Assembly (NCBI RefSeq): GCF_001466725.1
Contig: NZ_CP013650.1
Span: 3,596,001-3,660,000, forward strand
DNA length: 64,000 nt
Direction of reading: 5' to 3'
DNA from: Lacimicrobium alkaliphilum
Lineage (GTDB): Bacteria > Pseudomonadota > Gammaproteobacteria > Enterobacterales > Alteromonadaceae
Below, piece after piece: positions 1-64,000 of the stretch. Every line of letters starts with the position of its first letter. The stretch's first letter is position 1. The notes below the pieces were generated by a model. That model ran no database searches. It was given only the letters and a program-made list of their open reading frames with translations, and had not been told where the DNA came from. A program made the position numbers and the translations under genes.

Positions 1-1134
1 GGTGCGGGTATATCGATGAGGCTGATAAGCCATTACCAGACGGCGATCAGGCCAGTTGCTGCGGGCCGTGGCAATCGTGGCCTCGACTTCTGTGGGGTGG
101 TGGCCGTAATCGTCCACCAGAATCGCCTTCCCTTTGCCGGTATCATATTCCCCAAGATATTCGAAGCGCCGTCCAATGCCCTCGAAAGAGGATAACGCCT
201 CGACAATAGCCTGTTGTTCCAGGCCTTCTTCCAGCGCCACAGTGATGGCGGCCAGCGCATTGAGGACATTATGTTTCCCCGGCAGACCCAGCCTGACTTC
301 AAAGTCATGACCGTTGTTAGTCTGCACCCTGAAGAGGCTGTGATTAAAACCATGACGAACATCCGTTGCACGCACATCCCGCTGCTCAGAAAAACCATAG
401 GTCAGTGTCTGTCGGCCGATTCTGGGCAACAAATCCATGACCACAGGATCATCCCCGCACACCACTGCTAATCCATAGAAGGGCAGGTTATGCAAAAAGT
501 CGATGTAGGTATCCAGCATGCGCTGGAAATCGCCCTCGTAGGTACCCATATGATCTGCTTCAATATTGGTCACCACCGACACCATAGGCTGTAAATGCAA
601 AAAGGAGGCATCACTCTCATCGGCTTCGGCAATCAGATAGCGACTACTGCCAAGCCGGGCATTGGTGCCTGCACTGTTAAGCAAACCACCTATCACAAAG
701 GTCGGATCCTTGCCTGCATGAGCGAAGATAGTAGCCAGTAAACTGGTGGTAGTGGTTTTTCCATGGGTACCAGCCACGGCAATTCCATGGCGAAAACGCA
801 TTAACTCTGCCAGCATCTCGGCGCGGCGGATAACGGGTATACGTTTTGCTCTGGCGGCCTGAATTTCAGGGTTTTCAGGGTCGATGGCGCTGGACACGAC
901 CACCACATCCACGCCCTGAATATTATCCTGCTGATGGCCAATAAAAACCCTGGCACCTTTTTTCTGCAGGCGGGCGGTCATGGCACTGGCCTGCAGATCA
1001 GAACCCGATATCTGGTAGCCCTCGTTGAGCAATACCTCTGCAATTCCACCCATACCGGCACCACCGATACCGATAAAATGAATGCATTTAATCCGGCGCA
1101 TCTCCGGCACTGCATAGGATGCCTGGACTGTCAT
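1..1134 (-). CDS. murC: UDP-N-acetylmuramate--L-alanine ligase MurC (3' end beyond window)
   Basis: Cytoplasmic ligase adding L-alanine to UDP-MurNAc, the first amino-acid step of peptidoglycan precursor synthesis. About 378 residues are visible from the ATG at 1134; the C-terminal ~110 residues of a normal ~490-residue MurC lie outside the window, so the gene is partial because of the window edge and not because it is broken. Visible motifs: GIGGAGM near residues 22-28 (UDP-sugar binding Rossmann loop) and the ATP P-loop GTHGKTTTT near 122-130. Its ATG overlaps the murG stop in an ATGA (1131-1134), so it is translationally coupled. Last visible gene of the dcw cluster; ftsQ/ftsA/ftsZ would be expected beyond base 1. 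Confidence 0.97.
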
Positions 1135-2213
1135 AACTTCTGCTCCACTATAAACCGACAACATTCTGCTACCTGAGCGGTAGCATCCGGACGAGCAACC
1201 TTTTGTGCTGCTATGGCCATGGCTTTCAGGCTGGCCGGATCACTAATTAACTGCTGCAATCTGAGCCTGAATTCTTCACCACTCAGAGTATCCTGAGGGG
1301 CCAGTATGGCGGCTCCGGCCTCAACCAGCACCCGGGCATTTTTGCTCTGATGATCATCCACCGCGTGGGGCAGAGGTACAAAAACCGCAGGCAGACCCGC
1401 CAGTGCCACCTCTGATACTGTCAGCGCACCAGCCCGACAGATAATCAAATCCGCCCAGGCGAAAGCACCGGCCATATCGGTAATAAATTCCTCTATCTGC
1501 CAGTGTTGCTCCCCGTTCATTTTTGACTGATATTGTTGTTCCACTTCCTCACGATTACCCTTGCCGCACTGATGCCGGATATCCAGGCCGGACAAAGTTG
1601 CAAAGATGCCGGGCAAGGATTGATTGAGCACCCGGGCGCCCAGACTACCGCCTACAACCAGCACTCTGACTCTGTCTTCCTTAACCAGATTGCGCCGTTC
1701 AATTGTGGAAAAGTCGGCCCGCACCGGATTGCCCACCCATTGATATTTATCATCGGGCTGGACACCAAAGGCACCTTCAAAACCCATCAGCACTTTGCTG
1801 GCAAGGTGACTGAGCAACTTGTTCGTCATTCCCGGCACCGCGTTCTGTTCATGGATCACCAGCGGCACGCCGCTTAACCAGGCCGCGACTCCGCCGGGAC
1901 CGCTGGCAAAGCCTCCCATGCCAAGCACCAGATCCGGCTGACATTGACGCAAAGCCTTGCGTGCCTGCCAGACTGCCCTGAGTATCTGAAAGGGCGCGGC
2001 CAATAACCGCAACATTCCATTACCCCTGACTCCCTGTACCGACAAATAGGCAATCGGATACCCGGCTCTGGGCACCAAATCAGCTTCCAGCCGCGCGGCC
2101 GTGCCGAGCCAATGGATTCGCCAGCCAAGTCCTCTCAGATAGTCCGCTACTGCCAGGCCAGGGAAAATATGCCCGCCGGTACCACCAGCCATGATCATCA
2201 GGGTAGGCGTCAT
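1131..2213 (-). CDS. murG: UDP-GlcNAc:undecaprenyl-pyrophosphoryl-MurNAc-pentapeptide transferase MurG
   Basis: Peripheral membrane GT-B glycosyltransferase that converts lipid I to lipid II on the cytoplasmic face. 360 residues, the usual length. The N-terminal glycine loop GGTGGH (residues 10-15) and the second glycine-rich loop [13 protein letters not shown] in the middle are typical; the C-terminal half has the donor-binding segment [32 protein letters not shown] (shown here only in function: RAGALT, then a VPLPHAxDDHQ block). Overlaps ftsW upstream and murC downstream by four bases each (ATGA junctions), so it is part of a single translationally coupled transcript. Confidence 0.97.
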
Positions 2214-3415
2214 TTGCCCCTCCCTTTCTTTCTCTCTTCACTGATCGCCTGCACACCATCCATACGTAATTCAAAATCGATGCGTACCAGGATAGCTACC
2301 GCTACACACATCAGAATAAGGCTGTTACCGCCATAGCTGACTAAAGGTAACGTCAACCCTTTTGTCGGAAGAAGCCCTGCGCTGGCCCCGACATTAACGG
2401 TGGTCTGAAAGGCAAACCATATGCCGATGGAATGGGCGAGATAGCCTTCGAAAGGTCGCTCCTGTTGTAACGCAAGATTACCCAGTCTGAGTGCTTTAAG
2501 TACCAACATCATCAACAGCGCCAATACCGCACAGACACCGACAAAGCCAAGTTCTTCGGCAAGAATCGCCATAATAAAATCAGTATGAGCCTCTGGAAGG
2601 TACTCCAGCTTTTGCAAGCTGTTACCCAGTCCCTGACCAAACAAGTCACCCCGGCCATAGGCCATTAAAGACTGGGTCAACTGATAACCACTACCGAAGG
2701 GATCGGCCCAGGGGTCCAGAAAGGCCGTGATACGTCTGAGCCGGTATTCTTCAAACATAATCAACGCCACCACCGCGCTGAGGCCACTTAACAGCAAGCC
2801 AAAGAACTGCCACAACCTGGCTCCGGCAAGAAAAAGTAACCCGACAGTAGTAGCAAACATCACTACCACAGTGCCTAAATCCGGTTGCATCAGCAAAAGC
2901 AGAGCAAGGAAAAACAACACGGCCAGCGGCTTGATAAAGCCTTTCAGGTTCTCTGTGACTTCTTCATAGCGACGCACCAGATAACCAGCCAGATAGCAGA
3001 AGAAAAATAACTTGGCTGGTTCTGCAGCCTGTATTGTCAATGGACCAATGGCCAGCCAACGCGTGGCACCATTGACCGTACGACCGGCCACCAGCACAGC
3101 AACCAGTAGCAACAGAGATAACAGTAATAAATAGACATTGCTGGCCTGCCACCAGCGCATCGGGATCTGTAGTGTCACCAGTGCAGCAATGACAGCCAAT
3201 ACCAGGTAGATACCGTGGCGAATCGCAAAATGAAACGGATTATCAAATAACCTGGCCGCAGTCGGCATGGATGCTGAGGTGACCACCATCAGTCCGATAC
3301 TCATCAGCGCCAGTGCAATCAAAAGCAGTCCTAAATCATAAGGCCTCATGCCCCGCGCACTGTGACGAAGCTGGAACAAGCGCTGCAAATGATTAGCCGT
3401 TGTTGCTACGGTCAT
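2210..3415 (-). CDS. ftsW: Peptidoglycan glycosyltransferase FtsW
   Basis: SEDS-family polytopic membrane protein that polymerises lipid II at the septum together with FtsI. 401 residues with about ten hydrophobic segments; the N-terminal ~25 residues are cytoplasmic. Recognisable SEDS elements are the [13 protein letters not shown] segment, [14 protein letters not shown], the large periplasmic loop with [20 protein letters not shown], and the C-terminal [11 protein letters not shown] (most relatives have SYGGSS; N replaces the first S). Placed between murD and murG as in other gammaproteobacterial dcw clusters and overlapping both by four bases. Confidence 0.96.
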
Positions 3416-4728
3416 ACCAGCGCCTCCACTGCCTGAGCAAAAACCTGTCCCCGATGCTGATAGTTATCAAACATATCCAGACTGGCACAGGCCGGTGACA
3501 GCAGCACCATATCACCGGCTTGCGTCAGAGAATCAGCCGCAGCAACAGCTGCCTGCATGCTCGCCACTCTCAGCGCACCGGGTTTCATTGTGGCAATTTG
3601 CTCTGCATCCTTACCCAGACATATCAGTTTGTCGACTGCCTGCAATGCTGGTTGCAACTGATTAAAATCAGCTCCTTTACCATCACCACCGGCAATCAGC
3701 AGCAACTGCCCTTTGACCTGCGGGCGTAACCCGGCAATGGCCGCTTCTGTGGCACCAATATTGGTTCCTTTGGAATCATTAATCCAAACCACTCCCCGGT
3801 GTTCGCGAACTTTTTCACAGCGATGGGGAAGCCCTTTAAAGTTCTGGACTGCTGATCTTATACCTTCTTCACTTGCACCTGCAGCGAATGCCAGTGCGGC
3901 GGCAGCCTGAATATTCAGCAGGTTGTGCTGTCCCACCAGTTGACACTGTTCAAAATTCAGCAGCGCCTCACCGTCCCGGGTGATTAACTGACTATGAACC
4001 TGATAACCAAAGCCCTCTCTGGCCTCGGATAAACCAAAGCTCAACTGTGACACTTCAGCACCACTGCCTGATTCGGGCAGGGTCAGTGGATCATCCCGGT
4101 TAACCACCTGCAAGGCCGCATTTTTGTATATGCGTAACTTAGCCTGGCGGTAAGCCTGCAAATCCGCGTAACGATCGAGATGGTCGGGGCTGATATTTAA
4201 TACGGTGGCGGCCAGCATTGGCAGAGAGTCCAGAGTCTCCAGCTGGAAACTGGAGAGTTCCAGCACTGCAATGTCATAATCCTGCTCCAGTAACTCCAGC
4301 ACTGGTGTGCCGATATTACCGCCACAGACAGCCCTGATACCACTGGCTTCAAGCATGGCTGCGGTCAGTTCTGTAACCGTACTCTTACCATTGGAGCCGG
4401 TAATGCCAAGCACCGGCCGCTGATTAAAGCGCGCAAAGAGTTCCACATCGCCGATGACTTCGATGCCTGCTTTTAGAGCCTGCTGAATGGCGGGTTCAGC
4501 CAGAGAAACGCCGGGGCTGAGTATAATCAGCTGTGCCCGGCACAACAGACTGGCGTCGAAAGCCCCAAGATGTACTTCCACCTTTTCAGGCAATTGGGTG
4601 TTGAGCTCAGAGCGGCTGTCAAAAGCCATCACCCCGGCACCGCGGGCACACAGAAAACGCACACAGGCGTGCCCGGTCAGTCCGAGACCGACCACCGCTA
4701 CCTGTTTATTTTCCAGTACCCTTTGCAT
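3412..4728 (-). CDS. murD: UDP-N-acetylmuramoyl-L-alanine--D-glutamate ligase MurD
   Basis: Cytoplasmic Mur ligase adding D-glutamate to UDP-MurNAc-L-Ala. 438 residues, the normal length. N-terminal UDP-binding [13 protein letters not shown] loop, central P-loop TGSNGKST at about residues 111-118, and the Mur-ligase C-domain blocks NDSKGTN and [15 protein letters not shown]. Only six bases separate it from the mraY stop upstream, and its stop overlaps the ftsW ATG. Confidence 0.97.
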
Positions 4729-4734
4729 TCGTTA

Positions 4735-5817
4735 CTACCTGAGTTTCAGTGTGGCCAGCCCGATCAGCACCAGGATCAGGGAAATAATCCAGAAGCGCAC
4801 GATGACCCGGGGCTCCGGCCAGCCTTTAAGTTCATAATGATGATGGATAGGCGCCATACGAAAAATCCGTTCACCTCTTAGCTTGTAAGAGCCCACCTGC
4901 AAAATCACCGACAGCGCTTCAATCACAAAGACTCCGCCCATTATCAGCAGCACCAGCTCCTGGCGCACCAGCACTGCAAGAATGCCAAGGGCGCCGCCCA
5001 ATGCCAGAGAGCCCACATCCCCCATAAACACCATGGCCGGATAGGTGTTAAACCATAAGAAGCCTAAACCTGCTCCCACTATGGCAGTGCAGATGATCAC
5101 CAGTTCACTGGTCAGCGGAATAAAAGGAATATTCAGATAACCGGAAAAATTCACATTACCGGTTACATAAGCAAATACCGCAAAAGCACCGGCCACCAGA
5201 ATAGTCGGCACAATGGCCAGGCCGTCCAGCCCATCGGTCAGATTGACCGCATTGCTGGTGCCCACCAGCACAAAATAGGTCAGCACAATATATAGCAACC
5301 CTAATTGCGGCATCACATCCTTAAAGAAAGGCACGATCAGCGCCGTCTCCGGGGCCTGCTGAGCGTTGCTGTACAAATAGAACGCCACCACCAGGGCAAC
5401 CAGTGATAACCAGAAGTATTTCCAGCGGGCTATCAGACCCGTGGCGTCCTTGCGTACGACTTTACGATAGTCGTCGACGAAACCAATCAGGCCGTAACTG
5501 AGGATCACAAACAACGATACCAGTACATAGCGATTGCTCAGGTCGGCCCACAATAAGGTGCTACAGAGAATGGTGGCGACGATTAATACGCCGCCCATAG
5601 TTGGTGTTCCGGATTTGGATAAATGCGACTCCGGTCCGTCATCACGCACTGTCTGACCAATCTGTAGTTTCTGCAACCAGCGAATCATTACCGGGCCCAG
5701 CATCACAGACAAAATCAAAGCCGTCAGGGTACTGAGTATCGCCCTGAAGGTCAGATAAGAGAAAACATTAAAACCTGTGTAGAACTGTTGCAGCCAGTCC
5801 GTCAACCAGATCAACAT
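4735..5817 (-). CDS. mraY: Phospho-N-acetylmuramoyl-pentapeptide-transferase MraY
   Basis: Integral membrane enzyme that transfers phospho-MurNAc-pentapeptide to undecaprenyl phosphate, making lipid I. 360 residues with about ten membrane spans. Diagnostic motifs: the [18 protein letters not shown] region near residues 68-85, FVDDYRK near 116, [13 protein letters not shown] near 190-202 with catalytic aspartates, and the C-terminal [15 protein letters not shown] histidine cluster. The start ATG overlaps the murF end by seven bases. Confidence 0.97.
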
Positions 5818-7205
5818 GCAATGCGCTCCCGCAGACGTTCAAGCTTTCCCAGCTTGGATGCCTCGATCAACTCTACCATTTGTTCCATGCGGGCACTTCG
5901 GGAGCCCTTGATAAGGATGCTGATGTCCCGTTGCTCGCCCTGCAGTTGCTGCTGCAGATATTCCAGCAGCACCGCCTTATCGGTAAAGTGCTTGCCAGCC
6001 TGAGCAAACTGATCACTGGCCTGTTGACTGAGGACACCTATGCTGAACAGGTGATCAATGCCTTTTTCTCTGGCGTACTGACCGACTTCTTCATGATAAA
6101 ACCTGGCCTTTTCGCCCAACTCAGCCATATCCCCCAGTATCAGTACTCTGCGGCCACTGAAGCTGGCCAGCAGATCGATAGCAGCCCGGGTTGAGGCCAC
6201 GTTGGCATTGTAACTGTCATCAATCAGCCGGACCTGATTGGTCAGCTGGCGGATATTCAACCGGCCTGACACATTGCTCATTTGCAGCAAACCCATTTTT
6301 ACATCTTCCAGGGTGGCAGCGACCTCTATGGCCAGTGCCGCAGCACAGAGCGCATTAGATACATTGTGCATGCCCGGTACCACCAGAGAGATATCCACTG
6401 TTCCCAGCGGCGTGTGCATCTCAAACTGAGCACAGCCATCCATACCCAGGATCACGTCCTCGGCATAGAAATCGCCCTGGTGTTCGGAGAAGGTCTGAAT
6501 ACGCTTGTCATGCAGCTTACCCTGCCAGAATGACATAAACTGACTGTCGGCATTGAGCACAGCCAGTCCTTTTTCGGGTAAGCCTTTAAAAATCTCGCTT
6601 TTGGCTCTGGCGACACCGAGCAGGCTGCCAAATCCTTCCAGATGCGCCGCCGCCGCGTTAACAATAGTGGCGGCATCAGGCTTTGTCAGTGAAGTGGTAT
6701 AGGCAATTTCACCCAAATGATTCGCCCCCATTTCCACCACAGCGAAATCATGCTCGCTGGTAAGGTTGAGTAAGGTCAGGGGTACGCCAATCTCATTATT
6801 AAAGTTACCTTTTGTGGCCAGCACTTTGCCTTTTCGGGATAAAATGCAGGCAACCATCTCCTTGACCGTGGTTTTGCCACTGCTGCCGGTGATGCCCACC
6901 ACTTTGACTTTAGCCAGCTGACGAATAGCCCCGGCCAGTTGCCCCAGCGCCTGACGGGTATCATCTACCAGAATGTAAGGAAGGGAGGTCTCCAGCGGAC
7001 GGGACAGAATAAGCGCGCTGGCGCCTTTTTGTTCGGCCTGCTGCACAAAACCGTGACCATCAAAATTCGGCCCGGTCAGCGCCACAAACAGATCCCCGGC
7101 TTGCAACTGGCGGGTGTCGGTACTGACACCGGCAACAGTCAGATTGTCTCCCTGCAGAGGGCTGTGTAGTTGTTGGGCGATCCATTCGAGTGTCACCGGA
7201 ATCAT
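5811..7205 (-). CDS. murF: UDP-MurNAc-tripeptide D-alanyl-D-alanine ligase MurF
   Basis: Adds D-Ala-D-Ala to UDP-MurNAc-tripeptide, the last cytoplasmic step before MraY. 464 residues. ATP P-loop [12 protein letters not shown] around residues 105-116, the [11 protein letters not shown] segment, [10 protein letters not shown], and the DSYNAN block near 330. It overlaps murE (ATGA, 7202-7205) upstream and mraY downstream. Confidence 0.97.
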
Positions 7206-8704
7206 GCGCTGTTCCCCTTGATCAATGTGGCTGCAAATTCACGTTCGTTATAATTAATTTTTTGATTGCCTATCATCTGATAGGGTTCGTGGCCCTTGCC
7301 GGCGAGCAGAATCAGATCGCCCTCTGTGGCCTGTGCAAACAGCTGGCGTATGGCTTTTTTGCGATCCAGTTCCAGCAACGCTTTTTCAGGTCGCTGCATA
7401 CCACCGAGAATATCCTCAGCAATCCACTGCGGGTCTTCTGAGCGACTGTTATCATTAGTGACCATCACCACATCGGCACCGGCCTCGGCAACCTGGCCCA
7501 TCAAAGGGCGTTTGCCTTTGTCGCGGTCACCGCCGCAACCAAACAAACAATAAAGTTTGCCCCTGGCGTGCTGGCGCAGCGCTCCCAGAGCCTGTTCCAG
7601 CGCATCCGGTGTATGGGCATAATCCACCACCAGGGCACCATGTCCTGCCTGATGGAAAACCTCCAGACGCCCCGGCACCGGAACCAGTTGTGGTACAGCC
7701 GCCAGCACCTTATCCAGCTCGCTGCCCAGTACCAGCTGTGTTGCCATAGCACCCAGCAGGTTGAGTACATTGAATTGTCCCATCAGGGGCGATAACACCT
7801 TGCCTTCACCCCAACTGCTTTGAATATGGATCTCCGTACCCTGCGGCAGATACTCTGCCTTCGCTGCAACAACATATTGATGCTCAGGATGACGGGGTTG
7901 CTGCAGACCATAAAACACGCTTTGCAGACGATTTCTGCCCAGCGCCAGCCAGTTGTCACTCTCAGGGTCCTGCTGATTCAGTACCATGGCCTGCAAACCC
8001 GGCTGATTCAGCAACAACCTTTTGGCTGCCGCATACTGATTCATATCGCCGTGATAATCCAGATGATCACGGGTCAGATTGGTAAACACCGCCACGTCGG
8101 TCTTGATACTGGCAATTCTGTGCTGTACCAGTGCATGGGATGACGCCTCCAGCGCTATCAGATCCGCCCCCTGGTGATGCATATCGCTGAGCAGCTTGTG
8201 CATGCTGATGGCATCCGGTGTGGTGTTAGGCACTTCCTGCAACTGCCCCTCCATGCCCGCCCCCAGGGTGCCGATAGTACCTGCCTTGCTGCCCATAATC
8301 CGGGTTAGCTGAGCGATCAACTGCACTGTTGAGGTCTTGCCATTAGTGCCAGTGACAGCCGCCACTTTTAATTTATTGGCAGGGTGTTGGTAAAATTCGG
8401 CGGCTAATGCTGAAAGACATTCATTCAGCCGGTAAAAGTGCACGATTAACGACTGTTCGCGCATTTCCATTTGTCCATGCTGTTGCGGTTGATCCGCCTG
8501 CGCCAGTATCGCCTTGGCGCCCAGGCTCACGGCCTGGGGAATAAAATCACGGCCATCCAGTTGGTGGCCCTTTACGGCAACAAAAAGGTTGTGGATGGCA
8601 ACATCGCGACTGTCGAGCACAACCCGGGCGACGGGAATAGCCGGCGCTTCGATTCCGAATGGCAGCAGCAAGCTGCGCAGATCCACAGCGTTGCTAAGAG
8701 TCAT
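7202..8704 (-). CDS. murE: UDP-MurNAc-L-Ala-D-Glu--meso-diaminopimelate ligase MurE
   Basis: Adds the third stem residue. 500 residues with the P-loop TGTNGKTST near 118-126 and the acid/metal block TTPDAISMHKLL. The third-residue specificity motif of diaminopimelate-type MurE is DNPRxE; here it reads DNSRSE, keeping the Arg that contacts meso-DAP but with Ser in place of Pro. I still call meso-DAP as substrate because the organism is evidently Gram-negative. Its start lies eleven bases inside the end of ftsI. Confidence 0.96.
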   Translation of the reverse strand: MTLSNAVDLRSLLLPFGIEAPAIPVARVVLDSRDVAIHNLFVAVKGHQLDGRDFIPQAVSLGAKAILAQADQPQQHGQMEMREQSLIVHFYRLNECLSALAAEFYQHPANKLKVAAVTGTNGKTSTVQLIAQLTRIMGSKAGTIGTLGAGMEGQLQEVPNTTPDAISMHKLLSDMHHQGADLIALEASSHALVQHRIASIKTDVAVFTNLTRDHLDYHGDMNQYAAAKRLLLNQPGLQAMVLNQQDPESDNWLALGRNRLQSVFYGLQQPRHPEHQYVVAAKAEYLPQGTEIHIQSSWGEGKVLSPLMGQFNVLNLLGAMATQLVLGSELDKVLAAVPQLVPVPGRLEVFHQAGHGALVVDYAHTPDALEQALGALRQHARGKLYCLFGCGGDRDKGKRPLMGQVAEAGADVVMVTNDNSRSEDPQWIAEDILGGMQRPEKALLELDRKKAIRQLFAQATEGDLILLAGKGHEPYQMIGNQKINYNEREFAATLIKGNSA

Positions 8705-10439
8705 GATTCAGCCCCCCTGTGATGGCAGCCAGCGAAGACACAGCCTTGTCATCGGGTGGAATATTCAGCATCTGCAGGGCACCGGACATGATCCTGGCAA
8801 ACGTGGGTGCAGCCGTATCCCCGGCATAGTAGAGATCGCCACCTGGTTCATTGATCAATACCACAACCACTAACTCCGGATCGGATACCGGCGCCAGGCC
8901 AGCAAATATATTGACATATTCTTCACCGTAGCCTCCCGCCACCGCTTTGCGGCTGGTGCCTGTTTTACCTGCAACCCGATAACCATGGATCTGAGCTTTG
9001 GGTGCAGTACCGCCGTCCATCACCACGGTTTCAAGCATTTGTACCATGGCCCGGGAATACTCCGGTGAGAGCACCGATTCGGCTTGCGGCTCTGGTCCGG
9101 TATCGATCACTCTTAAGGGGAGTTTATAGCCATCATTGGCAATGATGCTGTACATCCGTGCCAATTGCAGAGTAGTCACCGACAGGCCATAGCCAAAAGA
9201 CAGGGTTGCCAGTTCAAAATCGGACCAGCGGCGGCGTTCATGAAAGATACCGCCGCTTTCACCGAGCAGATTGGTACCCGTATCCCCCACCAGTCCGAGC
9301 TGGTAGTAGTTGTCAATAAAGTGATTCTTGGGCACCGACAACGCCAGTTTTGTGGTTCCCATATTGCTGGATTTTGTGATCACTCCGGTCAGGTCAAGCT
9401 TGCCGTGATTTTTACCGTCCTGCACCATGCTGCCGCCGATCCGCATCCAACCGGGAGAGGTGTCCAGGGTGTCATTCAGTTTTACTGTGCCAAATTCCAG
9501 CGCCGCCAGAACAGCCAGAGGTTTTGCCGTTGAGCCCGGTTCGAAGGTATCGGTGATAGCCCTGTTACGTATTCTGTGAGCCGAGACATTGCTGCGGTTA
9601 TTAGGGTTAAAGGAGGGGCTGTTGACCATGGCCAGAATATCTCCTGATTTTACGTCAACCACCACCGCTGAGCCGGAGGCCGCCTTGTACGTACCCACCG
9701 CCAGTTTAAGCTCTTTGTAGGCCAGGGCCTGAATCCGCTGATCAATAGTCAGCTGTAAATCCTTGCCCGCCTGACCTTCGATCTGCTCAAGTATTTCAAC
9801 CTGTCGTCCCTTGGCATCACGACGAATCTGGCGGGAGCCGGGTGTGCCGGTCAGCCAGTCATTGTAAAGGCGTTCAATACCTTCGATTCCCTTATCATCC
9901 ACATCGGTCATACCGATAAGCTGGGCAGTCGTTTCTCCTGCCGGATAATAACGGCGCGACTCCCCACGCAGGTATACACCGGGCAGATCCAGTTTTTCTA
10001 CATATTCGGCCATAGCCGAGGAAACCTGGCGCTGAATGTAGACAAAACGTTTCTCCGGATCGCTTAAGCGGCTGGTGATTTGCGGTAATTCCTGCCCCAG
10101 CACGTCAGCCAGTGCCTGCCAGCGACGACTGTCTGTAAAGCCACCGTTGGCGTGAATCACCTTGGGATCGGCGTAAATTGCCCGCACCGGCACACTAACG
10201 GCCAGTTCTTCACCATTGCGATCAGTAATAATCCCCCTATGGGCCCGGGTAATGCGTACACGCTTGGTACGGTTGTCTCCCTGCTGGATCAGCGAATCAG
10301 GCTCGATCACCTGAATATAGGCAGCCCTTGCTACCAATGCAGAAAATACGCCGATAACCACAGTGACAACCAGAATAAAACGCCACTCCACCAATCTGGG
10401 GCGAAGGTTCTGTTTCGCGTGAGTACGTCGGGCGCTCAT
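8694..10439 (-). CDS. ftsI: Septal peptidoglycan transpeptidase FtsI (PBP3)
   Basis: Class B penicillin-binding protein that cross-links septal peptidoglycan with FtsW as partner. 581 residues: a short cytoplasmic tail, one membrane anchor at about 21-43, a pedestal domain, then the transpeptidase domain with active-site SxxK as STAK (303-306, many relatives have STVK), SSN at 357-359 and KTGT at 492-495. Overlaps ftsL by an ATGA junction. Confidence 0.97.
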   Translation of the reverse strand: MSARRTHAKQNLRPRLVEWRFILVVTVVIGVFSALVARAAYIQVIEPDSLIQQGDNRTKRVRITRAHRGIITDRNGEELAVSVPVRAIYADPKVIHANGGFTDSRRWQALADVLGQELPQITSRLSDPEKRFVYIQRQVSSAMAEYVEKLDLPGVYLRGESRRYYPAGETTAQLIGMTDVDDKGIEGIERLYNDWLTGTPGSRQIRRDAKGRQVEILEQIEGQAGKDLQLTIDQRIQALAYKELKLAVGTYKAASGSAVVVDVKSGDILAMVNSPSFNPNNRSNVSAHRIRNRAITDTFEPGSTAKPLAVLAALEFGTVKLNDTLDTSPGWMRIGGSMVQDGKNHGKLDLTGVITKSSNMGTTKLALSVPKNHFIDNYYQLGLVGDTGTNLLGESGGIFHERRRWSDFELATLSFGYGLSVTTLQLARMYSIIANDGYKLPLRVIDTGPEPQAESVLSPEYSRAMVQMLETVVMDGGTAPKAQIHGYRVAGKTGTSRKAVAGGYGEEYVNIFAGLAPVSDPELVVVVLINEPGGDLYYAGDTAAPTFARIMSGALQMLNIPPDDKAVSSLAAITGGLNHDS

Positions 10440-10756
10440 TTGATCCTCACCACGATTTCGTCTTGCGGCTGTGGCCGGCGCATGTTCAGCTCTTTGGCAG
10501 CCAGTGATTCGAGACGGTTATGTTCTGTCAGGGCGCTTTGCTCCAATACCAGGTGGCGCCATTCAACATCAAGTTGATCACGCTGCTGCATCAGTTGCTC
10601 ATGACCAATCGCCAGTTGTCTGTTGTGATGGGCACTGAGAATCACGGCCAGGGCGCTGAGCACAACCATTAAAAACAACAAAACCCGCCCGGGGTGGCGA
10701 GTCAGATCTGTCCAGATAAGACTGATAAGATTGAAGTGAGGAGTGGCGCTGTTCAT
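10436..10756 (-). CDS. ftsL: Cell division protein FtsL
   Basis: Small bitopic division protein that forms the FtsQLB complex and activates FtsWI. 106 residues: about 20 cytoplasmic residues, one membrane span at about 24-41 ([14 protein letters not shown]), then a periplasmic coiled-coil rich in Gln, Leu and Glu. Sequence is poorly conserved in the family; identification rests on size, topology and its place between rsmH and ftsI with four-base overlaps on both sides. Confidence 0.93.
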
Positions 10757-11688
10757 AGTTTTTCCGCCACCCTGAGCACAGAGCTGCGAGCCCTGTTATT
10801 GATCTCAAGTTCAGCCGCAGAGGGCATGATTGCCTTTCCCACCAATTTCATTGCCTTGCTGGCATTGAGTTCAGCTTCGGTGATAGGAAATCCGGCCGGT
10901 ACCTGCTTGCCACGGCTTTGCTCGCGCATAAAACGCTTTACCAGCCTATCTTCCAGCGAATGAAAGCTGATTACCGCCAGTCTGCCTCCGGGCCTGAGTG
11001 CCGCAAGAGCGGCTTTGAGGACCTGCTTTACTTCATCGAGTTCACTGTTAACGTAAATTCTGATGGCCTGAAAGCTGCGGGTGGCCGGATGTTTATGTTT
11101 GTCACGAAAAGGTACCGCTTCATCGATCAGCTCCGCCAGTTGCACCGTGCGGGTAATAGGCGTGATATCACGGGTGCTAAGGATGGCATGGGCAATACGC
11201 CTGGCGAAACGCTCTTCACCAAACTCTTTGAGAACCTGAACGATATCTTCCAGATCCGCCACAGCCAGCCAGTCTGCTGCGCTGATCCCGCGGGTCGTAT
11301 CCATACGCATATCCAGTGGCCCATCACGCATAAAACTGAAACCACGCTGTGCATCATCCAGTTGCGGCGATGACACGCCCAGATCCAACAATACGCCGTC
11401 CAGCTTTCCGGTCACCTCTAAGCTGTCGGTGACGGACAACAGCCGGGAAAAAGGACTATGGATGATCTCAAAACGTGGGTCATCTGCGAGACTGGCAGCG
11501 GCTTCTATGGCAGCAGGGTCCCTGTCCAGTGCAATCAGTCGTCCCTGCTCACCGAGGCACTGCAATAATGCACGGGAATGTCCTCCACGACCAAAGGTGG
11601 CGTCGAGATAAATGCCGTCGGGTTTTACCGCCAGTGCCTGCAAAGATTCCTGCAGCAACACCGGTTGATGAAGTTGATTTACAGACAT
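10753..11688 (-). CDS. rsmH: 16S rRNA (cytosine1402-N4)-methyltransferase RsmH (MraW)
   Basis: SAM-dependent enzyme methylating N4 of C1402 in the ribosomal P site. 311 residues, the normal length. The N-terminal [13 protein letters not shown] start, the SAM loop [14 protein letters not shown] at about 28-41, the [18 protein letters not shown] block and the [14 protein letters not shown] block are characteristic. The ATG shares one base with the mraZ TAA (TAATG at 11686-11690). Confidence 0.97.
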
Positions 11689-12146
11689 TACAAGGAGAAA
11701 TCCTGCAGTCTCTCGGTTAATTCGAAGCCGCCCTGCTGCTCAGTATCAATATCCTGATGAATCTGTTGTTGCCAGATTTCAGCATCCCACAATTCAAACT
11801 TATTCAGTTGCCCTACCAGCATCAGTTGTTTTTCCAGTTTGGCATGCTGACGCAACGGCCCGGATAACAGGAATCGCCCGTTGCTGTCCATGGTCCCTTC
11901 AAGGGCATAACCCAGCAGCAGTCGCTGTAATCGACGTTCATGAGGATTCATACTGGAGAGACGGCTGAGCTTTAGTTCTATTTCTTCCCATTCGGAAAGT
12001 GGGTAAAGCAGCAAACAGGGTTGTTGTATATCGATAGTACACACCAACTGTCCCTGACAATCATCCAGCAACGCCTGGCGGTAACGGGTTGGAACCGTTA
12101 CACGTCCTTTACTGTCCAGATTGATTGCATTAGCGCCGCGGAACAT
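11688..12146 (-). CDS. mraZ: Transcriptional regulator MraZ
   Basis: DNA-binding ring protein with two SpoVT/AbrB-like domains that represses its own dcw operon. I start it at the ATG at 12146 ([15 protein letters not shown]), giving 152 residues, the E. coli length; an open frame continues upstream but would read through the operator and promoter. Both DxKGR-type ([14 protein letters not shown]) and DSNGRFLL motifs of the two repeats are present. Followed directly by rsmH. A triple GTGG operator and a good promoter lie immediately upstream, so autoregulation is likely conserved. Confidence 0.95.
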
Positions 12147-12176
12147 TCCCCTAGCCTTCTTATTAAAATTGTTTTT

Positions 12177-12201
12177 TCCACTTTTTGCCACTTTTACCCA
12201 C
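12177..12201 (-). promoter_or_regulatory. MraZ operator: three GTGG boxes at 10-bp spacing
   Basis: On the minus strand three pentamers GTGGG, GTGGC and GTGGA lie at 12197-12201, 12187-12191 and 12177-12181, exactly ten bases apart and separated by A-rich spacers. This matches the known MraZ target (direct TGGG-type repeats separated by five bases) in position and geometry, sitting between the -10 element and the mraZ ATG. Binding is inferred. Confidence 0.85.
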
Positions 12202-12208
12202 AGATGAC

Positions 12209-12238
12209 AGTTTAGGTACCACCACCGTCCAGTGTCAA
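12209..12238 (-). promoter_or_regulatory. dcw operon promoter upstream of mraZ
   Basis: Minus strand TTGACA (12233-12238), an 18-base spacer and TAAACT (12209-12214). Transcription would start close to 12202, just upstream of or inside the first MraZ box, a layout well suited to repression. Confidence 0.75.
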
Positions 12239-12309
12239 GGAATAAAAAACCAATACAACCGGGTCTGCAAACCCTGAAAAACAGGGCTTTGACGGAACTG
12301 ATTGATAAG

Positions 12310-12324
12310 GTGGAAAAAAGTGGA
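12310..12324 (+). promoter_or_regulatory. Second, oppositely oriented pair of GTGGA boxes
   Basis: GTGGA at 12310-12314 and again at 12320-12324, ten bases apart with an A-run spacer, like the MraZ boxes but on the plus strand and about 110 bp upstream of the main operator. No plus-strand gene follows. It could be an auxiliary MraZ site or chance. Confidence 0.4.
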
Positions 12325-12434
12325 AAAAGAAGCAGGTAAAAAGGATCAGATGCGCAAATCAAAAACCCTGGCGCGGGCAAAGTGCTGAACTTTTATAGCG
12401 GCTATCACTGGGCGTGTAAGGGGGGTCGGGATAG

Positions 12435-12468
12435 AAAAAGGCAGCCACAGGGGCTGCCCGAGTTTTTT
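12435..12468. terminator. Bidirectional terminator downstream of the sapC-family gene
   Basis: Stem GGCAGCC (12440-12446) / GGCTGCC (12452-12458) with a five-base loop. On the minus strand it is followed by a T-run (A-run at 12435-12439 on the plus strand), terminating the SapC-family gene before the mraZ promoter; a T-run at 12463-12468 also suits plus-strand transcription. Confidence 0.75.
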
Positions 12469-13246
12469 AGTTGGCTTTGGCGGGCTGTTCTGCTGTTGCC
12501 GCCTGAGCGGTATCTTTTGGCAATATCTGTATCGCCGCAATAGGTTGCTCACTTTTCTGCGACAACTGAACCAGCTTGTTTAATTGTCCCATAGAGCCAA
12601 GCATTGCGTACATGGCGCCGAGGAACCCATTACGATGCAACTTCAGTACTTGCTCATCTTCCAGTTTCATCAGTTTTTCTTCACTGATGCTATGTAAACC
12701 TACCAACTGGCGTTGCTCACCGCTGGCATAGCGGATGCCCAGACGCAGTTCCTCGATCAAATCAAGCTCGGTGAGCGTTTTAACAAATTCCTGAGTCAGA
12801 TTTTCACTGTTGACCAATTCCGACATCAGCTTCTGGCGGCTTTCCATATACTCTGACACCGAGCCGTCATCATTAAACAGTGCAATGCCTTCCTTTTCAT
12901 TAACCAGGTCGCTGTCTTTATCAATAAAGATCGACAACTGCTCACCATTGGGACGCACATCAAAGGGATAGCGCTGAAGATTCAAAGGCGCGTAATGGCT
13001 CTGCCAGCCTTCTGGTGAATAATACAGATTCACCCCTTCAACCAAACCGTACAGGCCGGTGCAATGATAGCGGTCGGCCGCTTCATCTTTTACCAGTACC
13101 AGCGGCACACTGCTGGCTGCGCGGGCAAATTCACGGATAGAAACACCAACCAGATGAGAACTCTTGCTGTGTGCAAGGCTGGGATCCTGCTTTATTTTTA
13201 TATTTTTATGCGCTTCTTTATCCAGTAAAACGTAATTTCGTGCCAT
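12467..13246 (-). CDS. SapC-family protein
   Basis: 259-residue soluble protein resembling the SapC family (Pfam SapC), whose function is poorly defined. Features that fit are the N-terminal VLLDKEAHKNIKIK and AHSKSSHLVGVSIREFARAA blocks, the GLYGLVEGVNLYYSPEGWQ region and the ending LKLHRNGFLGAMYAMLGSMGQLNKLV. No signal peptide or membrane segment. Single gene with its own terminator downstream; a near-canonical ribosome site is not obvious. Sometimes annotated as S-layer related, which I do not infer here. Confidence 0.8.
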   Translation of the reverse strand: MARNYVLLDKEAHKNIKIKQDPSLAHSKSSHLVGVSIREFARAASSVPLVLVKDEAADRYHCTGLYGLVEGVNLYYSPEGWQSHYAPLNLQRYPFDVRPNGEQLSIFIDKDSDLVNEKEGIALFNDDGSVSEYMESRQKLMSELVNSENLTQEFVKTLTELDLIEELRLGIRYASGEQRQLVGLHSISEEKLMKLEDEQVLKLHRNGFLGAMYAMLGSMGQLNKLVQLSQKSEQPIAAIQILPKDTAQAATAEQPAKAN

Positions 13247-13423
13247 CTTAAGGTCTCTTTTTAATAATGTTACTTCTATGTGGCGGCAAGTTTCCCCGAT
13301 TTCAATACCAATGTCACCCCTGCTCAGGAATTGATCATTGAAAGGTCACAGTAATAGCCTTGCTTTTACCTCCTCAGAGGATTAGTTTGCCACATAGAGC
13401 TTAAGACTCAACAAGGAGCATTT

Positions 13424-14473
13424 ATGAGCAGAGCCTGGGCCAACAATGCCATCGAATGTATACAGGCTGATTTTCAGCGTTCTTCTGATACTCATCTGAT
13501 CAAACTGGAACTTGATGCTTTTAAGAACATTGATTTCTATCTTAAAGATGAAAGTACCCACCCTACCGGCAGCCTTAAACACAGACTGGCCCGCTCTTTG
13601 TACCTATATGGACTGACCAACGGCTGGATCCGCCAGGACAGCACCATTATTGAATCCTCTTCAGGCAGCACCGCGGTATCCGAAGCCTATTTCGCCCGGC
13701 TGCTCGGACTGCCCTTTATCGCGGTGATGCCCAAAAACACCGCCACCAGAAAGATCCAGCAGATCGAATTCTATGGCGGGAAGTGCCACTTTGTAGATAA
13801 AAGTGATCAGATTTATGCCGAGTCACAGCGCCTGGCAGAAGATCTTAAGGGCCACTATATGGATCAGTTTACCTTTGCCGAGCGCGCAACAGACTGGCGG
13901 GGCAATAACAACATCGCCTGCAGCATGTTCGAACAGATGCACTATGAACGGTTTCCGGTGCCCGAGTGGGTTGTAATGAGCGCAGGTACCGGCGGTACCA
14001 GCGCCACTATTGGCCGCTACATCCGCTACAAGTGCTTTAACACTAAATTACTGGTGGTAGACCCTGATAATTCCGTTTTTTACCCATTTTATCAGACCGG
14101 CGATGATCGTCTTACCTCCTGCGGCAGTAAAATAGAAGGCATAGGACGACCAAGAGTGGAGCCCTCATTCGTTCCCTCTGTGGTGGATGAAATGCTGCAG
14201 GTGCCAGACGGAGCCAGCATCGCCACCATGTTATGGCTGGAGTCCTTGCTGGGCCGGAAAGTGGGCCCTTCTACCGGCACCAATATGTGGGGAGCACTGC
14301 AAAAAGCACAACTGATGAAAGCTTCGGGCAAGTCCGGTTCCATTGTGACCTTGTTGTGCGACAGCGGTGAACGTTATCTTGACACCTATTACAATTCTCA
14401 ATGGGTTGAGAGCAATATCGGCAATACCACTGCCCATGAAGAGCAGTTAAAGGACATCATTAACGCGGTATAA
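13424..14473 (+). CDS. PLP-dependent cysteine synthase-family enzyme
   Basis: 349-residue fold-type II PLP enzyme. [11 protein letters not shown] carries the PLP lysine (K52); [18 protein letters not shown] is the substrate loop; [15 protein letters not shown] is the phosphate-binding glycine loop; [13 protein letters not shown] near the end is typical of cysteine synthases. The overall pattern is closer to cysteine desulfhydrase/synthase-like relatives (Cds1-like) than to CysK or CysM, so the direction of the reaction (making or breaking cysteine) is not decided. AAGGAG sits six bases before the ATG. No obvious operon partner; msrPQ follow on the same strand. Confidence 0.8.
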
Positions 14474-14559
14474 AAGAAAGCAAATCCCGCTTCAACCTGT
14501 CCTTATTGATATCGCCCCTCTTCAACACCTGATGTGTTAATAAATACAGGAAGGCAAAC

Positions 14560-15558
14560 ATGCTGATTAAAGTACCCAAAGCGAGCCAGTGTAGTGAAAA
14601 TCAGGTAACCGATGAAGCCATTTACCTTAAGCGACGACAGTTGCTGAAGCAGATGGGCTTTATCGGCGCCGGAGCGTTATTAGCGGGCAGCCCTGGTGCC
14701 CATGCCATCAACCTTTTTGGTGATGATGACGAAACGGCGTTTAACACCCGGAAGTTAACCTATAGTCAGCAGGACAGCGCCCAGACCCTGACGCCTGAGT
14801 CCAAAGTCATCAGTCACAACAATTTCTATGAATTTGGCACCGACAAAACCGATCCCAAAGAGAATGCCCAGGGTCTGAAAGTAGACCCCTGGCAATTGCG
14901 CGTTGATGGTCTGGTGGAAAAGCCTTTCACTCTTGGCTTTGAAGATCTTTTCAGCAGTTTCGAACTTCAGGAGCGCATCTACAGGTTGCGCTGTGTAGAG
15001 GCCTGGTCGATGGTGATTCCATGGATCGGCATACCGCTGCAATCTCTGCTCAAAAGAGCCGCTCCCCTGAGCAAGGGCAAATATGTTGCCTTTGAGACAC
15101 TCTATGATCCTGAGCAAATGCCCGGTCAGCGTAATCCCTTTATCGGTGGTGGTATAGATTATCCCTATGTAGAGGGACTCAGACTGGATGAGGCCATGCA
15201 TCCGCTGACCATACTGGCCGTAGGACTCTACGGCAAGAGCCTTCCGCCGCAAAATGGTGCGCCCGTCAGGTTAGTGGTACCGTGGAAATACGGTTTTAAA
15301 AGCATTAAGTCCATCGTCAGTATCAGACTTGTGGAAAAACAGCCGCCCACCAGCTGGAATTTGCTGGCGGCCAATGAGTATGGGTTTTACGCCAACGTCA
15401 ATCCCAATGTGGATCACCCTCGCTGGAGTCAGGCCCGGGAACGCCGGATCACTAAAGGGGGCTTATTTTCCTCTAACAGGATCGATACCCAGCTGTTTAA
15501 CGGCTATGACGAAGTGGCGCCGCTGTATCGGGGCATGGATCTGAAACGCTTCTATTGA
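14560..15558 (+). CDS. msrP: Periplasmic methionine sulfoxide reductase catalytic subunit MsrP (YedY)
   Basis: Molybdopterin enzyme repairing oxidised methionines of periplasmic proteins. 332 residues with a twin-arginine signal (KRRQLLKQ at about 24-31, hydrophobic stretch, AHA cleavage site near 49). The molybdenum-ligand cysteine is in [14 protein letters not shown] (C145). The C-terminal Mo-cofactor region and the ending [11 protein letters not shown] are typical. The TGA stop overlaps the start of msrQ by one base, so the pair is co-translated. Confidence 0.96.
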
Positions 15559-16196
15559 TGGTTTCCCGTATTCATTTCAGACCGTGGCAGATACTGGGCC
15601 TGAAACTGCTGATTCATAGCCTTTGTATTGGCTGGGCAGGCATAACCTATTATCAGGCTGTAACAGACCAACTCGGTGGCGATCCGGTTAAGGCAATACT
15701 GCATTTTACCGGTATCAGCGCCTTCAACCTGCTGTTAATGTCCTTATGCATGTCGCCGCTGGCAAAATACTTCAGACAGGCACAGTTTATTCGCTTCAGG
15801 CGTTTGCTTGGCCTGTATGCCTTTTTCTATGCGGTGCTGCATCTGCTTAGCTATTTGTTGTTTGAGCTGCAACTGGAATGGGGCATGCTGATATCGGAGA
15901 TTATCAAGCGCCCGTATATCACGGTGGGCATGAGCGCATGGCTGATTTTGCTGGCCCTGAGTATAACCTCAACACAGGCCATGCAGCGAAAGCTCGGAAG
16001 GCGATGGCAACGGCTGCACAACTGGATTTATCTGGCTGCCTGCCTGATTGCCCTGCACTACATCTGGTCAGTCAAATCGGATATTGTCCAGCCCGCACTC
16101 TACATCGCCATGCTGGCAGTACTTTTGGGGTTGAGAAAAGATAAACTGCTGAAACCCTTACAAGGCATCTGGCGAAAAATCAGCACCAGAGCATAA
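15558..16196 (+). CDS. msrQ: Heme-binding membrane subunit MsrQ (YedZ)
   Basis: Polytopic cytochrome b-type protein passing electrons from the respiratory chain to MsrP. I start at the ATG at 15558 (TGATG overlap with msrP) and not at the TTG one codon earlier; 212 residues. Six hydrophobic segments; histidines in LRYFF-like positions (YAVLHLLSY, RLHNWIYLAACLIALHYIW) fit the heme ligands. A strong terminator follows directly. Confidence 0.95.
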   Translation: MVSRIHFRPWQILGLKLLIHSLCIGWAGITYYQAVTDQLGGDPVKAILHFTGISAFNLLLMSLCMSPLAKYFRQAQFIRFRRLLGLYAFFYAVLHLLSYLLFELQLEWGMLISEIIKRPYITVGMSAWLILLALSITSTQAMQRKLGRRWQRLHNWIYLAACLIALHYIWSVKSDIVQPALYIAMLAVLLGLRKDKLLKPLQGIWRKISTRA

Positions 16197-16200
16197 AAAA

Positions 16201-16223
16201 AGCCCCGCAGTGGCGGGGCTTTG
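16201..16223 (+). terminator. Rho-independent terminator of msrPQ
   Basis: Perfect stem AGCCCCGC (16201-16208) / GCGGGGCT (16213-16220), loop AGTG, short T-run. Preceded by an A-run, so it could act on the minus strand too. Confidence 0.85.
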
Positions 16224-16384
16224 AAGGGATTGGACAATTCACTCTCCCGAATTAAGAGGCGTCAAGACCTTCAGAAGAGTGATGTCCAATTCGGTGGCCA
16301 GGGGAAGTCTCGCCTGGCTTATTGTTGGAAACCTGAAGATTTTGCTGACACTGTGTGTCTGCCAATTAATTCTGTAATAAAACA

Positions 16385-16403
16385 GCTGACCACGAAGGTC
16401 AGC
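16385..16403 (-). terminator. Terminator of the small secreted protein gene
   Basis: Stem GCTGACC (16385-16391) / GGTCAGC (16397-16403) with a five-base loop, followed on the minus strand by TGTTTTATT. Lies just downstream of the gene ending at 16410. Confidence 0.7.
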
Positions 16404-16409
16404 ATGAAA

Positions 16410-16805
16410 TTAACTGATTCTTGAGAGAAGTTCTTTACCAATTTCACTGGAAATATGGCCGTTTGCTTCAGCCCAATCTTTGAGGGCCATACCGTCTTTT
16501 TCAGCAGTGGAGAGATCGGTCTTGCTCATGCGTTTAATCATGTAAACACCGGACTCGACAGAGCCACTTTCCATTGCATAACGAATCAGGCTGCTGCCAC
16601 CACAGCTGATACCGCCGTAGTAATCACCGAGACGCAACTTGTAATCGTCCTGCACGGCCTTGAGCTTTTTACGCAACTCTGATTTATCATCGTTTTTGAC
16701 GATGGTGCAGATGTTAGCCAGATCATCATTGATGTCTGCCTGGCTGACAGGGGAAAATACAACAAAGGACAAACTGGTTAACAATGCGATAGCTGACTTT
16801 TTCAT
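16410..16805 (-). CDS. Small secreted protein, DUF3718-like
   Basis: 131 residues with a clear Sec signal peptide (MKKSAIALLTSLSFVVFSPVSQA, cleavage after about residue 23). The mature part has two cysteines (ICTIVK and ISCGGSS) that could form a disulfide, and a DDKSELRKKLK...YYGGISCGG pattern that resembles DUF3718 proteins of Shewanella and Alteromonas. Function unknown. Single gene with its own terminator. Confidence 0.75.
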   Translation of the reverse strand: MKKSAIALLTSLSFVVFSPVSQADINDDLANICTIVKNDDKSELRKKLKAVQDDYKLRLGDYYGGISCGGSSLIRYAMESGSVESGVYMIKRMSKTDLSTAEKDGMALKDWAEANGHISSEIGKELLSRIS

Positions 16806-17182
16806 TTCGGTGCCTCTTAACTTTAGATGGTGTAGTCGGTCTTGACGCAGAGAAGATTACGCCATTGCGCAGAGAGCCGATAGAGGCTTGCCAGTACCTT
16901 AGTATGACTTTTGATACCTAACGTTACAGGCACAAGAATATGAGGACACTGAGCGGACCGAAGCTCAGAGTGCGTTCGCTTCAGCCCCGGCTGCGCCACT
17001 GCTTATGCTGCCCGTTTATCCGATTGCAATAAAGCGCTGGAATGAAAAAATAAAGATGCAGAAGAGGCTCCAACATGGCTTGTGATTTAGGCAGGCCACG
17101 ATGTCCGGTCAGCCAGCACAAAGAGGTGCCGACCTTGAAAGATAAGGCATAAGGGCAGAATTGCCCATTCGCTAAAAAAAGG
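16806..17182. other. Intergenic region downstream of rnpB, no convincing gene
   Basis: 377 bases. Holds the upstream region of the small secreted protein gene, a small hairpin CTGAGC/GCTCAG at about 16951-16970, and a 200-base stretch next to the rnpB 3' end. A minus-strand frame at 16981-17226 runs into rnpB and shows no recognisable protein features, so I do not call it. Confidence 0.5.
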
Positions 17183-17578
<396 letters not shown>

Positions 17579-17585
17579 GGCGGCG

Positions 17586-17591
17586 ATTCTA
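17586..17591 (-). promoter_or_regulatory. Probable -10 element of rnpB
   Basis: Minus-strand TAGAAT seven bases before the inferred RNA 5' end. No convincing -35 at 17 bases. Confidence 0.45.
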
Positions 17592-17742
17592 CCTGCTTTA
17601 CCTGACAAAAACTATGGGAACAGGTAGATTAGCGTAATTGGTATCACAAACAAAAAAGATAGTGAAAGATAGTCAAGTTCCGCCGATACTAGTATCTGAA
17701 CACTCATTGGATACAAACACTCATTAGGGAGTAGCTAAGACA

Positions 17743-19344
17743 ATGAATCTGGTGCAAAAACTTATAGCCGCGTTCGGCTTTATCGTACTGGTGATGATCA
17801 TCCTCACCGTCTCCGTCTCCGTCAGCCTGACCGGCATGCGGGATGCCAACAACCTCACTAATCACACCATGCAGATCATGAACGATGCCGATGATATCGT
17901 TAAACATCTGTTGAGTATTGATAGCGGTCAGCGCGGCTATGTGATCACCAACAACAAAGATTTTTTGCTGCCTTATGATGAGGGCAAGGCCGGTGTAGAG
18001 AAAAACATGAAGTCGCTGCGCCAGCTTGTATCAGACAACCCACAACAATTAAAGCGCCTGGATGAGGTCAGAGAAATCTATGAGGACTGGCTTGAAAACG
18101 CCATCGACCCTGCTATCCAGCTCAGAGCAATAGGTCTGGAACAGGCCTCTAATTTTATTGCACGGGGTGAAGGCAAAGACAGGATGGAGAACCTTCAGGG
18201 GGTTCTGGATGAATTTATCGCCACCGAACAGGGCGTACTGACACAGCGCTCTGAAGACGCCGCAGATGCATCGGTGACCACGCAGGTGGCCGCCATTCTG
18301 GGGGGTATTCTGGTAATTCTGGTAGCGGCCGGCGCAGCCTGGTTGTTCAGCCGTCAGTTAAAACAGCGTCTTGATATCGCTATGCAGGTCACCACAGATG
18401 TGGCCGACGGCAAGCTGGATACCCGCATTGATGACAGCGGCAATGATGAGATTGCCGAGTTACTTTCAGCAATGAATCACATGCAGACTCAGTTGCGGCA
18501 GATGATGCAGCAAATAGGCACCGCTTCCACAGAGCTTAATGACGCCAGCCAGTCTGTCTCCAGTACCGCAGAGCAACTTTCTGTTTCCTCTGATGAACAA
18601 TCAAACTCCAGCGACTCAATTGCCGCCTCAATTCAGGAACTGAGTGAAAGTATCCGGCATGTTTCGGAGAATGCCCAGGAAGCCAGCAACATCGCGACAG
18701 AATCCGGCTCCAGTGCCGAGCAGAGTGCCCAGATCATGGAGAAAATGGTCGCTGCTATGAAGCGGATTAACGATGTGGTGAGGGATGCCTCTGCACAAGT
18801 GGTAGAGCTGGGTAAACAATCTGAACAAATCAGCTCTATTGTCAATGTGATTAAATCCATTGCCGACCAGACCAACCTGCTGGCACTGAATGCAGCAATC
18901 GAAGCGGCCAGGGCCGGCGAACAGGGGCGCGGATTCTCGGTGGTCGCCGATGAAGTTCGTACCCTGGCTCAACGCACCAGCGAGTCTACCGATGAGATAG
19001 AAACCATGGTAGGCCGTATTCAGCAAGGTACTCAGGGTACGGTTCAGCAGATGGAACGGGGCGTCAAGGAAGTTGAAGAAGGGGTTGAACTGGCCGATCA
19101 GACGGGTATTGCAATCCGCGAAATCAGAGAAAGTTTCGACCGCGTGTTGAATGTGGTTCAGGATATCAGCAATGCCCTCAGGGAACAGAATCAGGCCAGC
19201 GACGAAGTAGCCAAACACGTAGAACGCTTCTCGGCTATGACAGAGCAGAACAAGGAAGCTACCCAGCATACCAGCAGCACCGCTCATCAACTGCAGACTC
19301 TGGCCGGACAGCTGGGCAAAGCAGTCAGCCGCTTCAGATACTAG
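17743..19344 (+). CDS. Methyl-accepting chemotaxis protein with CHASE3 sensor domain
   Basis: Inner-membrane chemoreceptor, 533 residues. TM1 at about 8-30, periplasmic CHASE3-like domain at about 35-180 ([21 protein letters not shown] is the usual CHASE3 signature), TM2 at about 185-207, HAMP at about 208-262, then a methyl-accepting domain with the conserved hairpin tip around [21 protein letters not shown] and [15 protein letters not shown]. The ligand is unknown. Appears monocistronic. Confidence 0.93.
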
Positions 19345-19370
19345 GTATCCCGCAGACTGTATAAGCAGTC

Positions 19371-19398
19371 CAGCCGATAACTATCAGGTTATCGGCTG
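19371..19398. terminator. Hairpin after the chemoreceptor gene
   Basis: Perfect 11-bp stem CAGCCGATAAC / GTTATCGGCTG with a six-base loop. No T-run follows, so it is a possible terminator or mRNA-end stabiliser. Confidence 0.45.
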
Positions 19399-19464
19399 TA
19401 GCGGATATCTCTGCTAAGCTATTGGGTCGTTATTTTATCAATCAGTCAGGAATAGTACGGCACT

Positions 19465-20916
19465 ATGAGTGAAACCGTAGGCGAGAGCCGCTACACCAAG
19501 GAGTTGCGCACCCTGGTGAGCAAAATACATGATGCCACTCCCATCAAAGACTCCCTGTATGAGCAGACCACAGAGTACTTTGCCTGCCAGGCTGGTGAAG
19601 ACGAAAAGCTAATCCAACTAAACAGTCAGTTACAGGCTGCCAGTCAGACAGACAGCAAAAATGCCGAACAACGGCAGAAAAAGGCCCAGAGTAACCTCAA
19701 AGATTATCAGCTACAGCTTAAAAAGGGTCGTATAGAACGGCTCCACAATCTGCTTAAAATCTGTGATCAGATACTGCACCTGGCGACAGGTAAGGACGAG
19801 CAGGACAGTCAACGCAACTGCGCTCGCCTGTTAGGTACATTGTTACTGATAACCCCTACCGAGAACCGCAAGGTTGGCCTGTTTAACCAGCGTACGAAAC
19901 ACCTTTATAAGGCCGTATTGAGCCTGCTGCTGCTCGAGCGCATGGTAGCAGATAACCAAATCAGCAATCAGTATGTGCTTAAACACGCAGAGCACCGCAT
20001 CAGGTCGCCCAAGGACAAAGACGAAGCCAGCCAGTGTCCCTATCGTAATCATGTGTTGGTGCCCTTACTGATGACGGCTCTGATGCAGGATATAGGTCAG
20101 TATCACCCCGATGCACAGCGTATTCTCAAGGGTCCGAATGGCGATCTGGATGAGTTCAGAGTGCTGGAAAAAGAGCAACGTCTTAGTCTGCTGAAAATAA
20201 GTTACCAGCAAACATTGTCTTATCTGAAAGCCGGTCTGGGAAAAAATGCCTATGTGGGCAATTCAAAACAGGAGCGGGACGACTTCAATCAGAATGAAGA
20301 TGAAAAGCTGAAGTTTATCTTTACGCTTTTAAAGTCATCGTTAGATCCACAACAATCCATTGGTAACCTGCTTAAAGTTCCTCAGGTTTATACCTCGGTG
20401 GTGCTGTCTACCAAAGCAATTTATGATTATGACTCCCTGCCCAAAGCCGCAATGGTGCTGGAAAAAGCCGCAGAGAAAGGGGCCCTGAACAAAATAGCCG
20501 TTGATAGTTTCGTGCGCATTGTGGGTTATTTCCCTCAGGGCTTCGGCGTCACCTATATTCCCAAGGACTCTGATCGCCGCGATCTGGACAGGTATGAATA
20601 TGCCATTGTCACAGGATTATATCCCGATAATCCTCAGATACCGAATTGCAGGACAGCCACCAAGAATCTGGCTTTCACTCAGTTCGGTCATAGCCTGCGC
20701 ATAGGTCAGGAGAATAACCTCTACTACCCCCAGGCCCGAAAAAAACTGGAACGCATGAGCAAAGAACGGCTGCTGGAGATCCTGAGTAAACTGGTATCCA
20801 ATTTTGAAGAACGTAAAGAACTCGACTTACTGCCCAAATGCTGGCATCCCTATACCTATTTCTCTTTCGCCAAGCATCAGAATCTGTGGAATAAGAAAAC
20901 CACCAAGACCAACTGA
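19465..20916 (+). CDS. Degenerate HD-GYP-like protein
   Basis: 483-residue soluble protein with a coiled-coil N-terminal part (about 40-95, rich in Gln, Lys and Glu). Residues about 195-252 follow the HD-GYP phosphodiesterase core pattern: LMTALMQDIGQYHPDAQRIL aligns with the usual (A)LLHDIGK...iL block, then GDLDEFRVLEKEQR and QQTLSYL. The metal-binding His of the HD pair is replaced by Gln (QD), and the later His and the GYP loop are not recognisable. A C-terminal VDSFVRIVGYFPQGFGVTY matches the VG.YP.GS.V block that follows HD-GYP domains in many proteins. It is therefore likely catalytically dead and perhaps a c-di-GMP-related binding or scaffold protein. Convergent with rsmI, six bases apart. 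Confidence 0.65.
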   Translation: MSETVGESRYTKELRTLVSKIHDATPIKDSLYEQTTEYFACQAGEDEKLIQLNSQLQAASQTDSKNAEQRQKKAQSNLKDYQLQLKKGRIERLHNLLKICDQILHLATGKDEQDSQRNCARLLGTLLLITPTENRKVGLFNQRTKHLYKAVLSLLLLERMVADNQISNQYVLKHAEHRIRSPKDKDEASQCPYRNHVLVPLLMTALMQDIGQYHPDAQRILKGPNGDLDEFRVLEKEQRLSLLKISYQQTLSYLKAGLGKNAYVGNSKQERDDFNQNEDEKLKFIFTLLKSSLDPQQSIGNLLKVPQVYTSVVLSTKAIYDYDSLPKAAMVLEKAAEKGALNKIAVDSFVRIVGYFPQGFGVTYIPKDSDRRDLDRYEYAIVTGLYPDNPQIPNCRTATKNLAFTQFGHSLRIGQENNLYYPQARKKLERMSKERLLEILSKLVSNFEERKELDLLPKCWHPYTYFSFAKHQNLWNKKTTKTN

Positions 20917-20922
20917 TCGCGG

Positions 20923-21780
20923 CTATTCCCCCTGCAACTGCAAGCCCAACTGATATAACGCATTCTTCTTCAGTTTGTAATGGCCAGCGGTAATAGCCGC
21001 CGCCTTTTTCAGCGGCAGCTCCTGCATTAAAGTGGTCAGTAGCGTTATGGCTTCACCGGGAATAGTATCCTTACTGTTTGTCTCAGGGCCTACCATCAGT
21101 ACAAATTCACCTTTCTGATGTACCGGATCTGCCTGCAACCACTGAGCAATCTCAGCAGCGGGGCCGGTCCGGAATGTTTCAAAGGTCTTGGTCAGCTCTT
21201 TAGCCAGAGCAAGCTGCCGGTCGGCGCCCAGTTCTTCAATCAACAGCAGAACCGAATCCAGAATTCGCCTTGGCGACTCATAAAAAACTGCAGTACCCCG
21301 GGCACTCTTCAGCATGGCCAGTTGCTCACGGCGTGCCATTTCTTTGACCGGCAAAAAACCGAAAAAGGTAAACTGATCCGTCGGCAGTCCTGAAGCACTT
21401 AAGGCGGTTATCAATGCACAGGCACCAGGCACGGGTATCACCCTGATATTATTGCGCCGACACAGATTCACCAACTGGTAACCAGGATCACTGATTAGCG
21501 GAGTGCCGGCATCGCTAATCAGAGCAATATCCAGCCCCTCACTCAGTTTCATCAACAGCTGTTGGGCACGCTGAGTCTCATTATGATCATGCAGCGACAA
21601 CAATCGGGCTGAGATATTATAATGATCAAGCAGCCCCTTGCTGTGTCGGGTATCCTCGGCGGCAATCACAGCCACCTGCTGAAGAACCTGTAATCCTCTG
21701 TGACTGATATCTGCAAGATTGCCTATTGGTGTGGCCACCACATATAAGGTACCGGCAGCCGGCGCAGTTTCTGTGCTCAC
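20923..21780 (-). CDS. rsmI: 16S rRNA (cytidine1402-2'-O)-methyltransferase RsmI
   Basis: SAM-dependent methyltransferase of the tetrapyrrole-methylase fold, methylating the ribose of C1402, the same nucleotide that RsmH modifies at N4. 285 residues. LYVVATPIGNLADISHRGLQVLQ at the start, EDTRHSKGLLDHY, LISDAGTPLISDPGYQLV and SGLPTDQFTFFGFLP are diagnostic. Divergent from lpoA, as in many gammaproteobacteria. Confidence 0.96.
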   Translation of the reverse strand: MSTETAPAAGTLYVVATPIGNLADISHRGLQVLQQVAVIAAEDTRHSKGLLDHYNISARLLSLHDHNETQRAQQLLMKLSEGLDIALISDAGTPLISDPGYQLVNLCRRNNIRVIPVPGACALITALSASGLPTDQFTFFGFLPVKEMARREQLAMLKSARGTAVFYESPRRILDSVLLLIEELGADRQLALAKELTKTFETFRTGPAAEIAQWLQADPVHQKGEFVLMVGPETNSKDTIPGEAITLLTTLMQELPLKKAAAITAGHYKLKKNALYQLGLQLQGE

Positions 21781-23623
21781 GTGTTAAGCCTTTGATTGTG
21801 TTCCCGGGAGCCACATCATAAACTAGCGGTACTGATATTTCGCCAGGAAGTTTTAAGGCTGCCAATGCTCAACATGCGCAAACTGACAATATTAATCGCC
21901 GTACTGCTGCTCACGGCATGTGCTACGGCGCCGGATGTCAGCGACAAAGGCGTCGATACGCGTTACAGGACGGTGCCAGAGATACCTGCCGAACGAACCG
22001 CTGAACAGCTTTATGCGCAGGCCAGACAAGCCCCGCTGCACCAGCAGCCTTTGTTGCTGTTACAGGCCGTCATGGTCTGGCAACAGCAGGGTGACTGCCA
22101 GAGTGCGTTAAAGGTCCTGCAACCCCTTATACCAGAGCTCAGGGATGCGACACAAAGAGATCAGGCCAGGTTAATTCGCAGCCAGTGCCTGCTGGAACTG
22201 GACAAACCGGCCCTGGCAAGCGCCAGCCTGGAAAAAGTCAGCAACAATATTCATATCCTGCCTGCACGACTTAAGCTCAGCGCTGAGTTAGCCGAATATC
22301 ATCGCCAGTATCTGAATGCTGCCCGCAGTCACGCCGAGTTAATCAGTCTGGATCCTTCCCGGGCCGAGTCCGGATACCGGAAAATATGGCAACTACTGGA
22401 ACAAGTCGATAATAAAGATCTCCCTGAGGTGGCGGCACAGCCTGGTTATCTGGCCCCCTGGCTCGAACTGGCCCGGATTACCCGGACCGTGCCTGGGGTT
22501 GAGCTGAGCCAGCGAATTAATTTATGGCAACAACAATACCCGGATTATTCCCTCCCTGAACCTGTACAGCAAATGCTGCAGCAAGCCCATTATCAGCCAC
22601 AGAATATTGCCGTGATTTTGCCCTTATCCGGGCGTCTGGCAAATCAGGGCCAGGCTCTCAAAGAAGGTATACTTGCTGCGTATTTTGACACCAGTCAGCC
22701 GCGCGAACACAAAACACAGCTGACCTTCTACGATTCGGTAGTACTGGATGAAACAGAAATCCAGACTCTGGCGCTGCAACATGATTTTGTATTAGGGCCG
22801 CTAATCAGGGAAAACATTCCTGCAATCCTTTCGCAGTTACCTCAATCAACTCCTGCATTGTTGTTAAACCGGCTTGAGCAGGAAGAAGTATCGCCACACC
22901 GCTATTTCTATTCTCTGGCGCCGGAGGATGAAGCGGAACAACTGGCCAGTTACCTGTATGCTAATGGTTACAGAAGGCCAGTGTTGATCAGTGCAAAACG
23001 GCAGCTGTTTGAGCGGATGGCAGAACATTTTATGCGCCGTTGGCAAACGCTGGACAAGAGCGAGCCTTCTCTGATGACGTTCACTGACAATAAGTCCATG
23101 CGCGATGCTGTGGATAGCTTGCTGGACATTCAACAGAGTGAACGTCGTATCAATCAACTGCAGCGTCTGGTGAACAAGGAAATACACAGCTTTGCCCGTA
23201 ACCGGAGGGACGTGGATGCGATTGTGGTATTCTCTAATCCGGCGCAAACCGAATTACTTAACCCGATGATAGAATCCAGCATCAGTCCCTTTGCCAGCAT
23301 TGTTCCGGTGTTTGCCAGTAGCCGAAGCTTCAGCAAGGAACTGGGCAACAACAGCCTCAGAGATTTGCGTAATCTGATGTTTGTGGACATGCCGTGGATG
23401 TTGCCCGGCACCAATGCACAGATTAAGGAAAGGGTTAATCAACTCTGGCCTGACCGTAACGACAGCCAGAGTCGCCTGTTTGCAATGGGATATGATGCTT
23501 ATCAGTTAGTTCCTGAGCTGACCACCCTACACTACATCAAAGGCAGACAATTACAGGGGCTGACGGGGCAACTGAGCATGGACAGGCAGCAGCGTATCGT
23601 TCGCCGCTTGCCCTTCGGAAAAA

Positions 23624-24600
<977 letters not shown>

Positions 24601-24601
24601 G

Positions 24602-25174
24602 GTGAAACGAACAACAACGCTGGCCACGATATTGGTGAGTGTCATGCTGCTTCAGGGCTGCGCTGCTGTCGTAGTGGGCGCCGGAGTCGGTGCCGCTGCC
24701 GTGGCCCATGACAGAAGAACTGTGGGTACTCAACTGGACGACAAAACGCTGGCATCCCGGATCAGCAGCGCCCTGTCTGAGAATGCCAGTATTAAGCAAC
24801 ATGCAAATATCAATGCCCATGTTTTCAATGGTACAACCTTGCTTGTGGGGCAGGCACCCAATGATGATCTTAAGCGTCAGGCTCAGCGAATAACCGAAGC
24901 CCAGCCCCATGTCAGCAAACTGCACAATCAGATTCGAATTGGCAGCCCGACGGCAACCTCGACCCGAAGCCATGATATCTGGCTGGCTACCAAAGTGCGC
25001 AGCAAGCTGTTGACTGACAAGTCAGTGGACGGACTACATATCAAAGTCATAGTGGAAGATTCCGAGGTCTTTCTGATGGGCCTGGTTACCCGCCAGGAGT
25101 CTAATATGGCGGTTGAAGTAACCCGTAATATTGAAGGCGTGGCACGGGTGGTGAAGGCCTTTGAGTACCTTTGA
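24602..25174 (+). CDS. dolP: Outer-membrane lipoprotein DolP (YraP), two BON domains
   Basis: Division- and outer-membrane-associated lipoprotein. The start is GTG at 24602, preceded by GGAGG at eight bases, giving 190 residues (E. coli 191). Lipobox LLQGC with the lipidated Cys at residue 20, then a Gly/Ala/Val-rich segment, then two BON domains at about 46-113 and 125-190. The longer frame beginning at 24473 lies inside diaA and is not used. Confidence 0.93.
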   Translation: MKRTTTLATILVSVMLLQGCAAVVVGAGVGAAAVAHDRRTVGTQLDDKTLASRISSALSENASIKQHANINAHVFNGTTLLVGQAPNDDLKRQAQRITEAQPHVSKLHNQIRIGSPTATSTRSHDIWLATKVRSKLLTDKSVDGLHIKVIVEDSEVFLMGLVTRQESNMAVEVTRNIEGVARVVKAFEYL

Positions 25175-25177
25175 ATG

Positions 25178-25205
25178 ATGAGTGATGAGTGATGAGTGAT
25201 GAGTG
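25178..25205 (+). repeat. Heptamer tandem repeat (ATGAGTG x4)
   Basis: Four perfect tandem copies of ATGAGTG plus partial copies on both sides, beginning three bases after the dolP stop codon. Non-coding. Confidence 0.95.
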
Positions 25206-25310
25206 ATGAATTATTGTCGCCCGGGCTGTTTACCACTGCGAAAAAAGTACAAAAAAAGATTTCAGCGCTGAGTAGTAAAAGCGGACTGCGCCTTTGCTAG
25301 ATTCAATATA

Positions 25311-25426
25311 ACCACAGAGACACAGAGAGCACTAAGAACTACAAGACCAATGCCCTAAAACCTTTGTGACCTCCGTGACTCCGTGAAATAGTTCTTTTCG
25401 TGCTTTTCGTGTGGTTAGTGGTGAAT
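25311..25426 (+). repeat. Dispersed intergenic repeat, copy A
   Basis: Begins ACCACAGAGACACAGAG, has an inverted-complement counterpart near TGTGACCTCCGTGACTCCGTG, then a TTTTCGTGCTTTTCGTGTGG tail ending near GTTAGTGGTG. Related copies occur at about 31105, 49249 and 63057. The rest of the 25206-25441 gap shows nothing else. Confidence 0.75.
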
Positions 25427-25441
25427 ATTGCCGTTTTGGCG

Positions 25442-25837
25442 TTATTTCACCACTTTAAGTTGTGGCTTGCCTTTAGAAGGTGGTGGCTCACTGGGTGGCG
25501 GCGTATTATCCGGGTCTTCGTCTTCCTGAGTGAAGATGGTACCGGCACCGTTTTCTCTGGCATAGATGGCCATTACTGCCGCCATAGGTATGGTCAGGCG
25601 TCTTGCCACACCACCAAAACGGGCATCAAAGGTGACATCCAGATTACTCAGTTGCAGCTTGCCACAGGCTGAAGGTGAGATATTCAGCACAATCTGACCA
25701 TCCCGCACATGCTCCTGAGGCACCTGCGTCCCCTCAACGGTGGCATCCACCACCAGATGAGGGGTCAGATCGTTATCCAGAATCCATTCATGGAATGCAC
25801 GCAGCAAATAAGGCTTGTTCGAGGTCATTGCAGCCAT
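25442..25837 (-). CDS. sspB: ClpXP adaptor SspB
   Basis: Tethers ssrA-tagged proteins to ClpXP. 131 residues: a folded N-terminal domain (TSNKPYLLRAFHEWILDN, TPHLVVDA, NISPSACGKLQL, FDARFGGVARRLTIP) followed by a proline- and acid-rich linker and the ClpX-docking tail KPQLKVVK (E. coli ends RPALRVVK). The ATG shares one base with the sspA TGA; an internal ATG (MTSNKPY) three codons later is an alternative start. Confidence 0.96.
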   Translation of the reverse strand: MAAMTSNKPYLLRAFHEWILDNDLTPHLVVDATVEGTQVPQEHVRDGQIVLNISPSACGKLQLSNLDVTFDARFGGVARRLTIPMAAVMAIYARENGAGTIFTQEDEDPDNTPPPSEPPPSKGKPQLKVVK

Positions 25838-26469
25838 CAGAGAGGGTTATGGATTTCGCGTTCCTGATCCGTCAGCGAAGCCTTAAACGAAGGACGCTCA
25901 AAAATACGGTTCATATAATTTTTCACATCCTTGGCACCATTACCACTAAGTTCAATACCCAGTGCCGGCAAACGCCATAACAGCGGTGCCAGGTAGCAAT
26001 CCATCAGGCTGAATTCTTCACTCATAAAGTATGGGTTGTCGGCAAACAGCGGCGCCAGCGCCAGAATACCTTCGCGTAAGTCATTACGGGCGGTTTCTAT
26101 ATCACCTTCTTTTCTCATAATGCGATCAGCAATACTGTACCAGTCCTGCTCAATACGGTGCATCATCAAACGGCTCTGGCCCCGGGAAACCGGGTACACC
26201 GGCATCAGCGGCGGATGGGGGAAGCGCTCGTCCAGATACTCCATGATAATATGCGAGCGATACAATACCAGTTCACGATCAACCAGAGTCGGCAGGGTAC
26301 CGTATGGGTTCAGCTCGAGCAGATCTTCCGGCAGGCTGGCCGGATCAACAAAGCTGATTTCTACCCCTACACCTTTCTCCGCCAGTACGATACGTACCTG
26401 GTGACTGTAGATATCCAGCGTATCTGAGAACAATGCCATAATCGAACGCTTATTGGTGGCAACGGCCAT
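25837..26469 (-). CDS. sspA: Stringent starvation protein SspA
   Basis: GST-fold protein that binds RNA polymerase and acts as a global regulator of stationary-phase and acid-tolerance genes. 210 residues; the thioredoxin-like N-terminal domain (MALFSDTLDIYSHQVRIVLAEKGV) lacks a catalytic Cys or Ser as usual for SspA, and NPYGTLPTLVDRELVLYRSHIIMEYLDERFPHPPL covers the G-site-like loop (long family block at about 55-88). GGAGGAG precedes the ATG by five bases. In an operon with sspB. Confidence 0.95.
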   Translation of the reverse strand: MAVATNKRSIMALFSDTLDIYSHQVRIVLAEKGVGVEISFVDPASLPEDLLELNPYGTLPTLVDRELVLYRSHIIMEYLDERFPHPPLMPVYPVSRGQSRLMMHRIEQDWYSIADRIMRKEGDIETARNDLREGILALAPLFADNPYFMSEEFSLMDCYLAPLLWRLPALGIELSGNGAKDVKNYMNRIFERPSFKASLTDQEREIHNPL

Positions 26470-26532
26470 TCACACTCCTCCAAAACCCAAATATAACGGA
26501 TCTGCTGTGACGCAAACCCATTTCATAAAACG

Positions 26533-26567
26533 ATAAAAAGGGCAGTGTCAACGTGCACACTGCCCTT
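26533..26567 (-). terminator. Terminator of the petABC operon
   Basis: Perfect 11-bp stem AAGGGCAGTGT (26538-26548) / ACACTGCCCTT (26557-26567), followed on the minus strand by a T-run. Separates petC from sspA. Confidence 0.85.
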
Positions 26568-26639
26568 AAACCCAAGTGACATTAAACTGCTAATCGGGTA
26601 TTAAGACGATTTCACCATTATACCTGAAAATCTGGCCAT

Positions 26640-27374
26640 TTAGTGCACATCCCGCCAATATTCTTTTTTCAGCAGATAGGCGAACACAAAGAACACCAGA
26701 ATAAAGGTAATAACCCAGCGGCCAATGCCTTCGGCTTCAAGTCTGGAGGGTTCGCCCAGATAGACCATAAAGTTAACCAAATCCAGTACTGCCTGGTCGT
26801 ACTCCTCGGGGCTCAGGGTGCCGGAGCCGTCAGACTTAATGCCGACGTAGACTTCCTTCATCTCACCGTCAATCAGACGCTCTTCATGACTGTCATAAGG
26901 GACACCCTGCAACTCCTGCAGCGCATGAGGCATGCCCACATCCGGAAACACCTTGTTATTGACACCAAAGGGGCGGTTCTCGTCCACATAAAAGGTACGC
27001 AGATAGGTGTATAACCAGTCAGCACCGCGAACCCGGGCCACCAGCGTCAGATCCGGCACTGCTGTACCAAACCATTTTTCGGCGGACGCTTTAGGCATCG
27101 CACCTTTCATGTAATCACCCACCTTTTCACCAGTGAATTGCAGGTTTTCCTGCCCCAGTTCAAGCGGTACACCGATATCTTCGAAGGTGCGCTGATAACG
27201 CTGATACTGGGCCTGATGACAGCCCATACAATAATTCATAAAAATCTGCGCCCCGCGCTGTAAAGATGCCTGATCAGTCAGATCATACTCGGCCTTGTCC
27301 AGCGGGTAATTGCTGCCAGCGGCAAACACCAGTGAAGGAACTAAAAAGCTCAGCAATACGACAAGTTTTCTCAT
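26640..27374 (-). CDS. petC: Cytochrome c1 of the bc1 complex
   Basis: Heme c subunit of ubiquinol-cytochrome c reductase. 244 residues with an N-terminal signal peptide (cleavage near residue 18-19), covalent heme site CMGCH at residues 49-53, a DVGMPHAL segment holding the axial Met, and a C-terminal membrane anchor at about 220-236. Overlaps petB by ATGA. Presence of bc1 implies aerobic respiration through a cytochrome c oxidase. Confidence 0.97.
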   Translation of the reverse strand: MRKLVVLLSFLVPSLVFAAGSNYPLDKAEYDLTDQASLQRGAQIFMNYCMGCHQAQYQRYQRTFEDIGVPLELGQENLQFTGEKVGDYMKGAMPKASAEKWFGTAVPDLTLVARVRGADWLYTYLRTFYVDENRPFGVNNKVFPDVGMPHALQELQGVPYDSHEERLIDGEMKEVYVGIKSDGSGTLSPEEYDQAVLDLVNFMVYLGEPSRLEAEGIGRWVITFILVFFVFAYLLKKEYWRDVH

Positions 27375-28639
27375 TTGCTAATCCTCTCTGGCAGTGGCTT
27401 GGTTTTCTCGTTCTTACTGTACAGCCATAGCAAGGCAAAGAAGCCGAAGTACAGGAAGGTGCAGATTTGCGAGGCTGTGATCTTCCAGGGTTCCTGTGGC
27501 GTGCCACCCAGATATCCTAAGAAGACAAATACCGCGGCAAAGACCAGCAGATTGTATCTGTGGATGCCACTGCGATAGCGCCAGGACTTAACCCTGCCTC
27601 TGTCGATCCAGGGCAGCAACACCAGCATGATAATAGCGGCAAACATGGCGATAACACCGCCGAGCTTATCCGGTACTGCCTTCAGAATCGCGTAGAAGGG
27701 AGTGAAATACCAGACCGGGAAAATATGTTCTGGTGTTTTCAGAGGGTTAGCATGTTCGAAGTTCGGATGCTCAAGGAAATAGCCGCCCATCTCCGGATTA
27801 AAGAACAACACATAGGCAAAGCCCAACAGGAAGATGGTAAAAGCCACCAGATCTTTAAGCACGATATGCGGAAAGAAAGGCACTACGTCATCAACAATGT
27901 CGTATTTGTTGGTGTAGTACTCGTGCATTTTCCATTTGGTTTTCTCTTCTTCTTTGAGTGAGCCTTTCTTGCGTTTCACTTCTACCCCATCAGGGTTATT
28001 GGAACCCACTTCATGCAGGGCCACAATGTGCAGGAAAACCAGAATCACAATCACCAATGGTAAAGCGATAACATGCAAGGCAAAGAAGCGGTTCAGAGTA
28101 GCACCGGAGATCACATAGTCGCCCTGGATCCAGATCACCAGATCTTCACCGATAACCGGAATAGCGCCAAACAGCGACACGATAACCTGTGCACCCCAAT
28201 AGGACATTTGCCCCCAGGGCAGTACATAGCCCATAAAGGCTTCTGCCATCAGCGCCAGGTAGATAAACATCCCGAATACCCACAACAACTCTCTGGGCTT
28301 CTGGTAGGAGCCATAGATCATACCGCGGAACATATGCATATAGACCACGATAAAGAAGGCCGATGCGCCGGTAGAGTGCATATAGCGCAGAATATAACCG
28401 TACTCCACTTCACGCATGATGTATTCCACAGAAGCGAAAGCACGCTCTGCGGAAGGTTCAAAACTCATGGTCAGCCAGATACCGGTAACAATTTGGTTAA
28501 TCAGTACGATGGTGGCCAGAAAACCGAACACGTACCAGAAGTTCATGTTTTTCGGAGCCGGATATTCCGCGGCGTGCATCTTGGCCACGCGCATCATGGG
28601 TATTCTGTATTCAATCCAATCGAGCAGTTTATTTGACAT
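27371..28639 (-). CDS. petB: Cytochrome b of the bc1 complex
   Basis: Membrane subunit carrying both b hemes and the Qo/Qi sites. I start at the ATG at 28639 (MSNKLLDWIEYR), one base after the petA stop, giving 422 residues; the longer frame starts inside petA. About eight membrane spans; the Qo-site motif reads PVWY (common in beta/gammaproteobacteria in place of PEWY). GYVLPWGQMSYWGAQVI is the conserved segment after the b-heme histidines. Confidence 0.96.
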   Translation of the reverse strand: MSNKLLDWIEYRIPMMRVAKMHAAEYPAPKNMNFWYVFGFLATIVLINQIVTGIWLTMSFEPSAERAFASVEYIMREVEYGYILRYMHSTGASAFFIVVYMHMFRGMIYGSYQKPRELLWVFGMFIYLALMAEAFMGYVLPWGQMSYWGAQVIVSLFGAIPVIGEDLVIWIQGDYVISGATLNRFFALHVIALPLVIVILVFLHIVALHEVGSNNPDGVEVKRKKGSLKEEEKTKWKMHEYYTNKYDIVDDVVPFFPHIVLKDLVAFTIFLLGFAYVLFFNPEMGGYFLEHPNFEHANPLKTPEHIFPVWYFTPFYAILKAVPDKLGGVIAMFAAIIMLVLLPWIDRGRVKSWRYRSGIHRYNLLVFAAVFVFLGYLGGTPQEPWKITASQICTFLYFGFFALLWLYSKNEKTKPLPERISK

Positions 28640-28640
28640 C

Positions 28641-29234
28641 TCAGGCTGCCCCCTCTTCTGAACCAATCAGTATGGTGTTGTCGTCGATGTAATAATACGG
28701 CGGTATCACCAGATTCAAAGGTGCAGGCACACCCTGGAACACCCGGCCAGCCATATCAAACTTGGAGCCGTGGCAAGGACAGAAGAATCCTTCAGGTACA
28801 CCTTCCACCTGCTCAGCGAAGGCACCGTTTTTCAGGTGCTGAGGCGAACACCCCAGGTGCGTACAGATGCCCAGGGTCACCAGATATTCTTCTTTTAACG
28901 AGCGATAACGGTTCTTGGCAAACTCTGGCTGTTGAGGCTCTTCGGAGTTGGGATCCCGTAACTGATCTTCATGAGCGGCCAGAGATTCCAGCGTTTCAGG
29001 GGTGCGACGGACGATCCAGACAGGTTTACTGCGCCATTCAACACGCAACATCTGACCTGGCTCAATTTTACTGATATCGGCTTCCACATCCGCCCCGGCT
29101 GCCTTGGCTTTGGCACTGGGATTCCAGGAAGCGATAAAAGGCACTGCGGCACCCACCACTCCGACACCGCCTACTACCGAGGTGGCAATAGTCAGAAATC
29201 GGCGCCGCCCATTATCTACTGGCGCATTACTCAT
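28641..29234 (-). CDS. petA: Rieske iron-sulfur subunit of the bc1 complex
   Basis: 197 residues from the ATG at 29234 (GGAG eight bases upstream); an in-frame upstream start at 29276 lacks such a site. A twin-arginine-type N-terminus (GRRRFL at 9-14) with a membrane anchor, then the [2Fe-2S] motifs CTHLGC (124-129) and CPCHGS (152-157). First gene of petABC. Confidence 0.96.
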   Translation of the reverse strand: MSNAPVDNGRRRFLTIATSVVGGVGVVGAAVPFIASWNPSAKAKAAGADVEADISKIEPGQMLRVEWRSKPVWIVRRTPETLESLAAHEDQLRDPNSEEPQQPEFAKNRYRSLKEEYLVTLGICTHLGCSPQHLKNGAFAEQVEGVPEGFFCPCHGSKFDMAGRVFQGVPAPLNLVIPPYYYIDDNTILIGSEEGAA

Positions 29235-29883
29235 CCACTTTACTCCAAAGGTTGGATTATGTGCTTTCCCGGTCAATTGTCTTATTTTTAAGTGCGCAAT
29301 TGTGACAGGAAAGTCTGAGGTTATGATTTTAGCCGGAAATGATAAAAGAAAACCCCTTTAAAACACAAGGAAATGATGGCTAAAACAACAGATTAGTTTG
29401 TTTGTGAGATTAAATAGAGAAAAGCATTAGATCTCGCAGGGGCGCAAAGTCGCAGAGAATTAGTATCAGTCAGACCGCAGCCTGAGTGAGACATCTAAAA
29501 AGTGATTTCACCACGAATAACGCGAATACGTACAACAGTAAATGGTATACAGACAGCCACAGGGAACGCAGAGCAGTAACTCCCGGCACCGGGCTGTAGG
29601 TCGGACTTTAGCCCGACAAAACCCAAACATCATCTGTCGGGCCAGAGCTTAACCTGCAGGCCCATAAAAAAACCCGGCAAAAGCCGGGTTTTTAAATAAC
29701 AACAAGGTTGTTTTAACCTGGATTCCGCAGTTGCGCGCGAGGTGAGAGTGCATCTATCTGATTTGGATGGCGTAATGAAAAAATTCGTGGTCACCTTGTT
29801 GGTGGTGAGACTTTTTTTCATATAGCCAGACGAATCAAGGAGATGTGCTATCGCCCGTGGGCCAACTGCCGAGTTCAGGTTTA
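29235..29883. other. Intergenic region between petA and rpsI
   Basis: About 650 bases with no credible gene. Contains the petABC upstream region, fragments of the dispersed intergenic repeat family (near 29431-29460 and 29510-29570), a hairpin GTCGG...CCGAC at about 29603-29620 whose GCCCGACA half also pairs with TGTCGGGC near 29635-29642, the terminator described separately, and a weaker hairpin near 29785-29815 followed by T-runs on either strand. Confidence 0.6.
29666..29693. terminator. Bidirectional terminator downstream of rplM-rpsI
   Basis: Perfect stem AAACCCGGC (29670-29678) / GCCGGGTTT (29683-29691), loop AAAA, with T-runs on both strands. Likely ends the rplM-rpsI transcript, although it lies about 190 bases past rpsI. 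Confidence 0.75.
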
Positions 29884-30276
29884 TTAACGCTTGGAGAACT
29901 GAGGGCGTTTGCGTGCTTTGTGCAGACCCACTTTCTTCCGTTCCACTTCACGTGCATCACGGGTTACAAAGCCAGCTTTACGCAACGCGGGGCGCAGGGC
30001 CTCGTCGTATTCCATCAGTGCACGGGTAATACCGTGACGAATAGCGCCTGCCTGACCGCTGATACCACCACCAGATACAGTGATGTACAGATCAAACTTA
30101 TCAGTCATCTCCAGCAGTTCCAGAGGCTGACGAACCACCATGCGGGCGGTTTCACGACCAAAGAACTCTTCCAGAGAAAGACTGTTAACTGTTACTTTGC
30201 CACTGCCGGGGCGAATAAATACGCGAGCAGTGGAGCTTTTGCGACGGCCAGTGCCGTAATATTGATTATCTGCCAT
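29884..30276 (-). CDS. rpsI: 30S ribosomal protein S9
   Basis: 130 residues, universal small-subunit protein. [16 protein letters not shown] at the start and the basic tail [11 protein letters not shown], whose C-terminal KR reaches the P-site tRNA. AAGGAG ten bases before the ATG; 13 bases after rplM. Confidence 0.99.
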
Positions 30277-30289
30277 TACTCAATGCTCC

Positions 30290-30718
30290 TTAAATATCCA
30301 GAACCTGTGGCTGCTGAGCGGCATGAACATGCTCAGAACCAGCGTAGACCTTCATTTTGCGGAACATCGCGCGGCCCAGAGGACCTTTTGGCAACATACC
30401 TTTAACCGCTCTTTCGATGATCAGCTCAGGCTTGTGAGCCTGCAGCTTTTCGAAAGTGGTCTCTTTCAGCCCACCAACGTAGCCTGAATACGAATAGTAC
30501 ATTTTGTTCTGAGTCTTGTTTCCGGTGACCCGAACTTTTTCTGCGTTGATGACCACGATGTAATCACCTGTGTCCACATGAGGTGTATACTCAGGCTTAT
30601 GCTTACCGCGCAGACGACGGGCTATTTCAGTGGCCAAGCGTCCAAGGGTCTTGTCTGTGGCATCAACCACAAACCAGTCACGTTTTACCGTTTCCGGTTT
30701 AGCAACAAAGGTTTTCAT
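30290..30718 (-). CDS. rplM: 50S ribosomal protein L13
   Basis: 142 residues. The signature [30 protein letters not shown] and [18 protein letters not shown] blocks are present (named here by their ends: [17 protein letters not shown]). First gene of the rplM-rpsI operon. Confidence 0.99.
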
Positions 30719-30881
30719 TTCTCGTTACCCAAAATTTCAATATGTAGTTACTAATGCACTTGCGGTTTGGCTTTCACCACCAACAAGGCTGCTTAACTGA
30801 GTAAATTGCCCCTTCGAGCATCTCAGTTGTCCCGCTTTCCCACAAGCGGCTGTCGTGTAACTGGGCAGGGCGCGCATTATA
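30719..30881 (-). promoter_or_regulatory. rplM-rpsI promoter and structured leader
   Basis: Minus-strand -10 TATAAT at 30876-30881 gives a leader of about 150 nt. Two hairpins lie in it: CCGCTT/AAGCGG near 30834-30850 and AACTGAG/CTCAGTT (30795-30801 with 30822-30828). Leader length and structure suggest autogenous control of the r-protein operon; the L13 binding site is not identifiable by eye. The -35 is weak. Confidence 0.55.
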
Positions 30882-30982
30882 CAGCAGTAAAAAATAAACG
30901 CGAGGATAAATTTTATGCATATTTGATTGAGGAGAGAGGGGGGAAGAGAGAAGAAGAGGCGGAAAACCCTCAGTTTCCGGTC

Positions 30983-31007
30983 ATGCCCGGATGTCGTTGT
31001 CGGGCAT
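30983..31007. repeat. Short hairpin repeat (ATGCCCG...CGGGCAT), copy 1
   Basis: ATGCCCG at 30983-30989 pairs with CGGGCAT at 31001-31007; context TCATGCCCG...TGTCGTTGTCGGGCATTCAGC. A second copy with nearly the same context is at 63004-63028. Both are followed by a copy of the ACCACAGAG repeat. Confidence 0.8.
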
Positions 31008-31104
31008 TCAGCAGCCTTTGAATATTCAGATACGTCCCCAGCAGCATTGAGAAATCAAAGGTGCAGGACAGACCCAGCGACTTTATTATAAAAAAGCAAA
31101 ACTA

Positions 31105-31215
31105 ACCACAGAGTCACAGAGAACACGGAGAACTGCAGGGCCCATACCTTAAAACCTCTGTGACTCTGTGGTTAAAATTTCTTTTTCGGGCTTTTAATGT
31201 AGTTCGTAGTAAAAA
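31105..31215 (+). repeat. Dispersed intergenic repeat, copy B
   Basis: ACCACAGAGTCACAGAGAAC... with the exact inverted counterpart CTCTGTGACTCTGTGGT about 45 bases later, then a degenerate TTTTTCGGGCTTTT...GTTCGTAGT tail. Same family as copies near 25311, 49249 and 63057. Confidence 0.8.
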
Positions 31216-31229
31216 AACCGAAATCTCTA

Positions 31230-31258
31230 TTGCAAATCATTCTCACTTGCAATAAATT
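31230..31258 (+). promoter_or_regulatory. Promoter with embedded Fur box
   Basis: -35 TTGCAA (31230-31235), a 17-base spacer and -10 TAAATT (31253-31258). The spacer region 31231-31245 read on the minus strand is TGAGAATGATTTGCA, which agrees with the 7-1-7 Fur consensus TGATAAT-N-ATTATCA at most positions. A Fur box between -35 and -10 is the classic layout for iron repression. Binding is inferred from the motif. Confidence 0.6.
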
Positions 31259-31264
31259 AAGGTT

Positions 31265-31363
31265 GCACTACTCCTCAAGTCTACTGGTCTTTCTTGGGAG
31301 TCATACCAATTCCTATAATTGGTACTTACCGGGCGGGTTCTCCATGGCCCGCCCGGTTTTTTA
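31265..31363 (+). ncRNA. Candidate iron-regulated small RNA
   Basis: A ~99-nt transcript is predicted from the Fur-box promoter to the terminator at 31328-31362. It contains no ATG. Structure visible by eye: an unpaired pyrimidine-rich 5' part (CACTACTCCTCAAG, which includes an anti-Shine-Dalgarno-like CTCCT), a small palindrome ACCAATT/AATTGGT at about 31306-31325 and the terminator stem. It has no evident sequence match to RyhB or PrrF. Alternatively it is an attenuated leader of the downstream borosin operon. Confidence 0.5.
31328..31362 (+). terminator. Strong terminator between the Fur-box promoter and the borosin genes
   Basis: Perfect 10-bp GC-rich stem ACCGGGCGGG (31328-31337) / CCCGCCCGGT (31348-31357) with a ten-base loop and a run of six Ts. 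Confidence 0.88.
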
Positions 31364-31382
31364 TCTGGGTCATCCTTCACTG

Positions 31383-31411
31383 TTGCGCCTGTGGTGATTA
31401 TTTCTTATTCT
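31383..31411 (+). promoter_or_regulatory. Possible promoter of the borosin operon
   Basis: TTGCGC (31383-31388), 17-base spacer, TATTCT (31406-31411). Lies between the strong terminator and the GTG at 31452, so the operon could be transcribed independently of the Fur-box promoter. Confidence 0.35.
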
Positions 31412-31451
31412 TCACCAATGGGATAATGGGTGTAATAGTAGGATCGTTGCT

Positions 31452-32273
31452 GTGGATGCAAAAAAAGGACGCCTGACAATCGCTGGCTGTGGTCTGCACC
31501 CAGGGCATATGACACTGGAAACCCAGAGCCTTATTCAGACAGCAGAATCCGTATTACTGGTGGCTCCCAACCCCTTATCTATCCAGCATATCCGCCAGCT
31601 CAACCCACACACCGAACACCTTGGCCGCTTTTATAATATGGGTTATTCCCGGCCGGAGATTTACCGTCAGATGGCGCTGTATATTATTGCTCTCGTACAT
31701 CAGGGAAGGTCGGTTTGCGTGGTCTTCTATGGTCACCCCGGTGTGTTTGTCTCATCCACCCGCATGGCCAGCCGGGTACTGGCCGAGCAAGGCTATCCGG
31801 TGACCATGTTACCGGGGATCTCAGCCGATGCCTGTCTGTATGCCGATTTAGGGCTGGATCCTGCCGATACCGGCTGTCAGAGCTATGAATCCACCCGCTT
31901 TTTACTCACCCGCAGAGAAATCGACAGCAGCGCGGCGCTGATTTTATGGCAACTGGGGCTGACCGGCGAGCACAGCATGGATAAATTCGAACCGGGTCAG
32001 CAGGGCCTGGCGGCCTTAAGCCGGTTGCTGCAACAAAGCTACCCGGCAGAACATATGCTGTGTTTATACGAGGCCCCCACCCTGCCCGGATTTGAGCCCC
32101 GCAAGGACTGGATTGCGCTGGCCGATTTGGCAAAGGCCGATGTGAATACCATAACCACACTCTATGTGCCGGCCTGCCGCGAGCCCACCTTCGCCGAAGA
32201 GCGATTAGGATGGCTGGGCCTGACTGAGGCCGACATCAGCCACTGGGATGAGTACGAAGAGATAACGATATAA
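31452..32273 (+). CDS. Split-borosin peptide backbone alpha-N-methyltransferase (SonM-like)
   Basis: 273 residues of the tetrapyrrole-methylase fold, but the sequence pattern is that of borosin RiPP methyltransferases (fungal OphMA; discrete SonM of Shewanella oneidensis), which methylate backbone amides of a precursor peptide. Visible: SAM loop IAGCGLHPGHMTLET (10-24); the R67-x3-Y71 pair in SRPEIYRQM, matching the catalytic Arg/Tyr spacing of OphMA/SonM; VVFYGHPGVFVSS (90-102); LPGISADACLYADLGLDP; and CQSYESTRFLL. GTG start at 31452, the only in-frame start at the expected distance from the SAM loop. Followed 48 bases later by a small gene with borosin-precursor features. Other uses of the fold (cobalamin or siroheme methylation, RsmI) are disfavoured by these motifs and by the neighbour. 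Confidence 0.85.
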   Translation: MDAKKGRLTIAGCGLHPGHMTLETQSLIQTAESVLLVAPNPLSIQHIRQLNPHTEHLGRFYNMGYSRPEIYRQMALYIIALVHQGRSVCVVFYGHPGVFVSSTRMASRVLAEQGYPVTMLPGISADACLYADLGLDPADTGCQSYESTRFLLTRREIDSSAALILWQLGLTGEHSMDKFEPGQQGLAALSRLLQQSYPAEHMLCLYEAPTLPGFEPRKDWIALADLAKADVNTITTLYVPACREPTFAEERLGWLGLTEADISHWDEYEEITI

Positions 32274-32321
32274 AACGAGTTGCAATCAGGCAACCAACAA
32301 TGGCAATAAGAGGGAATAACA

Positions 32322-32597
32322 ATGGACAACTTAAGCCGTTTCTACTTACAACTGGCTACCGATGCCAATAAGCTACAGGCCTTTAATCTTAGCGAGGATA
32401 ACCGCCGAACCATGTTACAACAGGCTGGCGTTAAGGATATTGATAACATCCTTAACATGGATAAAGAAAGCCTGCGCCAGATGCTGGCTAAAAAGCTGAT
32501 AGAGCAGACTGGTGACTGGCAGGGGCTGGATAAGACCTCTGACAACGACGACAACAAAAACAATATCGGCCGTATTGGCCGCGCTGTAACCCACTGA
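32322..32597 (+). CDS. Split-borosin precursor peptide (SonA-like)
   Basis: 91 residues, GAGGG eight bases before the ATG. The N-terminal ~60 residues (LSRFYLQLATDANKLQAFN, LQQAGVKDIDNILNMDKESLRQML) are all-helical and resemble the borosin-binding domain of SonA, which has the pattern LSxFFxQLxxDA...MxxxGLT...I...D...L. A hydrophilic Asp/Asn/Lys linker follows (about 65-80), then a short C-terminal tail, NIGRIGRAVTH, that is the likely core: Ile and Val there are candidates for N-methylation. Placed directly after the methyltransferase and seven bases before the kinase gene. Function of the mature product is unknown. Confidence 0.78.
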   Translation: MDNLSRFYLQLATDANKLQAFNLSEDNRRTMLQQAGVKDIDNILNMDKESLRQMLAKKLIEQTGDWQGLDKTSDNDDNKNNIGRIGRAVTH

Positions 32598-32604
32598 GGT
32601 CTGC

Positions 32605-35600
32605 GTGTGCCGGTTATTGTGCTTTCTGGTTTTGCTCGCATCGGTATTAATGCCCGCTGCAGGCGCTCAGAGTCCGGACAATAATCCGGCACCGGGCTCA
32701 GCCTCTCAGCAATCTGTAGGTGGAAACTGGTTTGCTGAGCGTACCGAACAATTGGCCCGTAACCAGCCCGAAGATGCCCTGACCCTGGCACAGCAGGCAC
32801 TGGCGTTTTTTGCCGATAACCCCGACCCTCAGGCCCATGGCCGGGTACTGAATGCCTCGGCCTATGCGCTGTACTTTATGGGCCGTTATGGCGAGTCCAT
32901 GCAGCATGCCCGTGACGCTGAGCTGCTGGCCGAACAACATCAATTATCTGAAGTCCGTGCCCGAGGGCTAATGTTACAGGGCAATGTATTACAGAGTATC
33001 GGCGAATACCCCCGCGCTATTACTAAGTACCAGCAGGCTGCAGGATATTACCGTGAGGCCGGTAATCAGCTGTATGAAGGCTATTGTTATAATAATATGG
33101 CCAATACTTATAAGAATGCAGGTCAGTTGCAAACCGCTCTGGAGTATTATCAGCAATATCGCCTGCTTTCAGCCGAACAAGACAATCTGGCCAGCGCAGA
33201 AAAAGGCACCGGAGAGGTGTTCCTCGAACTGGGTGATGTCGAGAAAGCCACCCGTTATTTTAAAAATGCACTGACCCTTTACCGCGAGGATCGGGATAAC
33301 CTCGGAGTGGCAATGGCCAGTAATGCACTGGGAGAAGCGCTGCTTGCCAAAGAGGATATTACCGGGGCCATCGCTTTGTTTGACAGGGCTATTGAACTGT
33401 CGGTTCAGAATAACCTTCAGTACACTTTATTCAGTTCTCTTGTTCTGAAGTCTTCCGCCTTAAGCAGACAGGGCGAGATGGAGCAGGCTCTGGAATTGCT
33501 TTTACAGGCCCGTCAAACCGCACAGGATATGGGCAGCAAAGCAAACCTAAGCAAAGTCGAATACCACCTGGCTGATATCTACGAAAAAAATAACCAGTTA
33601 CAACCTGCCATAAATGCGCTTAAATCGGCACAACAACTACAGCAAGAATATTTAAGTGCGCGCAGCGCCACCCAGCTCAGCGTGATGCAGGCGCTGTTTG
33701 ACAGCGAAACCAAAGCCGCGCAGATAGAGCAACTGGAGCAGCAAAATCAGCTGTTACAGCTGGAGCAGAAGGTCAGCCATCAGAATACCCAGAATGCCCG
33801 GCTGATGGCGGCCATGTTATTTGGCGCTCTGGGGCTGATTACTCTGTGGGCGGTACATATTTTTCGTGAGCGGCAACGCTTAAGTCGTCTCGCTGAAGAG
33901 CTAAAACAAGCACGGCAGCAGGCCGAATCGGCGGCTCAGACCAAGGCCGCTTTTCTGGCCAATATGAGCCATGAGATCCGCACCCCCATTAATGCAGTAA
34001 TGGGTCTGAGCCGACTGGCTCTGGATACTGGCTCTGTGCAGGAGAAAAAAGATCACCTGAATAAAATACTGGATGCTGGCAATACCCTGCTGAGACTGGT
34101 GGACGATATTCTCGATTTCTCCCGTATTGAAGCGGGAAAACTGCATATTGACCACATTGCTATGGAACCAAAAAGGGTCCTGCAGTCGGCGATAAATATG
34201 AATGCGGTGCAGGCCCACGATAAGGGCTTGTCCCTGATTAACGACATCGATACCGCCATGCCAGCGAGGATGATGGGGGATCCATGGCGAACCCAGCAGA
34301 TACTGGTGAACCTGATCAGCAATGCAGTGAAATTTACCAGCCAGGGCCACATCACGGTTTCCGCTCGCAAAAGCAATCAATCAGGCGATTCCCGCCCTAT
34401 GGTACTGTTCAGTGTTTCTGATACCGGCATTGGTATGAGTAAAGAGCAACAACAAAGACTGTTTCAGTCTTTTACTCAGGGCGATGATTCCATCACCCGA
34501 CAATACGGCGGTACCGGACTGGGACTGGCAATCAGCAAACAACTCTGCGAATTAATGGGTGGAGAGATATGGGTTCACAGTGAAGTCGGCAAAGGCTCTA
34601 CCTTCAGCTTTACTTTGCCCCTGAATCAGCCATTGGATGACTCCGCCACAGCTCCCCAGCCTGAGCGCGCTATTACACCGGCCCCCCCGGATTTTAGCGG
34701 CTATGCACTGTTACTGGTGGACGATAACAGTATCAACTGTGAAGTCGCCAAAGGCATGTTGAGTAAAACCGGTATTGTGGTGGACGTGGCCACCAACGGC
34801 TTACAGGCATTAGAAAAGCTGCAACAACAGCCCTATGATCTGATCCTGATGGATATCCAGATGCCAGGCTTAGATGGCCTCAGCGCTACACAGCGTATCC
34901 GCGGCGAATTAAAACTGGAAACCCCTGTTATCGCCATGACCGCCCATGCCATGGCATCAGACAAAAACAAGAGCCTGCAGGCAGGCATGGACGATCATCT
35001 GGCCAAGCCCATTGAGCCGGCTGAGCTGTATGCTGTGATGCAACGACACCTGCCAGCACAGACTTCCAACAGAGATAACCCTCTTCTTACTGAACATCCG
35101 AACCAGCAGGAGCTCACGGCATCAGGCACCGATGTGCAATCAGATGAGATGCTTCTGGCAATACTGGAAGATATAAAGGTACTGAATACCGAAAAAGCGT
35201 TGCAAAGACTGGCCGGCAATACGGCCTTATATATAAAACTTATCCGCTCTTTCTGTCGCGATCAGCGCCATACTTCCGCCAGAATAAAAAGGATGCTGGC
35301 AGGGGATGATCAGAAGGGACTGTTTCGTGCTATTCACTCACTGAAATCCAGTTTTGCCTATATTGGCGCTTTTGAACAATCCCAGTCATGTATGGTCCTC
35401 GAAGACAAGCTGCAGCAGCAACAACATTGTGGTGATAGCATTGCTACACTTTGCCGGCAACTGGATGCCTTACTTGAGGCGCTCGGACCTTTTTGCTCTG
35501 AAACGGGCAGCCAAAAGGGGCGATTAAAGCAGGCGGATCTGAGCAACGAGTTAGTGGCAATTATCCCCATGCTGGAACAATCGGATCTCAGCGCACAAGA

Positions 35601-35796
35601 GCGCTTAGCTGCGCTGCAAACAGATTTCGATGACAGCACATTAACGGAACAGTTTGATCAGTTGATGCGGTTCACCCATGAGGTGGAGTTCGAGAAGGCA
35701 GCCAGATTGGCACGCAGAATTCTGTCCCGATTACAGCCCGGTGAACAAACGGCCGATAACCAGGCTGACAACAACCATAACGATAAGCCCCAATGA
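32605..35796 (+). CDS. TPR hybrid sensor histidine kinase with REC and Hpt domains
   Basis: 1063 residues. Signal peptide (1-21), periplasmic TPR repeats at about 40-350, coiled coil, one membrane span at about 399-420, a second short coiled coil, HisKA with phospho-His H456 (NMSHEIRTP), HATPase with N (NLISNAVKF), G1 (DTGIGMS) and G2 (GGTGLGLA) boxes at about 557-672, receiver at about 700-815 (D706/D707, phospho-acceptor D750, K801), and an Hpt-like domain with H911 (AIHSLKSSF). A complete phosphorelay therefore sits in one protein. GTG start at 32605, seven bases after the borosin precursor; its stop overlaps the next gene as ATGA. The TPR sensor could bind a protein or peptide ligand; that the ligand is the neighbouring borosin is inference only. 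Confidence 0.9.
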
Positions 35797-36734
35797 GCGA
35801 GCGTCAGCAAATACTGATTATTGATGATGAGACAGATAATCTGCGGATCTTAAGTGATATTCTCAGAGAGCAGGCGGATATTATTCTGGCCAAAAGTGGT
35901 CAGCAGGGGATCCGTAAGGCAGCAGAGCTGAAACCGGACCTGATTCTGCTGGATGTGGTGATGCAGGGCATGGACGGCTTTGAAGTCATGACCACTCTGA
36001 AACATAACGCCGAAACCAGTGATATTCCGGTCATCTTTATTACCTCACTAGGTGAAACCCATCACGAAGAAAAAGGTTTCAGGCTCGGTGCCTGTGACTA
36101 TATCCAGAAGCCATTTCATACCACTATTGTACTGGCGCGCACCAAATTACACCTTGAGTTGCGTCGTCAACGCACCATGCTGGAACAACTGGCTAATATT
36201 GATCCACTGACCGGTATCGCCAACCGCCGGCGCTACGAAGAAGTGCTGAAACGTGAATGGCGTGTCGCCATGCGTAAACAGAGCCCTGTTTCGCTGATCC
36301 TGGTGGATATCGATAATTTTAAGCACTACAACGATCATTTTGGCCACGCCGCTGGCGACAAAGTGTTGAAAAAAGTCGCCTGCGCCTTCAGAGACCGCTT
36401 ACAACGGCCGAGGGATCTGGTGGCCCGTTTTGGTGGCGAGGAGTTTATTATTCTGTTACCGGATAATGATCGCCAGGGCTGTATAGAGGTGATGGAACGT
36501 TGCCGGCAGGCGATTGAACAGATGCCACTGGATGATCTTAATAATCCGGATATTCGTCATATTACCGTCAGCATTGGCGGCTACACCTGTCGTCCGGATA
36601 CCGATAGCAAGCCCCAGGAAGCGATAAAAATGGCCGATGACATGTTGTATATGGCTAAGCATCAGGGAAAAAACCGCATCCTCTGGTTTTGTGATAGTGA
36701 AGGTATCAGTGAAAGCCCTCCGGCCACTTTATAG
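35793..36734 (+). CDS. Response regulator with diguanylate cyclase (REC-GGDEF)
   Basis: 313 residues. Receiver at about 5-120 with acidic pair D11/D12, phospho-acceptor D54 and K106 region (IQKPF); GGDEF domain at about 133-300 with intact GGEEF (214-218) and the RxxD inhibitory site RPRD (205-208) five residues before it, so it should make c-di-GMP and be product-inhibited. Overlaps the hybrid kinase by four bases (ATGA), making it the probable output of that phosphorelay. Confidence 0.93.
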   Translation: MSERQQILIIDDETDNLRILSDILREQADIILAKSGQQGIRKAAELKPDLILLDVVMQGMDGFEVMTTLKHNAETSDIPVIFITSLGETHHEEKGFRLGACDYIQKPFHTTIVLARTKLHLELRRQRTMLEQLANIDPLTGIANRRRYEEVLKREWRVAMRKQSPVSLILVDIDNFKHYNDHFGHAAGDKVLKKVACAFRDRLQRPRDLVARFGGEEFIILLPDNDRQGCIEVMERCRQAIEQMPLDDLNNPDIRHITVSIGGYTCRPDTDSKPQEAIKMADDMLYMAKHQGKNRILWFCDSEGISESPPATL

Positions 36735-36736
36735 GC

Positions 36737-37492
36737 TCAACGTGTCTGGGGTAAAGGCGTGCTGGCCTTTGCCAGAATAATTTCAACGGCGCCGGTATCC
36801 AATAAGGTGGTGATGGCCTGGTTTAATGGTCCGAGCAATTCATGCCAGTTTCTGTGCAATTGAATATGCAATGTGGCTCTGTCGTGTACTGGGCCCTTTT
36901 CCACCGCACCGGGGTAACGAGCCAGCCAGTAATCCAGTGCTCTTTCATTCACAATCGCCACATCAGCTCTGCCAAGAGCGATAAAGTCCAGCACTGCCTG
37001 CTCATTTTTTAAATCGATGCGTTCGGAAAAGTTTTCTGAGCCAATATAGCCATAGCCTCTTACCAGAGCGACCCGCTTATCCCGTAAAACGGCTAAATCA
37101 TCAATGCTGAATGTCTTTTTGGGAGGAAAGACAAACATATCCTGAGTATAAAAAAGCGGATAACTGAACAACTGCATCTGTTGTTGTTGCGGCTCCTTAT
37201 ACCATGCAGGATTCACGCAACAGGCCATGGCAATTTTGCCCTGCTCGAACATGCGTTGGTTTCGGCTTGCAGGCATCGGCACAAATCGATAGCGGATCCC
37301 GGCCTCCTCCAGCACTGCCTTAAACAAGTCTATGTAGATGCCGCGGTACTCACCTTTTTCTTTATACGCCAGAGGTGGTTTATCGTTGTCATAAATGGGC
37401 AAAATTAAAGGCTCATTGGTATCCGTTTGTGCCTGTAGTGCCATCACCGGCAACATCAATAATAATATCAGCCTGTTGAATGGAATCTTCAT
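36737..37492 (-). CDS. Periplasmic amino-acid-type substrate-binding protein (SBP_bac_3-like)
   Basis: 251 residues from the ATG at 37492, preceded by AAGGG; a longer frame upstream has no signal peptide, whereas this start gives KIPFNRLILLLMLPVMALQA as signal. The mature part follows the family 3 solute-binding pattern (PLAYKEKGEYRGIYIDLFKAVLEEAGI, RVALVRGYGY, ADVAIVNERALDYWL; described here by their key pieces GxYRGIYIDL and ADVAIVNE). No ABC permease genes nearby, so it may act as a sensory or orphan binding protein. Convergent with the REC-GGDEF gene, two bases apart. Confidence 0.8.
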   Translation of the reverse strand: MKIPFNRLILLLMLPVMALQAQTDTNEPLILPIYDNDKPPLAYKEKGEYRGIYIDLFKAVLEEAGIRYRFVPMPASRNQRMFEQGKIAMACCVNPAWYKEPQQQQMQLFSYPLFYTQDMFVFPPKKTFSIDDLAVLRDKRVALVRGYGYIGSENFSERIDLKNEQAVLDFIALGRADVAIVNERALDYWLARYPGAVEKGPVHDRATLHIQLHRNWHELLGPLNQAITTLLDTGAVEIILAKASTPLPQTR

Positions 37493-37711
37493 CCTTTTCC
37501 CTTTATTGCCCCTGTTCGAAATGCTTTGCTCAGAAATCCGGGCACCGGACAACTGAGGCAGAAAACCTGCCCAATTATCATACCAGCCGATGGCCAATAA
37601 CAGCTACAAATTGTACTCATCGCACAGGCAGGAGTCCTGTCGTGCCTTGCATAGACTTATCGGCGTGAGCTATGAGAGCATACTCTTCTATAACATCAAC
37701 CGCGGATAAGC

Positions 37712-39709
37712 ATGCGACGTTTTCTGTTGATCAGTATTATGGCCGGTTTTTTCACTGCACCTCAGGCCAACGAACTTGAACGTATCACTGTTACGGCTCA
37801 ACGCCAGAGTCTGAGTATGGCAGAAAACCCTCTGAGTATCGCCATGGTCGGGGCACAAGAGCTGGATCTGATGAATGCGGTACATATTAATCAGGCATTG
37901 GATCGTGTACAGGGAACCTGGATCAGCCGCGGTAATGGTCAGGAGCATCTGACCGCCATACGCTCGCCGGTACTCACCGGCGCCGGCGGCTGCGGCGCTT
38001 TTCTTATCGCTGAAGACGGTATTCCGACACGGGCCAGTGGCTTCTGCAATGCAAACCAGCTGTTTGAGATCAACTCCGAACAGGCAGGAAGCATTGAGGT
38101 CATAAGAGGGCCGGGCAGCAGCTGGTATGGCAGTAACGCTGTGCACGGCATTATCAACGTTATCTCGCCGATGCCTGCAGAAACTGACCATCAACTTAGC
38201 CTTGAGGCGGGCCCGGACAGCTTTCTGCGCGGTAAATTCCGGCTCAGTTCAGATAACCTGCTGGTGTATGGCAATGCCAGCCATGATGGCGGATATCAGC
38301 AGGATTCCGGCTATGAGCAGCAAAAACTCAACCTTGTTCATACCAGTCATTTACAAAGCTGGGACGTCATTACCCGCATGGCGCTCAGCAATCTGAACCA
38401 GAACACTGCAGGCTATGTGCAGGGCAAAAATGCCTATAAAGACGACAGCCTGCGGCGCACTAATCCGAATCCCGAAGCCTATCGCAATGCAAAATCAGCA
38501 CGGCTGCACAGCCAGTTCAGCCAGCAGTGGGGGCAACACCGGCTGAGCCTGACGCCTTATTTCCGGTTTCAGGACATGGATTTTCTGCAACATTATCTGC
38601 CATGGCAGGCCATTGAAGAAAACAACCAGATTGGCGCCGGTGTGCAAACCTTGTACGCATGGGAGCAACAGGATTGGCGCTTCCAGGCCGGTCTGGATGC
38701 GGAGTGGACCCGGGGAGAACTGACCGAAACGCAGCCTGAGCCATTTTCGCCAGCTATTCCACAGGGCAAACATTATGACTATCAGGTACTGGCCCGCAAT
38801 CTGTCACCTTTTATGAACCTGCGCTGGCAGGCGAGCACGAATCTGAGCCTGTCGGCCGGGCTTCGCTATGACTGGCAGCAATACGACTACCAGACCCGTT
38901 TGCCGGCCGGTTCTGCCTGCGCAGATGAAGTGAGTCTTTGCCGCTTTATTCGCCCGGCTAATAGCAAGGTCAGTTATCCTCACTGGTCACCCTCATTGGG
39001 TATGGTTTATCAGCTGTCACCTACGCAGCAGCTCTATTCTCAGGTCAGTCTGGGGTACCGGGCTCCCCAGGCCACTGAACTGTTCAGACTGCAACAGGGG
39101 CAGACACTGGCACAGCTGGATGCCGAGCAACTAAGCAGTATAGAACTGGGGTGGCGCGGAGATTATCAGAACTGGTTTTACGATCTGACTCTGTATCAGA
39201 TGTACAAACGCAATTTTATTTTCCAGGATACCGAGAGGCGCAATGTCAGCAATGGTGAAACCCGCCACAAAGGCATAGAGCTGGCGCTGAGATACCAGTT
39301 TAACCCTCAATGGTCATGGCAGTTCAGCGGCAGCTGGGCCAGCCACCGCTACGCCAATAGCCTTTCTCTGACCAGTACAGATATTAAAGGTAATGACATC
39401 GACACTGCCCCAACTGTCATGCTTAACAGCCGCCTGCGCTGGCAACCTTCACAAAATACAGACCTGGAACTGGAATGGGTGAAGATGGGCCGTTATTATC
39501 TGGATCCACAAAACAGCGCTGAATATTCCGGTCATGATCTGGTGCATCTGCGCGCCAGTCAGCTCGTTGATGACTGGAAAATCAGTGCCAGTTTACTCAA
39601 TATACTGGATACAGATTATGCAGAACGGGCGGATCTTGGCTTTGGCCAGTATCGCTACTTTGTCGGCCACCCCCGCTCCCTGTACATCACGTTAAGCCGT
39701 CAGTGGTGA
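37712..39709 (+). CDS. TonB-dependent outer-membrane receptor
   Basis: 665 residues. Signal peptide (about 1-19), TonB box ERITVTAQ directly after it, plug domain at about 40-155 containing a Cys pair (GAGGCGAFLIAEDG and SGFCN) and VIRGPGSSWYGSNAVHGIINVISP at its end, then a 22-strand-type barrel with aromatic C-terminus (SLYITLSRQW). Substrate unknown; the disulfide loop in the plug is the most notable feature. No clear Fur box was seen upstream. An imperfect palindrome near 37621-37644 (GCAC...GTGC with AGGAGTCCT centre) may be an operator. Confidence 0.9.
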   Translation: MRRFLLISIMAGFFTAPQANELERITVTAQRQSLSMAENPLSIAMVGAQELDLMNAVHINQALDRVQGTWISRGNGQEHLTAIRSPVLTGAGGCGAFLIAEDGIPTRASGFCNANQLFEINSEQAGSIEVIRGPGSSWYGSNAVHGIINVISPMPAETDHQLSLEAGPDSFLRGKFRLSSDNLLVYGNASHDGGYQQDSGYEQQKLNLVHTSHLQSWDVITRMALSNLNQNTAGYVQGKNAYKDDSLRRTNPNPEAYRNAKSARLHSQFSQQWGQHRLSLTPYFRFQDMDFLQHYLPWQAIEENNQIGAGVQTLYAWEQQDWRFQAGLDAEWTRGELTETQPEPFSPAIPQGKHYDYQVLARNLSPFMNLRWQASTNLSLSAGLRYDWQQYDYQTRLPAGSACADEVSLCRFIRPANSKVSYPHWSPSLGMVYQLSPTQQLYSQVSLGYRAPQATELFRLQQGQTLAQLDAEQLSSIELGWRGDYQNWFYDLTLYQMYKRNFIFQDTERRNVSNGETRHKGIELALRYQFNPQWSWQFSGSWASHRYANSLSLTSTDIKGNDIDTAPTVMLNSRLRWQPSQNTDLELEWVKMGRYYLDPQNSAEYSGHDLVHLRASQLVDDWKISASLLNILDTDYAERADLGFGQYRYFVGHPRSLYITLSRQW

Positions 39710-39720
39710 TAGTCAATTAT

Positions 39721-40707
39721 TTAAGCGGGTTGGTCCAGTTGATCAAGACAAAGGCTGTTGCGCCCTGATGCCTTAGCCTGATACATGGCTTTGTCAGCGC
39801 GGCCCAGCCACTCAAAGCCTGTTTCATTGCCCTGATATTCTGCCACCCCTAATGAAATGGTAACGTTTTTGTGACTGATTTGTGCACCGGCAATTTCTTT
39901 GCGTAACTCTTCGGCCAGTTTGGCTGCTTCATTCAGTTTGGTATTGATGGCCATAATCACAAACTCTTCTCCACCAAACCTGAATACCTTGTCCGTGCGA
40001 CGGATCCTTCGACGGATAATACTGGTCACTTCGATCAGGATCTTATCGCCTTCTTCATGACCATATTCATCGTTAAAAGCTTTAAAGTTATCCAGATCAA
40101 GCAGGATCAGGGACATCGACACTGGCACCCGGCGATACTGAGCCACCGCTTCAAGCAGGCACTCTTCCAGGGCCCGGCGGTTTCCGGCACCGGTCAGGGC
40201 GTCAGTGGTTGCCAGTTGAATCAGTTGTTGCTGCTGTTGGCGCATTCTCAGGGCAAATACAAAGGTGAAACCCACAGTGGCGCTGATGGTCAGATAAAAG
40301 CTGGCCAGGCGCACCAGATCTATCTCCGCGAAGACCATGGGAAATATCACCAGCAGTGTTACCACCACATAACCCAATGCCAGCCAGGGACGTAACAAAA
40401 AGAAAACCGCCAGAACGGCGGGATAAGCCCAGAAAACCTGTTCGCTGCCGCGCAACTCCACGGTGCCGAGCAGTGCCAGGGCAGACACCAATGCCAGCAC
40501 ATGGCTCATCAGGTTGGTCTTTCGTCTGACTCTGACGAAGAAAAAGATGGTCAGCATTGCCACCACGGCAAAGGCATCCAGCAGGGCGATAAGCCAGTCT
40601 CCCTGCAACAGACGCATTACCATAAAAGGGCTGATACTCAATGCCCCAAGCAGGCTGATGGTCATCACCACCCACTCCTCTGCCGTGCGAATCTGCTGCT
40701 GCATCAA
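39721..40707 (-). CDS. Membrane diguanylate cyclase (GGDEF)
   Basis: 328 residues: five or six membrane spans in residues 12-155 (a 5TM/7TM-like unclassified sensor), then a GGDEF domain at about 165-322 with intact GGEEF and an RxxD inhibitory site (RRTD) five residues before it. Thirteen bases after the GGDEF-EAL gene and on the same strand, so probably co-transcribed with it. Confidence 0.93.
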   Translation of the reverse strand: MMQQQIRTAEEWVVMTISLLGALSISPFMVMRLLQGDWLIALLDAFAVVAMLTIFFFVRVRRKTNLMSHVLALVSALALLGTVELRGSEQVFWAYPAVLAVFFLLRPWLALGYVVVTLLVIFPMVFAEIDLVRLASFYLTISATVGFTFVFALRMRQQQQQLIQLATTDALTGAGNRRALEECLLEAVAQYRRVPVSMSLILLDLDNFKAFNDEYGHEEGDKILIEVTSIIRRRIRRTDKVFRFGGEEFVIMAINTKLNEAAKLAEELRKEIAGAQISHKNVTISLGVAEYQGNETGFEWLGRADKAMYQAKASGRNSLCLDQLDQPA

Positions 40708-40720
40708 ATATTCCTTGTCA

Positions 40721-42643
40721 TTAAAGTCCCCTGGTGGTTGCAGAGGATTTCACTACCAACTCAATAAAATCCATCGGCGGGCAAGGCCTGGACCAATAAA
40801 ACCCCTGCCCTTTCTCGCATCCAAGGAGCCTGAGTTGTTCCGCTACCTCTTCTGTTTCCACCCCTTCTGCGACAATTTCAAGGTTAAGGCTGTGTGCCAT
40901 CTGGATAATTGCCCGGACTATGGCTTCGTCCTGTTTACTTTGATTTATCTTACTGACAAAACTGCGGTCTACCTTGAGCATATTAACATCGAAACGTTGC
41001 AGATAACCGAGGTTGCAATAACCTGTACCAAAATCATCAATCGCCAATATCACACCCTGTTCTCTTAACCCCTGCAGGCACATCTGCAGACTGTGCTGAA
41101 CATCCAGCAATAGAGATTCTGTCAGCTCCAGAACCAGAAATTCGCCCGATAAGCCAGTCTGACTTAAAACCTGTTTAACCTGCAGTTCAAAATCACCGCG
41201 GCGCAACTGAATGGCTGAAACATTAACAGAAACACTCAGGTTCTTGTAACCAAGCTCATGCCAACGTTTACATTGCGACACTGCTGATTCCAGCACCCAA
41301 AGCCCCAGCTCCACAATCAATCCGGCCCGCTCTGCCAACGGGATAAACTCAACCGGAGATATCCATCCCCGCTGCGGATGCTGCCAGCGCACGAGCGCTT
41401 CGGCACCCACTATGTTGCCTGTTTTAAGTTCCACTTTCGGTTGATAATGCAGACATAGCTGATCACCTGACAGGGCCTGCCGCAGATCCTGGGTCAACTG
41501 CAATACCTCCTGCTCTGACTGATTCATATCCTGATTGTAAAAGCAGTAATTATTGCGACCTTTATCCTTACAGCTATACATGGCTGCATCGGCCTTCTGG
41601 CATAGCTCATCAAAGCTCAGCCCATCGTTGGGCCCTAGGGCAATACCTATAGAGCCACTGACGACCAGCTCGTTGCCATTGATATAAAAGGGCCTGGAAA
41701 TTCCCCGTAAAATACGCTGAGCCAGTTGGTGAATCTGAGTGTCATCCACAAAGTTCTGACTGAGAATGACAAACTCATCGCCACCAAAACGGCAGATGGT
41801 ATCGGAGTCCCGGAGAACAGATTGAAGCCGCTGCGCCATTTTCTTTAAGAATTCATCGCCGATGGCGTGGCCCAGCGAATCATTGATGGCTTTGAAGTGA
41901 TCAAGATCAAGGAAAATTAAGGCAAATTTACTGTTTTCCCGCTGAGCCAGTGCCATCGACTGTTCGAACAACTCCTTTGCTAATCTGCGATTCGGCAAAT
42001 CGGTCAGGGGATCATGATTATACAGCCGGCTTATCTCATCTTTGGACTCCATCACCCGCAGATTCTCTCTTGAGAGCTTCTCTAACAGGTTGCGCAAATC
42101 TCTGGACAACAACCAAACGCTGAATGTAACCATCACCAGAATGGCACAGGTCAGAAAAGCGCTGCTAAGATCACGCGCCGGCACTTCATTGGTATAAAGC
42201 CCGGCTTCATTTATATAGCCCAGCAGCATCACTGTGCCCAACATATACAAAAGCAACAGCACCAGCAGCCCGTAGCTGGCGATCACCGCTGAGAAAATAA
42301 GGATTGCCGGAAACACCAGTAAGGCCTCGTCATTGAGTCCGCCATAGACCCACATAAAATAACTGGTGGTGATAGTTAGTGAGGTTAAAAACAGCGCTGC
42401 ACCTACCTGCAGCCGCCCATATTTAGCAACGTAATAGCAAAGACCCAGAATCAACGCCAGCACGGTCAATATCAGCGCGGTTTGCCAGCTACCCAGCAGT
42501 AATCTCTGAATCACTACAATAAGCAAACAAAACTCACTGGCGATTAATATCTGCCGCAATTTATCCAGTTTGAACGCCAGAGCCTGATCAGCAGACAAGG
42601 GTTTCAACGGACGGGAAGCCATCTCAGAAGATTTCTCAGACAA
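40721..42643 (-). CDS. Membrane GGDEF-EAL bifunctional c-di-GMP protein
   Basis: 640 residues. Six hydrophobic segments in about 35-200, then GGDEF (RFGGDEFVIL, intact, no obvious RxxD inhibitory site) and an EAL phosphodiesterase domain with EALVRWQHP, NVSAIQLRR, ELTES, DDFGTGYCNL, KVDRSFV and EGVET, all with catalytic residues retained. Could make, break, or sense c-di-GMP. Pairs with the following diguanylate cyclase. Confidence 0.93.
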   Translation of the reverse strand: MSEKSSEMASRPLKPLSADQALAFKLDKLRQILIASEFCLLIVVIQRLLLGSWQTALILTVLALILGLCYYVAKYGRLQVGAALFLTSLTITTSYFMWVYGGLNDEALLVFPAILIFSAVIASYGLLVLLLLYMLGTVMLLGYINEAGLYTNEVPARDLSSAFLTCAILVMVTFSVWLLSRDLRNLLEKLSRENLRVMESKDEISRLYNHDPLTDLPNRRLAKELFEQSMALAQRENSKFALIFLDLDHFKAINDSLGHAIGDEFLKKMAQRLQSVLRDSDTICRFGGDEFVILSQNFVDDTQIHQLAQRILRGISRPFYINGNELVVSGSIGIALGPNDGLSFDELCQKADAAMYSCKDKGRNNYCFYNQDMNQSEQEVLQLTQDLRQALSGDQLCLHYQPKVELKTGNIVGAEALVRWQHPQRGWISPVEFIPLAERAGLIVELGLWVLESAVSQCKRWHELGYKNLSVSVNVSAIQLRRGDFELQVKQVLSQTGLSGEFLVLELTESLLLDVQHSLQMCLQGLREQGVILAIDDFGTGYCNLGYLQRFDVNMLKVDRSFVSKINQSKQDEAIVRAIIQMAHSLNLEIVAEGVETEEVAEQLRLLGCEKGQGFYWSRPCPPMDFIELVVKSSATTRGL

Positions 42644-42754
42644 TAGGACAGCCTGGCTGACAACAGTCAGAAAAGTGTAGACCCACCACTTAATGCGGTC
42701 AAAGTTATCAATCCTATATTGCGGGTAAAGATGACTAACCGTTCTGGTTTGGCT

Positions 42755-43183
42755 TCAGCCTGACATCAGGCTAACAGACTGATACTGGTTTAGTTTGGCT
42801 TCAACGGAGTGTTGGGTAACTTCAGATTTTGCCGTGCGTTCAGCAGCTTGCTGTACTAACTCTTCCAGACGCTCCTGCAACAACTCCAGCTTTTCTGATT
42901 GCTCAGCAGTGGTATTATCAAGGGCCTGCAGGGCTTCAATTTCCTGCTGCATCTCCTCGATTTCCTTCTTGTCCAGCCCGACTCTGTTGGCCAGCAACTG
43001 CTCTCTGACCTGTTCTAAAAAGGGCTTATCACTCGCGGGGTTATTTTGCTCAGAGCGGTCTGTTTTTGCACTCTGATCGGCATTATTTTGCCGCTCCAGC
43101 TTACTCTGTTGTGATTCACTGAGGCTATTGTTCAACAACATTGAACCAAAGGCTGTGCGGGCGTCCTGATTACTGACTTGCAT
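42755..43183 (-). CDS. Small coiled-coil protein of unknown function
   Basis: 142 residues from the ATG at 43183 (GGAG eight bases upstream); the frame continues upstream without a ribosome site. Hydrophilic, no signal peptide; residues about 70-135 are a predicted coiled coil rich in Glu, Gln and Leu. I do not recognise the family. Located between hemH and the GGDEF-EAL gene on the same strand. Confidence 0.6.
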   Translation of the reverse strand: MQVSNQDARTAFGSMLLNNSLSESQQSKLERQNNADQSAKTDRSEQNNPASDKPFLEQVREQLLANRVGLDKKEIEEMQQEIEALQALDNTTAEQSEKLELLQERLEELVQQAAERTAKSEVTQHSVEAKLNQYQSVSLMSG

Positions 43184-43315
43184 AGGATTCTCCTGTGTTT
43201 TCCACTCTCCTCTCAACTCCTCCCTGCTTTTTAATCCGAGCAATTCTTATACCAACAACATCTGACAATGCTTCTGGCCGGACCGTTCTGTTTCTGACTC
43301 ACAGACCGACATCAG

Positions 43316-44395
43316 TCAGACAGACGCACTCTGCCTTCTGGCCAGCTCACCGCGCCTTTTATCGACTGAAACCGGCAACCAGTCATTCAGTTCTCTTTCA
43401 ATCAGTCTCACCAGTGCACTGATATGTTCATTATCGGCGTTCAGGGCCGGGATATACTCATAACGCTGGCCTCCGGCCTCAAGAAAATAATCGCGGTTCT
43501 CGACACCGATCTCTTCGATGGTTTCCAGACAATCGGCGGAAAAGCCCGGACAAACCACCTGAACCGACTTCACACCCTCTGCGGGAAGGGCCTTTAAAGT
43601 GGCATCGGTATAAGGTTTCAGCCACTCTTCCCGACCAAAACGGGACTGAAAACTGGTCAGATATTGCTCCTGATTCAGGTCCAGTTTTTCGGCTATCAGA
43701 CGGGATGTTTTAAAACACTGGCAATGATAAGGATCACCGTTGTGCAGATAGCGCTCAGGAATTCCATGATAGGAAAATACCAGTTTATCGGCCCGGCCAT
43801 GAGCCTGCCAGTGAGCCTGGATCTTATTCGCCAGGGCCTGAATATAATTGTCATCATCACAATACTGTGTCACGAAGCGAAGCTGTGGCATCCAGCGTTT
43901 TTTCTGCAGATACTGACTCAACTTGTCGAAGGTAGAGGCCGTGGTAGAGGCACAGTACTGAGGATAGAGAGGCAGTACCACCAGTTTGCGCACGCCACCT
44001 TGCAGCATTTTTTCCACTGTCGTATCTATCGAGGGGTTGCCATAGCGCATGGCAAATTCCACCTGCACTGATTCACCCCATTTTTGTTGCAGGGCCGCAC
44101 GAATACCATCGGCCTGATCACTGGTATGAAACAAAAGCGGCGAACCGCGCTCTGTCCAGACGGTTTTATAGGCTGCGGCAGAGCGTGCCGGGCGGATATT
44201 CAGGATCACCAGATTAAGAATAAACCACCACAGCAAACGGGGTACTTCCACGACCCTGGGATCCCACAGGAACTCCTTCAGGTAACGTTTCAGCGCCTTT
44301 TTGGTGGGCGCATCCGGGGTACCCAGATTGGTTACCAGAACCCCGACTTTATCGGCCTGAGCATGGCTGAATCCTTCACTATTGCGGTATTTCAT
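43316..44395 (-). CDS. hemH: Ferrochelatase HemH
   Basis: Inserts Fe2+ into protoporphyrin IX, the last step of heme synthesis. 359 residues. VGVLVTNLGTPDAPTKKALKRYL near the start, the conserved FSYHGIPERY with the metal-binding His, and PGFSADCLETIEEI with the conserved Glu cluster. Single gene. Confidence 0.97.
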   Translation of the reverse strand: MKYRNSEGFSHAQADKVGVLVTNLGTPDAPTKKALKRYLKEFLWDPRVVEVPRLLWWFILNLVILNIRPARSAAAYKTVWTERGSPLLFHTSDQADGIRAALQQKWGESVQVEFAMRYGNPSIDTTVEKMLQGGVRKLVVLPLYPQYCASTTASTFDKLSQYLQKKRWMPQLRFVTQYCDDDNYIQALANKIQAHWQAHGRADKLVFSYHGIPERYLHNGDPYHCQCFKTSRLIAEKLDLNQEQYLTSFQSRFGREEWLKPYTDATLKALPAEGVKSVQVVCPGFSADCLETIEEIGVENRDYFLEAGGQRYEYIPALNADNEHISALVRLIERELNDWLPVSVDKRRGELARRQSASV

Positions 44396-44456
44396 TCACT
44401 CACCGTTTTTCAACTCAATTAAAATCACTATCCTTTACTCTGTGGTGGCAGGTGGT

Positions 44457-44640
44457 GTTGTTATGATTGTGAGCCCTCCTCGGCATGGACGCTGTGGCGG
44501 AGCGTCAATGGGTGAACTAAGACCAAAGCGCAGCTTCGCAGCTCAGTGAACGACATGTCATGGAAGACATGGCTGGACTCATAGCGAAGCAGGATAGCAC
44601 AGCATATGAGGATTCACCGCGTGCTCACAATCATGGCAAC
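44457..44640. repeat. Short inverted-repeat element (MITE-like)
   Basis: 18-bp arms GTTGTTATGATTGTGAGC (44457-44474) and its inverted counterpart at 44623-44640 with 16 of 18 matches enclose 184 bases without a gene. No target-site duplication is obvious at the edges. It fills the gap between hemH and the AbgT transporter. Confidence 0.55.
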
Positions 44641-44660
44641 AGCGCCTGACCAGGCACCAA

Positions 44661-46256
44661 TCAGGGCGTATAATAGGTTTCTGCTCCCGGCCCTACCGGC
44701 ATCCCTAACAGAAACACCCATACGTAGAAGAGTAGCGTCCAGCCGACAAAAAAGATCATCGAGTAGGGCAACATAGTCGCAACCAGCGTGCCAATCCCCA
44801 GATTTTTCTTGTACTGGCTGGCCACGGCCAGAATCAGACCGAAGTAACTCATCATCGGCGTAATCAGATTGGTAACCGAGTCACCAATACGGTATGCCGC
44901 CTGAATCACCTCAGGCGCAAAGCCAACCAGCATCAGCATTGGCACAAAAATCGGCGCCGTCACAGCCCACTGTGCCGAGGCACTGCCCAGTGACAGATTG
45001 ACCATGGCGCACATCAGAATAAACAGCACGAACACTTCGGGGCCATCTAACCCCAGAGCCTGCAACATGGCCGCGCCTTTTACCGCCAATACGGTGCCAA
45101 GGTTAGTCCACTTAAAAAAGGCCACAAACTGGGCGGCAAAGAACACCAGCACAATATACATACCCAGGGTGCTCATGCCTTTTGACATGGCATTGATCAC
45201 ATCCTTGTCATTTTTCATCACCCCAACGGTCTTACCATAGACAAAACCGGGAATGGCAAAACTGATAAAGATAAAAGCCACAATACCCCGTAAAAAGGGT
45301 GAACCGGCCACCTCACCGGTCTCAGGGTGACGCAAAATCCCCCATTCTGGCACTATAGTCAGCGCCAGTAATCCGCATACCAGGGCAAAAGCCAGACCAG
45401 CGAGTTTCAGGCCCCGCTTTTCCTCAGGCCCAAGTGCTTCCATTTTCTGTTCCGCCAACTCGATAGTGGCCTCTTCAGGATCATATTTTCCCAGTCTCGG
45501 CTCGACAATTTTCTCGGTTACAAAGGCGCCTAACCCCGCAATCAAAAAGGTGCTGATGATCATAAAGTACCAGTTCACTTCCGGGCCGACGATATACTCC
45601 GGATCAATCATATGCGCCGCCGCTTCGGTAATACCGGATAACAGCGGATCCACCGTGCCCAGTAACAAATTAGCGCTGTAGCCACCGGACACCCCGGCAA
45701 AGGCAGCCGCCAGCCCCGCTAATGGGTGGCGACCCAGCGAATGGAAAATCATTGCCGCCAGCGGGATCAGCACCACATAGCCGAGTTCCGATGCGGTATT
45801 AGACAAAATCCCGGCAAACACCACCGTCACCGTCACCATCCGCTGCGAGGCATTCATCACCAATCCGCGCATGGCCGCCGATAACAGCCCCGAATGCTCG
45901 GCTATGGAGACACCTAACAGGGCCACCAGCACCGTACCTAAGGGGGCGAAGCCGGTAAAGTTGGTGACCAGACCGGTAACAATACGGGCCAGACCTTCGG
46001 CACTGAGTAACGACACCACATAGATCACACCGTCCGGGGCTCTACCGGCGGCGTCTTCGGGCCTGGGATCGATAACGCTGACATCAAAGTAACCCAGCAC
46101 ACCACTGAGCAGTACGATAAACGCAGCGAAACAGGCAAACAGGGTAATCGGATGGGGAAGCAGATTACCGGCCCACTCAACCGTGGCCAGAAAGCGATTA
46201 AACCAGCCACTGTTCGAGGCTTGTGAGACATTATTATCGGTATTCTCCGTCTGCAC
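44661..46256 (-). CDS. AbgT-family transporter
   Basis: Polytopic inner-membrane transporter related to AbgT (p-aminobenzoyl-glutamate uptake) and MtrF. I choose the GTG at 46256, because AAGGAG lies eight bases upstream, giving 531 residues; longer in-frame starts exist. About 11 spans plus re-entrant segments: NTASELGYVVLIPLAAMIF, GGYSANLLLGTVDPLLSGIT and the C-terminal GDSVTNLITPMMSYFGLILA are typical. Substrate cannot be told from sequence; some relatives export antimetabolites such as sulfonamides. Confidence 0.9.
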   Translation of the reverse strand: MQTENTDNNVSQASNSGWFNRFLATVEWAGNLLPHPITLFACFAAFIVLLSGVLGYFDVSVIDPRPEDAAGRAPDGVIYVVSLLSAEGLARIVTGLVTNFTGFAPLGTVLVALLGVSIAEHSGLLSAAMRGLVMNASQRMVTVTVVFAGILSNTASELGYVVLIPLAAMIFHSLGRHPLAGLAAAFAGVSGGYSANLLLGTVDPLLSGITEAAAHMIDPEYIVGPEVNWYFMIISTFLIAGLGAFVTEKIVEPRLGKYDPEEATIELAEQKMEALGPEEKRGLKLAGLAFALVCGLLALTIVPEWGILRHPETGEVAGSPFLRGIVAFIFISFAIPGFVYGKTVGVMKNDKDVINAMSKGMSTLGMYIVLVFFAAQFVAFFKWTNLGTVLAVKGAAMLQALGLDGPEVFVLFILMCAMVNLSLGSASAQWAVTAPIFVPMLMLVGFAPEVIQAAYRIGDSVTNLITPMMSYFGLILAVASQYKKNLGIGTLVATMLPYSMIFFVGWTLLFYVWVFLLGMPVGPGAETYYTP

Positions 46257-46492
46257 AATTTTGCTCCTTGAATGCATAACAATACACAAAACGCGATAGT
46301 TTACCCCATTCGCCACCAGAACGGCACTGCGGTCACATCAGGCTATATTGTGTAAATTCGTTAAAGACATGAATTTATTAGTAATGCATAGGATTGCAAA
46401 GACTGTTGTAGGCTGGCAATTGCCTGTATAAATAGCGCCTGTTTATCTCTACCAGAACCCACTGATTTAAAGCTGAAAACTAAGATAAAAAC

Positions 46493-47863
46493 GTGACTGA
46501 ATCCAAAGCACAACAAAAAGGGCTGTGGGGCTTAAGTAAGCCCTTACTGATGGAACAAGCCCTGCAATTCAGCGTTCCTCTTATCGACACCCTGTTTCTG
46601 AGTATCATCAGCGACAGTGCTGCCGGGGCAGCGGGTGCACTGACACCGGTGTTGTTTCTGTGCGGCAATCTATTGTGGGTGATTGTTTTTGCCGGTGCCA
46701 GCATTGCCAATCAGCGCCTCGGTGCCGGCATGCAGGAAAAAGCCGTGGCCACTATCTGGATCTTTTCTGGCTGGTCTTTATTACTAAGCGCTATTCTGGC
46801 ATTGCTTTTGTTCTGGAGCATAGAGGGCATTATTGCGCTGATGGGGCTGGATGGCGAACTGGCCTATTTTACCGGGCAATATCTGCATGTGACCTTTGCC
46901 CTGATAATGATCTGGAGTGCCAAAGCTATCTGCCAGTCAATACTGAATATGTTTGGTTTGCCCGGCTGGAATCTGCTTGCCAACCTGATTTACTTTATTG
47001 CCAATATCCTCGGCAATACCATTGTTGTATTCCAGCTGTTCGGGCTGCCCGAATACGGTATTACCGGTGTCGCCTGGGCCAGTGTCATTGCCTCGTTAAG
47101 CGGTGTGCTTATCAGCATGTTGGCGATTGGCTACCATGTACCACTGCGCAGCAGCTGGTTGTCGCTGAAGCGGAACTTTCGTTCTGTAAGCCAGAACCTG
47201 ATGCGTATCGGCGCGCCGGGTACCATCGAGCCCATCTCCTTCGATCTTAACCTGCTGGTGCTTAACAGCCTGGCCGCCAAGCTCGGTACTCTGGCCCTGA
47301 CCGCGAAAATTTATATCTTTAATACCTTTATGTTGGGGGTAATCATCTCTGTGGCGCTGACCACGGCCACCCAGATCCTGGTTACACAAAAAGTGGGCGC
47401 CGGTAAGCTGGCTCAGGCTGACCAGCAACTCAGACGCAGTCTCAGGGCGGCATTATGGGGGACTGCTGTGGTGGCAGCCGTACTGACTGCCTTTCACCAT
47501 CCCATTATCAGCCTGTACACTCAGGAGCAGCAACTGCTCGCCGGGGCAGGATGGTGGTTTCTGCTCACCGCCCTATCAGAACCGGGCCGCACCATCAATA
47601 TTATGGTGGGCTTTAACCTCAGGGCCACAGGTGACGGCTGGTATATTTCCGTAGCCGGCCCGCTGTTTACCTGGCTGGTGGCCCTGCCCATGGCCTATGT
47701 GATGACCTTCTGGCTGGACTGGGGCTTAAGCGGATTGTTGCTTGGCGCCCTGCTGGATGAATGTGGTCGCGCCCTGTTGTTCTGGCGTCGCTGGCAGCAA
47801 CAGCGCTGGCATCATTCCCATATTCAGGCCAGAGAGGCGGCGCGTTCAGAGCACCACCTGTAA
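46493..47863 (+). CDS. MATE-family multidrug/metabolite exporter
   Basis: 456 residues, GTG start, 12 predicted membrane spans in two six-span halves (MatE domains at about 15-175 and 240-400). Na+- or H+-coupled export is the family role; substrate unknown. Divergent from the AbgT gene. An inverted repeat ACAGTGTC/GACACTGT at about 47880-47915 could end the transcript but lacks a T-run. Confidence 0.88.
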   Translation: MTESKAQQKGLWGLSKPLLMEQALQFSVPLIDTLFLSIISDSAAGAAGALTPVLFLCGNLLWVIVFAGASIANQRLGAGMQEKAVATIWIFSGWSLLLSAILALLLFWSIEGIIALMGLDGELAYFTGQYLHVTFALIMIWSAKAICQSILNMFGLPGWNLLANLIYFIANILGNTIVVFQLFGLPEYGITGVAWASVIASLSGVLISMLAIGYHVPLRSSWLSLKRNFRSVSQNLMRIGAPGTIEPISFDLNLLVLNSLAAKLGTLALTAKIYIFNTFMLGVIISVALTTATQILVTQKVGAGKLAQADQQLRRSLRAALWGTAVVAAVLTAFHHPIISLYTQEQQLLAGAGWWFLLTALSEPGRTINIMVGFNLRATGDGWYISVAGPLFTWLVALPMAYVMTFWLDWGLSGLLLGALLDECGRALLFWRRWQQQRWHHSHIQAREAARSEHHL

Positions 47864-48037
47864 CGATGGATAAGGTTGTACAGTGTCAGACCATACACTA
47901 AGCTCAGACACTGTTGTTCGGACAGCTATTGCCAGAAATAAAATTGGTGATAGCATGCAGCCGCAAATCTGTTGTCTGTGCGTTGATGTTACACGCCTGG
48001 ACAGAACAGACCAGATATCTTTGGAGGATTCAAGTCT

Positions 48038-49240
48038 ATGTCACGCGTATTAATTATTGGTGCCGGTGGTGTCAGTTCCGTAACGGTAAAAAAGTGTGCT
48101 CGCTTACCCGAGCTTTTTGATGAGATCTATCTTGCCAGTCGCACCCTGTCAAAATGCGAGGCATTGCAGCAGGAAGTGGGAGCCGATCGCCTTAAAGGTG
48201 TATTTGCCGTAGACGCCGACGATGCCGGTCAGGTCATTGAGCTGATCAAAAAAGTCGAGCCGGATCTGGTCATCAATCTGGCCCTGCCGTATCAGGATCT
48301 GCCCATTATGGATGCCTGTCTGGCCACGGGTGTAGATTATCTGGATACGGCCAATTACGAGCCCAAAGATGTGGCCAAGTTTGAATATTCCTGGCAGTGG
48401 GCCTATCAGGATAAATTTAAAGATGCCGGTTTGATGGCACTGCTGGGCAGCGGTTTCGATCCCGGCGTCACCAATGTATTTACCGCCTATGCAGCCAAAC
48501 ACTATTTTGATGAAATCCACTACCTGGATATCGTCGATTGTAATGGCGGCGATCACGGCAAGGCCTTTGCCACCAACTTTAACCCGGAAATCAATATCCG
48601 CGAGATCACCCAGCGCGGACGTTACTGGGAAGATGGCCAGTGGAAAGAGACCGACCCCTTATCGGTACGTGAAGATCTGGATTACCAGAATATCGGTGTA
48701 CGTGCTTCTTACCTGATGTTCCATGAAGAACTGGAATCACTGGTGAAAAACTTCCCCAGTCTGAAGCGGGCGCGCTTCTGGATGACCTTTGGTGAGGCTT
48801 ACCTGACTCATTTGCGGGTACTGGAAGGTATCGGCATGACCAGCATTGAGCCGATAGATTTTCAGGGTCAGCAAATTGTGCCGCTGGAGTTCCTTAAGGC
48901 CGTATTGCCCAACCCCGGCTCACTGTCTGAGGGCTATCAGGGCATGACCTGTATCGGTACCTACATTACCGGTATCAAAGATGGCAAAGAGAAGACCATC
49001 TTCATCTACAACAACTGTGATCACGCCAAGTGCCACGAAGAAGTGGGTGCCCAGGCGGTATCCTACACCACAGGTGTACCGGCCATGATCGGCGCGGCAA
49101 TGATGCTCAACGGCACCTGGAAAAAGCCCGGCGTCTACAATATGGAAGAGTTTGACCCGGATCCATTTATGGATATGCTCAATCAGCACGGCCTGCCCTG
49201 GCAGGTACTGGAATGTGAACAGAGCCCGTTTAAGAAATAA
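48038..49240 (+). CDS. Carboxynorspermidine dehydrogenase (saccharopine dehydrogenase family)
   Basis: 400 residues. NADP-binding loop VLIIGAGGVSSVTVKKC (4-20), then the saccharopine-dehydrogenase-like NLALPYQDLPIMDACL and GSGFDPGVTNVF segments. With nspC downstream this is the reductase that condenses aspartate semialdehyde with diaminopropane to carboxynorspermidine (Vibrio CANSDH pathway); carboxyspermidine from putrescine is an alternative. GGAGG ten bases before the ATG. Separated from nspC by a 332-base repeat-containing gap. Confidence 0.88.
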   Translation: MSRVLIIGAGGVSSVTVKKCARLPELFDEIYLASRTLSKCEALQQEVGADRLKGVFAVDADDAGQVIELIKKVEPDLVINLALPYQDLPIMDACLATGVDYLDTANYEPKDVAKFEYSWQWAYQDKFKDAGLMALLGSGFDPGVTNVFTAYAAKHYFDEIHYLDIVDCNGGDHGKAFATNFNPEINIREITQRGRYWEDGQWKETDPLSVREDLDYQNIGVRASYLMFHEELESLVKNFPSLKRARFWMTFGEAYLTHLRVLEGIGMTSIEPIDFQGQQIVPLEFLKAVLPNPGSLSEGYQGMTCIGTYITGIKDGKEKTIFIYNNCDHAKCHEEVGAQAVSYTTGVPAMIGAAMMLNGTWKKPGVYNMEEFDPDPFMDMLNQHGLPWQVLECEQSPFKK

Positions 49241-49572
49241 TTATGGGAACCACAGAGCCACAGAGAACACGGAGGTTTTAAGGGTGAAATCCCCTAACTT
49301 CTCTGTGCCCTCTGTGGTGAACTTTCTTTTTCGTGCTTTTCGTGTGGTTCGTGGTAAAAAGCTTTCAACCACGAAAAACACTAAAATCACGAACAAATCA
49401 CTATCTCTCACTGAGGCGCAGAGCTTGAGGGTTGTAGGGTCGAATTTATTCGACAAATATCCCAGAGCAGTCCAATAAATTGGACCCTACATGGTATTGC
49501 TCTTCTCTGTGGACTCCGTGTCTCTATGGTTAATGTGCTTTTTTCGTGTGCTTAGTGGTTAATTAATAAAGG
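49241..49572 (+). repeat. Dispersed intergenic repeat, copy C (composite)
   Basis: Fills the whole gap between the dehydrogenase gene and nspC. ACCACAGAGCCACAGAG at 49249, inverted counterpart near CTCTGTGCCCTCTGTGGTG, TTTTTCGTGCTTTTCGTGTG tail to about 49355, followed by an inverted tail fragment (ACCACGAAAAACACTAAAATC) and a second partial copy at about 49503-49563. Between them an imperfect hairpin TAGGGTCGAATTTATTCGAC...GGACCCTA (49435-49490). No gene is visible. Confidence 0.8.
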
Positions 49573-50718
49573 ATGGCAAGCTTGAACGATCCGATGATAA
49601 ATCCTGATATTCCCTCTCCCTGCTATGTATTGGAAGAGGCGCGCCTGGAGGCCAACCTGCAACTGATGCAAAAGGTGCAGGAGCAGGCCGGTGTCAGCAT
49701 TATTCTGGCCCTGAAAGGCTTTTCCATGTGGTCGGCCTTTCCATTGGTAGGGCAGTATCTGCAGGGCTGTACGGCCAGCTCAGTATGGGAAGCCAAGCTT
49801 GCCAAATTTGAGATGGGTAAAGAAGTGCATGCTTACTCACCGGCCTATAAACAGGCCGATATAGATGAGCTGGTCAGGCTGGTCAATCACATCTCTTTTA
49901 ACAGTCTGACGCAATGGCAGCGCTACCGCGAACAGGTGAGCGAGGCCGGCATATCCATGGGGCTGCGGATTAACCCTGAACATCGCGAGGCCGACACTGA
50001 ACTCTACGACCCCAGCGCACCGGGTTCACGCTTAGGCGTGCGCAGCAGTGAGCTGGAGGGCGTGGATTTAAGCGGCATCGAGGGTTTTCATGTGCATAAT
50101 CTGTGTGAATGCGACTCTTTTGCCGCCGAGCGCACCCTGCAGGCGGTGGAAAAGCGCTTCGGTCAGTATCTGCACCAGCTTAAATGGCTGAACTTAGGCG
50201 GCGGCCATCTGATGACCCGAAAAGGTTACGATGTGGATCATCTGATCCGTACCCTGAAAACCTTCAGGGAAAAATACGATCTGGAGCTTATTCTGGAGCC
50301 TGGCTCGGCAGTGGCCTGGCAAACCGGTCCATTGGTGGCCGAGGTGGTGGATATTGTCAATAATGACGGCCCCATTGCCATTCTGGATATCTCTGCCACC
50401 GCCCATATGCCGGATGTGCTGGAGATGCCCTACCGCCCCGCTATACGCAACGCCGGGCTGGCCGGGGAAAAGGCCTTTGACTATAAACTCGGCGGCAACT
50501 CCTGTCTGGCCGGTGATGTGATTGATATCTACAGTTTCGATCACCAGCTGCAGGTGGGCGAGCGGGTTATTTTTGAAGATATGATCCACTACACCATGGT
50601 CAAAACCAGCTTCTTTAACGGCGTTGAGCACCCTTCTATCGGTATTCTGCACAAAGACGGTAAGTTCGAGCTGGTGCGTAAGTTTGAATATGAGGATTTT
50701 CGCAACAAGCTGTCCTGA
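49573..50718 (+). CDS. nspC: Carboxynorspermidine decarboxylase NspC
   Basis: PLP-dependent, alanine-racemase-fold decarboxylase making norspermidine (or spermidine) from the carboxy precursor. 381 residues. PSPCYVLEEARLEANL and ILALKGFSMWS with the PLP lysine (residue ~47), HNLCECDSF, LNLGGGHLMTR (phosphate-binding glycine loop) and GNSCLAGDVIDIY with the catalytic Cys. The ATG at 49573 has AAAGG only two bases upstream; a TTG at 49582 or ATG at 49594 has better spacing, so the start is uncertain. Norspermidine is linked to biofilm control in Vibrio. Confidence 0.92.
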   Translation: MASLNDPMINPDIPSPCYVLEEARLEANLQLMQKVQEQAGVSIILALKGFSMWSAFPLVGQYLQGCTASSVWEAKLAKFEMGKEVHAYSPAYKQADIDELVRLVNHISFNSLTQWQRYREQVSEAGISMGLRINPEHREADTELYDPSAPGSRLGVRSSELEGVDLSGIEGFHVHNLCECDSFAAERTLQAVEKRFGQYLHQLKWLNLGGGHLMTRKGYDVDHLIRTLKTFREKYDLELILEPGSAVAWQTGPLVAEVVDIVNNDGPIAILDISATAHMPDVLEMPYRPAIRNAGLAGEKAFDYKLGGNSCLAGDVIDIYSFDHQLQVGERVIFEDMIHYTMVKTSFFNGVEHPSIGILHKDGKFELVRKFEYEDFRNKLS

Positions 50719-50722
50719 GTCA

Positions 50723-52381
50723 TTATCTCTTTATCAATGCCCTATCTACTATGGCCCGGGCATCGACAGAGGCTGGCAAAGTACCGTACTGATGGAAGCT
50801 TTGCTGGGACAGACGGGCCTGAATAAAGGCCTCGGCAATCCAGTCCTCACCATAGCAGAGCAGGGTTGCCGCCTGCCAGGTCAGGGCCAGTTGCTCCATC
50901 AACTGGCGGGCACGGCTTTGTAAATCAGTTTGGTCAGCGAAGTCTCTGAGCAGGTTATCCAGATACTGGTCAAACACAGAATGTTTTCCCCGAGCCTGTT
51001 CGAATTCCGCAAACAGGGCCTTTAAGGTATCGGGCTCCTTATTCAGCACCCGCACTAAATCCAGACACTGCACATTGCCCGAGCCCTCCCAGATGGAATT
51101 CACCGGTGCCTCGCGATATAGACGACTGCAGACATTTTCATTCACATAGCCCACGCCGCCGATACACTCCATGGCTTCAAAGCTGTGTTGCACTGCCCGT
51201 TTACAGATCCAGTACTTGCCAATCGAGGTGGCGCTGCGGATCAGCGCCGCCTGTCCGGTGTCCTGCTTATTATCCAGCGCATGGGCGATACGCATGGAAA
51301 TAGCCAGTGCCGCTTCAGCTTCAAGGGCCAGATCCGCCAGTACATTTAACATCAATGGCTGCTGGTGCAAGGGCTTGCCAAACACCTCCCGTCCAGCGGT
51401 ATGCCAGATGGCTTCTCTTGCCCCCTGGCCCATCAGGGCTGCTGAGCCAATCATGCAGTCATAGCGGGTCAGGGCCACCATCTCGATGATGGTACGCACA
51501 CCCCGCCCCTCCTCGTTTAACAGCCAGCCATAAGCGCCACGAAATTCGATTTCTGAACTGGCGTTAGACTGATTACCCAGTTTGTTCTTAAGGCGCTGAA
51601 TATGCAGCGGATTCTTGCTGCCATCCGGACGCCAGCGCGGCACTAAAAAACAGGACAACTTTTCGCCGGTTTTGGCCAGCACCAGAAAGGCGTCACACAT
51701 TGGCGCACTGCAAAACCATTTGTGTCCGGTCAGGCTGTATAGCTGGCCCGGCCCGGCTTTGTCCACTGGTATTGCCGTTGTGGTATTGGCGCGTACATCG
51801 GAGCCGCCCTGTTTTTCGGTCATAGCCATGCCGATAGTGACCCCATTTTTCTCAAACCAGGGTTTGTTATCGCCGTCGTAAATACAGGATGTGATCAGCG
51901 GCAACCAGACTTCAGCCACATCCGCTTGTTGGGCGATGGCCGGTACACTGGCAAAAGTCATGGTCAGCGGGCAGCCTGAACCGGGATCGGCCTGATTATG
52001 CAGATAAGCCATGGCCGCGCGAACCACATGGGCACCGCCTTTGCTGTCTGCCCAGGGCAGGCTGGTATGCCCCGCTTCAATTGCATGGGACATAAGCCGA
52101 TGATATGCGGGGTGATAGATCACCTGATCAATGCGATGACCGAACCTGTCATGGGAGTGAAATTCAGGTAACTGTTTGTTGGCGTCGAAGCCCGCTGCCA
52201 ATAAGTCATGACCCACACGTTGTCCGAATTGAAGCAGCCGCTCTGTGCCCCAATCACCACCAAAACGCGTCACCCAGTATTGCAGCACAGTATCGCTGCC
52301 AAAAGCATTGAAGTTTTCCAGCGGTAATGGCTGATTAAACACCTGATGCGTGTCTGCCTGGTTGTGATTATCCTGGCTCAT
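50723..52381 (-). CDS. aidB: AidB-like acyl-CoA dehydrogenase
   Basis: 552-residue flavoprotein. It follows E. coli AidB (DNA-alkylation-response protein) almost block by block: TDTHQVFNQPLPLENFN at the N-terminus, GMAMTEKQGGSDVRANTT, GHKWFCSAPMCDAFLVLA, RLKNKLGNQSNASSEIEF, TRYDCMIGSAALM, and REAPVNSIWEGSGNVQCLD with the family Glu. FAD-dependent; it protects DNA from alkylation in E. coli by a debated mechanism. No ada or alkB neighbour. Convergent with nspC, four bases apart. Confidence 0.9.
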   Translation of the reverse strand: MSQDNHNQADTHQVFNQPLPLENFNAFGSDTVLQYWVTRFGGDWGTERLLQFGQRVGHDLLAAGFDANKQLPEFHSHDRFGHRIDQVIYHPAYHRLMSHAIEAGHTSLPWADSKGGAHVVRAAMAYLHNQADPGSGCPLTMTFASVPAIAQQADVAEVWLPLITSCIYDGDNKPWFEKNGVTIGMAMTEKQGGSDVRANTTTAIPVDKAGPGQLYSLTGHKWFCSAPMCDAFLVLAKTGEKLSCFLVPRWRPDGSKNPLHIQRLKNKLGNQSNASSEIEFRGAYGWLLNEEGRGVRTIIEMVALTRYDCMIGSAALMGQGAREAIWHTAGREVFGKPLHQQPLMLNVLADLALEAEAALAISMRIAHALDNKQDTGQAALIRSATSIGKYWICKRAVQHSFEAMECIGGVGYVNENVCSRLYREAPVNSIWEGSGNVQCLDLVRVLNKEPDTLKALFAEFEQARGKHSVFDQYLDNLLRDFADQTDLQSRARQLMEQLALTWQAATLLCYGEDWIAEAFIQARLSQQSFHQYGTLPASVDARAIVDRALIKR

Positions 52382-52385
52382 GCTG

Positions 52386-52726
52386 TTACTCCTGTGCCCT
52401 CTGCAAGCCTTGTTGCAGATCCAGTGCCAACGGCCCTTTGGGTCGCTCTATCATGCGATAAAGTTCCTGTTCATTGTCCATAACAATAATAGTCGGGGTG
52501 TAGAGCAAATTATATTGCTGTGCCAGTCCTGCCGGGTCTTTTTTATCCAGCCCCACGGCCACCAGTTGTAGTTGTCTGAGTCTGACACCCGAGGCATCGG
52601 CTAGTTTTAAAAATCGTGGTACTTCACGCTCACTGTCATGGCACCAGGTACCAAAAAGTATCAGTACCGATTTCCCCTTGAGGGCCTGCATAGCCTGCAG
52701 CTCTTTATTATCCGGCGAATAGACAT
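52386..52726 (-). pseudogene. Thioredoxin-like lipoprotein, 3' fragment separated by an IS element
   Basis: The coding part from about VYSPDNKELQAMQALKGK to the stop at 52386 encodes a thioredoxin-fold domain with FGTWCHDSEREVPR (WCxDS instead of WCxxC) and a YTPTIIV cis-Pro-type motif. An ATG-less upstream extension to 52775 is IS sequence. The missing N-terminus lies on the other side of the IS at 54296-54448. Whether the fragment is expressed is unknown. Confidence 0.85.
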
Positions 52727-52827
52727 TATGACTCCCAGTGAAGGTGCTAGCCTCCGCATCATCGTGGGTTAGCAAAATACCAGAGCCATCATTAGTTTGT
52801 TCAAGACTAAATCATTTGGAGGCTAGC

Positions 52828-53981
52828 ATGAACAAACATAGCATGATTTTTATTGGTTTAGATACGCACAAAGACTTCCACGAAGTTGCGTATTGTGAGG
52901 ATGGTTTTGGCGTGGAGCCGATGCATTACGGGCGGATCCCTCGAGTAAAGCCAGCCTCACCAAACTGCTTAAACAATTGCAGTCCAGGTACCCAAATGCC
53001 ACTTTGCATGTGGTCTATGAGGCCGGTCCTTGTGGCTACTGGATTTACCGTCATATCACCAGCTTGGGTCATTGCTGTTATGTGGTGGCGCCATCACTTA
53101 TCCCCAAAAAGCCCGGAGAGCGGGTCAAGACGGACCGCCGGGACGCGTTGAAGCTGGTGAAGCTGCTCAAGTCACAGGATCTTACCCCGATTTATGTTCC
53201 CGAGCCGGAAGATGAAGCCATACGGGATTTATCCAGAGCACGGGAGTGTGCCATGAAGGATTTAAAGGACGCCAAGTACCAGCTTAAAGCCCTGTTACTG
53301 CGCAACAATATTCACTATGCAGGCACGGCCAATTGGTCACTCAAGCATCTTCGCTGGCTGACCGAGCTGGTGTTACCTCACCCCGCCCAGCAGATTGCCT
53401 TGCAGGAATACATCCAGACCATTAATGAACGCATTGCCCGTCTGGAGCGTCTTGATAATGAATTGACTCACCATGTTCACCGCTGGCGCTACTATCCGGT
53501 AGTGAAGGCCATTCAGGCGATGCGAGGAGTAAGATTACTGGTCGCGGTAGGCGTGGTGGCAGAGCTGGGTGATCTGACCCGCTTTGCCCACCCCAGACAA
53601 CTGATGGCGTATCTGGGACTGGTGCTCAGCGAACACTCATCGGGTGGTAAGCGCCATCTGGGTGCTATCACCAAATGCGGTAATAGCAGAGCCAGGCGAT
53701 TACTGATTGAGGGCGCTCACAGCTACCGTTATCCGGCCAACATCGGCACAGATATGCAGCTTCGTCAGGAGGGGTTACCCAAAGCCATTGTGGATATCGC
53801 CTGGAAAGCCCAGTTACGGCTATGTCGTCGCTATCAGCGCATGAGCAAGAAAGGCAAACATTACAACCTGATAGTGACAGCAATTGCACGGGAGATGGCC
53901 GCCTATATCTGGGCAATTGCCAAACAAGTGGTCCTGACCCCGGTCAATCCTAAACTGAGACTCAGTCGGGTACCGGCATGA
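52828..53981 (+). pseudogene. IS1111/IS110 transposase, frameshifted
   Basis: Starts at ATG 52828 (GGAGG seven bases upstream): MIFIGLDTHKDFHEVAYCED holds the first Asp of the DEDD catalytic set. At about 52936-52944 the frame shifts by one missing base (ATCCCTCGAG would need one more C): the first frame reads into PRVKPASP, while the expected PSSKASLTKLLKQLQ continues in the other frame. From there YEAGPCGYWIYR (Glu), KTDRRDALKLVKLL (Asp, Asp), and the C-terminal transposase_20 domain with GVRLLVAVGVVAELGDLTRF and the Ser-containing SEHSSGGKRHLGAITKCGN follow normally to 53981. A sequencing error is possible. Confidence 0.85.
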
Positions 53982-54281
53982 CACACCCTGTTTTGAGCTA
54001 TTGCACTGTGAAGAGGCCGCGGAAGTGGCGCAACCTACGACGGCGTTAGGATGGCAATAAGACAAGCGCTTATTGACCCACGAACATAGAGTGATGAGAA
54101 GGTGCCACGGCGGAAAAAGTAAGGTCAGCTCTGCTTATTCATCGAATAAGTAACCTACGGATACCAGCATGACAACCGACGACATTACTGCCTCATCCGG
54201 TGTGATAGCTCAATTTAATTGAGAGAAACAGAACAAACTACGGGCCGAGAGAATGCCAGGGAGGAGTTCGTTTAAACTTGA
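53982..54281 (+). ncRNA. IS right-end non-coding region, possible seekRNA/bridge RNA
   Basis: Three hundred bases without an open frame lie between the transposase stop and the right inverted repeat. IS1111-type elements are known to encode a guide RNA (seekRNA or bridge RNA) in this position. Local pairing such as CTTATTCATCGAATAAG near 54136-54152 is visible. I cannot fold the RNA or define its ends. Confidence 0.45.
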
Positions 54282-54295
54282 CACTGGGAGTCATA

Positions 54296-54448
54296 CCAAC
54301 GCCGGTATTGCTGCTCAAAGGCGGGATACTGTGAGAATAATTGTTGCGGCTGAAGCTCGCCGGAAACAATCGATGGCGATGATTTTTGTGCTGATACACA
54401 GGCGCTCAGCAACGCTGAGACGAGCAATAGTGTGACAAGGTGGCGCAT
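54296..54448 (-). pseudogene. Thioredoxin-like lipoprotein, 5' fragment
   Basis: From the ATG at 54448: MRHLVTLLLVSALLSACVSA, a lipoprotein signal with lipobox LSAC (Cys at residue 17), then about 30 residues ending QYPAFEQQYRRW at the IS boundary. Skipping the IS joins ...QQYRRWY to VYSPDNKEL... in frame within one or two codons of the boundary, so the ancestral protein was about 165 residues. Confidence 0.82.
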
Positions 54449-54555
54449 AATCTGGATGTCCCCGGATTTCAGAGTCCAGGGGACATTATGTTCTAACAAC
54501 CCTCTGATACCAATCGGTATAAACAGTATCTGTCCATCAGGTAGATCTGATTTGT

Positions 54556-54590
54556 AATGAATAAGGGAGCCCGCGGCTCCCTTATTCATT
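54556..54590. terminator. Long perfect hairpin, probable terminator
   Basis: AATGAATAAGGGAGCC (54556-54571) pairs perfectly with GGCTCCCTTATTCATT (54575-54590) across a three-base loop, a 16-bp stem. Lies between the lipoprotein gene ending at 54614 and the broken thioredoxin gene; suits minus-strand termination. Confidence 0.75.
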
Positions 54591-54613
54591 CTGACCGGCG
54601 TTACTCAGGGCTG

Positions 54614-55678
54614 CTATTCTACGCTGGCGCGCATTACGCCGCCTTTATACAAACCCAGATAAAGTTGTTGCTGGTGCATGGTCATACTGTACACCCCCCC
54701 AAACAGGTCCTTGTCAGGGTGCTCAAAGCTCTGCCAGTTCTGTCCGCCGTCTTCACTGACTTCCAGAATCAGTGGCTGCGGCTCATCGAAATTCTTATTC
54801 CAGCCCGCCGTGTACAGTACGTCTTTGTCAGCAGGGTCCAATACTAAACCGAAGTAAAACCGGGATTCATCATTGGTATTCAGTGCCTGCCAGGTTTCGC
54901 CGTTGTCACTGGTTTTAATAATGCCTCCCTCGCCGGACACAAACAGGATATGGTGCAAATCCGGGTCAAAAACGATGCTTTTTACAGTACTGGGCACCGG
55001 CAATAATTCATCAATACCGGGAAATTCCTCAACAGCCATATTATCCGTGCGATAGTGCTTCAGCAGCGGATTCTCTATAGCACCCTGACCTCCATACCAG
55101 ATATCAATACCGTTGCTGTTTACAGCCAGGGCCGACATACCTGTGGCAAAGGCATTCCAGCTGCCCGCCAGCAACTGCCAGTTACGGCCAAAATCCTCAG
55201 ATACCGCCAATACGTTATAGCCCACAGCATAGAGCTTACCCTGATGATATTGCATCCTTCGGATCGGCTCCCGGCGATCGGCATTATCCTGTGTGCTGCC
55301 ACCAAAATCGTGCTCCAGCACCTGCCAGCTCTGACCACTGTCCACCGTCTCAGCCAGATAATAGTCATCTCTGAATGCATAACTGACTAACAATTGTGTG
55401 TTACTGATCACAGCCAGATCCAGAATCTCCCACTCCTGATCTGTGAGCCGCTGCCACTGTTCATCTGGCTGAAGCTGGTAAAGCCCCTGATCGGTACCGG
55501 CAAACAGCCGCTCCTGTTCAGTGACAAGGCGGTGAATAATATGCCCATCCAGTCCTGCTGACGTAAATTCAGGTTCTGGCTCCGGCTCTGGTGCCGGGGT
55601 TTCTATTTCAGTACTGCTATTGCAGGCTACCAATAGCAGTACAGTGATAAATACTATAAAGGTTTTTTTTATCAACAT
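54614..55678 (-). CDS. Lipoprotein with BNR/Asp-box repeats
   Basis: 354 residues. Lipoprotein signal MLIKKTFIVFITVLLLVAC (lipobox LVAC, Cys at 19), an acidic Pro-Glu linker (TPAPEPEPEPEF), then a beta-propeller-like body with four Asp-box motifs: DSGQSWQ, EDFGRNWQ, DNGETWQ and EDGGQNWQ. Resembles sialidase/photosystem-stability-factor-type propellers but has no enzymatic motif I can point to. Binding or scaffolding at the envelope is likely. Confidence 0.82.
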   Translation of the reverse strand: MLIKKTFIVFITVLLLVACNSSTEIETPAPEPEPEPEFTSAGLDGHIIHRLVTEQERLFAGTDQGLYQLQPDEQWQRLTDQEWEILDLAVISNTQLLVSYAFRDDYYLAETVDSGQSWQVLEHDFGGSTQDNADRREPIRRMQYHQGKLYAVGYNVLAVSEDFGRNWQLLAGSWNAFATGMSALAVNSNGIDIWYGGQGAIENPLLKHYRTDNMAVEEFPGIDELLPVPSTVKSIVFDPDLHHILFVSGEGGIIKTSDNGETWQALNTNDESRFYFGLVLDPADKDVLYTAGWNKNFDEPQPLILEVSEDGGQNWQSFEHPDKDLFGGVYSMTMHQQQLYLGLYKGGVMRASVE

Positions 55679-55789
55679 AGTACACTCCGTTATTCTGTCT
55701 GCAGCGCAAGTGATTAATGATCAAAAGCATCAACTGAGAATATTGTTCTCAATCAGACTGATTTTCCTGCACGGATTTGTGTCGATTTG

Positions 55790-56257
55790 TTAACTTTTGT
55801 CCAGCGGCATTTTGTCTTCAATTTTCTTCAGCGCGACGGCATTGATACAGTAACGTAAACCTGTTGGTGGCGGACCGTCGGGGAATACATGACCAAGATG
55901 GGCATCACAGACATTACACAAAGCCTCAATGCGCTGCATTCCATGAGAATCATCCAGATGATAGGCCACAGCATTAACCCGTGCTGGCTGGGTAAACGAC
56001 GGCCAGCCACTGCCACTGGCAAACTTCTCGCTGGCGTCAAACAACAGTGAGTCACAACAGATGCAGGCGTAACGCCCCGGCTCTATGGCTTCGCAGAGCC
56101 CGGAGCTGAAGGGCCGTTCTGTACCTTTGAGACGTGTCACCTGAAACTGCTGTTCACTGAGTTCCTGTCGCCACTGCTGCTCAGGCTTTTCAACCCGTCG
56201 CGGCGGTGCCGGGTTGCCTTTAGCGGCAAAAGCCATCACCGCTTTGAAGTCAAGCAT
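55790..56257 (-). CDS. msrB: Peptide-methionine (R)-S-oxide reductase MsrB
   Basis: 155 residues from the ATG at 56257 (AGAGG five to six bases upstream). Zinc-site Cys pairs in ACICCDSLLF and CNVCDAHLGH, the GSGWPSF substrate loop, GHVFPDGPPPTGLRYCINA with the catalytic Cys in RYCIN. Cytosolic enzyme; complements the periplasmic MsrPQ encoded at 14560-16196. Divergence from the longer frame: two codons upstream have no ribosome site. Confidence 0.95.
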   Translation of the reverse strand: MLDFKAVMAFAAKGNPAPPRRVEKPEQQWRQELSEQQFQVTRLKGTERPFSSGLCEAIEPGRYACICCDSLLFDASEKFASGSGWPSFTQPARVNAVAYHLDDSHGMQRIEALCNVCDAHLGHVFPDGPPPTGLRYCINAVALKKIEDKMPLDKS

Positions 56258-56301
56258 AATCACCTCTCTTGTGTTATCTCAATAATCCATACGCACTGGT
56301 A

Positions 56302-58266
56302 TTACAACAGTTTAGCCGTGCCAACCCCCGAACGTCTGAGAAAGTGATCCAGCAAGCGTTCTTTGTAACAGTCAACTGGCAGCATAACAAATAAGGATGG
56401 CACCGGGCTGATCCTGGCAAATTCCGGCTGCAATGTAGACAATGCCTCAAAGCCAGACTCGACATATAGCTCGCCCCAACTGTTAAGGCTGACTATCCGC
56501 ACGCTTTTTACTTCAGATTTCGGTCTGCGACTGTCAAAATTGACCACCGCCATCACCTTCATCAGCCTGGCTGGCGCCAGCAAGGCCTCACGACTCAATG
56601 CTGAGACTCTTACCGAAGGAAATACCTGCTGGCAATGAGACACCAGCAAGCTCAAATCCTCTTCAGTCACGGGCTCAGTGTGATAATCGAGGTAAATCCG
56701 GGTTTTGTTATCCAGAATCCGGTTCCACACGCCCCATACCACCAGGTCAACGGGATTGTCACCGGATTTCAGCAACACCGTTTCCAGCGCTTGTGTATCA
56801 CAATTAATCTGATTGCCGCTGTACAGCGACCATTCCCGCTCCCTGTTCGCCAGCGGTCGGGCCTTTATTGTCACTACCGCCCGATAAAGCTCATCATCAA
56901 AAGCGCTGCGCAAATACTCAATCTTGTTGGGCTTTTTACTGTAATAGGTGTCCAGCTTACGACCAATGACAGTCATATCCTTATCGCTGACCGATTGCTG
57001 CGCCAGGCTGATGGCCGATGAGATGCGCCGGTAACAAAGAATCAGAAAGCCATGGATCTGTCTGCTGAGCAGAGAAAACTCCCTGAAACTCCAGTGTTTG
57101 ATATTGTCCAGCCGTGCGACTTTGTCCTGACTCCAGCCCCACTGCTGCACATAGCCAGCCATTATCCGGCGCTTGAAATTGTCTTGCGAGGCGGGAACCT
57201 TACGGCTGAGTTCGCAGCCGCATTTGATATACAGGCAGGTTTGTAACAACTCCACTATCTGCGGTTCATCCGCAGACTGATAATGTTCCACCAGTTCATC
57301 GAACATCAACCCATAGGGATCCACATGTTCAAGTTCCCCGGGCGCTCTCACCCCACTATGGACCTTTTTCTTGAGCAGATTACACAGCGGCTGTTTGTTA
57401 TTGATGTTTTCAAGAAACACTTCCAGCTTGGCCATTTTCAACACTGACTTAAAGGGCGAGTCCATGGCCTTACTGATTTGCCAGATTGCTGCACCAAACA
57501 GTTCACCGGGATCCATTTTCTGCAGGTTACCCAGATCCATGAACAACCTGGGATCCGGGGGCTGACCCGGCTGCAGGGATTCCATCAGTTCCTGATATTG
57601 TCCGTCCGTTACTTTATCGGGCATCAGCCACCAAAAAGGCAATTTGCCGGCCACCACCACATTGGTGGTATAAAATTCCGCCTTGAGGAAAACCGCCTGG
57701 GCTGATCCTGAGCTCTCCCCGTCGGCTTCACCGAAATCGTTGTGACGCACTTTTTCAATATCCGAGAGGAAAAAATGCACCTCCAGACCTTGCTCTTCCG
57801 CCCATTGCTCTATTTTTTCCAGCTTTTGCTGCAATAATGCCCGTTGCTGTTCGGCAAAAGTCTTTGCTTTTACGCAAACCCAATAGTCAAAATCTGACCC
57901 CGAAGACTGAGCAATGGTGCCGATGCTGCCCATCAATACCAGAGATTCAATACAACGGCTTTGCGGCCAGACTGCCCGTATTTTTTCCGGACTGGCTTTA
58001 GCCTCACCAAACACCTCTGCCAGCGCTTCACTGACCTGCTTTCTTAAAGAATAATGATTCAGCCCGAAGGGCACATCCCCCTGCTCAATATAGCCGGGGA
58101 AATCGGGATGATTGATATGCAATAAAAAGGGAATAACATGAAAGAGTGGTCGTTTGTCAGCGGGCATCAGTTCAAGGGCCCGCTCATTTCTGGCCTTGTT
58201 ATAGCGCAATACCCGCAACAGGCGTATTGCCAGATTTTGTTGAATCTTTATCTTTTGTGCGGTCAT
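56302..58266 (-). CDS. Class I adenylate cyclase, short form
   Basis: 654 residues. The N-terminal catalytic region of class I (enterobacterial-type) cyclases is clear: LVLMGSIGTIAQSSGSDFDYWVC (nucleotidyltransferase GS...DxD motif near 112-130), EVHFFLSDIEKVRHNDFG, AEFYTTNVVVAGKLPFWWL, DLGNLQ...GAAIWQISKAMDSPFKSVLKM, and RRIMAGYVQQWGW. E. coli CyaA is 848 residues; this protein ends where the glucose-inhibited C-terminal regulatory domain would begin. It is therefore either a naturally short cyclase or a paralogue. Single gene, 38 bases from msrB. Confidence 0.82.
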   Translation of the reverse strand: MTAQKIKIQQNLAIRLLRVLRYNKARNERALELMPADKRPLFHVIPFLLHINHPDFPGYIEQGDVPFGLNHYSLRKQVSEALAEVFGEAKASPEKIRAVWPQSRCIESLVLMGSIGTIAQSSGSDFDYWVCVKAKTFAEQQRALLQQKLEKIEQWAEEQGLEVHFFLSDIEKVRHNDFGEADGESSGSAQAVFLKAEFYTTNVVVAGKLPFWWLMPDKVTDGQYQELMESLQPGQPPDPRLFMDLGNLQKMDPGELFGAAIWQISKAMDSPFKSVLKMAKLEVFLENINNKQPLCNLLKKKVHSGVRAPGELEHVDPYGLMFDELVEHYQSADEPQIVELLQTCLYIKCGCELSRKVPASQDNFKRRIMAGYVQQWGWSQDKVARLDNIKHWSFREFSLLSRQIHGFLILCYRRISSAISLAQQSVSDKDMTVIGRKLDTYYSKKPNKIEYLRSAFDDELYRAVVTIKARPLANREREWSLYSGNQINCDTQALETVLLKSGDNPVDLVVWGVWNRILDNKTRIYLDYHTEPVTEEDLSLLVSHCQQVFPSVRVSALSREALLAPARLMKVMAVVNFDSRRPKSEVKSVRIVSLNSWGELYVESGFEALSTLQPEFARISPVPSLFVMLPVDCYKERLLDHFLRRSGVGTAKLL

Positions 58267-58441
58267 AACCTATCGTGTTGCATAACGGGTGCCTGCTATC
58301 GCTAAGAATGGCTGAATAATAAATAAAATTCAGGCTGTTGTTTCAAATAAATGGCGTATCTCAGGTATTTGCCGTCCTATTCAGGCTGGATTAAGTCACA
58401 CAAGGTATTCTGAACACTCTTTATACTCTCAGGAAGTGATC

Positions 58442-59071
58442 ATGAAACAAAGTATTATTGCGCTCACCCTCTCTGCATTAATCCTCGGAGGCTGTGCTTC
58501 CAATGCCACCAATACACAAAAAGGTGCAGGTATCGGGGCGGTAGCCGGAGCTCTGCTGGGCAAAGGAACCGGAGATCATGACAAAAGCCGCTATGTATGG
58601 GGGGCAGCCGTGGGTGCCCTGGCCGGTGCGGCTATTGGTAACTACATGGATAAACAGGAGCAGGAGTTTCGTGAAGAACTGGCTGACAGTGGTGTTTCTG
58701 TACACAGAGAAGGTAACGAACTAAGGCTGCAACTGCCAGGCCAGATCACTTTTGCCACCGGCAGTGCCACTATTTCCTCCCAGTTCCACGGAGTTCTTGA
58801 TGATGTCGCCAATGTCCTGAATAAGTATGAAAAAACCACCTTGATGATCGAAGGCCACACCGATGATACCGGTAATGCACAAAGCAATCAGGTATTATCC
58901 GAGGCCCGCGCCAATGCGGTGCGTAACTATCTCACCGCCCGCAACGTCGATCCGCGCCGAGTTACTACTGTGGGCATGGGCCAGTTTCAGCCCGCCGTAC
59001 CCAATACCAGTGATCAGAACCGTCAGCAAAACCGTCGTGTAGAGCTGCGTATTGTGCCCAATAAGGCCTGA
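58442..59071 (+). CDS. OmpA-family outer-membrane lipoprotein (YiaD-like)
   Basis: 209 residues from the ATG at 58442 (AGGA eight bases upstream); the GTG two codons earlier is less likely. Lipobox LGGC (Cys at 18), then two glycine-zipper segments (GAGIGAVAGALLG and GAAVGALAGAAIG), and a C-terminal OmpA domain with TLMIEGHTDDTGNAQSN and LSEARANAVRNYL ending NRRVELRI, which binds peptidoglycan. Matches the YiaD pattern. Confidence 0.9.
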   Translation: MKQSIIALTLSALILGGCASNATNTQKGAGIGAVAGALLGKGTGDHDKSRYVWGAAVGALAGAAIGNYMDKQEQEFREELADSGVSVHREGNELRLQLPGQITFATGSATISSQFHGVLDDVANVLNKYEKTTLMIEGHTDDTGNAQSNQVLSEARANAVRNYLTARNVDPRRVTTVGMGQFQPAVPNTSDQNRQQNRRVELRIVPNKA

Positions 59072-59085
59072 TATTTTTATCAGCA

Positions 59086-59111
59086 GACTTCCCGCTTTAC
59101 CGCGGGAAGTC
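59086..59111. terminator. Shared hairpin at the convergent ends of the YiaD-like and dld genes
   Basis: Perfect 10-bp stem GACTTCCCGC (59086-59095) / GCGGGAAGTC (59102-59111), overlapping the last codons of the dehydrogenase gene. A second small palindrome CTGATATTTTTATCAG (59068-59083) follows the YiaD-like stop. Neither has a strong T-run on its own. Confidence 0.5.
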
Positions 59112-61985
59112 ATCGCCTTGCCATCCTGCTTTTCTGCTGCTGACTTTATCCAGCAAATAGGCCACCGACTGAAACGCGATACCACTATGCTCCCGCAAAC
59201 CTATTTCACAGCTGCGACTATTGGAGATGCCCTGGCTGCAGCCCGGCGGTATCTGTGTGTTTAAATCCTTTAACGCGCTGGCGTTAAGCTCAGGTGTGTA
59301 AAAGCCCTTATCACCGGCAAAACCGCAGCAATAGATATCTTCGGGCACCACGACCTGCTGCGCACAGGCCCGGGTCAGGGCAAGCAGGTGCTGTGCACTC
59401 TGAAGCCGTCTGCTGCTACAGGTAATATGCAGTGTGACAGGCTCCTGCTGAGGATTGATATCCAGCCTGGGTAACACAAACTGGTATAAAAATTCGGCAG
59501 TTTCATACAATCTCAGTGCACGCCCTTCTTGTTTGGACTGAGACTGTTTCAGTTGTAGTGCACAAGGTGAGGCATCTATCAATACAGGCAAATCCTCATC
59601 CTGAGCCAGCTTTGCCAGAACAGCGAGACTCTGAGCCGTTTTGTCACCGGCGATGGTCTTAAAGCCCTTACTGTCCCAGGGCGTACCACAACAAAGCTGG
59701 TTAATATTATCCGGCACCAGCAGACGAAAGCCGGCTTTTGCCAGCACTGAAGCCAGAACCTGCTGTAATGAGCGCTGATCCTCTGCCTGGGTATCCGTGG
59801 CAAACATGCGATTGGTACAGGAAGGAAAATATACCACTGCAGCACCCGTTGATGCCGCTTTACTGGTCTCCGCCTCTGACTGACGTGCCGCAACAGGCCA
59901 CGCCGGATACCATCTGGGGATCGCTCCGCCGGAGATGTTGTTCAGCCCCTTAAACACCGCCCCGGTATTGTTATCGCCGAGCAGATTACGACTTAAGCCT
60001 ACTGATTGCAGTGCAAAACGAGCCAGCACCGCCGTGCCGGCAAAATGCTCCGCTGCCTGCCTTGCCAGCCATTGCCCTTTGGGCTTTTGTGCCCGCAACT
60101 GCTTAATAAAATCGCCGGTGTTGATGCCCACCGGGCAGCGCTGGGCACAAAGCCCCGTGGCGGCACAAGTGTCGACACCAAGGTACTGATAGTCCTGCTG
60201 CAATTGCTGTTTTTGCGCCGGGCTGAATTGCCCCCCCTGCATCTGTCGCCAAAGCGCAATCCGCTGTCTGGGCGTCAGGGTCAGATCTTTAGAGGGGCAC
60301 ACCGGCTCACAGAAGCCACACTCGATACATTTATCCAGTTCAGGATCCAGCGCCGGAATAGGTTTGAGATGGCGTATATGGGCTTTTTTATCGCTGTTGA
60401 GGATCACACCGGGATTAAGAATGCCATCGGGGTCAAACAGGGCCTTAATCTGCTCCATCAGACCATAGGCATCCTCGCCCCATTCCATTTTTACGAAGGG
60501 CGCCATATTGCGCCCGGTACCATGTTCCGCCTTCAGCGAGCCGCCAAAATCTGCTGTCACCAGCTCACTCAGCGCCTGCATAAAACCATCATAACGGCGG
60601 ATTTCATCTTCGCTGTTAAAAGCCTGAGTGAACACAAAATGCAGATTACCTTCCAGAGCATGGCCGAAAATAATCGCCTCGTTATAGCCATGAGCCTGAA
60701 ATAACTGATGCAGTGCCGCTACGCCCTGCGCCAGCCTTGCCACAGGGAAGGCCACATCTTCGATGATCACAGTGGTACCCGATGCCCGCACCGCACCTAC
60801 CGCCGGGAAAGTACCCTTGCGGATGGCCCATAACTGTTGATTGCGGACCTTATCCTCACTGAAATCGACACTGGCAATCAACTCGCCGCTGTATGGCCTG
60901 ATGACCTCATTCACCTGCTGCAGATGAGCATGCAGGGCCTGCTCATCCTCGCCGGTGACTTCAATCAGCAGCGCCGCAGAGCGTTCTTCCAGCGCTGCCA
61001 CCCCCGCCGGCATGGCCGGTTTATCGGCAACACTTTTTAGCGCTCTGGCGTCCATCAGCTCAACAGCCGTCACCGGAGTATCCCGCAGGCGGGTCACCAG
61101 TTCGCAGCACTGTTTTATGTCCTTAAAAATAAACAGCCCCGTTGCCCTGTGACCTTCATCAATCACGGTGTGGTAGGTGATGTCGGCGATAAACCCCAGG
61201 GTGCCTTCGGAGCCGATCATCAGATGTTTAAGCATATCCAGCGGCTGCTCAAAATCCAGCAGTGCATTAATGCCATAGCCTGTGGTGTTTTTGAGGCGAT
61301 ACTTATGGCGTATTTTCTCTGCCAGTGCCTGATCCTGTCTGACCTGCTCATGTAACACCCGCAGACCATCAAGTAACGGGCCGTGGCTGTTCTCAAAGGC
61401 TGTTACACTCTTTACATCTGCGGTATCCAGGACTGTGCCATCTGCCATCACCAGGGTCATATCGCACAGGGTGTGATAGCTATTCTGCTTCACACCGCAG
61501 CACATTCCCGAGGCATTGTTGGCAGCAATACCGCCAACCTTGCAACTGTCGATAGAAGCGGGATCCGGGCCTATTTTACGCCCCCAGGGCTGTAACATGC
61601 GGTTGGCCTGGGCGCCGATCACCCCGGGCTGAAGACGTATTTTCGTACCCTGCTCCAGCACCTCTGCACCGCGCCAGTGTTCAGACAGCGTCACCAGCAC
61701 CGAATCCGTGACCGCCTGCCCGCATAAACTGGTTCCTGCAGCCCGAAAGGTCACCGGCACCAGATGGTCACTGGCTAGCTTTAATAACTGGCTGAGCTGA
61801 ATGAGATTATCAATCCTGACCACCAGCTTCGGGGTCAGCCGATAAAAACTGGCATCGCCACTGAATGCCAGTCTGCGGGCCAGGTCGCGGATAAGATTAT
61901 CTGCAGGCAGAAACGCTTTCAGTGCGTTATAAAATGCTGCCGGAAGTGCTTCTGTCAGATTCGCTTCAGCCTGTGACTGCATCAA
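59097..61985 (-). CDS. FAD/Fe-S D-lactate dehydrogenase (Dld-II type)
   Basis: 962 residues: N-terminal FAD_binding_4 domain (VTFRAAGTSLCGQAVTDSVLV), FAD_oxidase_C with LEGNLHFVFT and GSLKAEHGTGRNMAPF, a ferredoxin-like pair of 4Fe-4S motifs (CIECGFCEPVCPS and CAATGLCAQRCPVG), and CCG cysteine-rich motifs (QLCCGTPW, YCCGFAGDKGF). This is the architecture of quinone-linked Dld-II of Shewanella and of YdiJ. D-2-hydroxyglutarate is the alternative substrate. Divergent from an RpiR/MurR-type regulator, 103 bases away; D-lactate from MurNAc-6-P etherase action would be a natural substrate in this context. Confidence 0.88.
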   Translation of the reverse strand: MMQSQAEANLTEALPAAFYNALKAFLPADNLIRDLARRLAFSGDASFYRLTPKLVVRIDNLIQLSQLLKLASDHLVPVTFRAAGTSLCGQAVTDSVLVTLSEHWRGAEVLEQGTKIRLQPGVIGAQANRMLQPWGRKIGPDPASIDSCKVGGIAANNASGMCCGVKQNSYHTLCDMTLVMADGTVLDTADVKSVTAFENSHGPLLDGLRVLHEQVRQDQALAEKIRHKYRLKNTTGYGINALLDFEQPLDMLKHLMIGSEGTLGFIADITYHTVIDEGHRATGLFIFKDIKQCCELVTRLRDTPVTAVELMDARALKSVADKPAMPAGVAALEERSAALLIEVTGEDEQALHAHLQQVNEVIRPYSGELIASVDFSEDKVRNQQLWAIRKGTFPAVGAVRASGTTVIIEDVAFPVARLAQGVAALHQLFQAHGYNEAIIFGHALEGNLHFVFTQAFNSEDEIRRYDGFMQALSELVTADFGGSLKAEHGTGRNMAPFVKMEWGEDAYGLMEQIKALFDPDGILNPGVILNSDKKAHIRHLKPIPALDPELDKCIECGFCEPVCPSKDLTLTPRQRIALWRQMQGGQFSPAQKQQLQQDYQYLGVDTCAATGLCAQRCPVGINTGDFIKQLRAQKPKGQWLARQAAEHFAGTAVLARFALQSVGLSRNLLGDNNTGAVFKGLNNISGGAIPRWYPAWPVAARQSEAETSKAASTGAAVVYFPSCTNRMFATDTQAEDQRSLQQVLASVLAKAGFRLLVPDNINQLCCGTPWDSKGFKTIAGDKTAQSLAVLAKLAQDEDLPVLIDASPCALQLKQSQSKQEGRALRLYETAEFLYQFVLPRLDINPQQEPVTLHITCSSRRLQSAQHLLALTRACAQQVVVPEDIYCCGFAGDKGFYTPELNASALKDLNTQIPPGCSQGISNSRSCEIGLREHSGIAFQSVAYLLDKVSSRKAGWQGDDFPR

Positions 61986-62057
61986 TACTCAACCTGTGAA
62001 GAAATACCCGAAATCCATCAAGTATGTTGTTAAAAATTCTTAATACCATAGAATGAA

Positions 62058-62077
62058 TGGAATAGTTTATTTTTCCA
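62058..62077 (+). promoter_or_regulatory. Candidate operator between dld and the RpiR regulator
   Basis: Inverted repeat TGGAA (62058-62062) / TTCCA (62073-62077) in an AT-rich centre, 12 bases before the regulator ATG. Its symmetry and place suit an RpiR-family autoregulatory and divergent operator. Unproven. Confidence 0.4.
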
Positions 62078-62088
62078 ACCATTGAATC

Positions 62089-62946
62089 ATGTCGACTTTT
62101 ATTAAAATCAATGCCATGCGCGATAACCTCTCATCCAGTGAACAGGCTCTGGCAGACTATGTACTGGCGCAACCACAAAGTATCCGCAACCTGTCTTCGC
62201 AAAAACTGGCGCAACAGGTGGGTGTCAGCCAGTCCAGTGTGGTCAAGTTCACTCAGAAACTGGGGTACAAGGGTTATCCGGACTTTAAATTCGCCATTAA
62301 TGACAGCCTGCGTACCCAACAGGACAAGTCTCACCCGCCATTGCATGGCCAGATTTCTCTGGACGACCCCTTTGAGGCAGTCGGCGAAAAACTGCTCGCC
62401 AGTAAAGTCTCGGTACTGACCAATACCAGGGCGGTTAACGAACAAGGCGCCTACGAGAAAGCCGAAACCCTGCTGCAAAAAGCCAATCGCATACTGATCT
62501 GCGGCGTCGGCGGTTCGGCTCTGGTGGCCCGGGATTTTTCTTTTAAACTGCAAAAGCTCGGTATGGCAGCAGTGGCCGAGAGTGACAACCATATTCAGCT
62601 CGCCAATGTCGCCAACTATGGTCCCAAAGATTTGCTGTTTGTGATCAGTGAATCCGGCGAAACCCGCGAAGAAGTAGCGGTCACTGAGCTGGCCAAAGCC
62701 AATCACTGCACCATCATCAGCCTTACCGGCTATGGTCACAACAGCATATCCAAACTGGCTAATGCCAGGCTCTATACGGTTTCCGAAGAAGACTCAGCCC
62801 GCCTTTCTTCGATTCTCGCCCGCACCGCCCAGGAGTTTGTTATCGACACCCTGTTTATTCTGCTGACCCAGGCCTCAGGCCGGGGCCGTAAGATGCTCGA
62901 AGCCTCCAATAAGGCGGTACAACACTACCGGCATAAAAACCGCTGA
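62089..62946 (+). CDS. RpiR/MurR-family transcriptional regulator
   Basis: 285 residues: N-terminal HTH at about 1-77 (LSSQKLAQQVGVSQSSVVKFTQKLG) and a C-terminal SIS sugar-phosphate-binding domain at about 125-265 (ILICGVGGSALVARDFSFKLQKLG, VISESGETREEV). Typical effectors are phosphorylated sugars; MurR senses MurNAc-6-P. Flanked by D-lactate dehydrogenase and a NamZ-like muramidase, so a MurNAc-6-P response is plausible. Confidence 0.85.
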   Translation: MSTFIKINAMRDNLSSSEQALADYVLAQPQSIRNLSSQKLAQQVGVSQSSVVKFTQKLGYKGYPDFKFAINDSLRTQQDKSHPPLHGQISLDDPFEAVGEKLLASKVSVLTNTRAVNEQGAYEKAETLLQKANRILICGVGGSALVARDFSFKLQKLGMAAVAESDNHIQLANVANYGPKDLLFVISESGETREEVAVTELAKANHCTIISLTGYGHNSISKLANARLYTVSEEDSARLSSILARTAQEFVIDTLFILLTQASGRGRKMLEASNKAVQHYRHKNR

Positions 62947-62994
62947 CAAGTTATCAGTCTGCAGCTTGCAGACCTCAGCAAAAGCAAATTTTCA

Positions 62995-63305
62995 CCGTCT
63001 GTCATGCCCGAGTGTTGTTATCGGGCATCCAGCGTCTTTTTCGAAAACCGAAATTAACCACAGAGGCACAGAGTACACAGAGGTATAAAGGGTTTAATCA
63101 TTTTTACTTCTCCTCGTCTCTGCGGTGAAATGACCTTCTGTTCGTGTCTTTCGTGCCTTTCGTGGTTAAAAAGCCTTCACCACCAAAAACACTAAAAGCA
63201 CGAACAAAACATGGTCCTGCAGCCCGCGATGCAGCGAAGCGGAATCCGGGGATACCTCGCCTTACACCAACCCGTATTCCTCTGCGTCTTTGCGCCTCTG
63301 CGAGA
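62995..63305. repeat. Dispersed intergenic repeat, copy D with hairpin repeat copy 2
   Basis: Holds the second copy of the ATGCCCG/CGGGCAT hairpin (63004-63028), then ACCACAGAGGCACAGAG at 63057, counterpart TCTCTGCGGTG, a TTCGTGTCTTTCGTGCCTTT tail, an inverted tail fragment (ACCACCAAAAACACTAAAAGC) and a CCTCTGCGTCTTTGCGCCTC fragment near 63279-63299. Fills the 371-base gap between the regulator and the NamZ-like gene; no gene visible. Confidence 0.75.
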
Positions 63306-63317
63306 TCGATATTAACC

Positions 63318-64000
63318 TCAGGGATACAGCAAATAGGGCTGTCTGGCCTTAACAAAGGCCTCCAGGTCCGCTTGCCAGCTGGCGCGGATCTGCGCTTCTG
63401 TTTCGCCCGCCACCATGGCTTTTCTGAGCTTATCTGTGCCGGCGAGCTTATCGAAGAAGCTCTGACTGGTAAAAAAGGGCTGTTGCTGACGGGCAAATGC
63501 CTGATACCAGGCCAGCAGATAACTCAGATTTAATCCCTGAGCAGGCTTGTCGCGCAAATCCATGCCCTTTATTTGGGTGTCCTCAAACTTTGGATGGGTC
63601 GACGCGCCAGGTATGGAGCGCGGCGTAAAGGAAAAGGCTTCCCCCTCGGTCAGATAAATGCTGTCATGGCCTATAACCTGAAACGGAAAGTCAGTACCCC
63701 GGCCAATACTGACCACTGTCGGCTCAAAAAAGCCCAGCGACGGATAATGACGCACAGCGGTATAGTTAGGTAAATTGGGGCTGGGTTTAACCGGCAACTT
63801 GTAAGTCATATCCCGTTGATAACCTGCTACGGGGATAACCTTCAGGTCCAGAAACCTGTCGGTTTCCAGCCAGCTCTCACCCACAATCATCTGCGCCAGT
63901 TCACCCACTGTCATTCCATGAACCAAGGGTATCGGATGCATCCCCACAAAAGACGCAAACTCAGGCTCCAAAACCGGCCCGTCAACATAGTCGCCGTTGG
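63318..64000 (-). CDS. NamZ-like exo-beta-N-acetylmuramidase, DUF1343 family (5' end beyond window)
   Basis: About 227 C-terminal residues are visible; the frame is open through base 64000 (NGDYVDGPVLEPEFASFVGM...), so the N-terminus is outside the window. Blocks typical of DUF1343/NamZ: EFASFVGMHPIPLVHGMTVGELAQMI, RHYPSLGFFEPTVVSIGRGTDFPFQVIG and FTPRSIPGASTHPKFE (given as landmarks HPIPLVHGMT, GRGTDFPFQ, PGASTHPKF). NamZ releases MurNAc from muropeptide glycan ends for recycling. The neighbouring RpiR/MurR-like regulator and D-lactate dehydrogenase fit that pathway. Confidence 0.85.
   Translation of the reverse strand, partial: NGDYVDGPVLEPEFASFVGMHPIPLVHGMTVGELAQMIVGESWLETDRFLDLKVIPVAGYQRDMTYKLPVKPSPNLPNYTAVRHYPSLGFFEPTVVSIGRGTDFPFQVIGHDSIYLTEGEAFSFTPRSIPGASTHPKFEDTQIKGMDLRDKPAQGLNLSYLLAWYQAFARQQQPFFTSQSFFDKLAGTDKLRKAMVAGETEAQIRASWQADLEAFVKARQPYLLYP

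Follow-up and report, generated by a model that had tools for sequence, protein, structure and literature searches.

A split-borosin gene pair beside a predicted phosphorelay

Why should genes of a peptide-modifying pathway stand in front of a phosphorelay kinase and a diguanylate cyclase? The question is raised by four plus-strand genes in a 64,000-nucleotide stretch of the Lacimicrobium alkaliphilum genome (the window)—a SonM-type, or split-borosin, backbone N-methyltransferase (MT; 31452..32273, 273 aa, GTG start), a split-borosin precursor (32322..32597, 91 aa), a TPR-sensor hybrid histidine kinase (32605..35796, 1063 aa, GTG start) and a REC-GGDEF diguanylate cyclase (35793..36734, 313 aa). 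Rechecking the open reading frames (ORFs) reproduced the coordinates and spacing of a sequence-only reading of this DNA, with 48 bp between MT and precursor, 7 bp between precursor and kinase, and a 4-base ATGA overlap between kinase and REC-GGDEF gene. The single-unit layout argued from that spacing was borne out, and the plus-strand terminator-like sites found fall outside the junctions of the four genes. No exporter or protease gene was seen by eye at the window locus. In a search for a riboswitch or c-di-GMP leader upstream of the MT, no Rfam family reached gathering level in the loci of eight relatives, and the matches in the window itself (30700-31600) were all below gathering scores and were taken as chance. 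A role in anti-phage defence was likewise rejected, with no matches at E 1e-5 for MT, precursor and REC-GGDEF, and generic TPR profiles only for the kinase.

The MT matches PF00590 (E 1.2e-16), and its best match in the PDB is SonM (7ltc, E 1.6e-45), followed by fungal borosin enzymes. Residues Y58, R67, Y71, Y93, F99 and W166 of SonM align with Y61, R67, Y71, Y93, F99 and W166 of the window enzyme, so that the catalytic residues are kept and the SonM-like assignment stands; a cobalamin- or siroheme-type methylase was rejected, the matches to YabN and cobalamin-type enzymes being weak and far below NCBIfam cut-offs. The precursor gave no Pfam or NCBIfam match, and SonA in the PDB was missed both by its single sequence and by a profile of 10 aligned orthologues. 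Compared profile to profile, however, it matches the SonA-type family over 56 leader columns (90.9% probability, E 1.2e-6), which upholds its description as SonA-like. The match falls within the predicted borosin-binding leader (residues 1-66, 32322..32519), which is followed by a putative core at residues 77-91 (32550..32594, DNKNNIGRIGRAVTH), whose extent and methylation sites are our estimate. With a separately encoded alpha-N-methyltransferase and a discrete precursor downstream of it, the pair has the make-up of a split (type IV) borosin.

The kinase carries TPR_12, HisKA, HATPase_c, Response_reg and Hpt domains (Pfam) with intact motifs. A signal-sequence-like N-terminus (residues about 1-21, 32605..32667; hydropathy peak at residues 1-19) precedes a TPR solenoid with the start of a coiled coil (residues 44-400, 32734..33804), which hydropathy predicts to be periplasmic, as had been supposed, and a transmembrane helix (residues 402-420, 33808..33864). 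The cytoplasmic order is HisKA with SHEIRTP and H456 (33943..34137), HATPase_c (34276..34626), a receiver with D750 (34711..35037) and an Hpt domain with H911 (35239..35478). The AlphaFold2 model of the solenoid (pLDDT 90.9) resembles peptide-binding TPRs among PDB structures, including LGN and the RRNPP peptide receptors. The TPR fold is a generic one, and likeness in fold does not establish a function. The REC-GGDEF protein (PF00072, PF00990) has D54, GGEEF and an RxxD site, completing a predicted His-Asp-His-Asp series of H456, D750, H911 and D54. The four-gene observation is confirmed: a split-borosin MT and precursor lie beside a TPR hybrid kinase and a REC-GGDEF gene.

The TPR sensor is the constant partner

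MT, precursor and TPR kinase occur in the same order in all nine homologous loci from other genomes, which span three families (labels as on the MT tree). A GGDEF gene stands at the position of the window REC-GGDEF gene in five of these and is missing beside the other four; in three of the nine, the kinase lacks a receiver and an adjacent regulator gene. The complete relay ending in c-di-GMP, as claimed from sequence, is therefore found at the window and among relatives in only 5/9.

The association extends to a larger set of loci. A kinase or GGDEF ORF lies within 600 bp downstream on the same strand for 61/91 MT ORFs, compared with 10/271 control ORFs from the same loci (ORFs near stretch ends left out). 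On a tree of 90 MTs plus that of the window, from which 7/97 MT ORFs had been dropped beforehand as too long or short, 78 of the 82 rows of the main branch adjoin a TPR kinase or GGDEF protein, a count in which the GGDEF label needed no TPR-profile match and five rows were without one (L056 twice, L060, L078 and L100). Support for this branch is 92, below the tool's mark of 95, and our trees are quick ones with SH-aLRT values only and long branches. A GGDEF sensor or TPR kinase stands beside 50/52 SonM/SonA loci of a Shewanella-like genus, and a candidate precursor was recognised by eye downstream of the MT in 25 of the 38 loci L044-L081 and in none of the others. Beyond the main branch, the link to the sensor is for the most part missing. 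The MT has a match at E 1e-20 in 10/369 genomes of the class, and eight new loci (L109-L116) comprise two with a sensor and six with none. Among 20 records of plasmid-borne borosin MTs, each below 60% identity, the six scanned by ORF (L119-L124, three annotated) had no kinase or GGDEF gene within 3 kb. Because of these plasmid and class-wide loci, we ascribe the sensor link to one clade and not to borosin MTs at large.

Three kinds of output are found on the TPR sensor—kinase, hybrid kinase or a directly fused GGDEF domain—and most of the related loci have the direct fusion, skipping the relay. Sensors with kinase and GGDEF output align as one colinear sensor (hhalign 99.9-100%, 376-389 columns). 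One locus, L081, has a kinase output, yet its MT and its sensor both fall inside GGDEF-linked clades on their respective trees; the output has apparently been swapped while sensor and MT stayed. On the sensor tree, linked kinase sensors fall together with unlinked ones, and linked sensors are thus not one clade. Because linked sensors were the source of the sensor profile, any score gap between linked and unlinked ones is biased, and we relied instead on swaps and correlations. As read from gene content, what stays with the borosin genes is the TPR sensor and not the c-di-GMP relay.

Core and sensor change together

Distances between MTs and between sensors are correlated (r 0.78, 73 pairs, 0/2000 permutations), also within the Shewanella-like genus (r 0.69, 29 pairs), which holds two paralogous systems. 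Closely related loci localise the change. In a Bowmanella trio from the window clade, identity is 85-89% for the MT, 74-86% for the kinase, 41-42% for the TPR region and 36-50% for the core; in a Lacimicrobium trio, TPR and core are both at least 80% identical (core 87-93%). The pairs L082/L083 and L085/L086 share 97-99% of MT and 98-99% of GGDEF residues, with TPR regions at 48-51% and cores at 25-50% (in one pair, MT 99%, GGDEF 98%, sensor 48% and core 25-44%). At the DNA level, the identity within these pairs drops at the core codons, from about 95% to about 50%, and climbs back before the membrane helix; MT, leader and output domain stay.

Across 50 loci (two of 52 were dropped for having no sensor in the stretch, one of them cut by a contig end), the partial correlation of core with TPR was 0.46 (0/2000 permutations), compared with 0.11 for core and MT (89/2000) and -0.01 for core and GGDEF (1113/2000). 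Where a locus had two precursors (L083, L090 and L158), the one closest to the sensor was taken. When TPR was not controlled for, core and GGDEF correlated at 0.11 (25/1000) over all pairs and at 0.02 and -0.07 among more distant pairs. The coiled coil retains a correlation with the core (0.22-0.26). The pattern has its exceptions: the signal is weak for a third precursor type (23 loci with an ill-defined core; partial r 0.14, 101/2000), in the window clade the core co-varies with the MT too (0.52, 2/2000), and L089/L091 and L091/L160 combine similar tails (62%) with TPRs 49-51% identical. The link between peptide and kinase, which had been drawn from gene order only, is nonetheless strengthened by its retention in relatives, by the MT-sensor correlation and by the co-variation of core and sensor.

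A proposed peptide-signalling unit and its alternatives

We consider it probable that the locus is a modified-peptide signalling unit, in which a TPR receptor has the methylated core as its cognate ligand, in a ComQXPA-like arrangement that feeds c-di-GMP. The MT would bind the precursor leader and N-methylate backbone amides near the C-terminus, as homology to SonM and the intact residues suggest. The modified C-terminal core would then leave the cytoplasm, a passage through the membrane that N-methylation might ease, and bind the extracytoplasmic solenoid of the neighbouring kinase, which we propose as its receptor; that core and solenoid would be partners of matched specificity is supported by their co-variation, and the structural model resembles peptide receptors. 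Binding would alter the kinase, and phosphate would pass along H456, D750 and H911 to D54 of the REC-GGDEF protein, a route suggested by the intact motifs and the gene overlap; c-di-GMP synthesis would then change. By analogy, the gene logic would be that of comQ-comX-comP-comA with parts from other families. More broadly, we lean slightly towards the view that Alteromonadales-type split borosins are Gram-negative backbone-N-methylated peptide pheromones with cognate periplasmic TPR receptors, core and receptor forming an exchangeable cassette (pherotypes) with a shared MT and leader and an interchangeable output, usually c-di-GMP.

Core and TPR codons are adjacent on the DNA, and a single recombination tract can carry the two together regardless of what they do. 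Core and sensor might then co-vary merely as neighbours in a hypervariable, often recombined stretch with no ligand-receptor relation, a reading that fits the contiguity of the codons and the single block of lowered identity. We judge it quite improbable: both edges of the block lie close to functional borders, and do so in separate lineages and for two types of output; the leader adjoining the core does not swap; and the correlation persists in each third of the TPR region, including the far one, and for pairs with MT identity below 75%. Unlinked TPR-GGDEF orthologues from the same genome pairs, moreover, show no break (TPR 78% and GGDEF 91%; TPR 85% and GGDEF 85%), although this control is one family only, in which TPR is less conserved than GGDEF in 20/21 pairs, by at most 22 points.

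The two other readings concern the fate of the product. The borosin could be an antimicrobial or otherwise bioactive compound that the TPR kinase senses, directly or by what it does, to serve self-regulation or immunity in the manner of lantibiotic autoregulation, with signalling secondary. Omphalotin A, a borosin from a fungus, is described as nematocidal (PMC11285071), and at some GGDEF-type loci there are also a pepsin-like protease (PF00026) and a GNAT protein, as expected of a biosynthetic cluster (one protease case is in the L. alkaliphilum genome). The recurring partner is nevertheless a sensor, no recurring exporter or immunity gene was noticed among those neighbours that were identified, and core and receptor diverge as matched types, more typical of a private signal, which leaves this reading unlikely. 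Alternatively, the full-length methylated precursor could remain cytoplasmic and serve the sensor as an accessory subunit, with no secretion; its N-terminus shows by eye no hydrophobic stretch or secretion signal, the locus has no exporter or protease that we could see, and 8/75 sensors have no clear N-terminal hydrophobic stretch. We hold this to be very doubtful, since the sensor half that co-varies is predicted to be extracytoplasmic, 66/75 sensors having by hydropathy both an N-terminal hydrophobic stretch and a membrane helix ahead of the output, and since the core shows no co-variation with the cytoplasmic output domain once TPR is controlled for (weak co-variation otherwise).

The signalling reading would, if the core is the TPR ligand, give a function to a well-studied enzyme family and specifically to SonM/SonA, which has structures and no known product. 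It would add to Gram-negative bacteria a ribosomal peptide signal that has private specificity groups, and give c-di-GMP, with its roles in biofilm and motility, a peptide input; N-methylation would plausibly account for the way in which a peptide with no obvious exporter crosses the membrane. Because the sequences name receptor, ligand and natural allelic types, the claim is testable in a laboratory strain, Shewanella oneidensis MR-1. The c-di-GMP context had been called new; its GGDEF part is not, because the Fig. 1 legend of PMC11395268 already names a GGDEF domain within borosin architecture, while the peptide-kinase link is supported here.

Comparison with known systems

SonM/SonA of Shewanella oneidensis is described as a type IV split borosin (PMC8429565), and the window pair shares with it the division into a separate alpha-N-methyltransferase and a short precursor, the latter made up of a helical leader for binding and, at its C-terminal end, the core. 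The window precursor differs in being longer (91 aa) and in its core, which is polar, unlike that of SonA, and lies outside the columns aligned with SonA-type precursors; a TPR kinase and REC-GGDEF come after it, whereas at SonM/SonA-type loci a GGDEF sensor follows (50/52). The pepsin-like proteases that adjoin the MT in some GGDEF-type loci are of the kind of the shewasin-type bacterial pepsin homologues (PMC4814920). At the window locus, unlike those loci, no such protease was seen.

In its modelled fold, a TPR peptide-binding solenoid, the sensor is akin to RRNPP receptors. These receptors (Rap, NprR, PlcR) are soluble and cytoplasmic, and bind re-imported unmodified peptides. The window TPR, in contrast, is predicted to be extracytoplasmic from a hydrophobic stretch at the N-terminus and a single membrane helix, and it forms one protein with a kinase (with GGDEF in other loci).

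In its gene logic, the window locus resembles ComQXPA of Bacillus as presented in PMC4008528, with which it shares the order of modifying enzyme, precursor, sensor kinase and response regulator on one strand, and a receptor input half, co-varying with the peptide, that is far more variable than the cytoplasmic half; the specificity groups of ComQXPA have a counterpart in the matched types described here. ComQ is an isoprenyl-transferase, whereas the window enzyme belongs to the borosin/TP-methylase family. The Gram-positive system uses isoprenylation, a multi-pass membrane receptor and a DNA-binding regulator, ComA (PMC4008528), where the window has predicted backbone N-methylation, a predicted periplasmic TPR solenoid and a REC-GGDEF protein. 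The locus would, on this comparison, work like ComQXPA and is not a member of it.

Gene content and conservation of the unit

Four genes of one unit had been placed from the sequence alone, and an ORF check of the window found their positions exact, with starts at 31452 (methyltransferase, MT), 32322 (precursor), 32605 (TPR hybrid kinase), and 35793 (REC-GGDEF). The 31452 product proved SonM-like, as had been proposed: it matches SonM, the enzyme of the SonM/SonA split borosin pair of Shewanella oneidensis (PDB 7ltc, E 1.6e-45), followed by fungal borosin enzymes, and SonM residues Y58, R67, Y71, Y93, F99, and W166, which are discussed for SonM in PMC8429565, all have counterparts at aligned positions. 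The precursor had no family match in family or PDB searches; a 10-row profile of it aligned with the SonA-type leader family over 56 columns (90.9%, E 1.2e-6). The N-terminus of the 32605 product resembles a signal sequence, and the protein also carries a TPR region, a single membrane helix, and HisKA, HATPase, REC, and Hpt domains; the 35793 product is a REC-GGDEF protein. All four phosphorelay residues and GGEEF were found in the two. Located 3 kb downstream on the minus strand (39721-42643) are two more ORFs, of 328 and 640 aa, with GGDEF-like and EAL-like sequence by eye.

The proposed linkage of all four genes survived only in part among nine MT relatives recovered by a scan of genome contigs, from Lacimicrobium (2), Bowmanella (3), Planctobacterium, Aliikangiella (2), and one Kangiellaceae MAG. 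The order MT, precursor, TPR kinase was kept in 9/9, but the REC-GGDEF gene came next in only five, those of Lacimicrobium and Bowmanella, and was absent there in the other four. The Planctobacterium kinase was alignable over receiver and Hpt; those of Aliikangiella (both) and the Kangiellaceae MAG are without either. At L051, a borosin locus in a second kinase clade, a REC-GGDEF gene (12985-13884) lies directly 3' of the TPR hybrid kinase, and the kinase-to-GGDEF layout is thus not limited to the window's clade.

The sensor as constant partner

MT matches were found in 35 of 98 genomes (the window's own counted; three weak, 1.8e-4 to 7.4e-4), and the loci share a plan of MT, short ORF, and then a TPR sensor of ~380 residues joined to a kinase or GGDEF domain; at some, the sensor gene is upstream of the MT. 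Among 91 MT rows the neighbour was GGDEF in 56, a TPR kinase in 21, both in one, and neither in 13, with kinase-only output at three places on the MT tree. On the main MT branch, 78 of 82 rows were linked, and nine of the 13 rows with neither neighbour lie off it; among the four unlinked main-branch rows, one is a piece of a broken MT adjoining a TPR-GGDEF gene. This MT (L065, G000:C1:1489342-1490060), the third of the window's own genome, matches as two separate pieces next to that gene and is probably decaying. A kinase or GGDEF ORF lay within 600 bp 3' of 61/91 MT ORFs, compared with 10/271 other ORFs of the same loci as a control. Within a Shewanella-like genus, SonM occurred in 52 of 60 genomes, and one of these MTs shares 99% identity with PDB SonM; a SonA-type precursor was present at 52/52 loci and an adjoining GGDEF sensor at 50/52. 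Other results speak against a broader reach of the link: in the class, 10 of 369 genomes had an MT match and only two of eight new loci were linked to a sensor, and no such neighbour was seen at the six plasmid MT loci opened of 20. Very large hybrid kinases end ~80-125 bp upstream of the MT in two separate clades (L037-L039; L048), that of L037 with 2200 aa (Pkinase, AAA, GAF) and that of L048 with 1415 aa (HAMP, GAF).

Judged by sequence, the constant partner of the borosin genes is the sensor, the predicted extracytoplasmic N-terminal half of the kinase or GGDEF protein. Kinase-type sensors could be aligned with GGDEF-type ones over their whole length (99.9-100%, E 1e-37 to 1e-42), and 66 of 75 sensors have an N-terminal hydrophobic stretch and a membrane helix ahead of the output domain. 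Locus L081 has a kinase output, yet its MT and sensor both fall inside GGDEF-linked clades, which we read as a natural output swap. MT and sensor distances were correlated (r 0.78, 73 pairs, 0/2000 permutations), also within the Shewanella-like genus (0.69, 29 pairs). With a profile trained on linked sensors, the three full-length matches in the window genome sit at its three borosin loci, with one partial match elsewhere.

Co-variation of precursor core and sensor

Bowmanella belongs to the window's own clade. Its loci show high identity in the MT (85-89%), the leader (68-76%), and the kinase part (74-86%), but not in the TPR region (41-42%) or the precursor C-terminus, or core (36-50%); the identity drop spans kinase residues 1-360 and stops at the coiled coil. 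Lacimicrobium has a single core type and TPR identities of 80-87%. In the Shewanella-like genus, similar contrasts separate L082 from L083 (MT 99%, GGDEF 98%, TPR 48%) and L085 from L086 (MT 97%, GGDEF 99%, TPR 51%), where DNA identity falls from ~95% to ~50% at the core codons and rises again before the membrane helix; L082 and L085, of the same core type, share 91% TPR identity. Among 32 pairs of the Shewanella-like genus with MT identity of at least 90%, the 14 with tails less than 60% alike had TPR identities of 45-57%, and the remaining 18 of 49-99% (mean 81%).

Partial correlation over 50 loci (permutation counts in brackets) tied the core to the TPR region (0.46; 0/2000), with values of -0.01 for GGDEF (1113/2000) and 0.11 for MT (89/2000). 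The core-TPR signal was present in every third of the TPR region, and it persisted when the test was restricted to distant pairs (MT <75%, 948/1225 pairs; 0.32-0.34, 0/1000); it was lower for the coiled coil (0.22-0.26), and core-GGDEF without TPR as control gave 0.11 (25/1000) for all pairs and -0.07 for distant pairs. In the window clade (12 loci), core-TPR was 0.43 (19/2000), core-MT 0.52 (2/2000), and core-kinase -0.06; for a third precursor type (23 loci), core-TPR was 0.14 (101/2000). The chief limitation is that the codons for core and TPR lie side by side on the DNA. Unlinked orthologues of one TPR-GGDEF family, in the two genome pairs of L082/L083 and L085/L086, had identities of 78% (TPR) and 91% (GGDEF), and 85% and 85%; in 20 of the 21 pairs of this family, TPR identity fell below that of GGDEF, the gap never exceeding 22 points. 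Loci L083 and L158 carry tandem SonA-type precursors, the first with an odd C-terminus and the second adjoining the sensor, which may reflect the gain of a new type next to an old one; the second of L083 fits its sensor type, with 83% TPR identity to L084, whose core is alike.

Upstream element and maturation candidates

The gap that separates the MT from two ribosomal-protein-like genes (S9 and L13, judged by eye) contains a conserved plus-strand stretch (31231-31364), matched in four of 59 genomes (three of Lacimicrobium, one other). It consists of a near-palindrome (31231-31252, plus strand) resembling a Fur box, followed by ~105 nt that fold much better than shuffles (z -4.96) and contain a 12-pair terminator (31328-31357, plus strand); the whole looks like a Fur-controlled small RNA.

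Within 4.5 kb of GGDEF-type rows we found a pepsin-like protease with GNAT in 14/56, GNAT alone in 8/56, and neither in 34/56, counts in which farther neighbours could be missed for Shewanella-like stretches, as these cover only ~2-3 kb 5' of the MT; the neighbourhood scan found pepsin-like protease or GNAT in 0/20 kinase rows. A pepsin-like aspartic protease (PF00026) and GNAT adjoin the MT at L064 (7579-10601) and other GGDEF-type loci, at distances of 17 bp and 296 bp in the second borosin locus of the window genome. Shewasin D, a bacterial pepsin, is given as cytoplasmic in PMC4814920, which makes borosin leader removal a candidate role for such proteases.

Proposed mechanism and comparison with known systems

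The simplest account of the observed gene content, conservation, and co-variation would be a ligand-receptor pair in which, we infer, the borosin core binds the TPR sensor. The core would act through the sensor on a kinase relay or GGDEF domain, with methylation, export, binding, relay, and quorum behaviour as putative steps. Full-text searches, whose reach left out most subscription papers, returned no title or abstract naming a borosin-receptor pair; papers on split-borosin types V-X may describe such neighbours, and GGDEF is already named as part of a borosin architecture in a figure legend of PMC11395268.
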